Both the position numbers and the translations under genes were made by a program. This document shows positions 1 through 64,000 of a stretch of DNA of 64,000 nt, piece by piece. Source of the DNA: Cohaesibacter haloalkalitolerans (GTDB lineage Bacteria > Pseudomonadota > Alphaproteobacteria > Rhizobiales > Cohaesibacteraceae). Where the stretch lies: NCBI RefSeq assembly GCF_003574655.1, contig NZ_QNUM01000005.1:124001-188000 (forward strand), written 5' to 3'. The number at the start of each line of letters is the position of its first letter. Positions within the stretch are counted from its first letter, which is position 1. The notes under the pieces were generated by a model. The model searched no databases. It had not been told where the DNA came from and worked only from the letters and a program-made list of their open reading frames with translations.

Positions 1-1
1 C

Positions 2-763
2 TTCAACCTTGGCCGCGAGCGGCTAGGGATCGTGGGGGAAAGCGGCTCGGGCAAGTCGACGGTTGGCCGCGCTCTGCTCAAGCTGTTGCCAACGGCCGAT
101 ATCAAGGCCGACCGCATGCAGTTTCGCGATATCGACCTGCTCAACACGCCGGAAAAGGAAATGCTGAAGGTGCGCGGGCGGCGGATTTCGATGATCCTGC
201 AGGATCCGAAATTCTCCCTCAACCCGATCCAGAAATGCGGGCCACAGGTCGCCGAGGCTTACAGCAACCATATCCGCTGCAGCAAGAAGGAAGCAAAGCA
301 GCGCACATTGACGATGCTTGAATCCGTGCAGATCCGCGATCCGGAACGGGTCTACGGGCTTTATCCGCACGAGGTTTCCGGCGGTATGGGCCAGCGCATC
401 ATGATTGCCATGATGTTGCTCACCGATCCGGATGTGGTGATTGCCGACGAACCGACCTCGGCGCTCGATGTGACTGTGCGCCTGCAGGTGCTCGACATCC
501 TTGATGCGCTGGTGCGCGACAAGGGCATCGGCCTCATCATGATTTCGCACGACCTCAATCTGGTGCGCAATTTCTGTGATCGCGTGCTGATCATGTATGC
601 GGGGCAGGTCGTGGAAGCGCTCAACGCCAACGAAATGCACAAGGCCCAGCACCCCTACACAAGGGGTCTGCTTGCTGCGCAACCCCATATCGGTGGCCCG
701 CGCCAACCCTTGCCGGTGCTTGAACGACGCCCCGAATGGCTCGAAGATGTGAAGGTGGTCTGA
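2..763 (+). CDS. Oligopeptide-type ABC transporter ATP-binding protein, 5' partial
   Basis: This is the nucleotide-binding subunit of a peptide/nickel-family (DppD/OppD-like) importer. Its reading frame is open to the left edge, so the start lies outside the window and about 253 residues are visible. Walker A reads GESGSGKS near the visible N-terminus. The signature is VSGGMGQR, a variant of LSGGQ, and Walker B/D-loop is VVIADEPTSALD. The C-terminal HPYTRGLL segment is typical of the oligopeptide-transporter C-terminal extension. The stop overlaps the start of the next ATPase (TGATG), so the two are translationally coupled. The permeases are presumably upstream, outside the window. Family is certain; substrate is unknown. 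Confidence 0.93.
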   Translation, partial: FNLGRERLGIVGESGSGKSTVGRALLKLLPTADIKADRMQFRDIDLLNTPEKEMLKVRGRRISMILQDPKFSLNPIQKCGPQVAEAYSNHIRCSKKEAKQRTLTMLESVQIRDPERVYGLYPHEVSGGMGQRIMIAMMLLTDPDVVIADEPTSALDVTVRLQVLDILDALVRDKGIGLIMISHDLNLVRNFCDRVLIMYAGQVVEALNANEMHKAQHPYTRGLLAAQPHIGGPRQPLPVLERRPEWLEDVKVV

Positions 764-1512
764 TGAAAGCGATCTCGTTTGACAAACTCAGAATTCAGCT
801 CGGATCCGCGCTTATTCTGCCTGGCGTCAGCTTTGATGTGAAAGCCGGGGAATGTTTCGGTCTGGTGGGGGAAAGCGGCTCTGGCAAGTCCACCGTTCTG
901 CGTTGCATGTCGCTGTTGTTCCATTCCTGGAGCGGAACCATCAGTATCGATGGCAAGTCCGTGAAGGAGATGGGCCCCTTTGAGAGGTGCCGTACCTTCC
1001 AGATGGTGTTTCAGGACCCTTATGGATCGCTTCACCCGCGCCATTCGGTCCGGACGACCCTGTCCGAACCCCTGAAGATCCACAAGCTCGACAATCACAT
1101 CGAGCGCATGGAGCAGGCGCTGATCGAAGTGGGGCTGCCGGTCGACTTCCTCGACCGCTACCCTCATCAGCTCTCCGGCGGCCAGCGTCAGCGTGTGGCC
1201 ATCGCCCGGGCGCTCATTCTGGAGCCGGACATCCTGCTGCTTGACGAGCCGACCTCGGCGCTGGATGTGTCGGTGCAGGCGGAAATCCTCAATCTGCTGG
1301 TCCGGTTGCGCGAGGAGAAGGGCTTCACCTACCTGATCGTCAGTCACGATCTGGCGGTGGTGGATCACATGTGCGACCGGTTTGCCGTCATGCAGGGCGG
1401 CAAGGTCGTTGAGGTTCTGCCGCGTGAAGCCATTCCCGGCAATGAAGCCATCATGCCCTACGCCCGCGAACTGATTGCAGCCAGCCTGCAATATGAGCGG
1501 ACAGTGGAATAG
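763..1512 (+). CDS. Oligopeptide-type ABC transporter ATP-binding protein (DppF/OppF-like)
   Basis: This 249-residue ATPase is the second nucleotide-binding subunit of the same importer. It shows Walker A GESGSGKST at about residues 38-46, signature LSGGQRQRVAIARAL, Walker B ILLLDEPTSALD and the switch histidine in IVSHDL. The ATG at 763 is chosen because it overlaps the upstream stop; a start further upstream in the frame would lie inside the preceding gene. It is slightly short for DppF (the C-terminal extension is brief). A strong terminator hairpin follows at 1558. The solute-binding protein at 2788-4398 on the other strand may be its partner (inference). Confidence 0.93.
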   Translation: MKAISFDKLRIQLGSALILPGVSFDVKAGECFGLVGESGSGKSTVLRCMSLLFHSWSGTISIDGKSVKEMGPFERCRTFQMVFQDPYGSLHPRHSVRTTLSEPLKIHKLDNHIERMEQALIEVGLPVDFLDRYPHQLSGGQRQRVAIARALILEPDILLLDEPTSALDVSVQAEILNLLVRLREEKGFTYLIVSHDLAVVDHMCDRFAVMQGGKVVEVLPREAIPGNEAIMPYARELIAASLQYERTVE

Positions 1513-1557
1513 CTCCTCATAATAATCCTCCCGGGGCAATGTCGGTTGCCCAACCTC

Positions 1558-1590
1558 AAGGCCTTTGCTTCTCGGCAAAGGCCTTTTCTC
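1558..1590 (+). terminator. Rho-independent terminator of the ABC ATPase operon
   Basis: A perfect 11-bp stem (AAGGCCTTTGC at 1558-1568 with GCAAAGGCCTT at 1575-1585) and a six-base loop are followed by a short T-rich tail. It lies between convergent genes and is oriented for the plus strand. Confidence 0.8.
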
Positions 1591-1607
1591 TGCCGCTCTC
1601 CAAGCCG

Positions 1608-2570
1608 TCAGTCGGGCGCAATCCAGTCAATGGACTGGCCGTGCGGCCCGGTCCAGGCAAGGGGCTTGCCATTCCTGCACAGGAGAAATTTGCCGTTTTC
1701 CGGCGCAGTCAACCCGGTGGCAAACTGCGGGAAAACGCGCGGTGACTCATTGCTGAGCCAGACGGCGCCGGAGGCCAGCATATGCGTTGCAAAATCATCC
1801 CGCAGCGGCTGGTGCGGGATGTAGCTGAGCACAGCGGTATGGAAGACTACGAGAGTTGCGTCCTGCGGAGCTTGTGCCATCAGGGCGGTGAGGTCTCGGG
1901 TCAGATCGCCCTTCACCAGCCTTGGCGGATGTTTTCTGGCGATGCGCATGGCGGCCCTCAGTCGCTGAAGGCGCTGATGGTGCTCCGGCCAGACAAGCGT
2001 TTCCAGCCAAGCCATATCCTCGCCATTCGTTACGTCAAGCGGATTGAGATCAAGCCCGGCGCGCCAGACAATGTCAGGATAGTGCGTCGGCAACGGCGTT
2101 GTCTCGGATGCAGGGCAATCAAAGACCGGGGTATCCTCAAGCGCCGCTTGGGGAGGGGTAAGGCGCTGCCGTCCCCAGTCATAGCCATAGTGCTCGGGCA
2201 GCAGGCAAAGGCCAGCGGATGCTCCCACCTCGATGAGGGCGATAGGCCCCTTGATCTGGGCGAGGGCGGGCAGAAGGGCTGCACATCGGGCCGGCTCATT
2301 GGTCTGCGTTGTTCTGCTCAGCATGACTGCGGCGATGGCGTCTCCATGTGCCAGCAAAGCCTCATCCAGAGCTTCAGGGGAGGCGGGGATATCAGTGACA
2401 AGGCGCACGGCCCCAAACAGCAGATTGGGCTGCTGGCGATCCGGTGGCAGCTGCTCCAGAAAGCGAAGGCAAACGGCAGAGCGGGCCACATGGCTTGCGA
2501 GCTTCTCATAAAGCGGCGACTGGCCTGCAGCTTCGGTGCGGGCAAATCGTTCGTATCGCTCGGCTATCAT
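1608..2570 (-). CDS. DUF2332 family protein
   Basis: This 320-residue protein resembles the DUF2332 family, cytosolic proteins of unknown function. The N-terminal half is helical (AERYERFAR, SPLYEKLASHVA). A central segment LIEVGASAGLCL looks like the glycine-rich SAM-binding loop of a methyltransferase fold, but activity is unproven. The ATG at 2570 (MIAERYERF) is preferred because conserved sequence begins there; the extra N-terminal residues of a longer frame are low in similarity and rich in cysteine and histidine. It sits between the peptide-type ATPases and the binding protein without an obvious functional link. Confidence 0.8.
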   Translation of the reverse strand: MIAERYERFARTEAAGQSPLYEKLASHVARSAVCLRFLEQLPPDRQQPNLLFGAVRLVTDIPASPEALDEALLAHGDAIAAVMLSRTTQTNEPARCAALLPALAQIKGPIALIEVGASAGLCLLPEHYGYDWGRQRLTPPQAALEDTPVFDCPASETTPLPTHYPDIVWRAGLDLNPLDVTNGEDMAWLETLVWPEHHQRLQRLRAAMRIARKHPPRLVKGDLTRDLTALMAQAPQDATLVVFHTAVLSYIPHQPLRDDFATHMLASGAVWLSNESPRVFPQFATGLTAPENGKFLLCRNGKPLAWTGPHGQSIDWIAPD

Positions 2571-2724
2571 GGTGCACTCCGGTTGGATCTTGTTTGACGA
2601 AAGGGTCGGCTGATGGTGGCAATTTGGCAGATGCCAACAGGCAGCAGCCCCGCTGTCGAACGGTAATCGGACCATGTCTCCGTGTGATGACATCACCTGA
2701 CAGGCAAGCGATACCAGCAGGAGA

Positions 2725-2754
2725 CAAAAAAAGAGCGCATCGGAAATGCGCTCT
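2725..2754 (-). terminator. Rho-independent terminator of the binding-protein gene
   Basis: A 9-bp stem (AGAGCGCAT at 2732-2740 with ATGCGCTCT at 2746-2754) has a five-base loop. Read on the minus strand it is followed by a T run (the A run at 2725-2732). It lies just downstream of the solute-binding-protein stop. Confidence 0.8.
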
Positions 2755-2787
2755 CTCATGGTTTGTCTGTTGGTCGGCTCTGAGGGG

Positions 2788-4398
2788 CTATTCGGACTTG
2801 GTCACGGTCTCGAAGCGACATACCCACGGATCAACGATCACGTGTTTGACGTTGGCCTGATAGGCCGCCGTGACAACGCGTTCGGAGAAGGGCTGGATGG
2901 AAGGGATGATTTCCTTGTCCATCTTGACCTGTATGTCCTTGTAGATTTCGGTCTGCTTTGCCTGATCCGGCTCGACAAGGGCCTTCTCGATAATGCTGTT
3001 CAGCTCTTCGCTGAAGAAGCTTGTCCGCCAGCCCTGATAGTTGGTCAGCTTGGCTTCATCGGCGTTGTCGGGGTTGTAGACCATGGCACGCAGGTTGCTG
3101 TCCGGGTGCGGGAACTGACCACCACCACCACGGCCGACGATCAACTCGAACTCGCGGTTGCGCATGGCACCATAGATCTGGCTACCACCACCGGTGATGA
3201 TCTCGGCCTTGATGCCTGCCTGTGCCAGCGTTGACTGGATGGCCGTTGCGGAATCGAGGAACTCCTGCGTCGAGATCGCACGAAGGGTGGTGTTGAAGCC
3301 GTCAGGATAGCCAGCCTCTGCCAAGAGGGCCTTGGCCTTGGCAACGTCAAATGTGTAACCCGGGTCCTTCATGGCTGAGAAGGCTCCGGAGTTGATTGGG
3401 CGCTGACGTTCCACACCAAAGAACGGCATGATGGTTTCGTTGATGCCCTTGTAGTCGATGAGATAACGCAGCGCCTCGCGAACCTTTGGATTGGCGAAGC
3501 GTTCGTCCTTCATCGATACGGCGAGATAGTAGAAGCCTGCGCTCGGGACCGAAGTGATGGTCAGGTCGGACTTTTCCTTGAGGGCCTTGAGGTCGGCAGC
3601 CGCCAACGAGAAGCCGATATCCAGATCGCCCTGTTCAAGACCGAGGCGCTGGGTTTGGGATTCTGGCAGATGACGCATCAGCACGCGCTTCATTTCCGGT
3701 GCTCCGCCCCAGAAATTGTCATTCCGCGTCAGGATGACATATTCGTTGGCGCGCCATTTGGTCAGCGAGAAAGCCCCTGAACCGGCTGAGTTGTTGATCA
3801 GCCAGTCCTTGCCCATGTCACCGTCTTTTTCGTTGCTCATCACGAGCTTGGAATCAAGAATGGAGCCTGGCCCCGCCTGGGTCAGCACCATGATGATCAG
3901 CTTGGGGTCATCAGCCTGCGGCAGGGTGAGCACGAAGGTGTGAGCATCTTTGGCGACAAAATACTTATCGACATCTTCCGATTTGAAGCCGCGGGACTTC
4001 AGATAGGATGCCTGCGCAAGATTGAGTGTCAGCAGCCGCTTGAAGCTGTAGGCAACATCATCTGCGGTGACCGGATTGCCCGATGCGAACTTGGCGTCAG
4101 CGCGCAGATGGAAGGTGACCGACATGTTGTCCGGTGCGATATCCCAGCTTTCGGCAAGGCGCGGTTCCAGAGCGCGCGTCTCCGGGTTGAGCTGGGCAAG
4201 ACTGTCATAGACGTTGTTCAGGATCTGAACAGCTTCGCCGCCAGTGATGGCGGCCGGATCCATCGTCAGCACGTTGTTCATGTTGAACGCGACGATAAGC
4301 TGGTCTTTTGGCGTTTCTGCCAGTGCGGCAGAGGTGAAGCTTGCGGTACCAGCCATGAGCATGGCACCAAAAGCGACAGTAGCGAGCAGTTTTTTCAT
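2788..4398 (-). CDS. ABC transporter solute-binding protein, family 5 (peptide/nickel type)
   Basis: This is a 536-residue periplasmic binding protein for a peptide-type importer. The signal peptide is clear: MKKLL, a hydrophobic stretch, then a probable signal-peptidase site near ALA-E at about residue 27. The mature part shows family-5 landmarks, including TMDPAAITGGEAVQILNNVY early and a TADDVAYSFKRLL segment. The ATG at 4398 is chosen because GGAGG sits just upstream. It lies downstream of the enolase-superfamily gene on the same strand, with a GntR-like operator in the 227-bp gap (4453-4467). It is probably the receptor of the ATPases at 2-1512, although a DUF2332 gene intervenes. The ligand is unknown; the neighbouring dehydratase suggests a sugar acid or oligosaccharide (inference). 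Confidence 0.92.
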   Translation of the reverse strand: MKKLLATVAFGAMLMAGTASFTSAALAETPKDQLIVAFNMNNVLTMDPAAITGGEAVQILNNVYDSLAQLNPETRALEPRLAESWDIAPDNMSVTFHLRADAKFASGNPVTADDVAYSFKRLLTLNLAQASYLKSRGFKSEDVDKYFVAKDAHTFVLTLPQADDPKLIIMVLTQAGPGSILDSKLVMSNEKDGDMGKDWLINNSAGSGAFSLTKWRANEYVILTRNDNFWGGAPEMKRVLMRHLPESQTQRLGLEQGDLDIGFSLAAADLKALKEKSDLTITSVPSAGFYYLAVSMKDERFANPKVREALRYLIDYKGINETIMPFFGVERQRPINSGAFSAMKDPGYTFDVAKAKALLAEAGYPDGFNTTLRAISTQEFLDSATAIQSTLAQAGIKAEIITGGGSQIYGAMRNREFELIVGRGGGGQFPHPDSNLRAMVYNPDNADEAKLTNYQGWRTSFFSEELNSIIEKALVEPDQAKQTEIYKDIQVKMDKEIIPSIQPFSERVVTAAYQANVKHVIVDPWVCRFETVTKSE

Positions 4399-4452
4399 GT
4401 TTCCTCCCAATAGTAACCATGAATTACTCTTGCTATGTACGACTGATCAGAC

Positions 4453-4467
4453 ATGTGTATGACATAT
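4453..4467. promoter_or_regulatory. Putative FadR/GntR-type operator upstream of the binding-protein gene
   Basis: The sequence ATGTGTATGACATAT is an interrupted palindrome of the form TGT-N3-ACA with outer AT/AT arms, the typical shape of FCD-type GntR operators. The same pattern recurs at 5855-5869, in front of the dehydratase gene. The likely regulator is the GntR protein at 6248. Confidence 0.55.
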
Positions 4468-4624
4468 CTTGTCAAGTTTCCTGTCGTCGCACGTAGCCTG
4501 AATGCGCAGAAACCTCGTCTTTCCTCTCGATGCATGATCTTTCCGTGAGGCTTCTGCCATGATCCCGGAACTCCGGGCAGAAAGATCGGGGAGGGCATGG
4601 GCGACGCCCCCTCCCGCAAAGTGT

Positions 4625-5773
4625 CTAGAGAACCCGGTTGTTCTCGATGAAATCGAAATCAATGTCTTCGCCAAGGCCGGGGCGGTCCGGCACATGGACA
4701 TAGCCGTCGCTGTCCATCGGGTCGGACAGGGACTTCAGATAGTCGAACCCGTCGTCATATTCGAGGAACGGATGCAACAGGCCGCGCTCGTACCAGCGGC
4801 AATTCTTGGAGGCGGCCACCACATGCAGGTTCATGGCCGTGTTGCCATGCACTTCGCAATTCATGCCGAAGCATTCTGCCATGCGCATGGTCTTGATGGC
4901 CGGGGTGATGCCGCCTACGTCGTTGACGCCGGTGCGCAGAATATCGCAGGCACCAAATCGGACCCACTCGGCGCGATGCCAGTGTTTGCCTGCCGCGCTT
5001 TCGGGGCCGAGCACCGGAATGTCGAGATTGTCGGCCAGCCATTTGTAGGAAGACAGAGACTGTTCGTCGAGCGGTTCCTCGATCCAGTCAAAGTCGAGCT
5101 TTTCCAGCCCGCGCCCGAGCGCCAGAGCATCAGTGCGGGAATACCAGTGGAAAGCGTCAATCATCAGGCTGATGTCGGGCCCTACAGCCTCACGGACGGC
5201 GGCGCAGGCCTTGAGATCCATCTTCACATCGGGGGCCCAGCTGACAGGTGGCATCCATGTATGCAGCTTGATGCCCTTGTAACCGCGCTTGACCAGCGTT
5301 TCGGCGAACCGGGCATAATCCTCAGGCGTAGCAAGGCCGCCTTCCAGCTCATCGCCACACATGATGGAGCCATAGGCCAGCATCTTGTCGCGATAGCCGC
5401 CAAGCAGCTTGTAGACCGGCTGATTGAGCGTGCGGCCAGCAAGGTCCCAGAGGGCGCAGTCGACAACGGCCAGTGTCCGGTCGGTCAACTGGGCGGCGGA
5501 GCCGCGTTGCCAGTGAGCCAAATCCTGCCAGAGCCGTTCCCTGTCGCGGTGATCCTGACCGATGAGAACCTTTTTGACGAACTTGTCCAGCACATGCGGA
5601 CGCACAATTTCAGGCGGGCAGAAGGAGTAGCCCTTGTGGCCATCTTCCGTGCTGATCGTGAGCATTGCCTGTTGAACCTTGTGAGCGGGTCCGGGATGAC
5701 CATGACCGGCGCTATCGGAATGGCGGCGAGTCGTTGTCGAAAAGACCGTTGCTGAAACGTCGGTGATAATCAT
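4625..5773 (-). CDS. Mandelate racemase/muconate lactonizing enzyme family dehydratase
   Basis: This 382-residue enzyme belongs to the enolase superfamily, which abstracts a proton alpha to a carboxylate on a Mg-bound substrate. Superfamily marks are GYKGIKLHTW near the second barrel strand (a K-x-H variant of the K-x-K motif), the metal ligand regions LMIDAFHWY, WIEEPLDE and VLGPESAAG, and a late GMNCEVHGN strand. The active-site pattern suggests a sugar-acid dehydratase rather than a racemase; the exact acid cannot be named. The ATG at 5773 is preferred over one at 5791 because GGAAGG lies 8 bases upstream of it. It is the first gene of a minus-strand pair with the binding protein and is probably repressed by the divergent GntR. 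Confidence 0.85.
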   Translation of the reverse strand: MIITDVSATVFSTTTRRHSDSAGHGHPGPAHKVQQAMLTISTEDGHKGYSFCPPEIVRPHVLDKFVKKVLIGQDHRDRERLWQDLAHWQRGSAAQLTDRTLAVVDCALWDLAGRTLNQPVYKLLGGYRDKMLAYGSIMCGDELEGGLATPEDYARFAETLVKRGYKGIKLHTWMPPVSWAPDVKMDLKACAAVREAVGPDISLMIDAFHWYSRTDALALGRGLEKLDFDWIEEPLDEQSLSSYKWLADNLDIPVLGPESAAGKHWHRAEWVRFGACDILRTGVNDVGGITPAIKTMRMAECFGMNCEVHGNTAMNLHVVAASKNCRWYERGLLHPFLEYDDGFDYLKSLSDPMDSDGYVHVPDRPGLGEDIDFDFIENNRVL

Positions 5774-6247
5774 ATCAAAAGACCTTCCCATAGCCTCATG
5801 ATGGCTACTTTTCCATTTTTCACATTGTTACGGTTATTTCCCGCATTCGTCAATATTTGTCATACAGATTTGTTGAATTGTTCATATAGATATATGATAT
5901 GATGGTGTGTATGCTCTGCGAGCGAAGGCTTGGGGCGTTCATCTTGTTCAGAGAAGCGCCTCATAAATGCAAGGGATTATGCGGAATTGCGCAAAAATGT
6001 GCTCAATCTGCGTGTCAAATTTGAATATCGGGGAAAATATGATAAATAGTCATATTGATTGCAAATCAGGCATACAGATACCGAACCGGCTTCTTTCTGG
6101 TGTGATCGCGATGGCGATGCGGAAAAGGATGGTCGGAAGGCCCTCAGCATATGTATGGGGCCTTGCTGGACAAAAGCCTGTTGCAATGCCCCGATGAAGC
6201 AGTCGGTAGAAGGATTTGGGTTTTGAGCTACCCAGGAAAGGCAGACA
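5774..6247. promoter_or_regulatory. Divergent AT-rich control region of dehydratase and GntR genes
   Basis: This 474-bp gap has no credible gene. It is markedly more AT-rich than its surroundings. It contains one full GntR-like operator (5855-5869, ATTTGTCATACAGAT) and a partial copy at 6065-6079 that keeps the ACAGAT half. A run of alternating T/A/G (5884-5904) lies nearby. The two sites would let the GntR protein control both itself and the dehydratase. Confidence 0.55.
5855..5869. promoter_or_regulatory. Putative FadR/GntR-type operator upstream of the dehydratase gene
   Basis: ATTTGTCATACAGAT matches the pattern ATnTGTnnnACAnAT seen at 4453-4467, in inverse orientation for the core nonamer. 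It is placed about 80 bp upstream of the dehydratase start. Confidence 0.55.
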
Positions 6248-6991
6248 ATGGACGCTGGACTTGCAGATAAAAAAGAGAATGGCGGCAAATCGCAGACATT
6301 GGTCAGTCAGATTAGTGATCATCTGAGACGCGAGATTGCCACGGCGAAATATATTTCCGGAGATCGCCTGCCGAGTGAGGCCGATCTGGGCAAGCGTTAT
6401 GAGGTGAGCCGGACGGTCGTGCGCGAGGCTATTGCGATTCTGCGATCCGACGGCTTGGTTGAGGCGCGCAAGGGGGCGGGGGTCTTTGTCCTCGACCCGC
6501 AACAGGCTCGGCAGTTCCACCCCTTTGCCGATTTGTCCTCTGACAGGATTTCGGAAGTCATCGAGCTGTTGGAAATGCGCTCGGCCTTTGAAATCCGTTC
6601 CGCCGGACTGGCCGCAGCCCGTCGTTCCTCAGCTCAGCTTGAAAATATCCTCAAGGCTCATGCGGTGGTTGGCGAAGCCATGGATGCCGAAGAGTGGCCC
6701 TATGAGGCGGATTTCCAGTTCCACTATGAGATTGCCGTTGCCACCCAGAACAAGCGCTTCCCGCAATTTCTGGCCATGATCCGCCCGGGAATCATACCGC
6801 GCAAGGATCTGACTGTGGTCAATGACCGGCGCAAGATTCATCCGAACCCGCACCTGCATCGCGAACATGCAATCATCCTGCAGGCCATTGTTGATGGGGA
6901 TTCTGAAGCGGCGGAAAATGCCATGAAAACGCATTTGGAAGGGGCGCTGTCGCGCTACCGCAACATGCTGCGCGAGAGCCTGAAAGTCTAG
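6248..6991 (+). CDS. FadR-family GntR transcriptional regulator
   Basis: This 247-residue regulator has an N-terminal winged helix (about residues 15-85, with LPSEADLGKRYEVSRTVVREA typical of GntR) and a C-terminal all-helical FCD ligand-binding domain (about 95-235). The FCD metal-binding residues are visible as a D in the DFQFHYEIA segment and an H in HREHAIILQAI. The ATG at 6248 follows an AGGAAAGG ribosome site. It is divergent from the dehydratase/binding-protein pair, so it most likely represses that catabolic locus and is released by a sugar acid or its product (inference). Confidence 0.93.
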   Translation: MDAGLADKKENGGKSQTLVSQISDHLRREIATAKYISGDRLPSEADLGKRYEVSRTVVREAIAILRSDGLVEARKGAGVFVLDPQQARQFHPFADLSSDRISEVIELLEMRSAFEIRSAGLAAARRSSAQLENILKAHAVVGEAMDAEEWPYEADFQFHYEIAVATQNKRFPQFLAMIRPGIIPRKDLTVVNDRRKIHPNPHLHREHAIILQAIVDGDSEAAENAMKTHLEGALSRYRNMLRESLKV

Positions 6992-7373
6992 GAAGGAGCA
7001 TTCTTCTTCCTGTTGGTCGGTCTCGCACGCTTTCTTGTTCGGTCTCTTGCGATGTGCCTTGAATGCTGTTTTCAACAAGTTGGCAAAGCGTGGCGCTGTC
7101 GAGCGAAGGTCTGGCGTGCAGGGCGCCGCGCGCCTGTGGCCTCTTTTCCTTGCGACACCATTTTTCGATTTCGCCGTCTTCTTTCCCGGTTTTTGATCAC
7201 GTGGACAGCGCTTTGCTTTTGCAAGGCGCAAGGGCTGCGCCTGTTCTGGCTCCGTTTGAGCGTTGGCGTCCAATCGCAACCCTCAGTCATCACGGGACAA
7301 TGCGTTCGCCAGCACAAATAGCGCTTGTTGGCGCATCCATTAAGATCTGAATTCAGGGAAAGAAAAAGAGAAG
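6992..7373. other. Intergenic region without a recognised gene
   Basis: Between the GntR gene and the tRNA. Short open frames here show no family resemblance and lack ribosome sites. No promoter, repeat or convincing terminator was seen. Confidence 0.6.
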
Positions 7374-7447
7374 TGGCTGGGGAACCTGGACTCGAACCAG
7401 GACCGACGGAGTCAGAGTCCGCTGTTCTACCATTAAACTATTCCCCA
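7374..7447 (-). tRNA. tRNA-Gln (anticodon CUG)
   Basis: Read on the minus strand, the 74-base sequence folds as a full cloverleaf. The acceptor stem is TGGGGAA/TTCCCCA, followed by discriminator G and an encoded CCA. The D arm is GTTTAATGGTAGAAC, the anticodon loop is CTCTGAC (anticodon CTG), and the T arm is CCTGG-TTCGAGT-CCAGG. The anticodon reads CAG glutamine codons. Confidence 0.97.
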
Positions 7448-7910
7448 GCAGGAACAAAGGCTTGCGCCAAAGTTTTAAAGAAGCGGTAGAACGTTGTTTT
7501 CGAACGTTGTGCGGGGTTTCTATCCCTGTCCTACCCATGCGTCAAGAGGGGTTTTTGAAAAATATGTGACTGCAGCCCGTTTTTGCTTTTTTCCCACAGG
7601 AGCGTTGCGTGGATAGCTTGGAGGGGATGAAAAGGCGACGTGGATCATGTCGCAGAACCCACTCAGAGGGCTGCGCTAGGATGCTGGCGAGAGGCCGTGA
7701 ACGGGGTTCAACTCGCACGAGGCAGCGGTTGTCTGCATCGGACTGCCCATCACTGGCGGGCGCGAACGAGACCGATTCTTGGCGCGGTAATTGCATTTCG
7801 CGGGTTGCCCTTTGGCTTCATGCTGCTAGACTAGGGGAGACAACACAATTGAATCACGAGCTGCGCGCCGTGATTTGTCCTCACGATTGCAGCGCAGCAG
7901 GAGACAGATA
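7448..7910. other. Intergenic region upstream of ppx
   Basis: 463 bp between the tRNA gene and ppx. Short frames are present on both strands, but none has a recognisable product or good ribosome site. It presumably holds the tRNA and ppx promoters; no clear -35/-10 pair could be chosen. Confidence 0.5.
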
Positions 7911-9977
7911 TTGGCACATGATGGTGGCGAGGCCCCCAAGGGGACTCGTGCATCTGTTGGCCCACGACGTGTTCATAACGGCAAACGCGGTTCCAATCGA
8001 CAAAGAACAGCACATGCCAATGATCAGACCAGTGATCAGAACACGGTACCTGTCGGTATAATTGGTGAGAGGGCTGCTCTGTCCAGCAAGCCCGGCACAC
8101 CACAGGATACTGAGCAACAGGAGAAGTTTGCCCAGCACAGGGCAAATGAAACCGATGGCCAGCAGCAAAGGCGAAAGAGTCGGCGCTCGCGCTCTCGCAA
8201 CAGACGCGACAATGCCCATGGCAATGGGCCCCGACAGGAGCTGCCCAACACGCTTTCTGAAGAAAAGCGTTCTCATGGCGGGGATCAATCCCATTCCGTG
8301 AACGTCAATGCTATATCCGGTCGTGGCGATGCTGCGGCCGCTTTTCGTGCATCCCGCTCCTCGTCCGGGGTCACACCGGCGGCCACGGGTTTGGCCGATG
8401 GTGATCAGCCAAAGGCCAATCACGAAAAACTCGCTGCTTCTGCTTCTGCCTCTGCTTCCGAATCCGACGCATCTTCCGCACGCAAATCGTCTCGCCGACG
8501 CAAGCGCGGTGCAAAAGCCCGCGCCAACGGCAATGGCGGGGGGGGAAATCTGGTAACGAGCGCAGCAAGGGACAGTCGTCCGACCTCTGGCAATGCACAG
8601 CAGCCACCTGACACCTCCACCAGGAGCAAGGCAGCTGAGTTTCCCATGGGCTCGATCATTGACGAGCAGAACAGGAACAAGTCTGTCCGCAAGCGACGAG
8701 AGGCCGCGCTCAACCAGAAGGCTACAGCTCAGAAGGGCCTGCCCAACTGTGGCGCGCAAGCTGATGGGCGCCGCGCTCACAACCGGTCGCAAGATGCGCA
8801 GGCCGCGGGGCAGCGGCCCCATGCCGACCACGCGACCGAGACCTATGCGGCACTTGATCTGGGAACCAACAACTGCCGTCTGCTGGTTGCCGAGCCCTAT
8901 GGTCAGAGTTTCAGGGTCATCGATGCCTTTTCCCGGATCGTTCGACTGGGCGAGGGGCTTTCCCAGTCCGGGCGTTTGAGCGAAGAGGCGCAGGATCGTG
9001 CGATTGCTGCGCTCAAGGTCTGTCAATCCAAGCTCAACTATCGCGCCGTCAAGCGCTTCCGTCTGATTGCGACGGAAGCCTGTCGCCGGGCGGTGAACGG
9101 GCCCGCCTTCCTCAACCGGGTGCATCGTGAGACCGGGCTGCGTCTGGAGATTGTCAACCGCGAAACAGAAGCTCGTCTGGCCGTGGCTGGCTGTGCCTCG
9201 CTGGTGCATCCCGAAGCGGATGGCGTGGTGCTGTTTGACATCGGCGGTGGTTCTTCAGAGATTGTCTGGCTCGATCTCGACAAGGTCTCCGATGACAACG
9301 CCCTGCATCCGGGGGAAAAGCGCAACCGCCAGACCCGTCGCTCCCTGCGCCATCTGTCTGAACGGATTCGCTGTTGGACCTCGCTTCAGGTTGGCGTAGT
9401 CACCCTGTCCGAAAAGCATGGTGGCAAGGTGGTAACCCGCGAACATTTCGAGAGCATGGTGGAAGACGTGCGCGGCATGCTGGGCCAGTTCGAGGAACGC
9501 GAGGCGCTCGCCAAGGCCATCGAGACCAAGCATATCCATATGCTTGGCACCTCCGGCACGGTGACAACGCTGGCTGGCGTTCACCTCGGCCTTGAACGCT
9601 ACGACCGGCGTCAGGTCGACGGAACATGGCTGACGGCAACCGAGCTGCGCGACATGATTGGGCGTGTGCTGGACATGAATTTTCAGGAGCGGATGAACAA
9701 CCCCTGCATCGGGGCCGATCGGGCTGATCTGGTGCTGGCAGGCTGTGCCATTCTCGAAGCCTTCCACAGGGAGTGGCCATGTTCGCAACTGCGCGTCGCA
9801 GACCGCGGTCTGCGCGAGGGCATCCTGATGGAAATGATGATTGATGACGGTGTCTGGAACCCGCAGGTCAATCAACCGGGCAAGAAGGCTGGCCCCAAGA
9901 AGAAGCGCTCTCGTCGCAGGGGCGGGCGTGGCCATCGTGGTGGCCACAGCAAGGCCAAGACTGCCGAAAGCAAGTGA
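7911..9977 (+). CDS. ppx: Ppx/GppA family exopolyphosphatase with long disordered extensions
   Basis: The enzymatic core, from about residue 310 on, is a Ppx/GppA phosphatase (hydrolysis of polyphosphate or pppGpp). It has the actin-like phosphate loops ALDLGTNNCRLL and VLFDIGGGSSEIVW, plus a GTSGTVTTLAGVHL segment. The first ~300 residues are low-complexity, rich in R, S, Q, N and A (RRKSRRSRSRNRR, SASASASESD), and the C-terminus is a basic tail (KKKRSRRRGGRGHRGGH). The TTG at 7911 is chosen because AGGAG lies 7 bases upstream; TTG at 7875 is an alternative. rlmE follows. The extension is much longer than in usual family members (about 300-500 aa in total). Confidence 0.88.
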   Translation: MAHDGGEAPKGTRASVGPRRVHNGKRGSNRQRTAHANDQTSDQNTVPVGIIGERAALSSKPGTPQDTEQQEKFAQHRANETDGQQQRRKSRRSRSRNRRDNAHGNGPRQELPNTLSEEKRSHGGDQSHSVNVNAISGRGDAAAAFRASRSSSGVTPAATGLADGDQPKANHEKLAASASASASESDASSARKSSRRRKRGAKARANGNGGGGNLVTSAARDSRPTSGNAQQPPDTSTRSKAAEFPMGSIIDEQNRNKSVRKRREAALNQKATAQKGLPNCGAQADGRRAHNRSQDAQAAGQRPHADHATETYAALDLGTNNCRLLVAEPYGQSFRVIDAFSRIVRLGEGLSQSGRLSEEAQDRAIAALKVCQSKLNYRAVKRFRLIATEACRRAVNGPAFLNRVHRETGLRLEIVNRETEARLAVAGCASLVHPEADGVVLFDIGGGSSEIVWLDLDKVSDDNALHPGEKRNRQTRRSLRHLSERIRCWTSLQVGVVTLSEKHGGKVVTREHFESMVEDVRGMLGQFEEREALAKAIETKHIHMLGTSGTVTTLAGVHLGLERYDRRQVDGTWLTATELRDMIGRVLDMNFQERMNNPCIGADRADLVLAGCAILEAFHREWPCSQLRVADRGLREGILMEMMIDDGVWNPQVNQPGKKAGPKKKRSRRRGGRGHRGGHSKAKTAESK

Positions 9978-10151
9978 TGCGTCGAAATTGGGTGTTTCTG
10001 GCCAGTGAAGTTACTGGTCAGGGCTTTGCAGATCGGTTTTCTGCCCCTATATCGGTGCGTAAATATCAACAGGACAGATCGAAGGGTCCGGTCTGCTGCC
10101 GGTTTGGCGCAGACGACCCATCGGATACCAAAGGCAAGTGGAGCTCGACAG

Positions 10152-10886
10152 ATGGCGAAAAAACCCGCAGGCGGTGGTGAAGGGCGCAGCAGCCGCGGTC
10201 TTCGCGTTGAGAAGGTCAGGGTCAAGACAGCGCGCGGACGCAAAAGCTCCTCGACGCGCTGGCTGCAGCGGCAGCTCAATGACCCCTATGTCCAGCGCGC
10301 CAAGCAGGAAGGTTTCCGCTCGCGCTCGACCTTCAAGCTGATCGAGATGGATGACCGGTTCCAGTTTCTGAAGCCGGGCATGCGCGTCGTCGACCTTGGC
10401 TGCGCGCCGGGGGGATGGTGCGACATTGCCGCCCGTCGGGTGCAGTCCAACAGTGACAATCCGCTGGTGGTCGGCATCGACTATCTCGGTATGGATCCCT
10501 TGCCCGGCGTGACCGTGCTGCTCAAGGACTTCCTTGATGATGACGCGCCGAAAATGCTGATGGATGCACTTGGCGGTCACCGGCCCGACATTGTCCTCTC
10601 GGACATGGCGGCGCCGACTACGGGGCATCAGCAGACCGACCATTTGCGCACCGTGCATTTGTTCGAGGTGGCGGCCCTTTTCGCCAAGGAAAACCTTCGG
10701 CCCGGCGGCGTCTTCCTTTCCAAGGTGTTCAGGGGCGGCACGGAGCATGAAATGCTGGCCGAACTGAAGCGCGACTATCAGGCCGTTTATCACATCAAGC
10801 CGCCGGCAAGCCGCAAGGAAAGCCCGGAGATGTATGTCTTCGCCAAAGGCTTCCGTGGGCGCACTGATGAAGATACGGGAGAATAG
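10152..10886 (+). CDS. rlmE: 23S rRNA 2'-O-methyltransferase RlmE (FtsJ/RrmJ)
   Basis: This 244-residue SAM-dependent enzyme methylates the ribose of U2552 in the ribosomal A-loop. The Rossmann SAM loop [16 protein letters not shown] is intact. The K-D-K-E catalytic tetrad is represented by K in FKLIEMD, D in [11 protein letters not shown] in FLSKVFRGG and a late E ([12 protein letters not shown]). The start at 10152 (MAKKPAGGG) is preferred over upstream frames because the usual basic N-terminus begins there. The order ppx-rlmE is common in alphaproteobacteria. The GNAT gene starts 8 bases after the stop. Confidence 0.96.
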
Positions 10887-10894
10887 CGGCCATC

Positions 10895-11440
10895 ATGACA
10901 CCGGACATCAGGCCATATGTGACGGAAAAGGCGGAGGAATTCTGCGCCTTTCTCAAGCAGAGCTGGCTTGATACCTATGGTCCCGAAGTCGGCAGGGCGG
11001 CAACGGATGGCCTGATCGCCAGCATGCTGGGCAATGGCATCAAGGCACTTGTGCCGGGACGCGATGAAACCGCCTGTCTGGCCGAACAGGGCTCCCGCAT
11101 CGTCGGATCGATCATCCACGCTCAGCGGCAGGGTTTTGTCTATGTCTGGGGGCTCTATGTCGCACGGCAGAAGCAGCGCATGGGCATCGGGCAGGCGCTG
11201 CTGTCACATGCCCTCAAGGACTGTCATGACGATCTGATCGTCGAGGTCAGTGTGCTTGTGGCAAGCAGGAAGGCCCGAGCCTTCTATGACAAGCTTGGTT
11301 TCAGGCAAGTGGCCGAGGAATGCTTCGAAATGGGCGCAGGCAACTTTGTTCCCTCCGGCATCCTGCAGGCGCCAGTTTCAACGATCCGCAAACTCTACAC
11401 CGCATCCAAACCTCTTTCCCCGGCGTCAGCTCTCCTCTGA
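10895..11440 (+). CDS. GNAT family N-acetyltransferase
   Basis: This is a 181-residue acetyltransferase of the GNAT fold. The acetyl-CoA pyrophosphate-binding motif A is RQKQRMGIGQALL at about residue 92, followed by LIVEVSVLVASRKARAFYDKLGF, the classic motif B region. The N-terminal part resembles ribosomal or small-molecule acetyltransferases. It starts 8 bases after rlmE and is probably cotranscribed. The acceptor substrate cannot be deduced. Confidence 0.85.
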   Translation: MTPDIRPYVTEKAEEFCAFLKQSWLDTYGPEVGRAATDGLIASMLGNGIKALVPGRDETACLAEQGSRIVGSIIHAQRQGFVYVWGLYVARQKQRMGIGQALLSHALKDCHDDLIVEVSVLVASRKARAFYDKLGFRQVAEECFEMGAGNFVPSGILQAPVSTIRKLYTASKPLSPASALL

Positions 11441-11660
11441 TTCTTTCTTTTGTCCCGCCATTGGATTTCGCATCAATTGACCAATTGCAGTATTGCGAGA
11501 AATTCATGTATTTTGGGACGGATTTGATGCAGCCGCACATTGGCGTTGCTACATATGAATTTCGAGAGAGGGCTAAATCGCCTTCCCGGGATCTCCTGCA
11601 ATTTGACCCGTGCATGGACCCCGCTGATTGAAGCAGACCGACCGATATAAGGACCATATC

Positions 11661-12695
11661 ATGCAGACACACTGGCCCGACAATCACCCAACCGTTGCGT
11701 TTGGCAAGATAGGCATCCTGCTGGTCAACCTCGGCACCCCGGACGGCACGGATTACAAGTCGATGCGCCGATATCTCAAGGAATTCCTGTCGGATCAGCG
11801 GGTCATTGAAGAGCCCAAATGGAAATGGTGGCCGATCCTCAATGGCATCATCCTGCAAACCCGTCCGCAGAAATCGGGTAAGGCCTATGATGCGATATGG
11901 AACAAGGAGCGCAACGAAGGCCCGCTTCTGACCATCACCCGCAGTCAGGCAGAAAAGCTTGCCGAGCGCTTTGCAGCCATGGAGCTTGGTCGTCCGGTCG
12001 TGGTGGATTATGCGATGCGCTATGGCAATCCATCGATCAAGTCAAAGATCGAGGCGCTGGCGGAGATGGGGTGCGAGCGGCTGCTCGTGTTGCCGCTCTA
12101 TCCGCAATACGCCGCCGCAACCACGGCCACGGTCAACGACGCGGTGTTCGACGTTCTCAAGACCATGCGTTGGCAACCAGCCTTGCGGACACTGCCGCCC
12201 TATCACGACAATCCCGCCTATATCGATGCTTTGGCAGCCTCGTTGAAAAGCAGCCTGGCAAAGCTCGATTTCGAACCGGAGGTCATTCTCGCCTCCTATC
12301 ATGGCATACCGAAGCGCTATTTCGAAAATGGCGATCCCTATCATTGCCACTGCATGAAGACCTCTCGTCTGGTGCGCGAGGCCATGGGGTGGTCGGCCGA
12401 TTACATGCGCACCACCTTCCAGTCGCGCTTTGGCCCTGAAGAGTGGCTCCAGCCCTACACCGACAAGACCGTTGAGGGGCTCGCCCAGTCCGGAACCAAG
12501 CGGATCGCCATCTTCAATCCGGGCTTTTCTGCCGATTGCCTTGAGACCCTTGAGGAAATCGATGTCGAAAACCGGCATATCTTCATGGAGCATGGCGGTG
12601 AGCAGTTTGCCCATCTGCCCTGTCTCAACGACAGCGAAGAGGGTATGGAAATGCTCGCTCTGCTGACCATCACCGAGCTGCAGGGCTGGGTGTAA
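11661..12695 (+). CDS. hemH: Ferrochelatase
   Basis: This 344-residue enzyme inserts ferrous iron into protoporphyrin IX, the last step of heme synthesis. It shows the N-terminal GILLVNLGTPDG, the catalytic-histidine region SYHGIPKRYF, a PYHCHCMKTSR stretch and the C-terminal FNPGFSADCLETLEEI with the conserved glutamates. The ATG at 11661 has AAGGA 7 bases upstream; an in-frame TTG at 11628 is less likely. It is a stand-alone gene ended by a strong terminator. Product is certain. Confidence 0.97.
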   Translation: MQTHWPDNHPTVAFGKIGILLVNLGTPDGTDYKSMRRYLKEFLSDQRVIEEPKWKWWPILNGIILQTRPQKSGKAYDAIWNKERNEGPLLTITRSQAEKLAERFAAMELGRPVVVDYAMRYGNPSIKSKIEALAEMGCERLLVLPLYPQYAAATTATVNDAVFDVLKTMRWQPALRTLPPYHDNPAYIDALAASLKSSLAKLDFEPEVILASYHGIPKRYFENGDPYHCHCMKTSRLVREAMGWSADYMRTTFQSRFGPEEWLQPYTDKTVEGLAQSGTKRIAIFNPGFSADCLETLEEIDVENRHIFMEHGGEQFAHLPCLNDSEEGMEMLALLTITELQGWV

Positions 12696-12773
12696 AGGCT
12701 CTGCCAAAAGATCCGTTGTCGCCTCAGAAGGTCAAAGGGGGGCAAGGGGAACAAGTCGAGCGGGTTTTTGTGC

Positions 12774-12807
12774 GGGAAGTGTGCCTTGGGGCGCGCTTCC
12801 CTTTTTT
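12774..12807 (+). terminator. Rho-independent terminator of hemH
   Basis: A 12-bp stem (12774-12785 with 12790-12801, two G-U wobbles) and TTGG loop are followed by six T residues (12802-12807). Confidence 0.9.
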
Positions 12808-12986
12808 CTATGACCCCCTCAAAATTTAAGATGTCTCTGTTTTGTCGATGTTTCTTGAGTTGGTGGTCGTCTCTGTCCGTTGGTCCGGATACGGCTGGGT
12901 AGGAAGCCGGCAGGATACTAATCCGCCTCTTCCGGGCGAATGGTAAGACTCTCCAAGCGCAACAGTAAGTTGGATTGATTGGAGAC

Positions 12987-14201
12987 ATGGAACAGACAAC
13001 TAACCTCGCATTGCCCTACATCGTGGGCAATCAGAACCAGAAGCATATCACCCATAACGAAGCCCTGCGGATGCTGGACGCACTGGTCCAACTGTCCGTT
13101 GCTGATCGAGACCTATCCGCGCCACCGGCTGCCCCGGAAGAGGGCACTCGTTACATTGTGGCCAATGGGGCAAGCGGGGCCTGGACCGGATGGGAGGGCA
13201 GCATTGCCGCCTATCTTGATGGGGCCTGGATGCGGTTTCAACCGCTGGCCGGATGGCTGGCGTGGCTTGTCGATGAAAGCAAACTGCTTTGCTATGACGG
13301 GGCGAGCTGGTCAGATTTCATTTCAACAAGCTTTGGCGCGGCTCTGGCTGGCGGAACCTTCGACAAGATCGGAATCAATGCCACGGCGGACACGATCAAT
13401 CGCCTTGCTCTTGCCTCTGCTGCCAGCCTTTTCAACCATGCTGGCAATGGCCATCAGATCAAGGTCAACAAGGCAGCGGTTGCCGACACAAACAGCCTGT
13501 TGTTTCAGACCAACTGGTCAGGCCGCGCGGAAATGGGCTGCGCCGGGGAAGATGATTTTTCATTCAAGGTTAGCGCTGACGGATCAAGCTGGACAACGGC
13601 GCTCAAGATCGCTCGGGCAACCGGGCTTCTCACCGGCGCGGCGGTGCAATCATCTACCAGTGATGCGACAAGCGGAAGGCTCTTGACCGTTGGTGCGTTC
13701 GGGCTTGGGGAAGCGGGAAGTGTGCCCCCGCTCGCTGACGTCGATGATCCGCTGACCCCTTGCGGCCTTTGGGGCGTGTTGGGTGGATCGACGGCGAACA
13801 ACGCAAGCTTGCCCGCTGGTCTTGCCGGAACGACGGGTGCCAAATTCGGCATGCTGATGATGGAAAAATATAGCGCCTCCCGCCTTCGGCAAATCGTTTG
13901 GTCGACAGTTGCCAATGATGCCAAGGTGTTCGAGCGCTGGTATCGCGGGGCAGGTTGGGAAAGCTGGCAACTCATATACGGCCAAAGAAATATCATCGGA
14001 ACGGTGGCGCAATCATCCGGCGTTCCAACCGGGGCCATCATTGAAAGCGGTAGCAACGCCAACGGCGAATATGTGCGCTTTGCCGATGGCTTCCAGATTT
14101 GCACCAATGGCAATGCGGCAATCACAACAGCGGCGGCGGCCTTCACCGGCACCATCACCAAAATCGACAGTGACAAGCTTTGGCTTGGCCGCTGGTACTA
14201 G
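12987..14201 (+). CDS. DUF2793 phage/GTA-type tail fibre-like protein
   Basis: This 404-residue protein has an N-terminal region resembling DUF2793 (about residues 5-110: LPYIVGNQNQKHITHNEALR, then alternating G/W segments such as SGAWTGWEGSIAAYLDGAW). That family is found in alphaproteobacterial prophages and gene-transfer-agent loci. The middle and C-terminal parts are Ser/Thr/Ala/Gly-rich and resemble a fibre or host-recognition shaft (LWGVLGGSTANNASLPAGL). GGAG is unusually close to the ATG at 12987; an in-frame TTG at 12975 is an alternative start. It heads a three-gene cassette with no capsid, terminase or integrase nearby. Confidence 0.72.
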   Translation: MEQTTNLALPYIVGNQNQKHITHNEALRMLDALVQLSVADRDLSAPPAAPEEGTRYIVANGASGAWTGWEGSIAAYLDGAWMRFQPLAGWLAWLVDESKLLCYDGASWSDFISTSFGAALAGGTFDKIGINATADTINRLALASAASLFNHAGNGHQIKVNKAAVADTNSLLFQTNWSGRAEMGCAGEDDFSFKVSADGSSWTTALKIARATGLLTGAAVQSSTSDATSGRLLTVGAFGLGEAGSVPPLADVDDPLTPCGLWGVLGGSTANNASLPAGLAGTTGAKFGMLMMEKYSASRLRQIVWSTVANDAKVFERWYRGAGWESWQLIYGQRNIIGTVAQSSGVPTGAIIESGSNANGEYVRFADGFQICTNGNAAITTAAAAFTGTITKIDSDKLWLGRWY

Positions 14202-14212
14202 GGAGACATTCC

Positions 14213-14548
14213 ATGAAACTCACTCTGATTCCGCAACGGCGCGACGATGCGCTTGCCCTGTCACTTGCGGGTGACGTGCTGACCATCAACGGCGAAGCGC
14301 TGGACCTGTCATGTGTTCCAGCCGGGGCCACCTTGCCGCGCGAAGCGGTGGTTTGCGCTTGGCTGGCATCCGATATCGAGCGCGACAAAGATGGCCAACT
14401 GTCTCTCTCGCTCATTCTGCCTCATGGTTTCATTGCCGACCCTTGGAGCGACGCGGCAAAGGCGGTGCTTTATCCTGCCGTGATTGAGGTCACCAAAGAC
14501 GGGGAAATCACTTTGCCAGCCTATGAAGAGGAAGGGATTGAAGAATGA
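14213..14548 (+). CDS. Small phage-related hypothetical protein
   Basis: This 111-residue acidic protein starts MKLTLIPQRRDDALALSLAGDVLTINGEALDLS. It looks like small proteins that follow tail-fibre genes in alphaproteobacterial prophages. No catalytic motif is visible. It begins 11 bases after the DUF2793 gene behind GGGAG, and its stop overlaps the next start (ATGA), so the three genes form one unit. Function is unknown; a tail-fibre assembly or structural role is inferred from position only. Confidence 0.65.
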   Translation: MKLTLIPQRRDDALALSLAGDVLTINGEALDLSCVPAGATLPREAVVCAWLASDIERDKDGQLSLSLILPHGFIADPWSDAAKAVLYPAVIEVTKDGEITLPAYEEEGIEE

Positions 14549-14970
14549 CCATTACCATCGATCTTGGCCAATTGATCACTTCAGAGGCAAAACAGGCATT
14601 TTCTCTTGAGAGAGCAAAGAGTATTGCGCTTGACGTCATCAACACCCGGATTGAAAAGGAACGGGCCGCCCTGCTGACAGACATGGTAGGGCAAGAGATG
14701 ATCTATCTTGCCAAGGAAGCGGAGGCGAAGGCTTGGCAGGCGGCAACCAAGCCGGATCTTGCCGATTATCCGCTTTTGGCGGCAGAAGTCGGGATTACCG
14801 CCGACAATGCGGACGCATTGGCGGCGCTATGGCTTTCCATGGCTGACCAGTGGCGACAGACGGCAGCACGCCTTGAATCGATCCGGCTCAAGACAAAAGC
14901 CGATATCGGCGCAGCGGAAACGCTGGACGCGGTTACAAGCGTTGAAGATGGGATTGTCTGGCCCGCTTGA
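14545..14970 (+). CDS. Small phage-related hypothetical protein
   Basis: This 141-residue mainly helical protein (LERAKSIALDVINTRIEKERAALL, then MADQWRQTAARLESIRLKTKADI) starts in an ATGA overlap with the preceding gene. Its size, composition and place after a fibre gene resemble tail-fibre assembly or DUF4376-like proteins, but the similarity is weak and I do not assign a function. A hairpin without T run (14988-15017) follows and separates it from the convergent LOG gene. Confidence 0.6.
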   Translation: MTITIDLGQLITSEAKQAFSLERAKSIALDVINTRIEKERAALLTDMVGQEMIYLAKEAEAKAWQAATKPDLADYPLLAAEVGITADNADALAALWLSMADQWRQTAARLESIRLKTKADIGAAETLDAVTSVEDGIVWPA

Positions 14971-14987
14971 GCCAGGCTCGAGCAATT

Positions 14988-15017
14988 CCATCCCCGTTCA
15001 AAAAGGGTCGGGGATGG
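14988..15017. terminator. Hairpin between convergent genes
   Basis: A 9-bp perfect stem (CCATCCCCG 14988-14996 with CGGGGATGG 15009-15017) has a 12-base loop and lacks a clear T run. It could serve as a bidirectional transcript end for the phage-like cassette and the LOG gene. Confidence 0.5.
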
Positions 15018-15033
15018 ACGCTATTCTTGCGCG

Positions 15034-15789
15034 TCAGACAACCTTGTTCTGATCCACGGTGTCAACACCATAGTCGACCATCACCTGCCAGGCCTCTTCC
15101 GGGTCATCAACAATGATGAAATGCTCCACATCCATTGGCGCTATGGTGCCGTGCTTGATGAGTGTGTCGAAATTGATGAGATTTTCCCAAAAATCCTTGC
15201 CATGCAGGATAATCGGCATGCCCGAAACCTTGCCGGTCTGCTTGAGGGTCAGGATGTCGAACAGCTCATCCAGAGTGCCAAAGCCGCCGGGGAAGGCGAT
15301 GAGGGCATTGGCCCGCATGGCGAAATGCATTTTGCGCAAGGCAAAATACTGGAACTGGAAGCTCAACCCCGGCGTGACATAGGGGTTGATGTGCTGCTCA
15401 TGCGGCAGCACGATGTTGAGCCCTATATTCTTGGCACCAGCGTCGAAAGCACCCCGGTTGGTTGCCTCCATGATGCCCGGCCCGCCACCGGTACAGATCA
15501 CGTTGCGATGGGTGCCATTGGTCGGATTGAGGGCGCCGCCGCGTTCGGAGACGATCCGTCCCAATTCTCGGGCCTGCTTGTAGAAGGGGTGATCCTCCTT
15601 GAAGCGCGCACTGCCGAACACCACGACCGTTGACAGAATGCCATGATCCCGCATGCCCAGATCAGCCTTGGTGAATTCAAGCTCCAGCCTCGCGCCGCGC
15701 AATTCCTCTCGTCTGAGGAAGTCGACGTCTTCGTAGGCAAGCAAATCATTGTCCATTGGATGTTCGGGTTTGGGTGAATTTGAAATCAT
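15034..15789 (-). CDS. LOG family protein (cytokinin riboside monophosphate phosphoribohydrolase-like)
   Basis: This is a 251-residue protein of the Rossmann-like LOG fold, often misannotated as lysine decarboxylase. It has the nucleotide-binding GGGPGIMEATNRGAFDAG and the diagnostic PGGFGTLDELFDILT. Known members cleave nucleoside 5'-monophosphates to base and ribose 5-phosphate. The first ATG (15789) has only a poor ribosome site; MDNDLL at 15756 is an alternative. It is monocistronic. Family is certain; physiological substrate is unknown. Confidence 0.9.
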   Translation of the reverse strand: MISNSPKPEHPMDNDLLAYEDVDFLRREELRGARLELEFTKADLGMRDHGILSTVVVFGSARFKEDHPFYKQARELGRIVSERGGALNPTNGTHRNVICTGGGPGIMEATNRGAFDAGAKNIGLNIVLPHEQHINPYVTPGLSFQFQYFALRKMHFAMRANALIAFPGGFGTLDELFDILTLKQTGKVSGMPIILHGKDFWENLINFDTLIKHGTIAPMDVEHFIIVDDPEEAWQVMVDYGVDTVDQNKVV

Positions 15790-16013
15790 TGTTCGGAATC
15801 ACTTCTGTTGTGGGATGCATGAAATATGCGGTCTTTCGACTTCCCCTATAAGTATAGATAGAACTTATTGCCGCCAATTTAACCATTTATGATTTAATTA
15901 TTTCAAAGAGATGTTGCATTCCTCCGCCACCGTGAAAGGATGGGAGGGAACTGGCCAAGGAGCGGGCGACAACGGTCTGGGCCAGCAGTCTGAGGAGAAA
16001 GGAAGAAGCAAGA

Positions 16014-17609
16014 ATGGACGTAAAGCTCAAATTCTGCGGCGCCGCAGGCATCGTAACCGGTTCATGCTATCTGGTTCAGACGGCGGGACATAAATTTCTT
16101 GTCGATTGCGGCATGTTCCAGGGTACCAAGGCAGTCCGGTCCCTCAATTACGACGGCTTCCCCTTCGAGCCAGCCGAGATTGATTTCGTGCTCTTGACCC
16201 ATGCCCATATCGACCATTCCGGCCTGTTGCCAAAGCTCTACAAACAGGGTTTCACGGGGCCGACCTACATGACTGAGCCAACCGTCGATCTGCTTGCCGC
16301 TATGTTGCCTGACAGTGGCCACATCCAGGAAATGGACGTGATGAACCTCAACAGACGCAACACCCGTCGTGGCAAGCCCGAGATTGAGCCGATCTACACC
16401 CAGCAGGATGCTTTCGAATGTCAGACCTATTTCAGATCTGTCCCCTCGGAGGAATGGGTCGATATCGAAGGTATCCGCGCCAAATACTGGAATGCAGGTC
16501 ACATTCTGGGCTCCGCCTCCATTGCCCTCGAAATCCCATCCGATGATCCAAACGAGGAGAGCCTGCGGGTGTTGTTCTCCGGCGACCTTGGCCCTGATCA
16601 CAAGCTCTTCTATCCGGACCCGGCTGCCTCATCAGACTATGACTATGTCATCTCCGAGAGCACCTATGGCGGGCGCAATCGCCCGACTGTGACTCCGGAG
16701 CAGAAACGGCAGACCCTGTTGGAAGAAATCCAACTTGGCCTCAAGGACAACGGCCTGTTGCTCATCCCGTCCTTTGCCGTGGAACGGACACAGGAACTGC
16801 TGGCTGATATTCTGATCCTGCAGCACACAGGCCAATTGCAGGACGTGCCGATTTTCCTCGATAGTCCTCTGGCGATCAAGGCAACCGAAGTGTTCATCAA
16901 ACACGCGGGGGAACTGGAGGATGTCGGAGATTTCGTCAACAAGCTCGATACCTCGCGCATTCGCTTCACCCAATCGGTGGAAGAGAGCAAGGGCCTCAAT
17001 CGCATCAAGTCTGGCGCCATCATCATGGCTGGCAGCGGCATGTGCGATGCCGGTCGCATTCGTCACCACATCAAGAACCACATGTGGCGGACCAACACGA
17101 CGCTGCTGTTGGTGGGCTATCAGGCTGAAGGGTCTCTAGGTCGGCTGCTCGCCAACGGCGCCGAGAAGGTGCGTATTCAAGGCGAGGAAATCAGGATCCG
17201 TGGCAAGGTACGCCAGCTTGAAACCTATTCCGGTCACGCCGATGGCGATGAACTGATCGAGTGGATCCTCGAACGCCAGCCAATCCGCCACGGCCTGTTC
17301 CTCTGTCATGGCGAGCAGGAAGCCTCGGAAGCCTTGAAGGCAGCATTGGTCGAGAAGGGGTTGCCGGAAAAGATGATCACGATTCCGGCCATTGACGATG
17401 AAGTAAACCTGTCGGTCAAGGGCCTGGCAGAATACGCGCCAAACATCAAGCATCGTGTCCAGCAGTGTGATGTCTGCGGCTGGGACGCCCACAACGAGTT
17501 TGCCGAATTGCAGATCGACCTCAAGGAGGCGTTCGACAAACTGGCCGACGAAAAGTCCCGCAAGGCATTGGCTCGGCGTATCAAGCGTGCGCTGGAAGCT
17601 GCTGAATGA
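16014..17609 (+). CDS. MBL-fold beta-CASP metallo-hydrolase/RNA exonuclease
   Basis: This 531-residue enzyme has an N-terminal metallo-beta-lactamase domain with the metal motif THAHIDHSGLLP and a YWNAGHILGSASIAL ligand strand. A beta-CASP insertion (ESTYGGRNR, PSFAVERTQELLADIL) and a C-terminal Zn-dependent RNA-metabolising region (YSGHADGDELIEWI, LCHGEQEASEALK) follow. Members process RNA, as in the YSH1/CPSF-73-like family. GGAGAAAGGAAG precedes the ATG. A strong terminator follows. Its exact RNA target is unknown. Confidence 0.92.
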   Translation: MDVKLKFCGAAGIVTGSCYLVQTAGHKFLVDCGMFQGTKAVRSLNYDGFPFEPAEIDFVLLTHAHIDHSGLLPKLYKQGFTGPTYMTEPTVDLLAAMLPDSGHIQEMDVMNLNRRNTRRGKPEIEPIYTQQDAFECQTYFRSVPSEEWVDIEGIRAKYWNAGHILGSASIALEIPSDDPNEESLRVLFSGDLGPDHKLFYPDPAASSDYDYVISESTYGGRNRPTVTPEQKRQTLLEEIQLGLKDNGLLLIPSFAVERTQELLADILILQHTGQLQDVPIFLDSPLAIKATEVFIKHAGELEDVGDFVNKLDTSRIRFTQSVEESKGLNRIKSGAIIMAGSGMCDAGRIRHHIKNHMWRTNTTLLLVGYQAEGSLGRLLANGAEKVRIQGEEIRIRGKVRQLETYSGHADGDELIEWILERQPIRHGLFLCHGEQEASEALKAALVEKGLPEKMITIPAIDDEVNLSVKGLAEYAPNIKHRVQQCDVCGWDAHNEFAELQIDLKEAFDKLADEKSRKALARRIKRALEAAE

Positions 17610-17618
17610 CAATGACTT

Positions 17619-17660
17619 TTGCCCGGTGGTCATTTGGCCATCGGGCAATTGTTTTCCTTT
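17619..17660 (+). terminator. Rho-independent terminator of the metallo-hydrolase gene
   Basis: An 11-bp stem with one G-U pair (17619-17629 with 17638-17648) is followed by a T-rich tail (TTGTTTTCCTTT). Confidence 0.82.
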
Positions 17661-17681
17661 GTTGGCTTTTGCGAGCCAACC

Positions 17682-18338
17682 TCAGCTTGATTGCTTCACA
17701 TACTCCAGAAGCGCTGCATAGTCGGTAAAGCTGAAGGCGTGCGGCAGCTCGGAAAGCGGCGTCTGTCGATAGCCTTCCTCATAGAGCGCGCATCTCACGC
17801 CAGCGGCGTGGGCCGTGGCCGCGTCCACTTCGCTGTCCCCGACAAACAGGCAATCTGCAAGGTCAAACCCTTCATAACAGGCCCACAGGGGTTCCGGCGC
17901 CGGTTTGCGCTGAGAGAGGGTGTCCCCGCCAATCACCTTGCTGAAGAAGGGCGTGAAGTTGAGATCCTCAAGAATGATGCGGGTCGGTGCTTCAGGCTTG
18001 TTGGTGCAAAGGCCAAGGGTGATCCCCATGTCGACAAAGGCCTCAAGGCACTCCCTCACACCCGGGAAGGGCTGGGTGTTCTTGTCTTCAAGCACCAGAT
18101 CATAGAGCGCGAGATATTCCCCGTTGATGGCGCTGCGATTGGATTCATCGATCGGCAGTCCTGCGGCCTTGCAGATCTTGTCGACCAGAACCGGGATGCC
18201 ATTGCCCACGAACGAACGCACCTGCGCCTGTTCCAGAGGCTTGCAACCATGTGCGGCAAGCAGTTTGTTGGCGGTGATGTGCAGATCAGGCACACTGTCG
18301 ACCAGAGTCCCGTCCAAATCGAATACAATTGCTTTCAT
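17682..18338 (-). CDS. gph: HAD-family phosphoglycolate phosphatase-like
   Basis: This 218-residue HAD phosphatase has all four motifs: DLDGTLVDS (nucleophile Asp), LCTNKPEAP, the lysine in LSQRKPAPEPL, and FVGDSEVDAATAHAAG. The cap domain is of the Gph type, so dephosphorylation of 2-phosphoglycolate is likely. The ATG at 18338 (MKAIVFDLDG) is the only start giving a normal N-terminus; the longer frame upstream is not protein-like. It is divergent from phnM. Confidence 0.88.
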   Translation of the reverse strand: MKAIVFDLDGTLVDSVPDLHITANKLLAAHGCKPLEQAQVRSFVGNGIPVLVDKICKAAGLPIDESNRSAINGEYLALYDLVLEDKNTQPFPGVRECLEAFVDMGITLGLCTNKPEAPTRIILEDLNFTPFFSKVIGGDTLSQRKPAPEPLWACYEGFDLADCLFVGDSEVDAATAHAAGVRCALYEEGYRQTPLSELPHAFSFTDYAALLEYVKQSS

Positions 18339-18641
18339 TCTGGTTTTTCCTTTTTTAGGGTCAAACCCCGGCTCCATCGGGCCAACCTGTTCAAGGGATA
18401 AAGGCTGGAGGGGGAGGATGCAATGCCGCTGGCGTGTCGCTGTGCGTTTTGCTCCGATTCCTTGGTGGAATCCGTGCGCGACGCATTGACCGCCGTCAGG
18501 CAAACATGTGCGGTGCAATCCCACTGTGGCCTATCTGTAATCAAAGTGACATCTTTGGGGTGTCCCTTGATCCTCTCGACCGGCTTGATATCCGGTTCCC
18601 GTCCCGTCGCATCATGTCGTTTCCCTTCAAGGATCAAATCC
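18339..18641. other. Divergent gph-phnM intergenic region
   Basis: 303 bp between divergent starts. No gene, operator or repeat was recognised, and no Pho-box-like direct repeat (CTGTCAT) was found by eye. Confidence 0.5.
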
Positions 18642-19856
18642 ATGCTCGAATTCACAATCGTCGGTGCCAAGGTCTTTCTGCCCGATCAGATCGTTGAAAC
18701 CACGGTCACCGTCACCAATGGTGTCATCTCGGCTATCGGTGACACAGTAACGGGCAGGGAGATCGACGGCAGGGGACATCTGCTGGCCCCGGCTCTGATC
18801 GATATCCATGGCGACGCCTTCGAGCGGCAGCTGATGCCGCGCCCCAATGTGTTCTTTCCCATGGAGGCGGCCCTTCTGGAAACCGATCGGCAACTGGCCT
18901 CGAACGGTATCGCCACGGCCTACCACGCACTGTCGATCAGCTGGGAGCCGGGGCTGCGCAGTGTTGAACGAGCGCGCGAAATGATCCGCGCCATCATGAC
19001 CCGGGCTGACCGGCTGACCGTTGAAAACCGCATCCAGTTGCGATGGGAAACCTTCTGCCTTGAGGGGATAGACCTGCTCAGGGAAACGCTGGACGGACCG
19101 CTGACCCCATCCCTTGCATTCAATGACCATACGTCCATGGCCATGCTGCACCCGGACATGCCATTGCAACACCGACCGTTCGAGCATTCCCCACAGTTCC
19201 CGGTGGTGAACGCAGATGACCCCGCCTTTCGTGCCAAAATGGCCGGACGAGCCGAGCGCTCCGGCCTTTCCACCACCGACTATGCCGAGCTGCTCAAAGA
19301 CCGCTGGCGGATGCGGCCACTCGTCAGGGACGCCATCGCGGAGGTGGGGCAACTGGGACGCAGCAGGAATGCGCCAATGCTCAGCCATGATGATACGCAG
19401 GACGAGACACGCGACTTCTATCGCAGCCACGGCGCGACGATCTCGGAATTTCCTATGGCCGTGTCAGTTGCTGCCGTTGCGCAGGAGCGGGGCGATATGG
19501 TGGCCTTTGGCGCTCCCAATGCAGTACGCGGCGGCAGCCACCTTGGCGCGTCACCCAATGCCGGCGACATGGTGGAAGCCGGGCTCTGCTCCATTCTGGC
19601 TTCGGACTATTACTATCCGGCGATGCTGGCAGCCGTGGCCCGTCTGGATGCCGAAAAGCGGGCGGATCGCCTGAGCCTTTGGAAGCTTGTCTCGACCAAT
19701 CCCGCAAGAGCGATGAAGCTCGATGATCGTGGAGAGATTGCCGTTGGCAGGCGGGCAGATCTGGTTTTGGTCGATTGGCCCGCAGGCCATGTGCCCGCTG
19801 TCCGGCATACATGGGTTGCCGGTCGCACCGCCTACAGCGCCACCCCGCAGGGCTAG
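18642..19856 (+). CDS. phnM: Alpha-D-ribose 1-methylphosphonate 5-triphosphate diphosphatase (PhnM)
   Basis: This 404-residue amidohydrolase-fold enzyme acts in the C-P lyase pathway. It removes pyrophosphate from the ribose triphosphonate intermediate. Diagnostic marks are PALIDIHGDAFERQLMPRP, LAFNDHTSMA, LSHDDTQDETR, GAPNAVRGGSHLG and ILASDYYYPAML. The ATG at 18642 follows AAGGA; the longer frame upstream lacks similarity. No other phn gene is in the window, so it is either an outlying part of a C-P lyase regulon or serves another substrate. Confidence 0.93.
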   Translation: MLEFTIVGAKVFLPDQIVETTVTVTNGVISAIGDTVTGREIDGRGHLLAPALIDIHGDAFERQLMPRPNVFFPMEAALLETDRQLASNGIATAYHALSISWEPGLRSVERAREMIRAIMTRADRLTVENRIQLRWETFCLEGIDLLRETLDGPLTPSLAFNDHTSMAMLHPDMPLQHRPFEHSPQFPVVNADDPAFRAKMAGRAERSGLSTTDYAELLKDRWRMRPLVRDAIAEVGQLGRSRNAPMLSHDDTQDETRDFYRSHGATISEFPMAVSVAAVAQERGDMVAFGAPNAVRGGSHLGASPNAGDMVEAGLCSILASDYYYPAMLAAVARLDAEKRADRLSLWKLVSTNPARAMKLDDRGEIAVGRRADLVLVDWPAGHVPAVRHTWVAGRTAYSATPQG

Positions 19857-19988
19857 GCGGGAAAAGGAGAGAGGGAGGCCTTTTCTGCCTGAGGTCCGGA
19901 CCCGATCCGAACCGCACTTTTGGACGAGCGACCGGCTAGACGTGGTGCTTTCGCTCCAGCCCGAAGGGGATGAGAGACCGGCTCGACT

Positions 19989-20249
19989 TCATTGGTCCCG
20001 CCGCTCGACCTGATCCGGATCAGCGGTGATCGGCCGGTAGATCTCGACCCGGTCACCATCTTCCAGAACCTTGTTGAGCTTGGCGATGCGCCCGAATATG
20101 CCAACCTTCTGCGTCTTGAGATCGATGTCGGGGAACTGGTTGAGCACGCCGGAGCGGTGAATGGCTTCCTCTATGGTGCAGCCATCAGGCATTTCCATCC
20201 GCAGCCAGACCTTGTGCGTGGGGGTGACATAGGCAACGCCGATATTCAT
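19989..20249 (-). CDS. rnfH: RnfH family protein
   Basis: This 86-residue ubiquitin-like beta-grasp protein (UPF0125/RnfH) has GCTIEEAIHRSGVLNQFPDIDL and the terminal VEIYRPITADPDQVERRDQ typical of the family. It is the last gene of the minus-strand rnfABCDGEH operon, 11 bases after rnfE. Rnf operons of diazotrophs often end with rnfH; its role there is unknown. Confidence 0.9.
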   Translation of the reverse strand: MNIGVAYVTPTHKVWLRMEMPDGCTIEEAIHRSGVLNQFPDIDLKTQKVGIFGRIAKLNKVLEDGDRVEIYRPITADPDQVERRDQ

Positions 20250-20260
20250 GAAGGTCTCTC

Positions 20261-20956
20261 CTATATCGTGATGTGCCCGCCGATGAGGTCCGTCTCGTCC
20301 TGCCGTGCCTTACGGGCTTTTTCGAACTGGTTGTCGATCATCCGCTTGCCGACGAGGATGAGGCTCAGCATGATGAACCCGCCCGGTGGCAGGATGAAGA
20401 TGAGAAAGCCGGGGTAATCCGGAATGACGGTCACTTCCAGAAAGCTGAAGGCCGGTCCGAGCAACAGCGAGGCACCTGAAAAGAGGGTGCCGGACCCCAC
20501 AATCTCGCGCACCGCGCCGAGCAGGACAAGGGCAAGGGTGAAACCCACTCCCATCATCAGACCATCAAGTACCGAGGGCAGGATACGAGCCTTGGAGGCA
20601 AAGCTCTCAGCACGACCGAGAATGGCACAGTTGGTGACGATCAGCGGAATGAACAGGCCTAGGATCTTGTAGAGGTCATGCAGATAGGCATTCATGTAGA
20701 GATCGACAATCGTTACCAGCCCGGCGATGATCAGCACATAGGCGGGAATGCGGATTTCCGGCTCGATGAAATTACGCAAAAGGGAGATGAGCAGGCCCGA
20801 AGCCACCAGCACGGCAGTGGTGGCCAATCCCAGACCAAGGCCGTTGGTGGCGGTGCCGGTAACGGCCAGCATCGGGCAGAGCGCCAGCGTTTGCGAAAAC
20901 AGGATCGTATTGGTCCAGAGGCCCTCAAGGGTGATCTCGCGATAGCTTTTTGTCAT
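20261..20956 (-). CDS. rnfE: Electron transport complex subunit RnfE
   Basis: This 231-residue six-helix membrane subunit of the Rnf ferredoxin:NAD oxidoreductase has the paired half-site cysteine segments LALCPMLAV and VTNCAILGR, which bind an intramembrane Fe-S centre in the RnfA/RnfE pair. The start at 20956 has AGGAAA 7 bases upstream and overlaps the rnfG stop (ATGA). Rnf drives endergonic ferredoxin reduction using the ion gradient to feed nitrogenase. Confidence 0.96.
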   Translation of the reverse strand: MTKSYREITLEGLWTNTILFSQTLALCPMLAVTGTATNGLGLGLATTAVLVASGLLISLLRNFIEPEIRIPAYVLIIAGLVTIVDLYMNAYLHDLYKILGLFIPLIVTNCAILGRAESFASKARILPSVLDGLMMGVGFTLALVLLGAVREIVGSGTLFSGASLLLGPAFSFLEVTVIPDYPGFLIFILPPGGFIMLSLILVGKRMIDNQFEKARKARQDETDLIGGHITI

Positions 20957-21678
20957 GATCGGTTTCCTTTGCATGACCCGTCAGGGCAGGTGAGGATCTC
21001 GTCTTTGTGGGCCTTGAAGAATTCCAGCCCGCTGCGCACTGAAAGCACCACGGCGCGCGGGGTGATGGTCGCCCCGGACAGCTGGTCGAAATAGCCACCG
21101 TCCTTCTTGACCTTCCACTGGGCCTCGGAGGGTTCAGCGAGCGAGCGCCCGGAAAACTGCTTGATCCAGTCGCCGCGCTTGGATTCGATCCGGTCGCCAA
21201 GCCCCGGTGTTTCGGTGTGTTGCAGCACCTCGACGCCAAGCAGAGTGCCGTTCGGGTCCACCCCGATAATCGACAGGATCGGTCCGCCATACCCCACCGC
21301 GCTGACCTGGTAGGCAACCGCGGTCAGTGTTCCCTGACGGTAGGCGGGATAGACGGTTCGGGCGCCATTCGTGTCCTTGATGGTAAAGGCGTCGTGGACC
21401 AGATCATTGTCATGCAGGCTCGCCGGGATGACCAGCGCCAGAGAGGATTGCAAATCTTCCTTTTGCCTTATGGCAATCGGGTCCAGCGTCGCCATGTAGC
21501 TGGAGGCGAGGATAAGGGCCGAGATCAGGCAGAAGCCACCAAGCACCGTCGCCAGATAGGCCGGATTGTCGTGATACCTCATATAGAGCGCCTTGATCCT
21601 GTCGCGCATGGCATTCCCCGCGTCAGGCTGACCATCAGGGGCCTTGAAGGTATCGGCGTTCAATTCGCTCTCGCTCAT
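20953..21678 (-). CDS. rnfG: Electron transport complex subunit RnfG
   Basis: This 241-residue flavoprotein subunit has one N-terminal membrane anchor (YLATVLGGFCLISALILASSY, about residues 43-63). It carries the FMN-binding domain with SGATITPRAV, where the threonine carries covalent FMN. It starts MSESELN at 21678, overlapping the rnfD stop. Length and layout are normal for Rnf. Confidence 0.95.
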   Translation of the reverse strand: MSESELNADTFKAPDGQPDAGNAMRDRIKALYMRYHDNPAYLATVLGGFCLISALILASSYMATLDPIAIRQKEDLQSSLALVIPASLHDNDLVHDAFTIKDTNGARTVYPAYRQGTLTAVAYQVSAVGYGGPILSIIGVDPNGTLLGVEVLQHTETPGLGDRIESKRGDWIKQFSGRSLAEPSEAQWKVKKDGGYFDQLSGATITPRAVVLSVRSGLEFFKAHKDEILTCPDGSCKGNRS

Positions 21679-22766
21679 CGTGCCTCTCCCTTGCTGGTTT
21701 CCTTGAGGTTGATCGGGTCGCCCTTGCGGGTTCGGCCATAGATGCGCGGCTTGATATAGGTGTCGATCAGCGGCACCGTGGCGTTCATCAGAAGGATCGC
21801 GAAGGCCACGCCCTCTGGATAGGCCGCCCATGTGCGAATGATGAAGGTCAGGGTGCCGACGCCCGCCCCGAAAATGATCTTGCCCAGAGGCGAGCCGGGG
21901 GCCGTGACGTAGTCCGTCGCGATGAAAAACACCGCAAAGGCAAAGGTGCCCGAGACCAGATGCACCAGCGGGCTGGCAAAGTGGGCAGGATCGAGAAAAT
22001 GGGCAAGGCCGGAGAGGGCACTCATGGCCCCGATCATTGCTACGGGAATGTGCCAGGTGATGATGCGGGTGGCCAACAGGAACAGGCCTCCGATCAGTGC
22101 CAGAATGGCTGACGTTTCGCCCATCGAGCCCGGAGCGAAACCAATGACCATGTTCTTGAGGTCGAACGATTGGGCAAGGATCTGTTGCAACACCTCGCCG
22201 CGCCCGAGCTCGGTCTTGATCGTGCCGAGCAGCGAGGCGCTGGTGATGGCATCAATCTCCGGATGGCCGCCGAAGGTGATTGCCAGTCCGCGAATGAAAT
22301 CGGGCGCTGCGCCGCTATAGATCGGCTGGGGTCCCAGAAACTGGGTCATCTGGATTGGGAAGGAAATGAGCAGCACCGTACGGGCCACCATCGCCGGGTT
22401 GAAGACATTCTGCCCGAGGCCGCCAAAGGCCTGCTTGGCCAGCATGATGGCAATCAACGAGCCAACTGCCCCGATCCACCAGGGCGCCCAAGGTGGCAGG
22501 GTCATGGCCAACAGCCAGCCGGTCAGGATGCCCGAGCCATCGAGCAGGTGGAGCTTCACCGGTTTGCCCGCCAACTTGAGGCACAAGGCCTCGGCGAGGA
22601 TGGCTGCCGCCACCGTAACCAGAAACAGATAGATCGAGGGCCAGCCAAACTGGACAAAGCCGAACAGGGTGGAGGGCAGCAGCGCCACCATGACGAGCCC
22701 CATGGTGCGGGAAACACTGGCTCCCGAGTGGGAAAACGGTCCGGCTGTGATATTGACGTCACTCAT
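21675..22766 (-). CDS. rnfD: Electron transport complex subunit RnfD
   Basis: This 363-residue polytopic membrane subunit (NqrB/RnfD family) has a GQNVFNPAMVARTVLLISFP segment, several hydrophobic helices and the flavinylation region DAITSASLLGTIK, where a Thr or Ser in the TSAS segment would carry FMN. It overlaps both neighbours by four bases. Confidence 0.95.
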   Translation of the reverse strand: MSDVNITAGPFSHSGASVSRTMGLVMVALLPSTLFGFVQFGWPSIYLFLVTVAAAILAEALCLKLAGKPVKLHLLDGSGILTGWLLAMTLPPWAPWWIGAVGSLIAIMLAKQAFGGLGQNVFNPAMVARTVLLISFPIQMTQFLGPQPIYSGAAPDFIRGLAITFGGHPEIDAITSASLLGTIKTELGRGEVLQQILAQSFDLKNMVIGFAPGSMGETSAILALIGGLFLLATRIITWHIPVAMIGAMSALSGLAHFLDPAHFASPLVHLVSGTFAFAVFFIATDYVTAPGSPLGKIIFGAGVGTLTFIIRTWAAYPEGVAFAILLMNATVPLIDTYIKPRIYGRTRKGDPINLKETSKGEAR

Positions 22767-24319
22767 GCTTTCGCCCTTGCTTTGTGATGGTCCGGCGCGG
22801 AGATGACATCCTCTGTCATAACTCCGGCCACACCCTCTGATCCCATGGTTGCCTCCTCCTGTTCCTCCTTGCGCTTCTTGGCTTCCCGTTCAGCCTTCAT
22901 GCGTGCCATCGCAGCCTGCTTTTCCTTCTTGATCTTCTCCATGCGAGCGTCGTGGAACTGCACCAGCCGCTTGGTCTCCTCCTGCTTGTGGGCGGCGCGC
23001 TGCTTGGCGGTGAGGCTGCCTTTGGCATAGTTGAAATACTGCACCAGCGGGATGTTGGCCGGGCAGACAAAGGAGCAGGAGCCGCAGGCGATGCAATCCC
23101 TGAGGCCGATATCAACCGCACTCTCCAGCTCATCTGCCTTGATACGGGCTGCCATTTCATAGGGCATCAACCCGCAGGGGCAGGCGGCAACACAGGAGGT
23201 GCAGCGAATGCAGGGCATGATCGGCTTTTGCGAGGTCTCCTTGCGTCCCAGAGCCAGAATGCCATTCGAGCCCTTGACGACTGGTGCGCGGGTGCTGGAA
23301 ACAGGGTCGCCCATCATTGAGCCACCCAGCAGCAGTTTTTCCGGCTCATCAATGAAGCCGCCGCAATGCTCGATGATGTGGGAGATCGGGGTGCCGATCG
23401 GAACCTCGAAATTGCCCTTGCGCCGGATCATCTCGCCGCTGACGGTCACAATGCGGGAAATGAGCGGGCGCCCAAGCCGGACGGCCTGCTGGATGGCATA
23501 GGTGGTGGCAACATTCTGCACGATCACGCCAACGTCAGCGGTCAGCGCCCGCGCAGGAACCTCCTGTCCGGTGAGGATCTGCACCAGATGCTTGGCAAAG
23601 CCGGTCGGGTAGCGGGTCGGCACCTCCACGACCTTGATGTCGTAGCGGTTCTGCGCCTGCGCTTCCCTTTTGAGCGCCTTGATGGCATCAGGCTTGTTTT
23701 TCTCCACGCCAATCAGCGCCTTGGTGACACCAATGGTGTGACAGATAATGGCGACACCATCGAGAATTTCGGCTGCCCGTTCGCGCATCAGGCGATCATC
23801 GCAGGTGATGTAGGGTTCGCACTCGGCCGCATTGATCACCAGCGTATGCAGCGGTCCGCGGGTGCGCAGATTGAGTTTGACAGCCGCCGGGAAGGCCGCG
23901 CCGCCAAGGCCCACGACACCGGCCTCGGCCACACGCCGGGCGATCTCGTCCGGTTCGGTTGCAAAGGGATCAAGGGGCGGCGGCAGGTCTCCCCATTCGT
24001 CCTTGCCATCAGGTCTGAGCGTGATGGTCGGTTCTGGCAGGCCCGAGGCATGCGGCGCGACAAAGCGGCCGATGGCGATGATCCGCCCGGATGTCGGCGC
24101 ATGAATGGTGGCCGATACCGATCCGCGGGAAAGCGCCAGCACCTGTCCCTTCTTGACGGTATCGCCTTTTTCGACGATCGGATTGGCGGGGGCGCCTGTG
24201 TGCTGCTTGAGGGGGATGCGCATCAGGGTCGGCAGAGGAATCTGTTCGATCTTTTCGTTCTCGGCCAGTTCCTTGCGCCCGTCGGGGTGAATGCCCCCTT
24301 TGATCTTGAATAGTCTCAT
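22763..24319 (-). CDS. rnfC: Electron transport complex subunit RnfC
   Basis: This 518-residue peripheral subunit carries the NADH and FMN sites (GLGGAAFPAAVKL, then ECEPYITCDDRLM) and two [4Fe-4S] motifs (CIRCTSCVAACP and CIACGSCSFVCP). A lysine/glutamate-rich coiled tail of about 80 residues follows (KIKKEKQAAMARMKAERE). The tail is longer than in the minimal E. coli-type core but common in diazotroph Rnf proteins. Confidence 0.96.
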   Translation of the reverse strand: MRLFKIKGGIHPDGRKELAENEKIEQIPLPTLMRIPLKQHTGAPANPIVEKGDTVKKGQVLALSRGSVSATIHAPTSGRIIAIGRFVAPHASGLPEPTITLRPDGKDEWGDLPPPLDPFATEPDEIARRVAEAGVVGLGGAAFPAAVKLNLRTRGPLHTLVINAAECEPYITCDDRLMRERAAEILDGVAIICHTIGVTKALIGVEKNKPDAIKALKREAQAQNRYDIKVVEVPTRYPTGFAKHLVQILTGQEVPARALTADVGVIVQNVATTYAIQQAVRLGRPLISRIVTVSGEMIRRKGNFEVPIGTPISHIIEHCGGFIDEPEKLLLGGSMMGDPVSSTRAPVVKGSNGILALGRKETSQKPIMPCIRCTSCVAACPCGLMPYEMAARIKADELESAVDIGLRDCIACGSCSFVCPANIPLVQYFNYAKGSLTAKQRAAHKQEETKRLVQFHDARMEKIKKEKQAAMARMKAEREAKKRKEEQEEATMGSEGVAGVMTEDVISAPDHHKARAKA

Positions 24320-24331
24320 TGGGTCAATCCA

Positions 24332-24868
24332 TCAACTTGCCAGAGAGAGTTCTGGCTTCGGCCAGTGCCAGGTTTGGATGGTCGCGGTTTCCTTGCGCAT
24401 GGTGATGGCCCCGGTCGGGCAGACCTCTGCGCAATTCTCGCAACCGGTGCAGGCGTCATCGACAACACCGTGGATCTGTTTGGATGCCCCCACGATGGCA
24501 TCCGTCGGGCAGCGCTTGGCGCATTTGGTGCAGCCGATGCAGAGGTCTTCAAAGACAAAGGCAATCATCGGCCCGGTGTCCTTCATGGCCGACAGATCGG
24601 CCTCAACGCCAAGCTTTTCCGCCAGAGCTGCAGCAAGCGTCTTGCCGCCAGGTGGGCACAGGGTCACGTTGGCGCTGTGCTCGGCCAACGCGTTGGCAGC
24701 ATCTGAACAGCCCAGAAAGCCGCATTGGCCGCAGTTCGAGCCCGGCAGAAGCTCCTCGATTTCCCCGGCGATCGGGTTGCCTTCGACGCGCAGGTAATGC
24801 GCAGCCAGCCCGAGACCTCCGCCCAAAAGCACCCCCAAAGCCAGAAGAGCACCCATTGCTGCCAACAT
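24332..24868 (-). CDS. rnfB: Electron transport complex subunit RnfB
   Basis: This 178-residue iron-sulfur subunit is the probable ferredoxin docking partner. It has an N-terminal membrane helix, a first cluster motif CGQCGFLGC with a later Cys (VTLCPPGG), and two [4Fe-4S] ferredoxin motifs (CIGCTKCAKRCP and CTGCENCAEVCP). It sits between rnfA and rnfC in the usual order. Confidence 0.96.
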   Translation of the reverse strand: MLAAMGALLALGVLLGGGLGLAAHYLRVEGNPIAGEIEELLPGSNCGQCGFLGCSDAANALAEHSANVTLCPPGGKTLAAALAEKLGVEADLSAMKDTGPMIAFVFEDLCIGCTKCAKRCPTDAIVGASKQIHGVVDDACTGCENCAEVCPTGAITMRKETATIQTWHWPKPELSLAS

Positions 24869-24918
24869 GTCAAAATCCTCTTGTTGCTTGTTGTCTGCTG
24901 CGAATGCAGGCCTTGCGG

Positions 24919-25500
24919 CTAGTGGGAAACCAGTCCGGCAAATCCCATGAAGGACAGGGACAGAAAACCGGCGGTGAGAAAGGCAATCGGCGTCCCCTTG
25001 AAGAGGGTGGGAACTTCCGCCAGCTTGATCCGTTCCCTGAGCCCCGAGAAGAGAACCAGAACCAGCGAGAAGCCGAGCGCCGAACCCAACCCGAACAGCA
25101 CGCTCTCATAGAAGGTGTGGTCTTCCTGAATGTTGAGCAGCGCCACGCCCAGTACGGCGCAGTTGGTCGTGATCAGTGGCAGGAAGATGCCAAGCCGCTG
25201 ATGCAGCACCGGCGAGAATTTGCGGATCGCCATTTCCGTGAACTGGACAATGGCGGCGATGAGCAGAATGAGCGTCAGGATGCGCAGATACTGAAGCCCC
25301 AGCGGCTCGAGCAAAAACCGCTCGACCACCCAGGCGGCGGTGGCTGCAAGGGTCAGAACGAAGGTCGTGGCAAAGCCCATGCCCAGCGCCGCCGACAGCT
25401 TGTTCGACACACCCATGAAGGGACATAGACCCAGAAACTTGACCAGCACCACATTGTTGACGAGGGCGGTCTCAAGAAGGATCAGCAGTGTATGTTCCAT
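24919..25500 (-). CDS. rnfA: Electron transport complex subunit RnfA
   Basis: This 193-residue six-helix membrane subunit has the paired [11 protein letters not shown] and [10 protein letters not shown] cysteine segments. The ATG at 25500 ([16 protein letters not shown]) is chosen because it gives the standard N-terminus; the longer frame runs back through the sigma-54 promoter. It is the first gene of the rnf operon, expressed from the minus-strand promoter at 25547-25562. Confidence 0.96.
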
Positions 25501-25546
25501 GAAGGCAATCCGTTCGCCTGATTGAAAAAGGTCTTGCAAGCCCGTT

Positions 25547-25562
25547 TGCATCAACCGTGCCA
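25547..25562 (-). promoter_or_regulatory. Sigma-54 (-24/-12) promoter of rnfABCDGEH
   Basis: Minus-strand TGGCACGGTTGATGCA keeps the GG-N10-GC spacing, and the -24 element is perfect. It lies 47 bp from the rnfA start and about 136 bp from the activator site. Confidence 0.82.
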
Positions 25563-25697
25563 AGCGGGATGACTTTCTGGTGGTATCGGGGCTAAGGGGC
25601 TGAATTCTGCGCACTCGGCCGCCTCTTGCGCGGCAGGCCATGGGACAGGTCACTTGAGGGGCATTTGCTACAATATTGCGCGTGTCGGTTCGCCTTT

Positions 25698-25713
25698 TGT
25701 CGGAAATGCGACA
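25698..25713. promoter_or_regulatory. NifA upstream activator sequence shared by rnf and nifLA
   Basis: TGT-N10-ACA within the extended palindrome TTGTCGGAAATGCGACAA. It is the only such site seen between the divergent operons. Confidence 0.85.
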
Positions 25714-25754
25714 ACAGGACACGGCAAACTGGCCAAAATCCGCGTCCTTTCATT

Positions 25755-25770
25755 CGGCACGCAAGTTGCA
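25755..25770 (+). promoter_or_regulatory. Sigma-54 (-24/-12) promoter of the nifL-like/nifA operon
   Basis: CGGCACGCAAGTTGCA has GG-N10-GC and a perfect TTGCA. The predicted transcript start (about 25781) lies after any upstream in-frame start, which fixes the NifL-like start at 25813. It is unusually close (about 42 bp) to the activator site. Confidence 0.82.
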
Positions 25771-25812
25771 TCAGTCCTTTTCATCGATTTGACAACGAAG
25801 CGACACGCCGCC

Positions 25813-26652
25813 ATGACAGAACAGCTTGCCAAACGCACCCATGCCCCGCTCTACACCGTAGAATGTGCATCGCACTGCCAACTGGTCGAGTTCCAGAAGC
25901 AGGAATATGAAAAGGCCCGCCTCAATGCGGTCCGGGCGCGGATGGCGGAATCGGAAATGGAGTATCGTACTCGTGAAGTGATCGACGGTGCGCTCTATCT
26001 GTTGCAAAAGCCGCTCAATGTCATGACGGCGCTGTCCAACAATCTGCAGCGCACGGCCTGTGGTCCGAAGTCATCGGAAACACCGGGCTGTCTGCCCATG
26101 GGCGGTGCGCTGGACGAGGCGCTGGAGTTTGGCCACGAGGCTGCCCGCACTCTGCGTCTGTCGCTTCCGGAAGACAGGACGGCGGCGCACGTTCCCATCA
26201 ACATCAACGAAGCAATAAGGGATTGTCTCATCATTTCTGCCGATCGCATTGATGCCAACGGCATCGAAGTGGATTGGCGCGCCAGTCCGGAACTGCCGAT
26301 GATCTACAGTGATGAGATCACGATCCGCGTCATGCTCCGGATATTGCTCGATAATGCCATCAACGCCATAGGGGAGAATGGCGCTACCGCTCGATCGGTC
26401 GGCGTCATATCGCGCGTTGGTGCCGACAGAACGGTTGAAGTCTGCATTCAGGATTCCGGTCCCGGTATCGACCGGGCCGCCCGAACCAAGGTCTTCGAGC
26501 CTTTCTACACAGCCTGGCAATCCAGCCCGCACCACGCCGGTTTGGGTTTGGCCATCGCCCGGCAGATTGTGGCTGACTTGCATGGCGATATCGAAATCCG
26601 CGAGAGCAACGTACGCGGATCCAACATATGCGTCAGTTTGCCAGCCTGTTAG
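25813..26652 (+). CDS. NifL-like regulatory protein lacking PAS domains
   Basis: This 279-residue protein aligns, by eye, to the C-terminal half of NifL, the anti-activator of NifA. The order is linker (LNAVRARMAESE), NifL-type H region (REVIDGALYLLQKPLNVM; the usual phospho-acceptor context is not obvious) and a GHKL ATP-binding domain. The last shows ILLDNAINAI (N-box), DSGPGIDRAA (G1) and AGLGLAIARQIV (G2). The two PAS domains that carry FAD in Azotobacter/Klebsiella NifL are missing, and the promoter position rules out a longer N-terminus. It is directly followed by nifA. It probably still binds ADP and restrains NifA, but it cannot sense redox through a bound flavin (inference). Confidence 0.78.
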   Translation: MTEQLAKRTHAPLYTVECASHCQLVEFQKQEYEKARLNAVRARMAESEMEYRTREVIDGALYLLQKPLNVMTALSNNLQRTACGPKSSETPGCLPMGGALDEALEFGHEAARTLRLSLPEDRTAAHVPININEAIRDCLIISADRIDANGIEVDWRASPELPMIYSDEITIRVMLRILLDNAINAIGENGATARSVGVISRVGADRTVEVCIQDSGPGIDRAARTKVFEPFYTAWQSSPHHAGLGLAIARQIVADLHGDIEIRESNVRGSNICVSLPAC

Positions 26653-26676
26653 TTCCCCTACTAGATTGCGAGCATC

Positions 26677-28317
<1,641 letters not shown>

Positions 28318-28449
28318 CCGGGAGCCGTGCTTCCCCACATCTCCTCCCTTCCTGATAGTCTGGTGGACCTTGGTCCTGTGTCTCTTTGCCAAGACGTGCA
28401 ATCGATTGGTCGGTATGTCACAAAGTGAAGGTCGGACGTTCCCTCCCAT

Positions 28450-28465
28450 TGTCGCATCTACGACA
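28450..28465. promoter_or_regulatory. NifA upstream activator sequence of nifB
   Basis: TGT-N10-ACA within TTGTCGCATCTACGACAA, a perfect 6+6 palindrome, about 80 bp before the sigma-54 promoter. Confidence 0.87.
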
Positions 28466-28531
28466 AAGACAGAATTCAGACATTTCTTATAAAACATATG
28501 AATTTCAATGTGATGTATACTTTTCTTCATA

Positions 28532-28547
28532 TGGCATGCCCCTTGCA
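28532..28547 (+). promoter_or_regulatory. Sigma-54 promoter of the nifB operon
   Basis: TGGCATGCCCCTTGCA with GG-N10-GC spacing, 45 bp before nifB. Confidence 0.87.
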
Positions 28548-28591
28548 AAACGGTTCTCATGGACCAATGCTGAAGAAAGGATCGGGGCACC

Positions 28592-30190
28592 ATGCTGGAC
28601 GGAACAATCAAGGCCGAAGCATCAGCCGGATGCACACAAGTTTCCTGCGGCAGCTCGAAGGATCATGTCGATCAGTTGCCCGATGCCATCCGGGATCGCG
28701 TCAAGAACCATCCTTGCTATTCCGAAGAGGCGCATCACCACTATGCCCGCATGCATGTGGCTGTTGCCCCGGCCTGCAATATCCAGTGCAACTATTGCAA
28801 TCGCAAATATGACTGCGCCAATGAGAGCCGCCCCGGGGTGGTCTCCGAGCTTCTGACACCGGAGCAGGCTGTGCGCAAGACGCTGGCCGTTGCGGCATCC
28901 ATCCCCCAGATGACCGTGCTTGGCGTTGCCGGTCCTGGTGATCCTCTGGCCAATCCGGCCCGCACCTTCGAAACCTTCAGGATGTTGTCCGAGCAGGCGC
29001 CCGACATCAAGCTCTGCGTCTCGACCAACGGCTTGTCGTTGCCAGACTGTGTCGATGAGCTGATGCAGTATAACGTCGACCATGTGACCATCACCATCAA
29101 CGCCGTCGATCCTGAGATCGGTGCCCAGATCTATCCGTGGATCTATTGGAACAACCGCCGCATGCGGGGTGTCAAGGCTGCGAAGATCCTCATTGAGCGC
29201 CAGCAGAAGGGGCTTGAAATGCTCATTGAGCGCGGTGTGCTGGTCAAGGTCAACTCGGTGCTCATTCCCGGTGTCAATGACGAGCATCTCAAGGAAGTCA
29301 GCCGCGTGATCAAGGCCAAGGGTGCTTTCCTGCACAATGTCATGCCGCTGATCACAGAGCCGGAACACGGCACCTATTACGGTGTCATGGGGCAGCGTGC
29401 CCCGACCCAGCAGGAGCTGACCACCCTTCAGGACGCATGTGGGGACATGAACATGATGCGCCACTGCCGCCAGTGTCGCGCCGATGCCGTAGGATTGCTG
29501 GGCGAAGATCGGGGCGAGGAATTCACCCTCGCAAAGATTGATGCCCTTGATGTGGACTACGCCGCCGCCATGGAAACGCGCGCCAGAGTGCAGGCCGATA
29601 TTGAAGCAAAGCGGGCACAGCAGAAGGTGCATGTTGAAACTCTCAAGGAACAAATGAAAGCGGCCAATGGCAAAACCCTGTTCACGGTCAATGGTCTTAC
29701 CCTGCAACATAAGACAAGCCTGTCGCAGCCTGCTCCGATGGTTGCTGCGGGCAGGACTGAAGAGACGGGCCTGCCAGCGGGCTTGAGATCGGTGCAGATG
29801 GCTGTTGCCAGCAACGGGCAGGGGCTGATCAACCAGCATTTCGGCTCAGCACGGGAATTCATGATCTACGAGGTCTCGCCGAGAGGTGCCCGGCTGATCG
29901 GCCATCGCAAGACGGCCCAGTATTGCACCGGCCCGGTTAATTGTGGCGATGGTGATGCGGCGCTGCCCGAAACCATCGACATGCTCAGGGGCTGCGAAGT
30001 GGTGCTGTGCTCCAAGGTCGGCTTCAAACCGTGGGACCAGCTCGAGGCCGCTGGCATCATTCCCAATGGAGAACACGCCGACAAGCCGATCGTTCCAGCC
30101 CTGATGGCCGTTTATGCCGAACTGCATGCCTCGGGCGCCCTCGACAGGAACCTGTCCGCGCGTTCCGGCCAACAGACCGCCAGCGCCTGA
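28592..30190 (+). CDS. nifB: FeMo-cofactor biosynthesis radical SAM protein NifB
   Basis: This 532-residue enzyme fuses two [4Fe-4S] units and inserts carbide to make NifB-co. The radical SAM cluster motif is CNIQCNYC at about residue 68, with a further Cys set (RHCRQCRADAVG). A linker at about 340-410 leads to a C-terminal NifX/NafY-like domain (from SVQMAVASNGQGLINQHFG, about residue 410) that can hold the product. It is the first gene of a six-gene operon with ferredoxins, a flavodiiron protein and nifQ. Confidence 0.98.
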   Translation: MLDGTIKAEASAGCTQVSCGSSKDHVDQLPDAIRDRVKNHPCYSEEAHHHYARMHVAVAPACNIQCNYCNRKYDCANESRPGVVSELLTPEQAVRKTLAVAASIPQMTVLGVAGPGDPLANPARTFETFRMLSEQAPDIKLCVSTNGLSLPDCVDELMQYNVDHVTITINAVDPEIGAQIYPWIYWNNRRMRGVKAAKILIERQQKGLEMLIERGVLVKVNSVLIPGVNDEHLKEVSRVIKAKGAFLHNVMPLITEPEHGTYYGVMGQRAPTQQELTTLQDACGDMNMMRHCRQCRADAVGLLGEDRGEEFTLAKIDALDVDYAAAMETRARVQADIEAKRAQQKVHVETLKEQMKAANGKTLFTVNGLTLQHKTSLSQPAPMVAAGRTEETGLPAGLRSVQMAVASNGQGLINQHFGSAREFMIYEVSPRGARLIGHRKTAQYCTGPVNCGDGDAALPETIDMLRGCEVVLCSKVGFKPWDQLEAAGIIPNGEHADKPIVPALMAVYAELHASGALDRNLSARSGQQTASA

Positions 30191-30206
30191 AGAAAGGGAC
30201 CAGACC

Positions 30207-30482
30207 ATGAGCTATGAAATCACCAGCCTCTGCGTCAATTGCCACGCCTGCATGGATGTCTGCCCGTCGGATGCCATCAACGCCGGTGCCCGGACGTTCG
30301 TGATAGCCGCCAGCGACTGCACCCAGTGTGAAGGCGACTATGCCGTTGCCCAGTGCGCCAGCATCTGCCCGGTGGAGGGAGCCATTCTCAACGAATTCGG
30401 AGAGGCTGCCAATCCTCCCGGAAGCCTTACCGGCATTCCGCCCCAGCGCATCGCCGAACTCGTCGCACAGGGGATCTTGTAA
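30207..30482 (+). CDS. fdxN: 2[4Fe-4S] ferredoxin, FdxN-like
   Basis: This 91-residue ferredoxin has CVNCHACMDVCP and the widened second motif C-x2-C-x8-C-x3-C (from CTQC to CASIC), the mark of FdxN-type electron carriers for nitrogenase or NifB. The ATG at 30207 follows GAAAGGGA, 16 bases after nifB. The location next to nifB suggests it feeds NifB or NifH. Confidence 0.93.
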   Translation: MSYEITSLCVNCHACMDVCPSDAINAGARTFVIAASDCTQCEGDYAVAQCASICPVEGAILNEFGEAANPPGSLTGIPPQRIAELVAQGIL

Positions 30483-30486
30483 GGTC

Positions 30487-31755
30487 ATGACCGCGCAGCT
30501 CGCGTCCAAACCGGCAGAAGAAATTGCCCTCGGCGTGCACTGGATCGGCGCGTTCGATCCGGATCTGCGCACCTTTGATCTGATCCTGAAGACGGCGAAC
30601 GGCACGACCTACAACGCCTATCTGGTCGAAGGGGCCGAGGGTGTCGCCGTCATCGACACGGTGAAAGAGGAATTCTCGAACCAGTTTTTTGCTCGACTGG
30701 AGGCGGTAACCAGTTATGACCGGATCAGGGCCGTCGTCCTCAATCACCTTGAGCTGGACCACGCAGGAGCCCTGCCGGAGCTGATGCGCCGAGCGCCACA
30801 GGCGCATATCTATGTTTCCCAGCGCGGTCTCAAGCTGCTGCAGGCAACCCTCAAGGATGCGCTCGAAAGCTATCGCTACACTCTTACCGATGACGGGGAT
30901 CAGCTCGACCTCGGCGGCAGGACACTCCGCTTCGTCCATACGCCCTATCTCCACTGGCCCGAGACCAAATGTACCTTTCTGGTGGAAGAGCGGATCCTCT
31001 TTTCCTGCGATGTGTTCGGCGCCCATTTCTGTGACGGGCGGTTCTACAATGATCTGGTCGGCGATTTCCGCTTTTCCTTCGAATATTATTTCAAGCACAT
31101 CATGCGCCCGTTCAAGAAATGGGTGCTGTCCGCCATGGACAAGCTTGAGCCGCTTGCGCCGCTGATGATCGCGCCCTCACATGGCCCGATCCTGCGCCAT
31201 CGGCCGATGGATTACATCAGGAGCTATCGGCTGCTTTCCGGCTCGCACTTGCCCAACGAGGTTGCAGGCAAGGAAAAGAGCCTGCTGATCTTCTACATGA
31301 GCGCCTACGGTGCCACGGCCGACATGGCCCGGTCTGTCTATGAAGGCGCAAGTGCCGTCGAAGGGGTGCGCGTTTCCCTCTATGACCTTCAGGGCGGAGA
31401 AGTGGACCCCTTCGTCGATCTCATCGAAGAGGCCGATGGCCTGATCTTCGGCTCGCCCACCATCAACGGCGATGCGGTCAAACCCATCTGGGACCTGCTT
31501 GCCTCGCTGGTCGCCATCGAGACCCGCGGCAAGGTCGGTGCCGCCTTCGGCTCCTATGGCTGGTCTGGCGAAGCCGTGCCGATGATCGAGGATAGGCTGC
31601 GTGGCCTCAAGATGCGCGTTCCGGAAAAGGGCAAGCGCATCAAGTTTCACCCCACAGAACAGGAGCTGGACGACTGCCGCGACTATGGTCAGTCGATTGC
31701 CGAGCTGCTGGCTGGCAAGGCAAAGCCGAAAGTCATCGACTTTGCCTCACTCTGA
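30487..31755 (+). CDS. Flavodiiron protein (FprA-type, NO/O2 reductase)
   Basis: This 422-residue protein has a metallo-beta-lactamase-like diiron domain followed by a flavodoxin domain (from about residue 260, YMSAYGATADMARSVYEGA). All canonical iron ligands are visible: H-x-E-x-D-H in NHLELDHAG, H in HTPYLHWPE, D in SCDVFGAHF and H in APSHGPIL. Such enzymes reduce O2 to water or NO to N2O with electrons from rubredoxin or ferredoxin. It starts 4 bases after fdxN, so the ferredoxin may be its donor. An O2-scavenging role for nitrogenase is inferred. Confidence 0.93.
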   Translation: MTAQLASKPAEEIALGVHWIGAFDPDLRTFDLILKTANGTTYNAYLVEGAEGVAVIDTVKEEFSNQFFARLEAVTSYDRIRAVVLNHLELDHAGALPELMRRAPQAHIYVSQRGLKLLQATLKDALESYRYTLTDDGDQLDLGGRTLRFVHTPYLHWPETKCTFLVEERILFSCDVFGAHFCDGRFYNDLVGDFRFSFEYYFKHIMRPFKKWVLSAMDKLEPLAPLMIAPSHGPILRHRPMDYIRSYRLLSGSHLPNEVAGKEKSLLIFYMSAYGATADMARSVYEGASAVEGVRVSLYDLQGGEVDPFVDLIEEADGLIFGSPTINGDAVKPIWDLLASLVAIETRGKVGAAFGSYGWSGEAVPMIEDRLRGLKMRVPEKGKRIKFHPTEQELDDCRDYGQSIAELLAGKAKPKVIDFASL

Positions 31756-31759
31756 ATGA

Positions 31760-32071
<312 letters not shown>

Positions 32072-32162
32072 CAAACCCGATGGGGCAGGGCAGAGCCGCC
32101 CAGTCTCGAAAATCCGCAAAGGACCTTTCTGCATATCCTCTTGACCCGAAGGACCAGGTAGA

Positions 32163-32522
32163 ATGCCAAAGATCATTTTTCAGCATCCCGAATTCGAAGA
32201 AATGGAAATCTATGCCCCGGCCGGTAGCCACAGGAAAACCGTGTTGGAGCTTGCAAGAGAATACAAGGTGCCGATTCATTTCGACTGTGGCGACGGGGAG
32301 TGTGGCTCCTGCGTCATCCATGTGACCGATGCCGACGGCGGGCCGACCCACATGGGCGTGCACATGACCGACAAGGAAAAGACCGTTCTGCAGGAGCTTG
32401 GCAAATTGACCAGAGCTGAACTGGAGAAGGTCATCGTCAATGACATGCCCAGCGAATGGCGGCTCGCCTGCCAGATGATCGTGCGCGATGAAGATATCCG
32501 CATCACCTACGAGAGCGCATGA
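32163..32522 (+). CDS. [2Fe-2S] protein resembling Shethna protein II (FeSII)
   Basis: This 119-residue protein has cluster ligands in FDCGDGECGSCVIHV and a last Cys in WRLACQMIV. The stretch after the cluster (MTDKEKTVLQELGKL, then RLACQMIVRDEDI) closely matches my memory of Azotobacter FeSII, which forms a protective complex with both nitrogenase components under O2 stress. Length is also similar (about 120). Its stop overlaps nifQ (ATGA). A conformational-protection role is inferred from resemblance and context. Confidence 0.8.
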   Translation: MPKIIFQHPEFEEMEIYAPAGSHRKTVLELAREYKVPIHFDCGDGECGSCVIHVTDADGGPTHMGVHMTDKEKTVLQELGKLTRAELEKVIVNDMPSEWRLACQMIVRDEDIRITYESA

Positions 32523-33115
32523 TGTTCATTGCACGGGAAGACAAGGAGGACGGCCTCGTCCTCCCCAATCATCAGGTGCTCTATCAGCGCCTGATAACCT
32601 ATGCCACCGGGGCGGAGAACGGCCCGTTTGTGGCGCAGATGCTGTCGAGCTGGATGGCCGGGCGGGGCAGTCTGCCCCGCTGCATGGGGCTTGGTGAAGA
32701 CCGGTTCAAGGCGATGGTGGTCGGTCTTTTCCCCGGATATCACGCCGTCGATCTTCAATCCTGCCCGGATGTCGAGCCAGAGCGGGCGAGCGAACTCGAA
32801 GATGTCCGCTCACTCTTGCTCGCCCATCGCAGCAATCGCTCCGACGAGGAACTCTGGATTGCCGATATCGTGGCGACAGGATGCATGGGGGATGATCATC
32901 TCTGGTCGGATCTGGGGCTGTTCGAGCGCAAATACCTGAGCGAGATGCTTCTCTACAATTTCAGACCTCTGGCAGAGCAGAACACCAACAACATGCGCTG
33001 GAAGAAATTCTTCTATCGCCAGCTTTGCGCCCGGGAGGGGTTCATCCTGTGCCGCTCGCCCAGTTGCGAAAGTTGTTCGGAATTTTCCGAATGCTTCGCC
33101 CCTGAGGAGAAGTGA
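32519..33115 (+). CDS. nifQ: NifQ, molybdenum donor for FeMo-cofactor
   Basis: This 198-residue protein delivers molybdenum to the NifEN/NifH complex. The C-terminal cysteine motif C-x4-C-x2-C-x5-C (CRSPSCESCSEFSEC) carries the Mo-Fe-S cluster, and an LWIADIVATGCMGDDHLWSDLGL segment is typical of the family. It is translationally coupled to the FeSII-like gene and ends the nifB operon; the hemerythrin gene converges 15 bases downstream. Confidence 0.95.
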   Translation: MMFIAREDKEDGLVLPNHQVLYQRLITYATGAENGPFVAQMLSSWMAGRGSLPRCMGLGEDRFKAMVVGLFPGYHAVDLQSCPDVEPERASELEDVRSLLLAHRSNRSDEELWIADIVATGCMGDDHLWSDLGLFERKYLSEMLLYNFRPLAEQNTNNMRWKKFFYRQLCAREGFILCRSPSCESCSEFSECFAPEEK

Positions 33116-33130
33116 CCCGCGTTGCTCTCT

Positions 33131-33592
33131 TCAGAGAGCGGTGGGAGCTGGAGGCGAGTCGGCTATGATATCCGTTGCCGTATCACCAAGCGCAATCTCG
33201 AAGCCGGTCTCCTTCAGATAGGTCGCCAGCGCATTGTCCATCATCACCGCGTGGACGTCAAACCATCGTGGCAGATCCTCGACAAAGGCCCGGCCAAAGG
33301 CGATCTTGCCAGTCTGGACCTTTTCGTTGATGTAGCTCATCTGTTTGAGAACCCGCGCGTGCTCGTGCCGGTGCTCCTCGCATCCGTGAAAGCCGCTCTC
33401 TTCCATGAGCTTCTCTTCAGTTGAGAAATGCTCTTGGGTATGTTCCAGCAACTGGATGAAAAGCGACTTGAAAATGGATGGGTCGAGAGTTTCTCCCAAC
33501 CGGTTTACAATGAGCGTAAAGCCCTGATGGATGTGATCCATCTCTTCGACGCCCACAAGGTGCTTGCCTTCGTCCCACTCGATTAATGCCAT
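33131..33592 (-). CDS. Bacteriohemerythrin
   Basis: This 153-residue four-helix O2-binding protein has the diiron ligand pattern: H in VEEMDHIHQGF, H-x3-E in EHTQEHFSTEEKLM, H-x3-H in HGCEEHRHEHARVL, and H-x4-D in WFDVHAVMMDNAL. The ATG at 33592 (MALIEWDEG) is the standard N-terminus. It lies 33 bases downstream of the SIR2-like gene on the same strand, probably as an operon diverging from nifH. Likely roles are O2 buffering, delivery or sensing near nitrogenase. Confidence 0.92.
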   Translation of the reverse strand: MALIEWDEGKHLVGVEEMDHIHQGFTLIVNRLGETLDPSIFKSLFIQLLEHTQEHFSTEEKLMEESGFHGCEEHRHEHARVLKQMSYINEKVQTGKIAFGRAFVEDLPRWFDVHAVMMDNALATYLKETGFEIALGDTATDIIADSPPAPTAL

Positions 33593-33625
33593 ATTGTGTC
33601 CCCACACACTTTGGAATTGCTATAT

Positions 33626-34489
33626 CTATACCACAGAGTGAACAGATACGGGAATACCCGCTGCTTCAAGAAAGTCGGCCACACCCAATTCCATGATTTC
33701 AATGGCCTTTTTCTTGCAATAGCGGCGTTCTTTGTCCGTTGGTTCCTTGATCAGCGCCCAGCCAGTGGACTCATTTGCACCAAAGGTGATGTCCGACATC
33801 ACCATCCGTTCCGTATCGCGTGTGAAGCGCATTCCCAGAAACAGATATTGCTTTCCCCTTCGGTAGCTCTTGAGGAACGGCGGTACACCGAACCCGCCCA
33901 TCAGTTCGGTGAGATAGTCGACAAAGTCGGCATCCGAGGCGATGTAGGTCGGTTGCGGCTCTGGCGACCCAAGCGGCTTGAACAGGATCGGCAGATCTGA
34001 TGTGAGTGCCTCTGGATCGATCGGCTGATAGCCCGTGCCGTCATGGTGGTGAATGATGAAGCGATTGTTCGTCCCGCCGATCCGGGCGATGCCGCGCACC
34101 AGATAGTGGGGCTTGTCGGCAAAGCCCTGTTGCAGCTGCAGGTCCCGGTTGATGTCGATGACATAGGGCGGCGCGCAATCTCTGATCCAGTCATGCAGGG
34201 CGGCCCGCGACCATTGTTGCTGCTGGTAGAGCTGGGTGAGGAATTGTTCGATGAAACGGCGACCCCGCTTGAGTTCCAGATTCATTGCTGCGCGGGAGAA
34301 TTCATACATCAGCTTTGGTGCCATGGGGCGGCCCTTGTTCATGGCAAGGATCAGGCTGTCGCTGCCCGCCGGTATCGGTTCGCCCGTTGTGTCGTTGGTC
34401 ACGTCAAACAGCGCGCCGGGGCCAAGGTAGGGGATGACGTCGCCGCTGCCGACTTTTTTCACGATCTCATCTAGGAGTGCCTTGGTCAT
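33626..34489 (-). CDS. SIR2-like domain protein associated with nif genes
   Basis: This 287-residue protein shows features of the SIR2-like (Sir2_2) NAD-binding fold: an early VIPYLGPGAL glycine turn, YVIDINRDLQLQQ at the position of the usual TTNYD asparagine motif, LFKPLGSPEP at the K-x-H-G position (His replaced) and a late KQYLFLGMRF strand. Similar genes occur beside nif genes in other alphaproteobacteria, in my recollection, but no role is established. The ATG at 34489 is preferred because the family sequence begins at MTKALLDEIV. A weak minus-strand sigma-54 promoter is at 34541-34556. Confidence 0.72.
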   Translation of the reverse strand: MTKALLDEIVKKVGSGDVIPYLGPGALFDVTNDTTGEPIPAGSDSLILAMNKGRPMAPKLMYEFSRAAMNLELKRGRRFIEQFLTQLYQQQQWSRAALHDWIRDCAPPYVIDINRDLQLQQGFADKPHYLVRGIARIGGTNNRFIIHHHDGTGYQPIDPEALTSDLPILFKPLGSPEPQPTYIASDADFVDYLTELMGGFGVPPFLKSYRRGKQYLFLGMRFTRDTERMVMSDITFGANESTGWALIKEPTDKERRYCKKKAIEIMELGVADFLEAAGIPVSVHSVV

Positions 34490-34540
34490 GACTGTGCCTG
34501 CCGTTCTGTTATTGGTGCAATGTCTGGTTCCTTGAGACAA

Positions 34541-34556
34541 GCAAGAAGCAAACCAA
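34541..34556 (-). promoter_or_regulatory. Candidate weak sigma-54 promoter of SIR2-like/hemerythrin genes
   Basis: The minus strand reads TTGGTTTGCTTCTTGC: GG-N10-GC spacing and a good -12 box, but the -24 box is GGTTT instead of GGCAC. It sits about 57 bp from the distal NifA site and 52 bp from the gene start. Confidence 0.4.
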
Positions 34557-34612
34557 GTCATGAAATTCATTCAAGGCGCTGAAATAATTCAGATAATTGA
34601 AGTTTTGAGGCG

Positions 34613-34628
34613 TGTCGGGTTTGCGACA
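34613..34628. promoter_or_regulatory. Distal NifA upstream activator sequence of nifH
   Basis: TGT-N10-ACA in GTGTCGGGTTTGCGACAA. It lies about 210 bp from the nifH promoter but close to the divergent SIR2-like gene. Confidence 0.75.
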
Positions 34629-34723
34629 ATGGCTGCCTTTGACAAGGCGAACTAAGCACAATGTCCGTCGTTTGTCGCTTTTCTGAAGGAGGTGAGAAAA
34701 TACGACAATATCGGCCAACACTC

Positions 34724-34739
34724 TGTCGCCTATACGACA
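34724..34739. promoter_or_regulatory. Proximal NifA upstream activator sequence of nifH
   Basis: TGT-N10-ACA in CTGTCGCCTATACGACAA, about 100 bp upstream of the sigma-54 promoter, the classic distance. Confidence 0.88.
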
Positions 34740-34808
34740 AAGAGCCTTTTGTCATGTCGGTGTTCTGACGCAATGAAAAGATGCACCGAAAAAATTTTTA
34801 TCACATTA

Positions 34809-34821
34809 AATCAATCGGTTA
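34809..34821 (+). promoter_or_regulatory. IHF binding site of the nifH promoter
   Basis: AATCAATCGGTTA fits the IHF consensus WATCAANNNNTTR exactly and lies between the NifA site and the sigma-54 promoter, next to an A/T tract. Confidence 0.8.
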
Positions 34822-34828
34822 ATGGTGA

Positions 34829-35815
<987 letters not shown>

Positions 35816-35846
35816 GACCCAAAGCATTCACTTTGAACTGTTGATC

Positions 35847-35875
35847 AAGGTGTGGGGCGGATTGGCTCCCACCTT
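35847..35875 (+). other. Stem-loop in the nifH-nifD gap
   Basis: The arms AAGGTG(T)GG and CCACCTT pair around a loop of about 12 bases, with one bulged T. There is no T run. Such 3' hairpins after nifH can stabilise the abundant nifH message; this is inferred. Confidence 0.5.
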
Positions 35876-35886
35876 AGAACGGGAAA

Positions 35887-37365
35887 ATGAATATGTCTGA
35901 AATGACAAAAGAACAGACCGAAGCGCTCATTCAGGAAGTGCTCGAGGTCTATCCGGAAAAAGCGCAAAAAGAGCGCGCCAAGCATTTGACGGTCAATGAT
36001 CAGAGCGTCGAGAAGTCAAGCAAATGCATCACCTCCAACCGCAAGTCCCTTCCCGGTGTGATGACCATCCGCGGCTGCGCCTACGCCGGCTCGAAGGGTG
36101 TGGTTTGGGGACCGGTCAAGGATATGGTCCATGTTTCCCATGGTCCGGTGGGCTGTGGTCAATATTCCCGCGCTGGTCGCCGCAACTATTATGTCGGCAA
36201 CACCGGGGTTGATACCTTTGGCACGATGAATTTCACCTCTGATTTCCAGGAAAAGGACATTGTCTTCGGCGGCGATAAGAAGCTCGCCAAGATTGTCGAT
36301 GAAATCGACATGCTGTTCCCGCTGGCAAAGGGCATTTCCATTCAGTCCGAATGTCCGATCGGGCTCATCGGTGACGACATTGAAGCGGTCGCCAAGACCA
36401 AGAGCAAGGAAACAGGCAAGACCATTGTTCCGGTCCGTTGCGAAGGCTTCCGCGGCGTTTCCCAGTCGCTGGGCCACCACATCGCCAACGACGCCATCCG
36501 TGACTGGGTGATCGATCCGGCCACCGGCAAGGAATTCGCCTCGACCGAGTATGACGTCACCATCATCGGCGACTACAATATCGGCGGCGATGCCTGGGCG
36601 TCCCGCATTCTGCTTGAGGAAATGGGGCTGCGCGTCATTGCCCAGTGGTCCGGTGACGGCACGCTGGCGGAAATGGAAAACACGCCAAAGGCCAAGTTGA
36701 ACCTGCTGCACTGCTATCGCTCCATGAACTATATCTCCCGCTATATGGAAGAGAAGTTCGGTGTGCCCTGGATGGAGTACAACTTCTTTGGCCCGACCAA
36801 GATCGAGGAATCCCTGCGCGCCATCGCGGCCCAGTTCGACGACAAGATCAAGGAAGGCGCAGAGCGCGTCATCGAGAAATACAAGCCCCAGTGGCAGGCC
36901 GTGGTCGACAAATATCGCCCGCGTCTGGAGGGCAAGCGCGTCATGCTCTACGTCGGCGGTTTGCGTCCCCGCCATATCATCGGTGCCTATGAAGACCTTG
37001 GCATGGAAGTGGTCGGCACGGGCTACGAATTCGCCCACAACGACGACTATGACCGCACCATCAACGAGATGGGCAACGCGACCCTGATCTATGACGACGT
37101 GACCGGCTACGAGTTCGAGGAATTCGTCAAGCGCGTCAAACCGGATCTCATCGGCTCGGGCATCAAGGAAAAATACATCTTCCAGAAGATGGGCATTCCG
37201 TTCCGCCAGATGCACTCCTGGGATTATTCCGGCCCATACCATGGCTATGACGGTTTCGCGATTTTTGCGCGCGACATGGACATGACCCTCAACAATCCGT
37301 GCTGGGACAGCATGACCCCGCCCTGGAAGAAACTGGGTGAAGAAACGGCCATTGCAGCGGAATGA
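35887..37365 (+). CDS. nifD: Nitrogenase molybdenum-iron protein alpha chain NifD
   Basis: This is a 492-residue MoFe subunit. P-cluster cysteines are in the [19 protein letters not shown] and SECPIGLIG segments. FeMo-cofactor ligands are the Cys in [11 protein letters not shown] and the His in [17 protein letters not shown]. Length and motifs indicate the Mo type rather than the V or Fe-only type. It starts 71 bases after nifH. Confidence 0.99.
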
Positions 37366-37437
37366 TCCGGCATCAGAGACATCAATTCTCTCCAACACTT
37401 CGTGAGTTCACAGATTGGTGGCGCGAAGGAGGACCAA

Positions 37438-39009
37438 ATGAACCAAGTCGTTGACAATATCAAACCCAGCTTCCCCCTGTTCAAGGAAGAGGACTACACC
37501 ACGTCGCTGGGCAACAAGCGGGCTCTGTTCGAAGAAAAGCACGATCCGTCCAGGATTGACGAGATTTTCGAATGGACCACCTCCGAGGAATACAAGGAGC
37601 TGAACTTCTCCCGCGAGGCTCTCACCATCAACCCGGCCAAGGCCTGCCAGCCGCTCGGCGCCGTTCTCTGCTCGCTCGGGTTCGAGAATACCTTGCCCTA
37701 TGTGCATGGCTCGCAAGGCTGCGTGGCCTACTTCCGCACCTATTTCAACCGCCATTTCAAGGAGCCGGTCGCCTGCGTATCCGACTCCATGATCGAGGAC
37801 GCTGCCGTGTTTGGCGGCCAGAAGAACATGTTCGACGGTCTGGAAAACGCCCGTGCGCTTTACAAGCCGGACATGATCATGGTCTCCACGACCTGCATGG
37901 CCGAAGTCATTGGTGATGACCTCAACGCCTTCATCGGCAACTCCCGCAAGGAAGGTCATATTCCGGAAGACTTCCCGGTTCCGTTTGCCCATACGCCGAG
38001 CTTTGTCGGTTCCCACACCACCGGCTGGGACAACATGTTCGAGGGCACCATCCGCTATTTCACTGTCAATGACATGGAAGGCAAGGAAGTCGGCTCGAAT
38101 GGCAAGATCAACATCGTGCCGGGCTTCGAGACCTATCTTGGCAACTACCGTGTCCTGCATCGCTACATGAAGGAAATGGGCGTCGACTATTCGCTGCTCT
38201 GCGATCCTTCCGAAGTGCTGGATACCCCCGCTGACGGCAAATACCGCATGTATTCCGGCGGTACCACCCAGGATGAAGTCAAGGACGCGCCTAACGCCAG
38301 GGACACCCTGCTGCTGCAGCCGTGGCAGTTGGTCAAGACCCGCAAATTCACCAAGGGCACTTGGAACCACGAGACGCCAGCCATCAACATCCCGATGGGC
38401 CTCAAATGGACCGACGAGTTCCTGATGAAGGTTTCCGAGATAAGCGGCAAGGAAATCCCGCTGTCGCTGGAGATCGAGCGTGGTCGCCTCGTCGACATGA
38501 TGACCGACAGCCATGCCTGGCTGCATGGCAAGAAATTTGCCATCTGGGGTGATGCCGACTTTGTCATGGGGCTGGCCGGTTTCCTTCTGGAACTGGGCGC
38601 CGAGCCGACCCATATCATCTGCCACCACGCCAACAAACGCTGGAAGAAGGCCGTGGATCAGATGTTGGCCGGCAGTCCCTATGGCAAGGATTGCGAAGTG
38701 CATGTCGGTGCCGACCTCTGGCATCTGCGTTCCCTGATTTTTTCCAAGAAGCCGGACTTCATGATCGGCAACTCCTACGGCAAGTTCATTGAACGTGACA
38801 CCCTCAAGAAGGGTGAAGACTTCCATGTGCCTCTGATCCGCATCGGCTTCCCGATCTTCGACCGTCATCACCTGCATCGCTCAACAACGCTGGGCTATGA
38901 AGGCGCCATGACCATCCTGACGACGTTGACCAACGCCGTTCTGGAGAAGATGGACAAGGACACCATGAAGATGGGTGTCGCCGACTATAACTACGATCTG
39001 GTGCGCTGA
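37438..39009 (+). CDS. nifK: Nitrogenase molybdenum-iron protein beta chain NifK
   Basis: This is a 523-residue MoFe beta subunit. P-cluster ligands occur in the ACQPLGAVLCSLGF, HGSQGCVAYF and STTCMAEVIGDD segments. The N-terminal extension before the core (SFPLFKEEDYTTSLGNKR) is of the Mo-nitrogenase type. AAGGAGGA lies 4 bases before the ATG at 37438. A strong hairpin follows the stop. Confidence 0.99.
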   Translation: MNQVVDNIKPSFPLFKEEDYTTSLGNKRALFEEKHDPSRIDEIFEWTTSEEYKELNFSREALTINPAKACQPLGAVLCSLGFENTLPYVHGSQGCVAYFRTYFNRHFKEPVACVSDSMIEDAAVFGGQKNMFDGLENARALYKPDMIMVSTTCMAEVIGDDLNAFIGNSRKEGHIPEDFPVPFAHTPSFVGSHTTGWDNMFEGTIRYFTVNDMEGKEVGSNGKINIVPGFETYLGNYRVLHRYMKEMGVDYSLLCDPSEVLDTPADGKYRMYSGGTTQDEVKDAPNARDTLLLQPWQLVKTRKFTKGTWNHETPAINIPMGLKWTDEFLMKVSEISGKEIPLSLEIERGRLVDMMTDSHAWLHGKKFAIWGDADFVMGLAGFLLELGAEPTHIICHHANKRWKKAVDQMLAGSPYGKDCEVHVGADLWHLRSLIFSKKPDFMIGNSYGKFIERDTLKKGEDFHVPLIRIGFPIFDRHHLHRSTTLGYEGAMTILTTLTNAVLEKMDKDTMKMGVADYNYDLVR

Positions 39010-39035
39010 GCATTGGCCAAATACCGCTCCCTTCC

Positions 39036-39066
39036 GCCCTGCGTCACCCTTCTGGTAACGCAGGGC
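39036..39066 (+). other. Strong stem-loop between nifK and nifT
   Basis: GCCCTGCGT (39036-39044) pairs with ACGCAGGGC (39058-39066), extended inward by ACC/GGT after a C-A mismatch. There is no T run. It probably acts as an mRNA 3'-stabiliser or partial attenuator, reducing expression of downstream accessory genes. Confidence 0.65.
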
Positions 39067-39090
39067 GCGAGAGGTGACAAGGAGACCGAA

Positions 39091-39303
39091 ATGCCTAACG
39101 TGATGCTCAGATACAACGACAAGGGCGAGTTGCTGTTCTATGTGGCCAAGAAGGATCTGGAAGAGGTGATCACCTCGATCGAGACCGACGACGGAGCCTC
39201 CTGGGGCGGTACGGTGGAGCTTTCCAATGGAGACAGGTTCTTCATTGATCCGATTTCCCCACCACCCGAATTTCCGACGACCCTGCGTTTCAAACGCGGA
39301 TAG
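39091..39303 (+). CDS. nifT: NifT/FixU family protein
   Basis: This 70-residue protein begins MPNVMLRYNDKGELLFYVAKKDLEE and contains SWGGTVELSNGDRFFIDP, the standard NifT/FixU pattern. The start is set by GACAAGGAGA upstream of the ATG at 39091. It follows nifK directly; loss of NifT has little phenotype in studied diazotrophs, and its role is unclear. Confidence 0.94.
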   Translation: MPNVMLRYNDKGELLFYVAKKDLEEVITSIETDDGASWGGTVELSNGDRFFIDPISPPPEFPTTLRFKRG

Positions 39304-39468
39304 CCATTCCCCGGCACGTCGCGCTCAGGCTTTGCCGTGATGCTCCCTGAAAGGGGCACGGGCGGGCAGGGTGAAGCGAGCCGGACACACGTGATGGGGC
39401 AAAGTGGCCTCCGGCATTGACCCGCCAGGCCTGAACCCGACTTTGCCTTGCCCAAAAGGAGATAGACC

Positions 39469-39663
39469 ATGGCAATGATGATCAACGCTGATATCTGCAC
39501 AGCCTGTGGCGACTGTGAAACCACATGCCCGACCAACGCAATTTCCCCCCGCAAGGGCGTCTATTACATCGATCCGTCGCTCTGCAATGAATGCGAAGGG
39601 GCCCATGACAGTCCCAAATGCATGGAAGGCTGCTTCGAGGAAGATTGCATCGTTCCTGCCTGA
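39469..39663 (+). CDS. 2[4Fe-4S] ferredoxin, FdxN-like, nif-associated
   Basis: This 64-residue ferredoxin has CTACGDCETTCP and a second widened motif CNECEGAHDSPKCMEGC (C-x2-C-x8-C-x3-C). It is the second FdxN-type ferredoxin of the island. AAAAGGAG precedes the ATG. It lies between nifT and the NifY-like gene and probably serves NifH as electron donor. Confidence 0.92.
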   Translation: MAMMINADICTACGDCETTCPTNAISPRKGVYYIDPSLCNECEGAHDSPKCMEGCFEEDCIVPA

Positions 39664-39783
39664 TGGCCGGAAAGCTGAAACTCGAGGGGAGGGGCGCGAA
39701 CTTCGCCTGCAGCCTGTTGTTCCTAACTGGGTTCGCGTCCCTTTTTCTTTCATTGACAACGACAAGATGATCGGAGGTCTGCC

Positions 39784-40491
39784 ATGAATGCTCCTCTGTC
39801 GCGCGAGCTGGCCTTGCGCATTGGCCTTGCGGCAAACGACTTGCCCGGTATTGACGCCGGGGCACTGATTTCCATTCTCGGAGCTGCTGTCGGCTTGCCG
39901 ATGAGCGAGGAGAAATTTGCCAATCTCGGCATGAAAGCCTTTCGGCAGGCTGGAGGGGAAGCTTTCATCAAACTGCCGGCCGAGCCGTTGAAGGCGGCAT
40001 TGCGCATCCTCAAGGGCGATGGTGTCGTCGAAAGCGAGAGTGTTGAAGCGCTGCCGGTCGATGCCTATGCCGATGGTGACATGCCCGGTTCCATCCGCAT
40101 CGCCTGTGCCTCCAATTCCGCCGAGGAGCTGGACGGACATTTCGGCTCCTGCCGTCGCTTTCTCGTCTATCAGGTGTCCGCAACCGATGCTCGGCTCATC
40201 GATGTCCGTTCGGCCAGTGAACCCGACGACGTGGAAGACAAGAACAAATGGCGCGCCGCATTGATCGCCGATTGTGATGTGTTGCACGTGATCTCCATCG
40301 GCGGACCTGCCGCCGCCAAGGTCGTGCGCGCCGGTATCCATCCCATCAAGCTGCCTGCCGGGCGACAGGCACGCGACATCGTTGCCGATCTGCAAAAAGT
40401 GTTGGCAGGCTCGCCGCCGCCATGGCTGGCGCGCGTGATGGGACAGGAAGCAAAAACATTGACGCCCTTTCTTGAGGAAATCGAAGAATGA
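39784..40491 (+). CDS. nifY: NifY/NafY-type dinitrogenase cofactor chaperone
   Basis: This 235-residue protein has an N-terminal helical domain (about 1-95, SRELALRIGLAANDLPGID) and a C-terminal NifX-like FeMo-co binding domain (from about 105; IRIACASNSAEELDGHFGSCRRFLVYQV). This two-domain layout defines the NifY/NafY family, which holds apo-dinitrogenase or cofactor during insertion. The position after nifHDKT favours NifY over NafY. It overlaps the next gene by four bases. Confidence 0.85.
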   Translation: MNAPLSRELALRIGLAANDLPGIDAGALISILGAAVGLPMSEEKFANLGMKAFRQAGGEAFIKLPAEPLKAALRILKGDGVVESESVEALPVDAYADGDMPGSIRIACASNSAEELDGHFGSCRRFLVYQVSATDARLIDVRSASEPDDVEDKNKWRAALIADCDVLHVISIGGPAAAKVVRAGIHPIKLPAGRQARDIVADLQKVLAGSPPPWLARVMGQEAKTLTPFLEEIEE

Positions 40492-40760
40492 TCGATGCTG
40501 CGCTGCTGGATGATGTGAAGGAGGAAGTCATTGCGCATGGTCTTGACCAGTCGGTTGCGGCCTATTTGCGCAACAGATGGCCAGAGGTGCATTTCACCTT
40601 TTGTCAGGACGACGACATTGTTGCAGCGCAGCCGATCAGCACTTACGGAACATTCAACCTTTACCTCGTCGTTGGCGGAGAGGGCTGCATCAGCTTCACA
40701 TCGGTTCCCGAACAGGCAACCGGTGTGGTCGTTGCCGAACTTTTTGACTGGGAGGGGTAA
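40488..40760 (+). CDS. Nif-associated conserved small protein
   Basis: This is a 90-residue protein (starts MIDAALLDDVKEEV). It contains VAAYLRNRWPEVHFTFC and ends VVAELFDWEG. I recall similar small unnamed proteins after nifY in other diazotrophs, but no function is known. Coupled (ATGA) to the nifY-like gene. No membrane segment or metal motif stands out. Confidence 0.7.
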   Translation: MIDAALLDDVKEEVIAHGLDQSVAAYLRNRWPEVHFTFCQDDDIVAAQPISTYGTFNLYLVVGGEGCISFTSVPEQATGVVVAELFDWEG

Positions 40761-40785
40761 TCGGGGGGAGGAATAGGAAAAGACC

Positions 40786-41763
40786 ATGACCGACTATGAG
40801 CCACGCACCGCTCAACTCAAGGAAATCTGCCGTAAAGTCAAACCCGGCGTTCATCATGTCTCGCTGGTCGAAGCGGTTGGCACCGTGCTGCCCGATCTGA
40901 AATTCCGCTATCGCACGACGCTCAGCGGCTGGTATCGGCTGGGTGGGCTTGTCGACAGCGATGGCAACCGGATCGCCGCCAGTCTGAGGGAATGGGCAGA
41001 GGAAGAGTCCGATCATGACATGTTCGCACTCTATGAAAAATATGGTGCTGCCGACTACATGACCACCCGCTTTGACGGCAAATGCCACTATTTCGTTGCA
41101 CCGATCGGACCGAATGCGGCTGACTTCGTTCAGCTCAAGGTGGAGGAGCTGACCGAGGTCATCGACCATCCGCTGTTCATCAATGATCAGGTGCCGGATG
41201 ATCTTGAAGATCTGCTCGATCCGCATGGAGCCTTTGCGGCGCGGGTCGAGCCAGCGGAAATGACACCGCCCCGCTATCTGTTCCATTCGATTACCGATAT
41301 CAGCGCGCTGGTGGGCAAGCAGCTCTCCTCCGAAGGGTCCGATCTGCGCTATATCCGCTTCCTGGAGGAATGGGGCAACACCACCGCTTCCAGCAAGGAG
41401 CGCTTCAGCGACCATTTTGTTCTCAAGCTGCTGCCGTTCCTCGATCGCTTCGGCGAACGCAAGACCGAGGCGACGCCGGTTCCCGTCAAGAAGCTGCCTT
41501 TGCCCAGCGACAATGTCGCCACCATGACCGGTACCAGCCTGTCGCATTTCCTCAAGGAATATGACAAGAACGCCGGTTTTCCCATGGCGTGGTATTTCAA
41601 CATGCTGGTCGAACAGAAGATCTGGCCGCAAATCGCCATGGCGGTCTACACCGATCATCAGCGCAACTATCGCTATCTTGCCGAAAAGGATCTCGAAGTG
41701 CTCGAGAACTGGATCCGCTTTCCCTATGTCTTTGGCGCTGGAGCCTTGCCGACATTGTTGTAA
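40786..41763 (+). CDS. Nif-associated protein of unknown function
   Basis: This 325-residue soluble protein (starts MTDYEPRTAQLKEIC) has no recognised domain. Visible features are an acidic middle (DDLEDLLDPHGAF), a few scattered cysteines (C15 and C98, not clustered) and aromatic-rich C-terminal helices (FPMAWYFNMLVEQKIWPQIAM). It ends the nifHDKT operon and is followed by the nifE control region, so co-expression with nitrogenase is likely. Its exact role cannot be inferred. Confidence 0.7.
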   Translation: MTDYEPRTAQLKEICRKVKPGVHHVSLVEAVGTVLPDLKFRYRTTLSGWYRLGGLVDSDGNRIAASLREWAEEESDHDMFALYEKYGAADYMTTRFDGKCHYFVAPIGPNAADFVQLKVEELTEVIDHPLFINDQVPDDLEDLLDPHGAFAARVEPAEMTPPRYLFHSITDISALVGKQLSSEGSDLRYIRFLEEWGNTTASSKERFSDHFVLKLLPFLDRFGERKTEATPVPVKKLPLPSDNVATMTGTSLSHFLKEYDKNAGFPMAWYFNMLVEQKIWPQIAMAVYTDHQRNYRYLAEKDLEVLENWIRFPYVFGAGALPTLL

Positions 41764-41775
41764 CGGCAAGGCGAT

Positions 41776-41791
41776 TGTCGGTTTTGCGACA
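41776..41791. promoter_or_regulatory. NifA upstream activator sequence of nifE
   Basis: TGT-N10-ACA in TTGTCGGTTTTGCGACAT, only about 45 bp before the sigma-54 promoter. Confidence 0.83.
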
Positions 41792-41835
41792 TTGAGGAAA
41801 TTTGATATTTCCCTTTAATTCAATGAATTACCCAG

Positions 41836-41851
41836 TGGCACAGACCTTGCA
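41836..41851 (+). promoter_or_regulatory. Sigma-54 promoter of nifENX
   Basis: TGGCACAGACCTTGCA, consensus -24/-12 with GG-N10-GC, 43 bp before nifE. Confidence 0.92.
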
Positions 41852-41893
41852 AAACAGAAACAGGACCATTTATTACAGCGAGGTTTGTGGCCA

Positions 41894-43297
41894 ATGAAAC
41901 AAAGTGATATCGCACAGCTGCTCGATGAACCTGCGTGTGAGCATAACCACAAATCCAAGTCCGGCTGTGCCCGACCAACCCCCGGAGCCGCGGCTGGTGG
42001 CTGCTGTTTCGATGGCGCCCAGATCGCCCTTCTGCCCATCGCCGACGTCGCTCACATCGTGCATGGCTCCATCGCTTGCGCCGGGAGCGCATGGGACAAC
42101 CGCGGCAGCCGGTCTTCCGGCGCCAAGCTCTACAAGCTGGGCCTTACCACCGATCTCACCGAGCAGGATGTCATCATGGGGCGTGGCGAAAAGCGCCTGT
42201 TCCATTCGATCAAACAGGCGATCGATGAGCAGAATCCGGAAGCAGTCTTCGTCTACAATACCTGCGTCCCGGCCCTCATCGGCGACGACATCGGCGCCGT
42301 TTGCAAGGCGGCACAGAAGCGCTGGGGCGTACCCGTTGTTCCGGTCGATGCCGCCGGTTTCTATGGCACCAAGAACCTCGGCAACCGCATAGCCGGCGAG
42401 ACCATGGTGCGTCATGTGATCGGCACGCGCGAGCCAGACCCTGTCCCGGCCCATCTGCATCGGGAAGGGGTCACCGTTCACGACATCGCCCTCATCGGCG
42501 AATACAATATCGCAGGAGAATTGTGGCATGTGCAGCCGCTGCTCGATGAGCTTGGGTTGCGTGTGCTGGGTTCCCTCTCGGGGGATGCCCGCTTCAGGGA
42601 AGTGCAGACCATGCACCGTTCCGAGGTCAACATGATGGTCTGTTCCAAGGCCATGATCAACGTTGCCCGCAAACTGAAAGAGGGCTTTGGCACACCGTGG
42701 TTTGAGGGCAGCTTCTACGGCATTCGCGACATGGGGCTGGCGCTGCGCGACTTTGCCCGTCTCATTGATGATCCATCGCTCGCCGGGCGCACCGAAGCAG
42801 TGATTGCCCGTGAGGAAGCGCGCCTTCATGCGGCCCTTGCGCCCTTCAAGGCCCGCCTTGCTGGCAAGCGGGTGTTGCTCTACACCGGCGGTGTCAAGGC
42901 GTGGTCGATCATTTCCGCGCTTCAGGATCTGGGCATGGAAGTGGTTGCCACATCGACCCGCAAGTCGACCGAACAGGACAAGGCCAAGATCCGCGAGCTG
43001 ATGGGCGACAAGACCGTGATGCTCGATGAAAGTCAGGGCGCCCGCGCCCTGATCGACATGGTCAATGAGACCAAAACCGACATCCTCATCGCCGGTGGCC
43101 GCAACATGTATACCGCTCTGAAGGCCCGCATTCCGTTTCTGCACATCAATCAGGAACGGGAACTCGCCTACGCGGGCTATGAGGGCATGATCACCTTTGC
43201 CGAACAGATCCTGCAGGCGGTGGAAAGCCCGATCTGGAAGGCCGTGCGGGATCCCGCGCCTTGGCACAAATCCCTCAGTGTGGCCGCAGCGGAGTAG
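41894..43297 (+). CDS. nifE: FeMo-cofactor scaffold protein NifE
   Basis: This 467-residue NifD paralogue forms the NifEN scaffold, on which NifB-co is matured to FeMo-co. Cluster-ligand segments are [23 protein letters not shown] and [14 protein letters not shown]. The FeMo-co-binding His of NifD is not conserved, as expected. An in-frame TTG at 41885 is possible, but the ATG at 41894 has GAGG upstream and the normal N-terminus. Confidence 0.98.
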
Positions 43298-43302
43298 AGA
43301 CC

Positions 43303-44721
43303 ATGGCAGAGATCATCAAACGCAACAAGGCCCTGTCCGTCAGCCCGCTCAAGGCCAGCAGCTCGCTCGGAGCGTCCCTGGCATTCCTCGGCATCCGCGA
43401 TGCCATCGCCATGCTGCATGGTGCCCAGGGCTGCACCGCCTATGGCAAGATCTATTTGATCGGTCATTTCCGCGAGCCAGTGGCGCTTCAGACCACCGCG
43501 ATGGACCAGGTCAGCACCATCATGGGGGCAGATGAAAATGTGGTCGAAGGGCTGAAAACGATCTGCAGCAAGTTCAATCCGGCCCTCATTGGCATCCCGA
43601 CTACGGGTCTGTCTGAAACCCAGGGGTCGGACGTCAATGGTGCGGTTGCCACCTTCCGCAAGAGCCATCCCGAATGCTTCAAGACAGCTGTTGTGCCTGT
43701 TGAGACGCCGGATTATGTCGGCTCTCTGGAAACCGGTTTTGCCAAGGCCGTCTACGAAATGATCAATCGTCTGGTGCCTGAGTCCGAAACGAAGGGCGGG
43801 ATTGCTTCCAACCGGCAGGTCAACATTCTGGTCAATGCCTCGCTCACCCCGGCCGACATCGACGAGATCAAGGACATGGTGGAGGCCTTCGGCCTGCTGC
43901 CGATTGTCATTCCCGATCTCTCGACCAGCCTTGATGGCCATCTCAACGAGCTGGACTTTAATCCCCTGACCACAGGCGGGACCTGCATCGGCGACTTCGA
44001 AATCCTGCACAAGGCGCGGGCGACCATCGTTATCGGGTCGAGCATGAGCCCGGCCGCCGACCTGCTCAAGGAACGCACCGGCGTACCGGACTATCGGTTT
44101 GACCATCTGATGGGGCTCAACGCGGTCGATAGCTTTCTGTCGATGCTGCACGAGCTGACCGGTCAGCCGGTTTCGCGAAGGCTGGAGCGGCAGCGTCAGC
44201 AACTGCAGGACGCCATGCTGGACACCCACTTCAATCTGGGCATGGGGCGGGCAGCCATTGCTGCGGATCCTGACCTGCTCAAGGCACTTGGTGATCTGCT
44301 GGCCGGCATGGGCTGCGATCTGGTGGCCGCGATTTCGCCATCGAACACGGCGATCCTCAAGCATGTCGTGGCACGGGAAGTCAAGATTGGCGATCTGCAG
44401 GAGCTGGAGAAATATGCTCAGGCCGGGGAGGCGGACCTGATCATCGGCAATTCCCACTGTGCTGCGAGTGCAGAACGGCTTGGCTTGCCGCTGCTGCGCG
44501 CCGGTTTTCCGCAATATGACCGGATCGGTGCGCCAGCCCGCTGCTGGATCGGCTATCGCGGATCGCGACAGACCTTGTTCGATCTAGCCAATCTGCTCAT
44601 CGCTTCGGAGCAGGGAGCGGTCGAACCCTATCGATCCATCTATGCTCAGGTACAGGATTTGGAGGAGGGGCACCATGGGCCAGATAAGCCGCACGCTCAC
44701 GCTGGTGGATGGCAGCATTGA
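43303..44721 (+). CDS. nifN: FeMo-cofactor scaffold protein NifN
   Basis: This 472-residue NifK paralogue is the partner of NifE. It shows SPLKASSSLGASLAFLGI and MLHGAQGCTAYGKIYLIGHF, the NifN signature, then PTTGLSETQGSDVNGAV. It starts 5 bases after nifE; its 3' end overlaps nifX by 47 bases. Confidence 0.98.
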   Translation: MAEIIKRNKALSVSPLKASSSLGASLAFLGIRDAIAMLHGAQGCTAYGKIYLIGHFREPVALQTTAMDQVSTIMGADENVVEGLKTICSKFNPALIGIPTTGLSETQGSDVNGAVATFRKSHPECFKTAVVPVETPDYVGSLETGFAKAVYEMINRLVPESETKGGIASNRQVNILVNASLTPADIDEIKDMVEAFGLLPIVIPDLSTSLDGHLNELDFNPLTTGGTCIGDFEILHKARATIVIGSSMSPAADLLKERTGVPDYRFDHLMGLNAVDSFLSMLHELTGQPVSRRLERQRQQLQDAMLDTHFNLGMGRAAIAADPDLLKALGDLLAGMGCDLVAAISPSNTAILKHVVAREVKIGDLQELEKYAQAGEADLIIGNSHCAASAERLGLPLLRAGFPQYDRIGAPARCWIGYRGSRQTLFDLANLLIASEQGAVEPYRSIYAQVQDLEEGHHGPDKPHAHAGGWQH

Positions 44722-45169
44722 GGATGGTTTCATGGATTGTGCGCTGAAGATCGCATTCGCGACAAGTGACCTCATTCATGTGGACCAGCATTTCGGCACC
44801 AGCGAAAGTTTCGCGATTTTCATGGTGACGCGGGATGAAGTGCATTTTCATCAGACCATTGCCTTCGAGGAGGCCGCTCAGGACGGCAGCGAAGACAAGC
44901 TTCAGGCGCGGATTGGTGCCCTTTCGGGCGTTGCTGCCGTCTATTGCTGGGCCGTGGGGGCCTCGGCGATTGCCCAGCTCAAACAGGCCGGGGTGCAGCC
45001 GATCAAGGTGGCCGACGGCACCTTGATCAAGTTGCAGCTGGGTCTGCTGCAGGAAGAGCTTGCCGGAAGCCCGTCTTTCTGGGTTCTGCGGGCACTCGAG
45101 AGCGTAAGGGGGCTGCGCGATGATCCGCGCAGGTTTGATGACATGGAAACCGAAGGCTGGAACGAGTGA
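44675..45169 (+). CDS. nifX: Nitrogen fixation protein NifX
   Basis: This 164-residue protein binds NifB-co/VK-cluster intermediates between NifB and NifEN. The dinitrogenase Fe-Mo cofactor domain is visible from ALKIAFATSDLIHVDQHFG. The ATG at 44675 has GGAGGAGG upstream inside the end of nifN. The C-terminal part SVRGLRDDPRRFDDMETEGW is slightly longer than the core domain. Confidence 0.95.
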   Translation: MGQISRTLTLVDGSIEDGFMDCALKIAFATSDLIHVDQHFGTSESFAIFMVTRDEVHFHQTIAFEEAAQDGSEDKLQARIGALSGVAAVYCWAVGASAIAQLKQAGVQPIKVADGTLIKLQLGLLQEELAGSPSFWVLRALESVRGLRDDPRRFDDMETEGWNE

Positions 45170-45176
45170 GGTGAAA

Positions 45177-45653
45177 ATGAGTGATTGGCAAGAAATGGTG
45201 GTCGCCGAGGGGGATGCCGCGCTGGCCGCGCCCTTCGTCAAGGAAATGCTGCGTCAGATCAGGGCGGTCGATTCCTACGGCATCTGGGACAAGTCCGGTG
45301 AGCACGAAATCATCGATCCCTTCATCCTGACCAAGGAACGCAAGCGACAGGTGCCGGTCATTGGTGATCCCGACGAAGACATCATTGTCCGGATTAAGGC
45401 CTGGTACAACGCCCTTGCCACCAGCATCGAGGCGCGGACCGGTCTGATGGCCGTGCCGTTGATCCATCTCACTTATGAAGGCTTCGGGCGGGTGATCATT
45501 GCAGTCGGCAAGCTGATTGTCTTCGACAAGAACCTGCGCGACGTCCATCGCTTCGGCTTCAAGTCGCTCGATCACATGCAGGATGAAGCCGAAAAGATCA
45601 TCTATAAAGCTGCCGCGCTCGTTGAGGCTCACCGGGACGTGGCAAAGCTTTAG
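45177..45653 (+). CDS. NifX-associated nitrogen fixation protein (DUF269)
   Basis: This 158-residue protein matches the nif-specific DUF269 family by pattern: QIRAVDSYGIWDKSGEHEI, the central EARTGLMAVPLIHLTYEGFG and LIVFDKNLRDVHRFGF. It always follows nifX in proteobacterial nif clusters; function is unknown. It starts 7 bases after nifX. Confidence 0.92.
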   Translation: MSDWQEMVVAEGDAALAAPFVKEMLRQIRAVDSYGIWDKSGEHEIIDPFILTKERKRQVPVIGDPDEDIIVRIKAWYNALATSIEARTGLMAVPLIHLTYEGFGRVIIAVGKLIVFDKNLRDVHRFGFKSLDHMQDEAEKIIYKAAALVEAHRDVAKL

Positions 45654-45711
45654 ACAAGGCCGGATGGCCGCATCGCAAGGGCCGACTTGCAAAGACAATC
45701 GGGGACTGACC

Positions 45712-45924
45712 ATGGACGAGACCGAACTGAAACAACTGACCAAAGCCGCCAGAAAGGCAAAGCGGATCGCATCGGAGAAGGCGATGGAATTGCATGATCT
45801 CGTCGAGGATCGTCTGCCCGCCGCCTATGCCGAGTTGCCCGGACTGGCCGAGGAAACCTACGCCGCCTGCAAGGCCTGGGCCGCGGCGGAAGCAGCCTGC
45901 GCGGCTGCGCAAAACAATCTGTGA
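45712..45924 (+). CDS. CCE_0567/DUF683 family small coiled-coil nif protein
   Basis: This 70-residue helical protein (MDETELKQLTKAARKAKR, then EKAMELHDLVEDRLP) belongs to the small nif-associated DUF683 family, whose members form antiparallel helical dimers. The ATG at 45712 is chosen because the family begins there. It lies between the DUF269 gene and fdxB in the conserved order. No function is known. Confidence 0.9.
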   Translation: MDETELKQLTKAARKAKRIASEKAMELHDLVEDRLPAAYAELPGLAEETYAACKAWAAAEAACAAAQNNL

Positions 45925-45936
45925 GAGGAACCAAAG

Positions 45937-46278
45937 ATGACGGTAATTGTCGGACTGACCCTGGACGGCACGGAATGGACACCCCAGTTTGTCGAGGCAC
46001 TGGATGCCAGAAAATGCATCGGCTGTGGCCGTTGCTTCCGGGTTTGCGCCAGAAATGTCTTTGAGCTGGTGGACCGAGAAAGCCTTGATCTTGATGACGA
46101 GGAAGAGGATCTCGATGATGATGATCCGTTCGGCGATGACGACGACGATGACGGCTTTTCCGATGACACCAGCATGGTCATGACCGTGAAGAACAACGGC
46201 GATTGTATCGGCTGTGAAGCCTGCTCGAAAATCTGCCCCAAGGGCTGCTTCACGCATATGACAAAGCAAGCCGCCTGA
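45937..46278 (+). CDS. fdxB: Nif-specific ferredoxin III (FdxB)
   Basis: This 113-residue ferredoxin has two [4Fe-4S] motifs, CIGCGRCFRVCARN and CIGCEACSKICP. They are separated by a hyperacidic insert of about 27 residues (EEEDLDDDDPFGDDDDDD within it). The N-terminal VIVGLTLDGTEWTPQFVEAL is the FdxB signature. The acidic stretch may tune docking to basic partners. It ends the nifE operon, followed by a hairpin at 46316. Confidence 0.94.
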   Translation: MTVIVGLTLDGTEWTPQFVEALDARKCIGCGRCFRVCARNVFELVDRESLDLDDEEEDLDDDDPFGDDDDDDGFSDDTSMVMTVKNNGDCIGCEACSKICPKGCFTHMTKQAA

Positions 46279-46315
46279 GCGGGACCGGCTTGTTGCAAAG
46301 CAAACAAGCAACAGG

Positions 46316-46336
46316 ATGCCGCCTTCCGGGCGGCAT
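46316..46336 (+). terminator. Hairpin ending the nifENX-fdxB operon
   Basis: 8-bp perfect stem ATGCCGCC (46316-46323) with GGCGGCAT (46329-46336), loop TTCCG, no strong T run. Partial terminator likely. Confidence 0.55.
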
Positions 46337-46361
46337 TGCCATGATTGGATGAACCCGACAT

Positions 46362-46377
46362 TGTCAGTTTTCCGACA
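46362..46377. promoter_or_regulatory. NifA upstream activator sequence of iscA-like/nifV operon
   Basis: TGT-N10-ACA in TTGTCAGTTTTCCGACAT, about 68 bp before the sigma-54 promoter; the least perfect of the six palindromes. Confidence 0.78.
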
Positions 46378-46444
46378 TTCGCTTTTGGGTGCTGATTTTT
46401 GAGAAACAATATTAAAATCAATAGTATACAGGTGAAAGATTCAT

Positions 46445-46460
46445 TGGCACACCTCTTGCA
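46445..46460 (+). promoter_or_regulatory. Sigma-54 promoter of iscA-like/nifVWZM operon
   Basis: TGGCACACCTCTTGCA, consensus -24/-12 with GG-N10-GC, 43 bp before the iscA-like gene. An IHF-like site with one mismatch (AAATCAATAGTATA) precedes it. Confidence 0.92.
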
Positions 46461-46502
46461 AATCCAGATTGGACAGTTGGATTTAAGCCAGAGGGTAGAA
46501 CA

Positions 46503-46826
46503 ATGCTGACACTCACCGACAAAGCACAACAGGCGCTGCAAGGTCTGATCGAGAAGTCGTCGAAGCCGCTGACCGGTCTTCGGATCGCCGCCGACATGGC
46601 TGGCTGTGCCGGAGTCAAATATCGCATGGCGCTGGTCGCCGGGCCTGAGCCGGAAGACCATGTCGTTGAGTGTGGCCGGATCAGCCTCTATGTGGTGCCC
46701 AAGAATGCTGAAATCCTGATCGGCACGACCATCGATTTTGCCGAGACCGACAAGGGTGCCGGCTTTACTTTCGACAATCCCAACACCGCTGGCATGTGCG
46801 CCTGTGGCAAAAGCTTTGCCGCCTGA
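46503..46826 (+). CDS. IscA/HesB-like Fe-S carrier (nif-associated)
   Basis: This 107-residue A-type Fe-S scaffold has the conserved cysteines in AGCAGVKYRM and the terminal C-A-C of GMCACGKSF. This resembles NifIscA (HesB) proteins of nif clusters. It probably passes Fe-S clusters to nitrogenase maturation proteins. No nifU or nifS is present in the window, so it may depend on a general Isc/Suf system. Confidence 0.9.
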   Translation: MLTLTDKAQQALQGLIEKSSKPLTGLRIAADMAGCAGVKYRMALVAGPEPEDHVVECGRISLYVVPKNAEILIGTTIDFAETDKGAGFTFDNPNTAGMCACGKSFAA

Positions 46827-46867
46827 TCCAATTGGCGTGAAGGCTTCTTTCTGGAAAGGGATGGGCG

Positions 46868-48010
46868 ATGAATTTGGTAAGGCAAGTCACAATCAATGAT
46901 ACCACCCTGCGCGATGGTGAACAGAGCGCCGGAGTGGCCTTCACCCGCGACGAAAAATGTCAGATCGCGCGCGAACTGGTCGCCGCCGGTGTGCCGGAGC
47001 TGGAAATCGGTATTCCGGCGATGGGGGAAGCGGAGCAGGAGACCATCCGCTCGATTGCCAGCCTTGGGCTTGATGCCCGGCTGGTCGTCTGGTGCCGCAT
47101 GTGCGATTTCGATCTTGACGCCTCAAGAGACCTTGGCGTTGACCTGATCGATTTGTCCATTCCGATGTCCGATGGGCAGATCCACTACAAGCTCGGGCAG
47201 ACCAGAGACCATGTGCTCGACCAGATCGCCACCATGGTGCCCAAGGCGCTCGACGCCGGGTTCGATGTCATGGTCGGGGGCGAGGATTCCTCCCGCGCTG
47301 ATCTGGACTTCGTGCTCAAGGCCATGGAAGTGGCCGGGAAGGCCGGTGCGCGACGGTTCCGCTTTGCCGATACCGTCGGCATCATGGAGCCATTCGGTAC
47401 GGCGGAGATTTTCCGGCAGCTGCGGGCCAACTCCGATCTGGAGCTGGAGATGCACGCTCATGACGACTATGGCCTTGCAACGGCCAACTCGCTGGCCGCA
47501 GTGCTGGGTGGCGCGAGTCATGTCAACACCACCGTCAACGGCCTTGGCGAACGGGCGGGCAATGCGTCACTCGAGGAATTCGCCGTTGCTATCGACCGGC
47601 TCTATAATATCCGCACCGGTGTCGATCAGCGCCAGTTCAATGCGCTGTCGCAACTGGTTGCCAATGCGTCCGGCCGCCCGGTTCCCCACCAGAAGAGCCT
47701 TGTCGGCTCAAGCGTCTTCACGCATGAGAGTGGCATCCATGTCGACGGGCTGGTCAAGAACAAGGAGACCTATCAGGGGGTCGACCCCGAATGGCTGGGG
47801 CGGCAACACGAGTTGGTGCTGGGCAAGCATTCCGGCACAAAGGCCGTGCTCCATATCTACGGCACCATGGGCATCGCGCTTACGGCGCTTCAGGCCCGTG
47901 GCATCCTTGAAAAGGTCCGCGTCTTTGCCGAAACCTTCAAGCGCACCCCGGTACGCCACGACCTCATGGACTTCCACAGACAGGTCATGGCCGGTGAAAT
48001 CGACCACTGA
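46868..48010 (+). CDS. nifV: Homocitrate synthase NifV
   Basis: This 380-residue DRE-TIM metallolyase condenses acetyl-CoA and 2-oxoglutarate to homocitrate, the organic ligand of FeMo-co. The metal/catalytic DTTLRDGEQSAG start, EMHAHDDYGLATAN, VNTTVNGLGERAGNASLEE and the regulatory-proof FTHESGIHVDG are all present. Length matches short nif-type homocitrate synthases without the leucine-feedback domain. Confidence 0.97.
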   Translation: MNLVRQVTINDTTLRDGEQSAGVAFTRDEKCQIARELVAAGVPELEIGIPAMGEAEQETIRSIASLGLDARLVVWCRMCDFDLDASRDLGVDLIDLSIPMSDGQIHYKLGQTRDHVLDQIATMVPKALDAGFDVMVGGEDSSRADLDFVLKAMEVAGKAGARRFRFADTVGIMEPFGTAEIFRQLRANSDLELEMHAHDDYGLATANSLAAVLGGASHVNTTVNGLGERAGNASLEEFAVAIDRLYNIRTGVDQRQFNALSQLVANASGRPVPHQKSLVGSSVFTHESGIHVDGLVKNKETYQGVDPEWLGRQHELVLGKHSGTKAVLHIYGTMGIALTALQARGILEKVRVFAETFKRTPVRHDLMDFHRQVMAGEIDH

Positions 48011-48064
48011 TGCAATCAACGCTTCGGACAACACAAAGAGCCCAAGGCAGAAAGGGTAACGACG

Positions 48065-48379
48065 ATGAGAAATGACGAATTGGACGCCGAATTGTCCGAT
48101 CTGGGAAGCGCAGAAGAGTTTCTTGACTATTTCGAAATCGACTACGACCCCAAGGTGGTGATGGTCAATCGCCTCCATATCCTGCAACGCTTCCATGACT
48201 ATCTGGAAGCCGGAACCCGCAAACCCGGAGCGGGGCAGTCCTGGTGGGATTTCTATACCGCCGAGCTGAAAGAGGCCTATCTGGATTTTGTGCGCTCCGA
48301 CGCGCTGACCGAAAAGGTCTTCAAGGTTTTCAAGACCGGTCAGCCGACCTTTGTGCCGCTTGAAGAAGTGCTGAAATAG
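48065..48379 (+). CDS. nifW: Nitrogenase-stabilizing/protective protein NifW
   Basis: This 104-residue protein has LGSAEEFLDYFEIDYDPKVV and the NifW motif NRLHILQRFHDYL. It binds MoFe protein during maturation or under O2 stress. nifZ starts immediately after the stop (0-base gap). Confidence 0.95.
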   Translation: MRNDELDAELSDLGSAEEFLDYFEIDYDPKVVMVNRLHILQRFHDYLEAGTRKPGAGQSWWDFYTAELKEAYLDFVRSDALTEKVFKVFKTGQPTFVPLEEVLK

Positions 48380-48886
48380 ATGCTGGACAGTCTGCCACCA
48401 CCAAGATTTGACTATGGCTCCGAGGTTCGGGTGATCCGCAATCTGCGCAATGATGGCACCTATCCCGGCGTCGATACCGGGGTGCTGCTGGTGCGGCGCG
48501 GGGCGATCGGCGTCATTCGCGATGTTGGAACCTTCCTGCAGGATCAGGTCATCTACACGGTGCATTTCACGAAGGAAGACATCATCGTCGGCTGTCGCGA
48601 CCGGGAGCTGATTGCTGCTGAAGCGCCATGGATGCCCAATCGCTATGAATATGGCGACAAGGTCAAGGCCCACGTTTCGCTCGGTGTCGCCGGGCAAGTG
48701 GTGGCCGAGGTTGGCGATATCGGCGAGGTGATCAAGGTGGTACGCGACGAAGCGACGATGAAGGCCATTGGCTCCGTTGCCTACCATGTGCGCTTTCCCG
48801 GGCGGACCTTGCAGGTGCCTGAACAGGCGCTGGACCCGCTTTACGAGATGTCGGACAACATGGACCTGCCGGGGGCGGCGGAATGA
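48380..48886 (+). CDS. nifZ: NifZ with two tandem NifZ domains
   Basis: This 168-residue protein is needed for P-cluster formation in the second MoFe half. Two copies of the ~65-residue NifZ barrel are visible: about 8-75 (FDYGSEVRVIRNLRNDGTYP then GVIRDVGTF) and 86-150 (YEYGDKVKAHVSL then GDIGEVIKVV). The first copy is closer to family consensus. It overlaps nifM by four bases. Confidence 0.93.
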   Translation: MLDSLPPPRFDYGSEVRVIRNLRNDGTYPGVDTGVLLVRRGAIGVIRDVGTFLQDQVIYTVHFTKEDIIVGCRDRELIAAEAPWMPNRYEYGDKVKAHVSLGVAGQVVAEVGDIGEVIKVVRDEATMKAIGSVAYHVRFPGRTLQVPEQALDPLYEMSDNMDLPGAAE

Positions 48887-49746
48887 TTGGCGATCCGCTT
48901 CTGGCCTATCATCTGATGAGCGCATCGTTGGCGGCCCATGAGTGCCGTTATGATGAGCTGCCCGCAGGAGCGCAGGCGAGGATCGACGCTCAGGCAAGGC
49001 GCGCCCTGTTGCTCGAAGGGCTGGTTCTGGCGAGTGCTGTGGCACAAAATCTTGTTGTCCCGCAGGAAATGCTGGGCCAGTCGGTTGATAGCATCAGGGA
49101 GCGCTATGAGACAGCATCGGCTTTCGCTGATGATCTTGCTGCCAATGGCCTCACCGAGGCGGGGCTGGAACAGGCCATTGTGCGGGAGTTGACGGCGGAT
49201 GCGGTGCTCGATCTGGTCGCCAAGGCAGAACCGGCCGCGACCGATGAGGAGGCTCGGGACTTTTACGAGGCCCATCCCGAACGCTTTTGCGTTGGCGAGA
49301 CCCGCGATGCGCGCCACATTCTGATTACCATCAATGAGCAGATTGCCGAGAACCGGCGTGATGCCGCATGGCAGAGGATCTGCGATCTTCAGCAAGGCTT
49401 GACCGGCGATGTGGATCAGTTCGCGGATGCCGCCTTGCGCCATTCGGAATGCCCCAGTGCCCTCAATGGCGGCACGCTCGGACGCATCCCGCGCGGCAAG
49501 CTCTACGCAGGTCTCGACGCGGCTCTATTTGCCATGTCGGCCGGGGGCGTCAGCGAGGTTTTAGAGAGTGAGGCGGGCTTCCACATTCTTCTTTGTGAGG
49601 CGATCTACCCCGCCGAGATCGCCAGCTTTACAGACGCTGCCCCGAAGATAAGGGCCGCTATCGATGACAAGCGACAGGCCATGGCGCAAAAGCGCTTCAT
49701 TGCAGACCTGTTGGCTCAACATCACCCGCAACACCGCAATAGTTGA
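48883..49746 (+). CDS. nifM: NifM-type peptidyl-prolyl isomerase
   Basis: This 287-residue parvulin-like PpiC protein has an N-terminal helical chaperone part and a C-terminal rotamase domain (from about 140: DARHILITINEQ, then GGTLGRIPRGKLYAGLDAALFAMSAG and AGFHILLCEAI). In the nifVWZM order it is the NifM that matures NifH. No signal peptide is visible, consistent with cytoplasmic action. It ends the operon. Confidence 0.93.
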   Translation: MIGDPLLAYHLMSASLAAHECRYDELPAGAQARIDAQARRALLLEGLVLASAVAQNLVVPQEMLGQSVDSIRERYETASAFADDLAANGLTEAGLEQAIVRELTADAVLDLVAKAEPAATDEEARDFYEAHPERFCVGETRDARHILITINEQIAENRRDAAWQRICDLQQGLTGDVDQFADAALRHSECPSALNGGTLGRIPRGKLYAGLDAALFAMSAGGVSEVLESEAGFHILLCEAIYPAEIASFTDAAPKIRAAIDDKRQAMAQKRFIADLLAQHHPQHRNS

Positions 49747-49860
49747 TCTGATCCGATCAGTATTTCCTTTATTGTAACGACTATCTGGGCTTATTATCCT
49801 TCAAACGTTCTTAAAGTTTGAGTGCTCCCCAGTACCAGCTGTTGCGAAAGGAAATTTGTC

Positions 49861-50757
49861 ATGGATCTTGTTGATGGCTTGAAGGCCTTTGTTGCCACTG
49901 CGCAAACCGGCTCATTCACCGATGCGGCGGAACGCATGGGGATTTCCAACCGGCTGACGTCCAAATATGTCGCCGAGCTGGAAGCCAGGATCGGCGCTCG
50001 ACTGTTGCAGAGAACCACGCGCAAGGTCGGGCTGACCCCGGTGGGGGAGGATCTCCTGTTGCGTGCTCCGGCCCTGCTTGACGAACTGGACGACCTGATC
50101 GGATCGGTGCGCGAAGAATCCCGCGGTCTTTCCGGCCTCGTGCGTATTTCCGCTCCAGTGTCTTTCGGTGAAATCTATGTTGGCGACATGATCCGCCGTT
50201 TCATTGGCAACCATCCGCAGATGAATGTCGACCTTCGCCTCAACGATGCCTATGTCGATCTGGCCAGAGATGGCATCGATCTCGCCTTCCGCATTGGCAC
50301 CCCCAGCGTCTCGTCTCTGAAGATGCGAAAGCTGGGCGATATGGGATCGGCCATCGTCGCATCGCCAGACTATATCAGCAAGCATGGAGAGCCCAGTGAA
50401 CCCAATGATCTACTGGATCATATCTGCATGGTCGATGCGAACCGGCGCGATCCCACCCGCTGGGGCTTTGTGCAGGGCGACAAGACCATTGATGTTGTGG
50501 TCAAGCGGCGCTTCGTGGTCAACAGCGCCAAGGTGGCCCGCGACTGGGCCGTGGCGGGCGATGCGATAGCCTATTGTCCGCGATTCATCGTGGCCGATGA
50601 TCTGGCCGAGGGCAGGCTCGTGCAGCTGCTTGGCAATTATCAGGGCCTGTCAACGCCCCTCAGCGCTGTCTATCTCGATGGTACGGTGCTACCGCGCAAG
50701 GTGAGGGCCATCATCGATTTTGCCCTTGATGACATCAAGACAAACAGTCCCTTCTGA
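49861..50757 (+). CDS. LysR family transcriptional regulator
   Basis: This 298-residue regulator has an N-terminal winged helix (about 1-65; AFVATAQTGSFTDAAERMGISN) and a C-terminal substrate-binding domain (about 90-290). The ATG at 49861 follows GAAAGGAAATTTGTC. It precedes a same-strand set of oxidoreductase, dioxygenase-type and glutathionyl-hydroquinone reductase genes; this resembles LysR-controlled quinone/aromatic-electrophile defence sets. The effector is unknown. Confidence 0.92.
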   Translation: MDLVDGLKAFVATAQTGSFTDAAERMGISNRLTSKYVAELEARIGARLLQRTTRKVGLTPVGEDLLLRAPALLDELDDLIGSVREESRGLSGLVRISAPVSFGEIYVGDMIRRFIGNHPQMNVDLRLNDAYVDLARDGIDLAFRIGTPSVSSLKMRKLGDMGSAIVASPDYISKHGEPSEPNDLLDHICMVDANRRDPTRWGFVQGDKTIDVVVKRRFVVNSAKVARDWAVAGDAIAYCPRFIVADDLAEGRLVQLLGNYQGLSTPLSAVYLDGTVLPRKVRAIIDFALDDIKTNSPF

Positions 50758-50905
50758 GGATATTCATTTGGGAATGAATTGGAGATAGTTATTCAATATA
50801 ATGTCCATTTCATTCCTAGAGGGAAAAGTCCATATTCACTTCAGACGAAACAAGCCGCCTTCCAAACCAGAAAACAGACGGCAACAAAAACAAGGAGTGA
50901 ATACA

Positions 50906-51535
50906 ATGAACATTGCAATCGTAGGCGCAGGTAACATCGGATCCGGTCTGGCAAGCGTACTGGCAAAAACCAGCCACAGCATCTCCATCGTTGATGCTCA
51001 GAATGGCGCCGCCGCTGCCGCAAAACTCAAGGAACAGGGCTTGAATGTCGCCGTGAGCGAACTGAGCCCGGCCGTCGCAGCTGCTGATCTGGTCATCCTG
51101 GCCACCCCGTTCGCCGCCTCCAAGGCTGTTGTCGCCGAAGCTGATTTTGCTGGCAAGATCATTGTCGACGTGTCCAACCCGATCACCGACGACTTCTCCG
51201 GCCTGCAGGTTGGTTTCAACAGCTCTGCTGCCGAAGAACTGGCAAAGCTGGCTCCGGCCGCCAAGGTGGTCAAGGCGTTCAATACGGTGTTCGCCCAGCA
51301 TTATGCATCCGGCCTGAAACTGAACGGCGAAGCCCTGCAGACGTTTGTTGCTTCCGACGATGAAGCCGCACGGGCTGCCGTCAAGGATCTGGCCGCAGAA
51401 ATCGGCCTGGAACCAAAAGACGCAGGTCCGCTTTCCAACGCCCGCTACCTCGAGCCGCTCGGCTACCTGAACATCAACTTCGGTTATATCCTGGGCTACG
51501 GCACGCAGATCGCTCCGAAGTGGCTGTCTGAATAA
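50906..51535 (+). CDS. NADPH-dependent F420 reductase-like NAD(P)-binding protein
   Basis: This 209-residue Rossmann protein (starts MNIAIVGAGNIGSGLAS; G-x-G-x-x-G) has an ATPFAASKAVV strand and an IIVDVSNPITDDFSGLQ loop like the NADPH-dependent F420 oxidoreductase/NpdG family. True F420 use is doubtful in this group. The ATG at 50906 has AAGGAGTG upstream. It is probably co-regulated with the adjacent quinone-defence enzymes. Confidence 0.85.
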   Translation: MNIAIVGAGNIGSGLASVLAKTSHSISIVDAQNGAAAAAKLKEQGLNVAVSELSPAVAAADLVILATPFAASKAVVAEADFAGKIIVDVSNPITDDFSGLQVGFNSSAAEELAKLAPAAKVVKAFNTVFAQHYASGLKLNGEALQTFVASDDEAARAAVKDLAAEIGLEPKDAGPLSNARYLEPLGYLNINFGYILGYGTQIAPKWLSE

Positions 51536-51703
51536 TCCGGCCCCCCGCACCGGAGTGGCCGATCAACCATCGGCCCAAGATTTGAAACAACAATAAGAAC
51601 AATAACAATAATAAAAATCCAAACCAGCAGGCAGGGAGCCGGGCAATTGGCTCCCGCCAATCACAAGAAGCAGCATGGAAATTCGTATCAAAGGAGAAAG
51701 ACG

Positions 51704-52528
51704 ATGAGCGTGACCCATTCCCTTAATAGCCTTCGCGACAGTCTGAAGGCATCCGACCGCATGCCGTTGGTCTTTCTTGGCCATGGCAACCCGATGAACG
51801 CCATCGAGGACAATGTCTACAGCAAGAGCTGGAGCCAGCTTGGGAAGAGCCTGCCGCGCCCACAGGCCATTCTCGTGGTCTCCGCCCACTGGATGACGCA
51901 GGGCTCGACGCTGGTTGATGTCTCCAAGCTGCCAAAGACCATTCATGACTTCTACGGCTTCCCCGATGAGCTGTTCGCCCAGCAGTATCCGGCTCATGGC
52001 GATCCTGCCCTTGCACGCGATGTGGTGGCCATTCTGGCCAGCCATCACGCCGAGGAAGATGATCGCTGGGGCCTTGACCATGGCGCATGGTCGGTTCTGA
52101 CGCATCTCTATCCCGAAGCCGACGTGCCGGTGTTCCAGCTGTCGATTGACATGACCAAGCCGCTCAAGTGGCATATGGAAATCGGCAAGACGCTTGCCCA
52201 GCTGCGTGAGCGGGGCGTGCTGATCCTCGGGTCCGGCAATGTGGTGCACAACCTGCGCGCCATGCGCTGGGGCGGCAAGGCACAGGACTTTGCGCTGGAA
52301 TTCGACAAGCTGTTCACCGACAAGCTGTCCGAACGTGACTACGGCGCGCTGGCTGATACGCAACAGCTCGGGTCCCTGCTGCGCATGGCCCATCCAACGG
52401 TAGACCACTATCTGCCGGCCCTGACCATCGCCGGGGCTTCCGACGAACGGGACGATCTGACCTTCATGACCGAGTCGATCGATCTTGGTTCGGTCTCGAT
52501 GCGCTCGTTCATCTTCCACAGCGCCTGA
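51704..52528 (+). CDS. DODA-type extradiol ring-opening dioxygenase (YgiD-like)
   Basis: This 274-residue protein belongs to the class III extradiol dioxygenase-like (LigB/YgiD) family. Metal ligands are visible as His in FLGHGNPMNA, SAHWMTQG and NVVHNLR, and the acid/His in DHGAWSVL. It opens aromatic diols such as DOPA in known members. AAAGGAGA precedes the ATG at 51704. The actual substrate here is unknown. Confidence 0.9.
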   Translation: MSVTHSLNSLRDSLKASDRMPLVFLGHGNPMNAIEDNVYSKSWSQLGKSLPRPQAILVVSAHWMTQGSTLVDVSKLPKTIHDFYGFPDELFAQQYPAHGDPALARDVVAILASHHAEEDDRWGLDHGAWSVLTHLYPEADVPVFQLSIDMTKPLKWHMEIGKTLAQLRERGVLILGSGNVVHNLRAMRWGGKAQDFALEFDKLFTDKLSERDYGALADTQQLGSLLRMAHPTVDHYLPALTIAGASDERDDLTFMTESIDLGSVSMRSFIFHSA

Positions 52529-52590
52529 AGGCCGTAACACGACACAACCATAACAAAAACAGAGAGAACAAAGAAAGACAGGAGACGACC

Positions 52591-53559
52591 ATGCTGATCG
52601 ATGGAAAATGGACAAAGGACTGGGAGCCCGTACAGAAATCCGACAAGGACGGACGCTTCGTGCGCCAGACCTCAAGTTTCCGCAACTGGATCACGCCGGA
52701 CGGTGCTCCTGGTCCAACCGGGGAAGGGGGCTTTGAAGCAGAGGCCGGACGCTATCGCCTCTATGTGGCGCTCATCTGCCCATGGGCATCCCGCACCCTG
52801 ATTGCCCGCAAGCTCAAAGGCCTTGAGGAGATCATCCCGGTTACCGTCGTCAACCCGACCATGACCGATCAGGGCTGGGCCTTCGGTGGCTACGCCGGTG
52901 CGGATGAAGATCCATTGTTTGTCGCCACCTATATCCACGAGCTTTACACCCGCGCCGACCCGCATTTTTCCGGCAGGGCCACGGTGCCCGTGTTGTGGGA
53001 CATGAAGCGCAATGTCATGGTCAACAACGAGAGCGCCGATATCGTCCGGATGTTCGACACTGCTTTCGAGCACATGATACCGTCTGATGTGCGTCTTTAT
53101 CCCGAAGACCTTCACGAGGAAATCGACGCACTCAATCCGGTCATCTACGACAAGCTCAACAACGGGGTCTACAAGGCCGGGTTCGCGACAACCCAGGCCG
53201 CTTATGACGAGGCCGTTGACGGGGTGTTCGAAACGCTCGACATGCTGGAAGCCCGTCTCGATGGCGGCTTCATCTTCGGGGATCGCTTCACCGAGACGGA
53301 TATCCGCACTTTCGTGACCCTGATCCGCTTTGATGCAGCCTACCATGGCCTGTTCAAGACCAACCGCAAGCAGATCAAGGACTATCCGCAGCTGTCAGCC
53401 TACATGGAGCGCATCCTGCGTCTCCCGGGTGTTGTCGAAACCGTCAACATGGATCACATCACCCGAGGCTACTACTCCATCAAGGCGCTCAACCCGAACG
53501 GTATTCGCCCGACCGGACCCGCTCATGTGGAGGCTCTTCTGCAGTCCGTTGCCTCTTAG
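52591..53559 (+). CDS. Glutathionyl-hydroquinone reductase (omega-class GST, YqjG-like)
   Basis: This 322-residue GST-fold enzyme has the catalytic-Cys motif ICPWASRTLIARKLKG and the trailing VNNESADIVRMF glutathione-site loop, plus FGDRFTETDIRTFVTLIRF in the C-terminal helical domain. It reduces glutathionyl-hydroquinones formed from quinone electrophiles. With the LysR, reductase and dioxygenase neighbours it makes a plausible quinone-detoxification operon. Confidence 0.94.
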   Translation: MLIDGKWTKDWEPVQKSDKDGRFVRQTSSFRNWITPDGAPGPTGEGGFEAEAGRYRLYVALICPWASRTLIARKLKGLEEIIPVTVVNPTMTDQGWAFGGYAGADEDPLFVATYIHELYTRADPHFSGRATVPVLWDMKRNVMVNNESADIVRMFDTAFEHMIPSDVRLYPEDLHEEIDALNPVIYDKLNNGVYKAGFATTQAAYDEAVDGVFETLDMLEARLDGGFIFGDRFTETDIRTFVTLIRFDAAYHGLFKTNRKQIKDYPQLSAYMERILRLPGVVETVNMDHITRGYYSIKALNPNGIRPTGPAHVEALLQSVAS

Positions 53560-53701
53560 AACAGGCTCGTTGATCAAGGCGTTGAAGCGATCGAATGGTT
53601 CTGGACAAATCAGCCTCCAGTGGCCATGATCGCTTCAGCCGTTCTGGCTAGATAATCACTAAGCATTTGTAACAGAACCAGCTTTGAGGCCGAGAGCAAC
53701 C

Positions 53702-55378
53702 ATGAAGACGAGCATTGGCAACTATCTTTTCACGCGTTTGAAGGAAATGGGAATCGGGCATGTGTTCGGCGTACCCGGCGATTTCACCCTGCAAATGCTC
53801 GATCAGATCGAGGATGTCGAAGGCCTCACCTTCGTGGGCAACTGCAACGAACTGAACTCGGCCTATGCCGCCGATGGCTATGCCCGGCTCAACCGGATTG
53901 CGGCGATGATCACCACCTACGGCGTGGGCGACCTGTCTGCCCTGTGCGGCGTCGCCGGTGCCTGCGCGGAGAATGTGCCCATTGTGTTCATCTCCGGTGC
54001 GCCGCCGCTCTACGCCATGGAAGGCCATCTCAGGATTCATCATTCGCTGGCTGAGGGTAACTTTGACAATGTCATGAACAGCGTGCGCGAATTCACTGTC
54101 GCGCAGACCCGTCTGACCCCGGCCAATGCAGCCTTCGAGATCGACCGGATCCTGAGCATCTGCTGGATTGAACGGCAGCCGGTGTTCATCCAGATCCCGT
54201 CCAATATTTCTTATCTCATGATCGACGCGCCAACCCAGCCGCTGAATCTGGCGATGCCGGAAAGTGACAGCGAACGTATCGAGAGCGCCATCGCTCTGGT
54301 CAGGCAGTATCTGGAAAACGCCAGGCGTCCTGCGGTGCTGATCGACATGGATGTTGACCGCACCGGCTACGCCGACGCCCTTGTGCGACTGGTTGAAAAA
54401 TACCGGATTCCCTACGCTTCCTTTCGCTCCGGCAAGGCGATTCTCAGCGAAGCGTCTTCCTTGTTTGCAGGCATCTACAACGGTGCCGCCTCCGCCCCGC
54501 ATGTGCGTGATATCATCGAAAAATCAGATTGCCTGTTCGTGACGGCTCCGAGCTTCGTTGAAGCCAGTACCCTGCAGTTCATCGACCAGATGCCAGCAGA
54601 AAGGATCGTTTCAATCCGCGGTCACAGCGTCACCGTCGGTGGCGAGGTGTTTGAAGGAGTGATGGCCGAGGAGTTGATCAACGGGCTGGTCGACAGCATT
54701 GATGCGCGCCCTGAGTCGGTCGTGAGACTTGAGGCTCATGGTGGCGAACCGGTGACCATCGAGCCAGATCTCGCCCTGACACAAAAGCGCTTCTGGCCCA
54801 TCATGGAAGGCTTTTTTGAAGAAGGCGACGTGATTCTGGCGGAAAACGGAACGTCCAATATCGCGATGACCAGCGTCCGGCTGCCCGCTGGGGTCAGCTA
54901 TCTCTCCCAGATGGTCTGGGGGGCCATTGGCTACACGCTGCCCGCGCTGCTCGGCTCGATGATGGCTGCGCCTGACCGGCGGCAGATCCTGTTCATCGGT
55001 GATGGCTCGTTCCAGCTCACCGTGCAGGAGCTTTCTACCGTCTTGCGGGAAGGGTTGAAGCCGATCATCTTCCTGATCAACAACCGCGGCTATACCATCG
55101 AGCGCTATATTCAGGGCATGAAAGCCAGCTACAATGACGTCGCCAACTGGGACTATACGGCCCTCATGAAGGTGTTCGCACCCGGCGTTGAGTCATTCAC
55201 CGCATCGGTTTCGACCGAAGGGGAACTGGTTGCCGCTCTTGCGGCATGCGGGAAGGCGGATTGTGCCTCCTTCATCGAGATCCATCTCGACCCGTTTGAT
55301 GCTCCCGAGCCTCTGAAGATCTTCGGACCCAAGACTGCCGAACTTGATTATGGCACCCGCAGGGGGCCCCGGTCCTGA
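53702..55378 (+). CDS. ThDP-dependent 2-oxoacid decarboxylase (pyruvate/indolepyruvate decarboxylase type)
   Basis: This 558-residue ThDP enzyme has the catalytic Glu in GNCNELNSAYAADGYARL, the His pair in RIHHSLAEGNF and the ThDP-Mg motif GDGSFQLTV then NNRGYTIE. These fit decarboxylases of the PDC/IPDC group, producing aldehydes from pyruvate, phenylpyruvate or indolepyruvate. ATG at 53702 is preferred over an in-frame start at 53684. It converges with the TetR gene. Substrate and link to nif or pyrimidines are unknown. Confidence 0.88.
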   Translation: MKTSIGNYLFTRLKEMGIGHVFGVPGDFTLQMLDQIEDVEGLTFVGNCNELNSAYAADGYARLNRIAAMITTYGVGDLSALCGVAGACAENVPIVFISGAPPLYAMEGHLRIHHSLAEGNFDNVMNSVREFTVAQTRLTPANAAFEIDRILSICWIERQPVFIQIPSNISYLMIDAPTQPLNLAMPESDSERIESAIALVRQYLENARRPAVLIDMDVDRTGYADALVRLVEKYRIPYASFRSGKAILSEASSLFAGIYNGAASAPHVRDIIEKSDCLFVTAPSFVEASTLQFIDQMPAERIVSIRGHSVTVGGEVFEGVMAEELINGLVDSIDARPESVVRLEAHGGEPVTIEPDLALTQKRFWPIMEGFFEEGDVILAENGTSNIAMTSVRLPAGVSYLSQMVWGAIGYTLPALLGSMMAAPDRRQILFIGDGSFQLTVQELSTVLREGLKPIIFLINNRGYTIERYIQGMKASYNDVANWDYTALMKVFAPGVESFTASVSTEGELVAALAACGKADCASFIEIHLDPFDAPEPLKIFGPKTAELDYGTRRGPRS

Positions 55379-55411
55379 AAGATCCAGCCCTGAGAAACCC
55401 GGCTGCTAAAG

Positions 55412-56038
55412 CTAGTGACAGATGCCAAACAGCAACAGTTCCTTGACTGCCTGTTTGGTTTCTTCCCACTGCTCGTCATTGAGATCGCTGCCCTCGTTGA
55501 GCGTCGAGATCTGATGCTTGAAATCGGCGTAATGCTGCGTGGTTGCCCAGATGGTGAAGAGCAGGTGTTTGGGGCTGATCGGGCGAATCTTGCCGGCAGC
55601 AATCCATTTGTGAATCACATTGACCCGCTCTTCGGTCCATGACCGCAGTTCGGTTTCCAGATAGTCCTGCACGATAGGGGCGCCCTGAATGATTTCGTTG
55701 GCCCAGACCATCGAGCCATAGGGACGCGTTCTGGCCAGTTCCATCTTGGTGTCGATGTAGCTGCCAAGCGCCTCTCTCGGGTCGGCTTCCTCGACGATTT
55801 CATCGGCCGCCGCACGCCAGACATTGAAGATGTCTTCCACGACCGTGCGGTATAGTAACTCTTTGGTCGAAAAGTAATAAACCACGTTGGACTTGGGTAG
55901 ACCGGCTTCTTCTGCAATACGACTGATTGAGGCGCCATTATAACCAAACTGAGCGAAAACTATTTCCGCAGCAGACAATATTTTCTCGGTATTCTGTGCC
56001 CTGTTTTTTTGTTGTTTCGTGTATTGCTGGGGTCTCAT
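55412..56038 (-). CDS. TetR family regulator, RutR-like
   Basis: This 208-residue regulator has an N-terminal TetR helix-turn-helix (about 18-65: SRIAEEAGLPKSNVVYYF) and a C-terminal TetR_C-6 type ligand domain (SMVWANEIIQGAPIVQDYL). RutR relatives sense uracil/thymine and control pyrimidine catabolism; the adjacent genes support that. Direct-repeat operators lie at 56216-56252 between it and mmsA. A shortened aldehyde-decarboxylase neighbour is convergent. Confidence 0.9.
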   Translation of the reverse strand: MRPQQYTKQQKNRAQNTEKILSAAEIVFAQFGYNGASISRIAEEAGLPKSNVVYYFSTKELLYRTVVEDIFNVWRAAADEIVEEADPREALGSYIDTKMELARTRPYGSMVWANEIIQGAPIVQDYLETELRSWTEERVNVIHKWIAAGKIRPISPKHLLFTIWATTQHYADFKHQISTLNEGSDLNDEQWEETKQAVKELLLFGICH

Positions 56039-56388
56039 GAACTTGCCTGTCTGGTTAGTCTGTGCGGGTAGTTTAGTTATTTTTCGATCACAAGAACTTT
56101 AGTGTTGGGCCTGTAGATAAACGCTTCCATGCACAAAGTTGCCTGCATCAATTTTTGACTTTTCTTGTTCGTTTTTTGAGCAGTTGCACCAATATTTTGC
56201 AAACACTCAAAAAGCTGACCGATCGTGCAGAAAAAATATTGACCGATCGTGCGGATAATGCAAGCGTTCTTACCACGAAAGAGGCGTTTGGCAAAAAAAA
56301 TCGCAAAATAAAATGCACCGCCAAACCGCACTCGGCAAATGGCACCCAAGGGGAACACGGGGCGCAAACAGAGGCGAGGGGAAACGTG
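56039..56388. promoter_or_regulatory. tetR-mmsA divergent control region
   Basis: 350 bp without a gene, AT-rich on the left. It holds a direct repeat TGACCGATCGTGC at 56216-56228 and 56240-56252 (24-bp spacing). This is a likely operator pair for the RutR-like protein. Confidence 0.6.
56216..56252 (+). repeat. Tandem operator-like repeat TGACCGATCGTGC
   Basis: Two identical 13-bp copies 24 bp apart, each centred on CGATCG and flanked by R-GA on the right. TetR-family operators often have an ACCGATCGGT-like core. It lies upstream of mmsA and on the far side of the tetR promoter. Confidence 0.6.
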
Positions 56389-57879
56389 ATGTATCACGTC
56401 AACAATATCATCAAGGGAAAAAAGGTCGCTTCGGTTTCCGGGCGCACATCGGCAATTTTCAACCCGGCCACCGGCGAACAGATTGCGACGCTGGGCCTGT
56501 CGAGCGATGCCGAAGTCAATGCAGCGGTTGCTGCGGCGAAGGCAGCTTTGCCCGGCTGGGCGGCCACGCCTCCAGCCAGGCGGGCCCGTGTCATGTTTGC
56601 CTTTCAGGCGCTGGTGCGCGAACGGGCAGACGACATTGCCCGCGAGATCAGCCGTGAACATGGCAAGACCCATGATGATGCCCTGGGCGAAGTGGCCCGC
56701 GCCCTTGAAGTGATCGAGTTTGCCTGTGGTGCCCCGCATCTTCTGAAGGGCGAGTTCTCTCGCAACGTCGGCACTGGTATCGACACCCATTCGGAGCGTC
56801 AGCCGCTTGGTGTCGTGGCGGGTATTACCCCCTTCAACTTTCCGGCCATGGTGCCGATGTGGATGTTCCCCATGGCGATTGCCTGTGGCAACACCTTCGT
56901 GCTGAAGCCTTCCGAACGGGATCCGTCTGCTGCCAACTTCGTTTGCGAATTGCTGGTGGAAGCCGGTTTGCCAGAAGGCGTGATCAACGTGGTGCATGGC
57001 GACAAGAGTGCCGTTGACTGCCTGCTCGATCATCCCGATGTCAAGGCCGTGAGCTTTGTCGGCTCGACCCCGATTGCCGAATATGTCTACCGCCGTGGCA
57101 CCGACAGTGCCAAGCGAGTGCAGGCTCTGGGCGGAGCCAAGAACCACATGATCATCATGCCCGATGCCGACATGGATCAGGCCGCCGACGCCCTGATGGG
57201 TGCCGCTTTCGGCTCGGCCGGTGAGCGGTGCATGGCCGTGTCGGTCGCTGTTCCCATCGGAGAGGAAACGGCAACGAGACTCATCTCCAGCCTCAAGCCA
57301 AAGGTAGAGGCCCTGAGGATCGGTCCTTCAAGTGACGAGACCGCCGAGATGGGTCCCGTCATCACCGCAGACGCCAAGAAGCGCATTGTCGGGCTGATCG
57401 ACAGTGGCGTTGAGCAGGGCGCGGATCTGGTGGTTGACGGTCGCGCCTTTGCCCTGCAGGGCTACGAGGGAGGCTATTTTGTCGGCGGCACCCTGTTTGA
57501 CAGGGTGACCCCGGAAATGGACATCTACAAGACCGAAATTTTCGGGCCGGTGCTGTCTGTCATGGCACCTCAGAGTTTCGAGAGCGCGGTCGAGCTGATC
57601 AATGTCCACGAATATGGCAACGGGACCGCGATCTTCACGCGCAACGGCGACGCTGCCCGCAAATTCTCCAGCCAGATCGAGGTCGGCATGGTCGGTATCA
57701 ACGTGCCCATTCCGGTGCCCGTGGCCTTCCATTCCTTCGGCGGCTGGAAACGCTCAAGTTTCGGCTCTCACGGCATCTATGGGCCGGAAGCCATCCATTT
57801 CTATACCAAATTGAAGACCACCACGACGCGCTGGCCCGAGGGATTGTCCGAGGGCGCTGTGTTTACCTTTCCGAGCTAG
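56389..57879 (+). CDS. mmsA: CoA-acylating methylmalonate-semialdehyde dehydrogenase
   Basis: This 496-residue aldehyde dehydrogenase has ITPFNFPAMVPMWMFPMA and the catalytic Cys in GSAGERCMAVSVAV, the MmsA type. It converts malonate semialdehyde (from beta-alanine) to acetyl-CoA. GAGGGGAAA precedes the ATG at 56389; longer frame upstream is intergenic. It heads the pyrimidine-degradation cluster and is probably controlled by the divergent RutR-like protein. A beta-alanine transaminase is not seen in the window. Confidence 0.93.
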   Translation: MYHVNNIIKGKKVASVSGRTSAIFNPATGEQIATLGLSSDAEVNAAVAAAKAALPGWAATPPARRARVMFAFQALVRERADDIAREISREHGKTHDDALGEVARALEVIEFACGAPHLLKGEFSRNVGTGIDTHSERQPLGVVAGITPFNFPAMVPMWMFPMAIACGNTFVLKPSERDPSAANFVCELLVEAGLPEGVINVVHGDKSAVDCLLDHPDVKAVSFVGSTPIAEYVYRRGTDSAKRVQALGGAKNHMIIMPDADMDQAADALMGAAFGSAGERCMAVSVAVPIGEETATRLISSLKPKVEALRIGPSSDETAEMGPVITADAKKRIVGLIDSGVEQGADLVVDGRAFALQGYEGGYFVGGTLFDRVTPEMDIYKTEIFGPVLSVMAPQSFESAVELINVHEYGNGTAIFTRNGDAARKFSSQIEVGMVGINVPIPVPVAFHSFGGWKRSSFGSHGIYGPEAIHFYTKLKTTTTRWPEGLSEGAVFTFPS

Positions 57880-58005
57880 GGGAGCGGCTGGGCCTTGCGC
57901 GCCTGGTGTGAAGAATGAATTTCGGCACTGGCAGACCGGAAAACCGGCGGGTGCACTTCCAGAATAGCCCTTTGGGCAAATGACCTATGACAGGGGAACC
58001 GGATC

Positions 58006-59247
58006 ATGAAGAAGAATCTGCGAGTGGATGGAGACCGTCTTTGGCAGTCTCTGATGGACATGGCAAAAATCGGACCGGGTGTTGCCGGTGGCAACAATCG
58101 TCAAACCCTGACCGATGAGGACGCCGAGGGGCGTGCGCTGTTCCAGAAATGGTGCGAAGAAGCTGGTCTTACCATGGGTGTCGACAAGATGGGCTCCATG
58201 TTCATGACCCGTCCGGGAACCGATCCCGATGCGTTGCCGGTCTATGTCGGCTCACACCTTGATACCCAGCCAACCGGCGGCAAATATGACGGCGTGCTCG
58301 GGGTGCTGTCTGCGCTGGAACTGGTGCGCATGCTCAACGATGCCGACATCAAGACCAAACACCCGATTGTCGTGACCAACTGGGCCAACGAAGAGGGCGG
58401 GCGCTTCTCGCCGCCGATGCTGGCATCCGGTGTCTTTGCCGGGGTGCATTCGCTCGACTATGCCTATGGCCGCAAGGATCTGGAAGGCAAGACCTATGGT
58501 GACGAGCTGAAACGCATCAACTGGGTTGGGGACGAAGAGGTTGGCGCGCGCAAGATGCACGCCTATTTCGAATATCACATCGAGCAGGGTCCGATCCTTG
58601 AAGCCGAAAACAAGGAAATCGGCGTCGTAACCCATTGTCAGGGTCTGTGGTGGCTGGAATTCACCCTGACCGGCAAAGAAGCCCATACCGGCTCCACGCC
58701 GATGGCCATGCGCGTCAACGCTGGTCTGGCCATGGCCCGCATCTTCGAAATGGTGCAGGACGTGACCATGGCAGCCCAGCCGAACGCAGTTGGAGGTGTC
58801 GGTCAGGTGACCTTCTCGCCGAACTCGCGCAACGTACTGCCCGGAACGGTGGTCTTTACGGTAGATATCCGCACCGTTGACATCGAAAAACTCAACGGCA
58901 TGCGCGATGCCATCAAGGAAAAGGCTGCTGTCATTTGTGAAGAGCTGGGCGTCGGCTGCTCGGTGGAGCAGGTCGGCCAGTTCGATCCGGTGACCTTCGA
59001 TCCGACGCTTGTCGAGCGGGTCCGTAACGCCGCCATCGATCTTGGCTACTCGCACATGGATATCGTCTCCGGTGCTGGCCATGACGCATGCTGGGCTGCA
59101 AAGGTCGCTCCCACGACCATGATCATGTGTCCGTGCGTCGATGGCCTCTCGCACAATGAAGCCGAGGAAATTTCCAAGGAGTGGGCTACAGCAGGGGCAG
59201 ACGTGCTGCTGCAGGCGGTTCTGGAAACGGCCGAGATCGTCGAGTAG
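58006..59247 (+). CDS. pydC: M20 Zn-hydrolase, beta-ureidopropionase/N-carbamoyl-amino-acid amidohydrolase
   Basis: This 413-residue Zn-dependent amidohydrolase (allantoate/carbamoyl-amino acid hydrolase family) has metal ligands in GSHLDTQPTGGKYDG, NEEGGRF, EYHIEQGPIL and SGAGHDACWAA, with GLSHNEAEE at the end. In this cluster it should cleave N-carbamoyl-beta-alanine to beta-alanine, CO2 and ammonia (PydC). The family alone cannot exclude allantoate or L-carbamoyl substrates; the neighbour dihydropyrimidinase decides. Confidence 0.85.
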   Translation: MKKNLRVDGDRLWQSLMDMAKIGPGVAGGNNRQTLTDEDAEGRALFQKWCEEAGLTMGVDKMGSMFMTRPGTDPDALPVYVGSHLDTQPTGGKYDGVLGVLSALELVRMLNDADIKTKHPIVVTNWANEEGGRFSPPMLASGVFAGVHSLDYAYGRKDLEGKTYGDELKRINWVGDEEVGARKMHAYFEYHIEQGPILEAENKEIGVVTHCQGLWWLEFTLTGKEAHTGSTPMAMRVNAGLAMARIFEMVQDVTMAAQPNAVGGVGQVTFSPNSRNVLPGTVVFTVDIRTVDIEKLNGMRDAIKEKAAVICEELGVGCSVEQVGQFDPVTFDPTLVERVRNAAIDLGYSHMDIVSGAGHDACWAAKVAPTTMIMCPCVDGLSHNEAEEISKEWATAGADVLLQAVLETAEIVE

Positions 59248-59493
59248 CGATCAGGACAAGACGCCGAACGGCGACAAGACAAGGGGCACGGATACCCGAT
59301 CCAAGAACAGGGCACAAAGCCCGATGGTATCCGGCCCGGCAATTACCAGACAAGACAAACACTCCGCCAGAGGCACCCGCTACTTGTCGGAGTTCAAGAC
59401 ACCAAGGCAAGAGGCTGATCGTTCGCTTACCGGGAACGCCCGAACTGTGTCCGGTGCCCGCTTCTTGGCATGAAACTTGAAGGGAACAGCAAC

Positions 59494-60948
59494 ATGAGCA
59501 AAGTGATTAAGGGTGGTACTGTTGTCACCGCCGATCTGACTTATGAAGCCGATGTGAAAATCGAGAACGGTGTCATCACCGAAATCGGCCCCGATCTCTC
59601 CGGCGATGAAATTCTGGACGCCACCGGCTGCTATGTCATGCCGGGCGGTATCGATCCCCATGTGCATCTGGAAATGCCTTTCATGGGCACCTATTCGGCA
59701 GATGACTTTTCTTCAGGCACCCGCGCTGCGGTGGCGGGCGGTACGACGATGGTCGTCGACTTCTGTCTGCCCGATCCCGGTCAGAGCCTGATGGACGCCC
59801 TGATGCGCTGGGACAACAAGTCGACCCGCGCCACCTGCGACTATTCCTTCCACATGGCAATCACCTGGTGGGACAAGCAGGTGTTCGAGGAAATGGAAAC
59901 TGTCGTTCGCGAGAAGGGCATCAACACCTTCAAGCATTTCCTCGCCTACAAGGGTTCGTTGATGGTCAACGACGACGAGCTGTTTGCCTCCTTCCAGCGC
60001 TGTGCCGAGCTTGGCGCCATGCCGCTTGTCCATGCCGAGAATGGCGACGTGGTTGCCTCCATGTCTGCAAGGCTGCTGTCCGAGGGCAACACCGGGCCGG
60101 AAGCGCACGCCTATTCCCGCCCGCCGGAAGTGGAAGGGGAAGCCACCAACCGCGCCATCATGCTGGCCGATATGGCTGGCGTTCCGCTCTATGTGGTCCA
60201 TACCTCCTGCGAACAGGCCCACGAGGCCATCCGTCGTGCCCGTCAGAAGGGCATGCGCGTCTATGGCGAGCCGCTGATCCAGCATCTGACCCTTGATGAA
60301 AGCGAGTATTTTGACAAGGATTGGGATCACGCCGCCCGCCGCGTCATGAGCCCTCCATTCCGCAACAAGATGCATCAGGACAGCCTCTGGGCAGGTCTTC
60401 AGGCTGGCTCGCTTTCCTGCGTGGCAACCGACCACTGCGCCTTCACGACCGACCAGAAACGCTATGGCGTTGGTGATTTCACCAAGATCCCGAACGGCAC
60501 CGGCGGCCTAGAAGACCGTCTGCCGATGCTCTGGACCTATGGCGTCGGTACTGGCCGGTTGACGATGAACGAGTTCGTGGCGGTCACCTCCACCAACATC
60601 GCCAAGATCCTCAACATGTACCCGAAGAAGGGGGCCATCCTCGTCGGGGCGGACGCCGATATCGTCGTCTGGGATCCGAAGCTGAAGAAGACCATTTCCG
60701 CAGCAACCCAGGTCTCGTCCATCGATTATAGCGTCTTCGAGGGCAAGGAAGTCACGGGGCTGCCGCGCTTCACTTTGTCTCGCGGCAAGGTCGTGGTCGA
60801 GGAAAGCACCCTGAAGACCGAAGAAGGGCACGGCCAGTTCGTGGCGCGCAAGCCCTATGGCGCGGTCAACAAGGCACTGTCCACCTGGAAGGAACTGGTT
60901 TCGCCACGTCCGATCGTCCGCGCAGGCATCCCGCCGAGTGGTGTCTGA
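59494..60948 (+). CDS. pydB: Dihydropyrimidinase (hydantoinase family)
   Basis: This 484-residue amidohydrolase opens dihydrouracil to N-carbamoyl-beta-alanine. Metal sites are visible as GGIDPHVHLEM, the carbamylated lysine region FKHFLAYKGSL, VHAENGD, VVHTSCEQA and the Asp of VATDHCAF. ATG at 59494 has GAAGGGAA upstream. It lies between the ureidopropionase and a transporter. Confidence 0.95.
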   Translation: MSKVIKGGTVVTADLTYEADVKIENGVITEIGPDLSGDEILDATGCYVMPGGIDPHVHLEMPFMGTYSADDFSSGTRAAVAGGTTMVVDFCLPDPGQSLMDALMRWDNKSTRATCDYSFHMAITWWDKQVFEEMETVVREKGINTFKHFLAYKGSLMVNDDELFASFQRCAELGAMPLVHAENGDVVASMSARLLSEGNTGPEAHAYSRPPEVEGEATNRAIMLADMAGVPLYVVHTSCEQAHEAIRRARQKGMRVYGEPLIQHLTLDESEYFDKDWDHAARRVMSPPFRNKMHQDSLWAGLQAGSLSCVATDHCAFTTDQKRYGVGDFTKIPNGTGGLEDRLPMLWTYGVGTGRLTMNEFVAVTSTNIAKILNMYPKKGAILVGADADIVVWDPKLKKTISAATQVSSIDYSVFEGKEVTGLPRFTLSRGKVVVEESTLKTEEGHGQFVARKPYGAVNKALSTWKELVSPRPIVRAGIPPSGV

Positions 60949-60985
60949 TCGGCCCGGCGGGGCTGACCGCCCAATCAAGATTTCT

Positions 60986-61010
60986 CTGCGGGTGCACGGT
61001 GCATCCGCAG
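60986..61010 (+). other. Hairpin between pydB and transporter genes
   Basis: CTGCGG(G)TGCA pairs with TGCA(T)CCGCAG, 11 bp with one G-U, 3-base loop, no T run. Likely an intercistronic RNA element separating expression of hydrolase and ABC genes. Confidence 0.45.
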
Positions 61011-61054
61011 GAACCGAATGACCAAACAGCCAATCCGAACGGGAACAAGCAAAG

Positions 61055-61855
61055 ATGATGCACTCCGACTTCCATGTGGTCTCAGCCAAGGACCTCTGTC
61101 TGACGTTTCAGACCAATGATGGGCCGGTCCATGCGCTCAAGGATGTCAATTTACAAATAGACAAGGGCGATTTTGTCAGTTTCATCGGCCCGTCCGGCTG
61201 CGGCAAGACGACCTTTCTGCGTGCCATCGCTGCTTTGGAAAATCCCACATCGGGTGAGCTGATGGTCAATGGAACCACGCCAGAACTGGCGCGAAAGGAT
61301 CGTGCCTATGGCTATGTCTTTCAGGCTGCCGGGCTCTATCCTTGGCGGACCATTGCCCGGAACATCAAGCTGCCACTGGAGATCATGGGCTTTACCAAGG
61401 CCGAGCAGAAGGAGCGCGTCGAACGGGTGCTCAAGCTGGTGGATCTGGAAGGCTTTGGCAACAAGTTTCCATGGCAGCTGTCGGGCGGCATGCAGCAAAG
61501 AGCGTCGATTGCCCGGGCCCTGTCGTTCGATGCTGATATCCTGCTGATGGACGAGCCCTTCGGAGCGCTTGACGAGATCGTCCGCGATCACCTCAACGAA
61601 CAGCTTTTGAAACTCTGGTCCAGCACCGGCAAGACCATCGGCTTCGTCACCCATTCCATCCCCGAAGCCGTCTATCTCTCCACCAAGATTGTGGTCATGA
61701 GCCCGCGTCCGGGCCGCATCACTGATGTGATCGAGAGCACCCTGCCAAAGGAACGACCGCTGTCCATTCGTGACAGTCAGGACTTCATCGACATCGCCCA
61801 TCGCGTCCGCGAGGGGCTTAGGGCCGGTCATGGCGATGGAGCGGCCGATGCGTAA
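61055..61855 (+). CDS. ABC transporter ATP-binding protein (nitrate/sulfonate/pyrimidine type)
   Basis: This 266-residue TauB/SsuB-family ATPase has GPSGCGKTTFLRAIA, LSGGMQQRASIARAL and ILLMDEPFGALDEI, with the H-loop in VTHSIPEAV. It is the energy subunit of the transporter encoded downstream and probably imports uracil/thymine or their reduced forms (inference from context). Confidence 0.93.
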   Translation: MMHSDFHVVSAKDLCLTFQTNDGPVHALKDVNLQIDKGDFVSFIGPSGCGKTTFLRAIAALENPTSGELMVNGTTPELARKDRAYGYVFQAAGLYPWRTIARNIKLPLEIMGFTKAEQKERVERVLKLVDLEGFGNKFPWQLSGGMQQRASIARALSFDADILLMDEPFGALDEIVRDHLNEQLLKLWSSTGKTIGFVTHSIPEAVYLSTKIVVMSPRPGRITDVIESTLPKERPLSIRDSQDFIDIAHRVREGLRAGHGDGAADA

Positions 61856-62711
61856 GCTCTTTGCCGTTTGCACGGTCGTGCTGGTGATCGTGGTGCTCTG
61901 GTATAGCGCTGCTGTCAAAATGAATGCCAAGTGGGCCCATGATCAGGCCGCCCGCGCCAAGGTGGAGCTGTCCTTCTCCGATCTGGTCAGGGACACCTGG
62001 GCACAGGAGCGTCCTGTTCTGCCTGCACCGCATCAGGTGGCTGCGGAACTGTGGGACAGCACGGTGATGAAGAAGGTCAATTCCAAGCGCTCGCTGATCT
62101 TTCACGGCTGGATCACGCTTGAGGCGACCCTGCTGGGCTTCGTGGTCGGCACACTGCTCGGAATCGTGCTGTCTGTCGGTATCATCTATATCCGCGCCAT
62201 GGACATGAGCGTCATGCCATGGGCCATTGCTTCCCAGACGATTCCCATTCTGGCAATTGCGCCAATGATCATCGTGGTCTTGAACTCGGTCGGCATCCAG
62301 GGGCTGATCCCCAAGGCGATCATCTCTGCCTATCTGAGCTTCTTCCCGGTTCTGGTCGGTATGGTGAAGGGGCTGAGGGCACCCGATCACATGCAGCTGG
62401 ATCTGCTCAAAACCTACAACGCCTCCAGAAGCGACGCCTTCTACAAGTTGCGCCTGCCGTCCTCCGTGCCCTATCTCTTCACTTCGATGAAAGTGGGCAT
62501 TGCCGCTTCGCTCGTCGGCACCATCGTTGGCGAGTTGCCAACCGGTGCCATTCGCGGGTTGGGTGCCCGGCTGCTGACCGGTTCCTACTATGGCCAGACC
62601 ATCCAGATGTGGGCCGCTCTCTTTGCCGCCGCCCTGCTGGCCGCAGGCCTCGTGGCGCTCGTGGGACTTGCCGAAAAATCGGTTCTGAAGAAAATGGGGA
62701 TGGTACGATGA
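61848..62711 (+). CDS. ABC transporter permease (first)
   Basis: This 287-residue inner-membrane subunit starts with a hydrophobic segment (FAVCTVVLVIVVLWY) and carries the EAA-like cytoplasmic loop (DLLKTYNASRSDAFYKLRLPSSVPYLF). The ATG at 61848 has GGAG upstream, overlapping the ATPase stop; ATGs at 61830 and 61836 are alternatives. The N-terminal 80 residues before the core are unusually long. Confidence 0.9.
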   Translation: MRKLFAVCTVVLVIVVLWYSAAVKMNAKWAHDQAARAKVELSFSDLVRDTWAQERPVLPAPHQVAAELWDSTVMKKVNSKRSLIFHGWITLEATLLGFVVGTLLGIVLSVGIIYIRAMDMSVMPWAIASQTIPILAIAPMIIVVLNSVGIQGLIPKAIISAYLSFFPVLVGMVKGLRAPDHMQLDLLKTYNASRSDAFYKLRLPSSVPYLFTSMKVGIAASLVGTIVGELPTGAIRGLGARLLTGSYYGQTIQMWAALFAAALLAAGLVALVGLAEKSVLKKMGMVR

Positions 62712-63553
62712 CCCTTGTTCTTGCTGCACTTGTCATCTGGATTGTGGCCTCATGGGTCAACGTCAAACTCTCCCGGTCGAAGGCCCACAACACGCTGCTG
62801 GTGCGCTTTCTGGTGCCATTCATTTTCGGGGTGACGATCCTTGTCGCCTGGGAGCTGCTGGTGCGCGGGCTGAATATTCCCGGCGTCATCCTGCCGCCGC
62901 CGACCGCCATCGCAACGCGGTTTGCCGCGTCCACCGATATCCTCTGGCTCGACTTCCTGCAGACCTTCGCCAAAGGGGCGCTCAGCGGCTACATCATCGG
63001 CTGTGGTGCGGCCTTTCTGACGGCGATCCTCATCGACCGCGTGCCCTTCCTGCAACTGGGCCTGCTGCCGGTTGGCAACTTTGTCGCCGCGCTGCCCATC
63101 GTGGGCATTGCCCCGATCCTCGTGATGTGGTTCGGCTTTGACTGGCAATCCAAGGCCGCCGTTGTCGTGGTGATGGTTTTCTTCCCGATGCTGGTCAACT
63201 GCGTGCAGGGCCTGGCCGACACGGATCACATGCAGCGCGATCTGATGAAGACCTATGCGGCGAGCTATTCCGACACCTTGCTCAAGCTGCGGTTGCCTGC
63301 CGCGATGCCGTTCATTTTCAACGGTCTCAAGATTTCAACCACTTCGGCTCTGATCGGCGCGATCGTTGCCGAGTTCTTCGGCTCTCCCATCGTCGGCATG
63401 GGCTTCCGCATCTCCACTGAGGTCGGCAAGCTTGGGCTCGACATGGTCTGGGCGGAAATCACGGTTGCGGCAATTGCTGGCTCCCTGTTTTACGGGGCGG
63501 TGGCCGCAATCGAAAAAGGGGTGACCTTCTGGCACCCCTCACAAAGGGGCTAG
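62708..63553 (+). CDS. ABC transporter permease (second)
   Basis: This 281-residue permease overlaps the previous stop (ATGA). Hydrophobic helices and the EAA loop (DLMKTYAASYSDTLLKLRLPAAMPFIF) are clear. It pairs with the first permease as a heterodimer, a common design in pyrimidine and riboflavin-precursor importers. It precedes the binding protein. Confidence 0.93.
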   Translation: MTLVLAALVIWIVASWVNVKLSRSKAHNTLLVRFLVPFIFGVTILVAWELLVRGLNIPGVILPPPTAIATRFAASTDILWLDFLQTFAKGALSGYIIGCGAAFLTAILIDRVPFLQLGLLPVGNFVAALPIVGIAPILVMWFGFDWQSKAAVVVVMVFFPMLVNCVQGLADTDHMQRDLMKTYAASYSDTLLKLRLPAAMPFIFNGLKISTTSALIGAIVAEFFGSPIVGMGFRISTEVGKLGLDMVWAEITVAAIAGSLFYGAVAAIEKGVTFWHPSQRG

Positions 63554-63633
63554 AAGACCCCATTCAATAACCAAAAGAAAACAAAGCAACACCTTAACCA
63601 TACTCCTTTACGGACTACCAAAGGGAATAGAAG

Positions 63634-64000
63634 ATGAGAGACACTTTCAAGAAAATTGCGATTGGCGCATGTGCAGCTGCCTCGATCTTTGCAGCCACCG
63701 GAGCCAACGCGGCAGATGACTTTACCCTTCAGCTGAAATGGGTGACGCAGGCCCAGTTCGCCGGCTATTATGTTGCTCTGGAAAAGGGCTATTACGAGGC
63801 AGAGGACCTCAATGTCACCATCAAGCCGGGCGGTCCGGATATTGCCCCGACCCAAATTCTGGCCGGTGGTGGCGCTGATGTGGTTGTCGACTGGATGCCT
63901 TCGGCTCTGGCTGCCCGTGAAAAGGGCCTGCCGCTCGTCAACATTGCCCAGCCTTACAAATCCTCGGGCATGATGCTGACGTGCCTCAAGGAAAGCGGCG
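63634..64000 (+). CDS. NMT1/THI5-like solute-binding protein, 3' partial
   Basis: This is the start of a periplasmic binding protein with signal peptide (MRDTFKKIAIGACAAASIF..., cut likely after ANA). The mature N-terminus LQLKWVTQAQFAGYYVALEKG is typical of the NMT1/THI5 family, which binds pyrimidines or their precursors. It runs off the right edge; about 122 residues are visible. AAGGGAATAG precedes the ATG. Confidence 0.92.
   Translation, partial: MRDTFKKIAIGACAAASIFAATGANAADDFTLQLKWVTQAQFAGYYVALEKGYYEAEDLNVTIKPGGPDIAPTQILAGGGADVVVDWMPSALAAREKGLPLVNIAQPYKSSGMMLTCLKESG

Follow-up and report, generated by a model that had tools for sequence, protein, structure and literature searches.

A SIR2-like gene of probable PnfA type beside nifH in Cohaesibacter haloalkalitolerans and its optional hemerythrin neighbour

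We analysed a 64,000-nucleotide stretch of DNA from Cohaesibacter haloalkalitolerans (hereafter, the window), in which a gene for a SIR2-like protein, followed by a gene for a bacteriohemerythrin-like protein, is directed away from nifH. The SIR2-like gene is very probably of the PnfA type, described for Pseudomonas stutzeri by Yan et al. in 2010; place, orientation, promoter type, size, taxonomic range and annotation, not sequence, point to this assignment. The pnfA-type gene is already known, and what our analysis adds is a predicted SIR2 fold with residue loss, the near-confinement of the family to nif genomes, and the optional hemerythrin partner. Taking the evidence together, we consider it moderately probable that the product is a PnfA-type accessory protein, with a SIR2 fold lacking the full catalytic pair, that supports nitrogenase at low O2, the hemerythrin acting as an O2 buffer.

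In the mechanism that we propose, the SIR2-like gene would be transcribed divergently from nifH from a NifA/sigma-54 promoter of its own, with the hemerythrin gene behind it in what appears to be one transcription unit. The SIR2-like protein would bind NAD, an ADP-ribose-like ligand or a nitrogenase component and would keep already-made nitrogenase active at slight O2, a post-transcriptional effect, while the di-iron hemerythrin, where present, would buffer or deliver O2 beside it. How nitrogenase functions near O2 is an old question, and the PnfA-type protein is a concrete, testable candidate that combines NifA control, near-confinement to nif genomes, a published low-O2 phenotype, a NADase-like fold, and hemerythrin and draT neighbours.

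The SIR2-like gene and the nifH gap

The SIR2-like gene occupies positions 33626–34489 of the minus strand (ATG at 34489, stop at 33626) and encodes 287 amino acids with a calculated mass of 32.2 kDa. A gap of 447 bp separates it from nifH (34937–35815, plus strand, in the ORF list), the first gene of the divergent nifHDK, and an intergenic segment of 33 bp (33593–33625) separates it from the downstream hemerythrin gene on the same strand (33131–33592; ATG at 33592, stop at 33131; 153 amino acids). These ORF positions confirmed the preliminary description of two same-strand genes, 33 bp apart and facing away from nifH. An alternative ATG at 34570 is unlikely to be the start of the SIR2-like gene, because the promoter-like site described below falls within that longer frame. 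The nif cluster that encloses the pair spans about 30 kb, with rnf, nifA, nifB, fprA, ferredoxin genes and nifQ on one flank and nifHDK, nifT, nifE, nifN and nifX on the other (most names were read off translations; NifQ and NifT were assigned by Pfam). Where the nifQ and hemerythrin genes converge, an inverted repeat with seven of seven positions paired (GCTCTCT/AGAGAGC, 33124–33139) is a possible bidirectional terminator. The cluster also encodes a 325-residue protein (40786–41763, plus strand) that has no Pfam or NCBIfam match and is matched at similar positions in many related nif clusters.

Promoter-like sites were scored with weights and a sigma-54 consensus of our own. The gap contains a strong sigma-54 site for nifH, CTGGCACACCCTTTGCA (34838–34854, plus strand; score 24 of 25), and a weaker sigma-54-like −24/−12 site towards the SIR2-like gene, TTGGTTTGCTTCTTGCT (34540–34556, minus strand; score 20.5 of 25), which lies 50 bp 5′ of the ATG and is the weak GG-N10-GC promoter previously noted as pointing to the pair. 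Against 2000 shuffles that preserve base composition only, the weaker site gave p = 0.02. Taken alone it is a weak promoter candidate: counting both strands, the window has 32 sites that score as high, 0.11 being expected in the gap on one strand, and the case for a SIR2-like promoter therefore rests on conservation. Among 27 nifH-adjacent relatives, 23 have a similar site that points to the SIR2-like gene (p ≤ 0.06, with 200 shuffles for each relative); in the remaining four, L051, L097, L101 and L111, it fell short of p 0.06.

Two putative upstream activator sites for NifA lie in the same gap. The one distal to nifH, TGTCGGGTTTGCGACA (34613–34628), is present as first described and stands 72 bp, start to start, upstream of the SIR2-like promoter-like site; the other, TGTCGCCTATACGACA (34724–34739), stands 114 bp upstream of the nifH promoter, counted in the same way. 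The TGT-N10-ACA motif shows no excess in the 64 kb (13 occurrences against 15.6 expected under uniform base composition), and, at the density seen in the window itself, two occurrences within 447 bp have a Poisson p of 0.004. A longer dyad, TGTCG-N6-CGACA, is present at five sites only in the 64 kb (25698, 28450, 34613, 34724 and 41776), and all five fall inside the nif cluster; by the ORF list, the site at 28450 lies upstream of nifB, that at 41776 upstream of nifE, and that at 25698 where another frame starts, some 1 kb ahead of nifA. The dyad is likely to be a genome-specific NifA site. In 17 of the 27 relatives, a NifA site starts 59–114 bp upstream of the SIR2-like promoter site. Control of the gene by NifA, proposed earlier, is supported by this recurrence of promoter and activator site and by the regulation reported for P. 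stutzeri.

According to the available part of the 2010 paper on P. stutzeri A1501 (PMC2820453), pnfA (PST1325) is oriented opposite to nifH, has a −24/−12 promoter and a TGT-N10-ACA motif, and needs NifA and RpoN for expression; its product is 31.7 kDa, and its homologues, found in diazotrophs only, form two subfamilies that are about 20% identical. The window gene resembles pnfA in its divergent place beside nifH, in its −24/−12 promoter with TGT-N10-ACA upstream, in its size of about 32 kDa, in its restriction to diazotrophs and in the later SIR2 annotation: PST_1325 appears as a ‘SIR2 family protein’ beside nifH in the accessible portion of PMC11332353, and PF13289 is barely over its cut-off in the window protein. 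Position, size, annotation and range would thus make the two genes orthologues, and we take the two published subfamilies to be the two groups, lineage B and group A, that we distinguish below. In the text of the 2010 paper that is available (PMC2820453), neither ‘SIR2’ nor ‘hemerythrin’ appears.

The same text reports that in a non-polar pnfA mutant the activity of nitrogenase was 23% at 0.5% O2 and normal anaerobically without nitrate, that the nifH transcript was unchanged, and that nitrate-supported anaerobic N2 fixation was lost; complementation, and persistent growth of the mutant on nitrogen-free medium, are stated there with data not shown (PMC2820453). The link with O2 made in the preliminary description agrees with this phenotype, activity falling at 0.5% O2 and not under anaerobiosis, whereas control exerted through nifH transcription does not. 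Its view of the pair as a candidate undescribed system is very probably wrong for the SIR2-like gene, because pnfA has been in print since 2010; moreover, a nif regulon figure carries the label ‘hr, hemerythrin’ in the available part of PMC11208148.

O2 protection alone does not explain the nitrate-linked anaerobic loss. This loss, with nitrate as the acceptor, is what would be expected if the SIR2-like protein acted in electron supply to nitrogenase instead of O2 protection, a role that the authors of the 2010 paper raised too. The location of the gene between rnf, fprA and ferredoxin genes and nifHDK fits such a role, as do the rseC-like and apbE-like frames that follow the SIR2-like and hemerythrin genes in three order-mates, L027–L029 (called by Pfam on one frame of each kind), and the identity of about 31% that the authors noted between one PnfA region and an ETF-alpha-like protein, as given in the accessible text (PMC2820453). 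Nevertheless, we regard a role in electron supply as quite unlikely, for Pfam sees a SIR2 domain alone and NCBIfam nothing, and the anaerobic activity of the mutant without nitrate was normal.

Distribution of the SIR2-like family among nif genomes

A family profile built from 14 relatives was run on 398 genomes of the phylum. The family was found in 17 of them and nifD over the cut-off in 41, with 15 genomes having both (Fisher p = 1.3e-14, uncorrected for kinship; four of the 17 positives, the window, G042, G043 and G244, are rows of the profile itself). The other two family-positive genomes, G609 and G439, have below-cut-off matches to the nifD model only, of a strength that a second, nifE-like gene shows in other genomes; in G609 there is, in addition, a short fragment of nifD interrupted by a stop. 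The profile search did not find the family in 26 of the 41 nifD-positive genomes, and the family is therefore not needed by all diazotrophs.

A scan of contigs gave at least 588 pattern matches and at least 173 relatives, from which 80 loci that belong to the same lineage as the window (lineage B) were kept among the matches listed; 78 of the 80 had usable frames. All locus counts refer to genomes and do not represent independent events: L029 and L041 have sequence blocks in common and represent one contig, and the tree shows L075/L076, L055/L062 and L094/L110 as near-copies. Among the matches listed, a nif gene lay inside the fetched stretch in 65 of the 80 loci. In the 44 whose stretch lacked nifD, the genome had nifD over the cut-off in 37 and some match in 42; in the two without a genome match, L051 and L114, nifH or nifQ adjoins the SIR2-like gene. 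NifH was antiparallel to the SIR2-like gene in all 40 of the 80 listed loci that hold it; it lay within 900 bp in 24, and NifH there was 85–98% identical. All five plasmid records examined, of 71, also sit in nif clusters. The SIR2-like family occurs almost exclusively in nif genomes, and the role of a nitrogenase accessory given to it in the preliminary description gains support from this restriction.

In the window's genus (18 genomes including the window, G791 being only 64% complete), a whole SIR2-like gene was present in 12 of 12 nifD-positive and in none of the six nifD-negative genomes. In the nifD-negative G798, the genes that border the nif cluster in the window enclose a short C-terminal remnant of the SIR2-like gene and a hemerythrin gene that is intact, probably the scar of nif cluster loss; at this locus (L146, 8671–9404), a short cysE-like tail accompanies the SIR2-like tail beside the hemerythrin gene. 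According to a paper in Nature on a diatom symbiont, the Nif sequences of the Cohaesibacteraceae group with those of gammaproteobacteria, a pattern like that left by horizontal transfer (PMC11208148).

The SIR2 fold and its catalytic positions

Pfam assigned PF13289 (SIR2_2) to the window protein with E = 1.1e-5, at 26 bits barely above the cut-off of 24.5, and an NCBIfam scan of the protein gave no match; its best named match, among those listed, is a protein of Cohaesibacter marisflavi that is 73% identical. The structure model (pLDDT 91.4) has a predicted SIR2-NADase fold, and its best Foldseek matches are the SIR2 domains of DSR2, KomC and ThsA, with a TMq of about 0.6 and identities of 12–15% among the best 50 of 303 matches. 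From these phage-defence NADases, which it resembles in fold, the window protein differs in that the catalytic His is absent and PADLOC has no match. We reject the reading as an anti-phage defence gene: PADLOC matched neither the window protein nor L097, and the family follows nif. One group-A protein, L008, has a weak PADLOC match to ThsA (E 2.4e-4).

Catalytic positions were compared in an alignment of 57 rows, of which 47 belong to lineage B (45 of the 80 loci, the window and L027) and ten to group A, other nif-cluster proteins with 22–26% identity to the window protein; a further alignment consisted of the identical 45 loci and the window. SIR2_2 was found in 56 of the 57 rows. The motif K-x-H-G, which we take to carry the catalytic His, reads KPLGS in the window protein, and its His is Leu173, as the PLGS of the preliminary description had indicated. 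This position was assigned from the motif and the preceding strand in the model; the KomC alignment does not reach it in register. Lineage B has Met here in 31 rows, Leu in 12, and Val, Ala, Thr and His in one each, so that the catalytic His is absent from 46 of 47 rows; the loss is lineage-wide, and a quirk of the window gene is ruled out. The Asn of TTN-x-D is Asn114; all 47 lineage-B rows retain it, and it aligns with the TTNYD stretch of KomC in a weak profile match (E 0.005). In group A, unlike the window protein, Asn is replaced by Trp in ten of ten rows and His is retained in six. The full Asn/His pair is missing from 46 of 47 lineage-B and all ten group-A rows, and E72, R77, H99, D112, D186, D188, R210, R228 and E254 are invariant in all 57.

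We read these replacements as a loss of ordinary SIR2 chemistry in the family; the pair being incomplete, ordinary NADase or deacetylase turnover is therefore not expected. The loss of one catalytic residue is not proof of inactivity, and another residue could stand in for His. The protein might then be an active NAD-consuming or NAD-dependent enzyme (a NADase, deacetylase or de-ADP-ribosylase) that works on NifH or another Nif protein by His-independent chemistry. The SIR2-NADase fold of the model, the Asn114 invariant in lineage B and the many charged residues invariant in 57 of 57 rows are consistent with such an enzyme, and deacetylation has been proposed for the homologue ZMO1821 in the accessible part of PMC8600466. 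We consider it unlikely, however, in view of the Met or Leu that takes the place of His in 43 of 47 lineage-B rows, the Trp that takes the place of Asn in ten of ten group-A rows, and the results for DraT and DraG given next.

The enzyme reading also draws on these neighbours. Among the 80 loci, 12 have draT (identified by PF07357 on one member) between the SIR2-like gene and the antiparallel nifH, at most 700 bp upstream of the former and on its strand, and in four more draT is farther off; draG lies downstream on the opposite strand in 33, among the matches listed. Apparent draT–pnfA units are seen, for example, in L044 (6329–7285) and L066 (9011–9865). In this respect the genes recall the DraT/DraG switch-off of nitrogenase; the window differs from it in having a protein of a different family and a genome without a match. 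PF07357 (DraT) matched nothing in the window genome, with five of five genomes of draT-bearing loci positive as the control (an earlier run had also given no match, its control being silent), nor in the C. marisflavi genome and three order-mates; PF03747 (ADP-ribosylglycohydrolase, DraG) matched nothing in the window genome either, with the control positive in five of 14. Dependence on DraT/DraG in the window genome is rejected on the basis of these searches. The authors of the 2010 paper likewise found no DraT/DraG in P. stutzeri A1501, according to its available text (PMC2820453). With none found in either genome, DraT-modified NifH is therefore not the general substrate. A bolder version of the accessory role is doubtful in our estimate: a SIR2-NADase fold recruited to nitrogen fixation, PnfA would sense NAD(H) or ADP-ribose without hydrolysing it and sustain nitrogenase in micro-oxic conditions, forming with the hemerythrin an O2-linked post-translational module in diazotrophs that have no DraT/DraG and acting alongside DraT where the two coexist.

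Proteins annotated as SIR2 and located in nif clusters next to nifT are known from rhizobia, Rhodobacter and Rhodovulum, and we place Zymomonas ZMO1821 with them by its position in the nif cluster. The available parts of the respective papers report that Rhodobacter capsulatus Rcc03262 was detected in the wild type and not in a nifA double mutant (PMC6925177), name the related protein of the Zymomonas nif cluster (PMC8594446, PMC8600466) and a related SIR2 family protein in that of Rhodovulum (PMC9412634), and describe ZMO1821 as raised under N2-fixing conditions (PMC8600466) and also, a point against the proposed role, under phenolic aldehyde stress (PMC4578398). The NifA dependence of Rcc03262 and the rise of ZMO1821 under N2-fixing conditions are likenesses to the window gene. 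The Rhodobacter, Rhodovulum and Zymomonas sequences were not identified among the ten group-A rows. The label ‘SIR2 family deacetylase’ is probably misleading for the family, which bears on the acetylation proposal for Zymomonas. In a Paraburkholderia plasmid whose cluster has a group-A SIR2-like gene (L009), a truncated hemoglobin gene (16143–16562) lies near nifH.

The hemerythrin gene and other neighbours

The hemerythrin of the window matched Pfam PF01814 (E = 4.6e-8) and NCBIfam TIGR02481 (69.4 bits, the cut-off being 51.75). It resembles bacteriohemerythrins in this domain and in the seven di-iron ligand positions (five His, one Glu and one Asp), and differs from them in falling under the cut-off of the NCBI bacteriohemerythrin model NF033749 (75.4 against 84 bits) and in its linkage to nif. 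The ligand positions H22, H55, E59, H74, H78, H114 and D119 were identical in all 24 aligned rows, which comprise the window and 23 of the 24 adjacent hemerythrins, L067 being left out for want of a complete frame.

In the preliminary description, the two genes were treated as one unit; an obligate pair is contradicted by the neighbour counts. Within 1 kb downstream of the SIR2-like gene and on the same strand, a hemerythrin gene was found in 24 of 74 loci, from alpha-, beta- and gammaproteobacteria by record titles, and tblastn with the window protein (E 1e-4), which may miss divergent ones, found none in the other 50, all among the matches listed; the 74 are the 24 with hemerythrin and the 50 with at least 1 kb downstream, six shorter loci being excluded. 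In the genus, it is adjacent in nine of 12 nif-positive genomes, with 48–59 bp between match ends, and was not found in three (G370, G792 and G797). In a tree of 26 SIR2-linked and 14 other hemerythrins, in which many forks are weak, the two labels change twice, compared with a shuffled mean of 11.7; three of the 14 others (L097, L101 and L111) also come from nif regions. In these three Oceanobacter-type loci, the hemerythrin-like gene lies 8–9 kb from the SIR2-like gene, beyond nifHDK, and thus adjoins nif in a different arrangement.

The hemerythrin gene might still be where it is by chance or by hitch-hiking and contribute nothing to nitrogen fixation: it was not found in most lineage-B loci, it is kept without nif in G798, and one ligand is lost in G799, whose adjacent hemerythrin (L151, a whole frame outside the 24 aligned rows) has Gln for the ligand His55. 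We judge this improbable, given the directly downstream, same-strand position in 24 of 74 loci across three proteobacterial classes, the adjacency in the genus, the few label changes in the tree and the seven ligand positions kept in 24 of 24 rows. The pairing is real but optional. In G799, iron or O2 binding may have been lost in this one species. A plasmid search with the hemerythrin gave 20 records, all below 60% identity. Among the papers listed from an open-access library, we recognised none as describing the SIR2-like/hemerythrin pair, and none there joined hemerythrin, draT and nifH.

Other genes recur around the SIR2-like gene. In two of the order-mates, L027 and L028, a small unknown frame lies between the SIR2-like and hemerythrin genes. 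A small Cys-containing frame follows the SIR2-like gene directly in 19 of the 80 loci (for example, L079, 10873–11148), and the one member scanned had a sub-threshold match to DUF1289. In five loci (L045, L046, L047, L050 and L052), cowN, for CO protection of nitrogenase, lies downstream of the SIR2-like gene.
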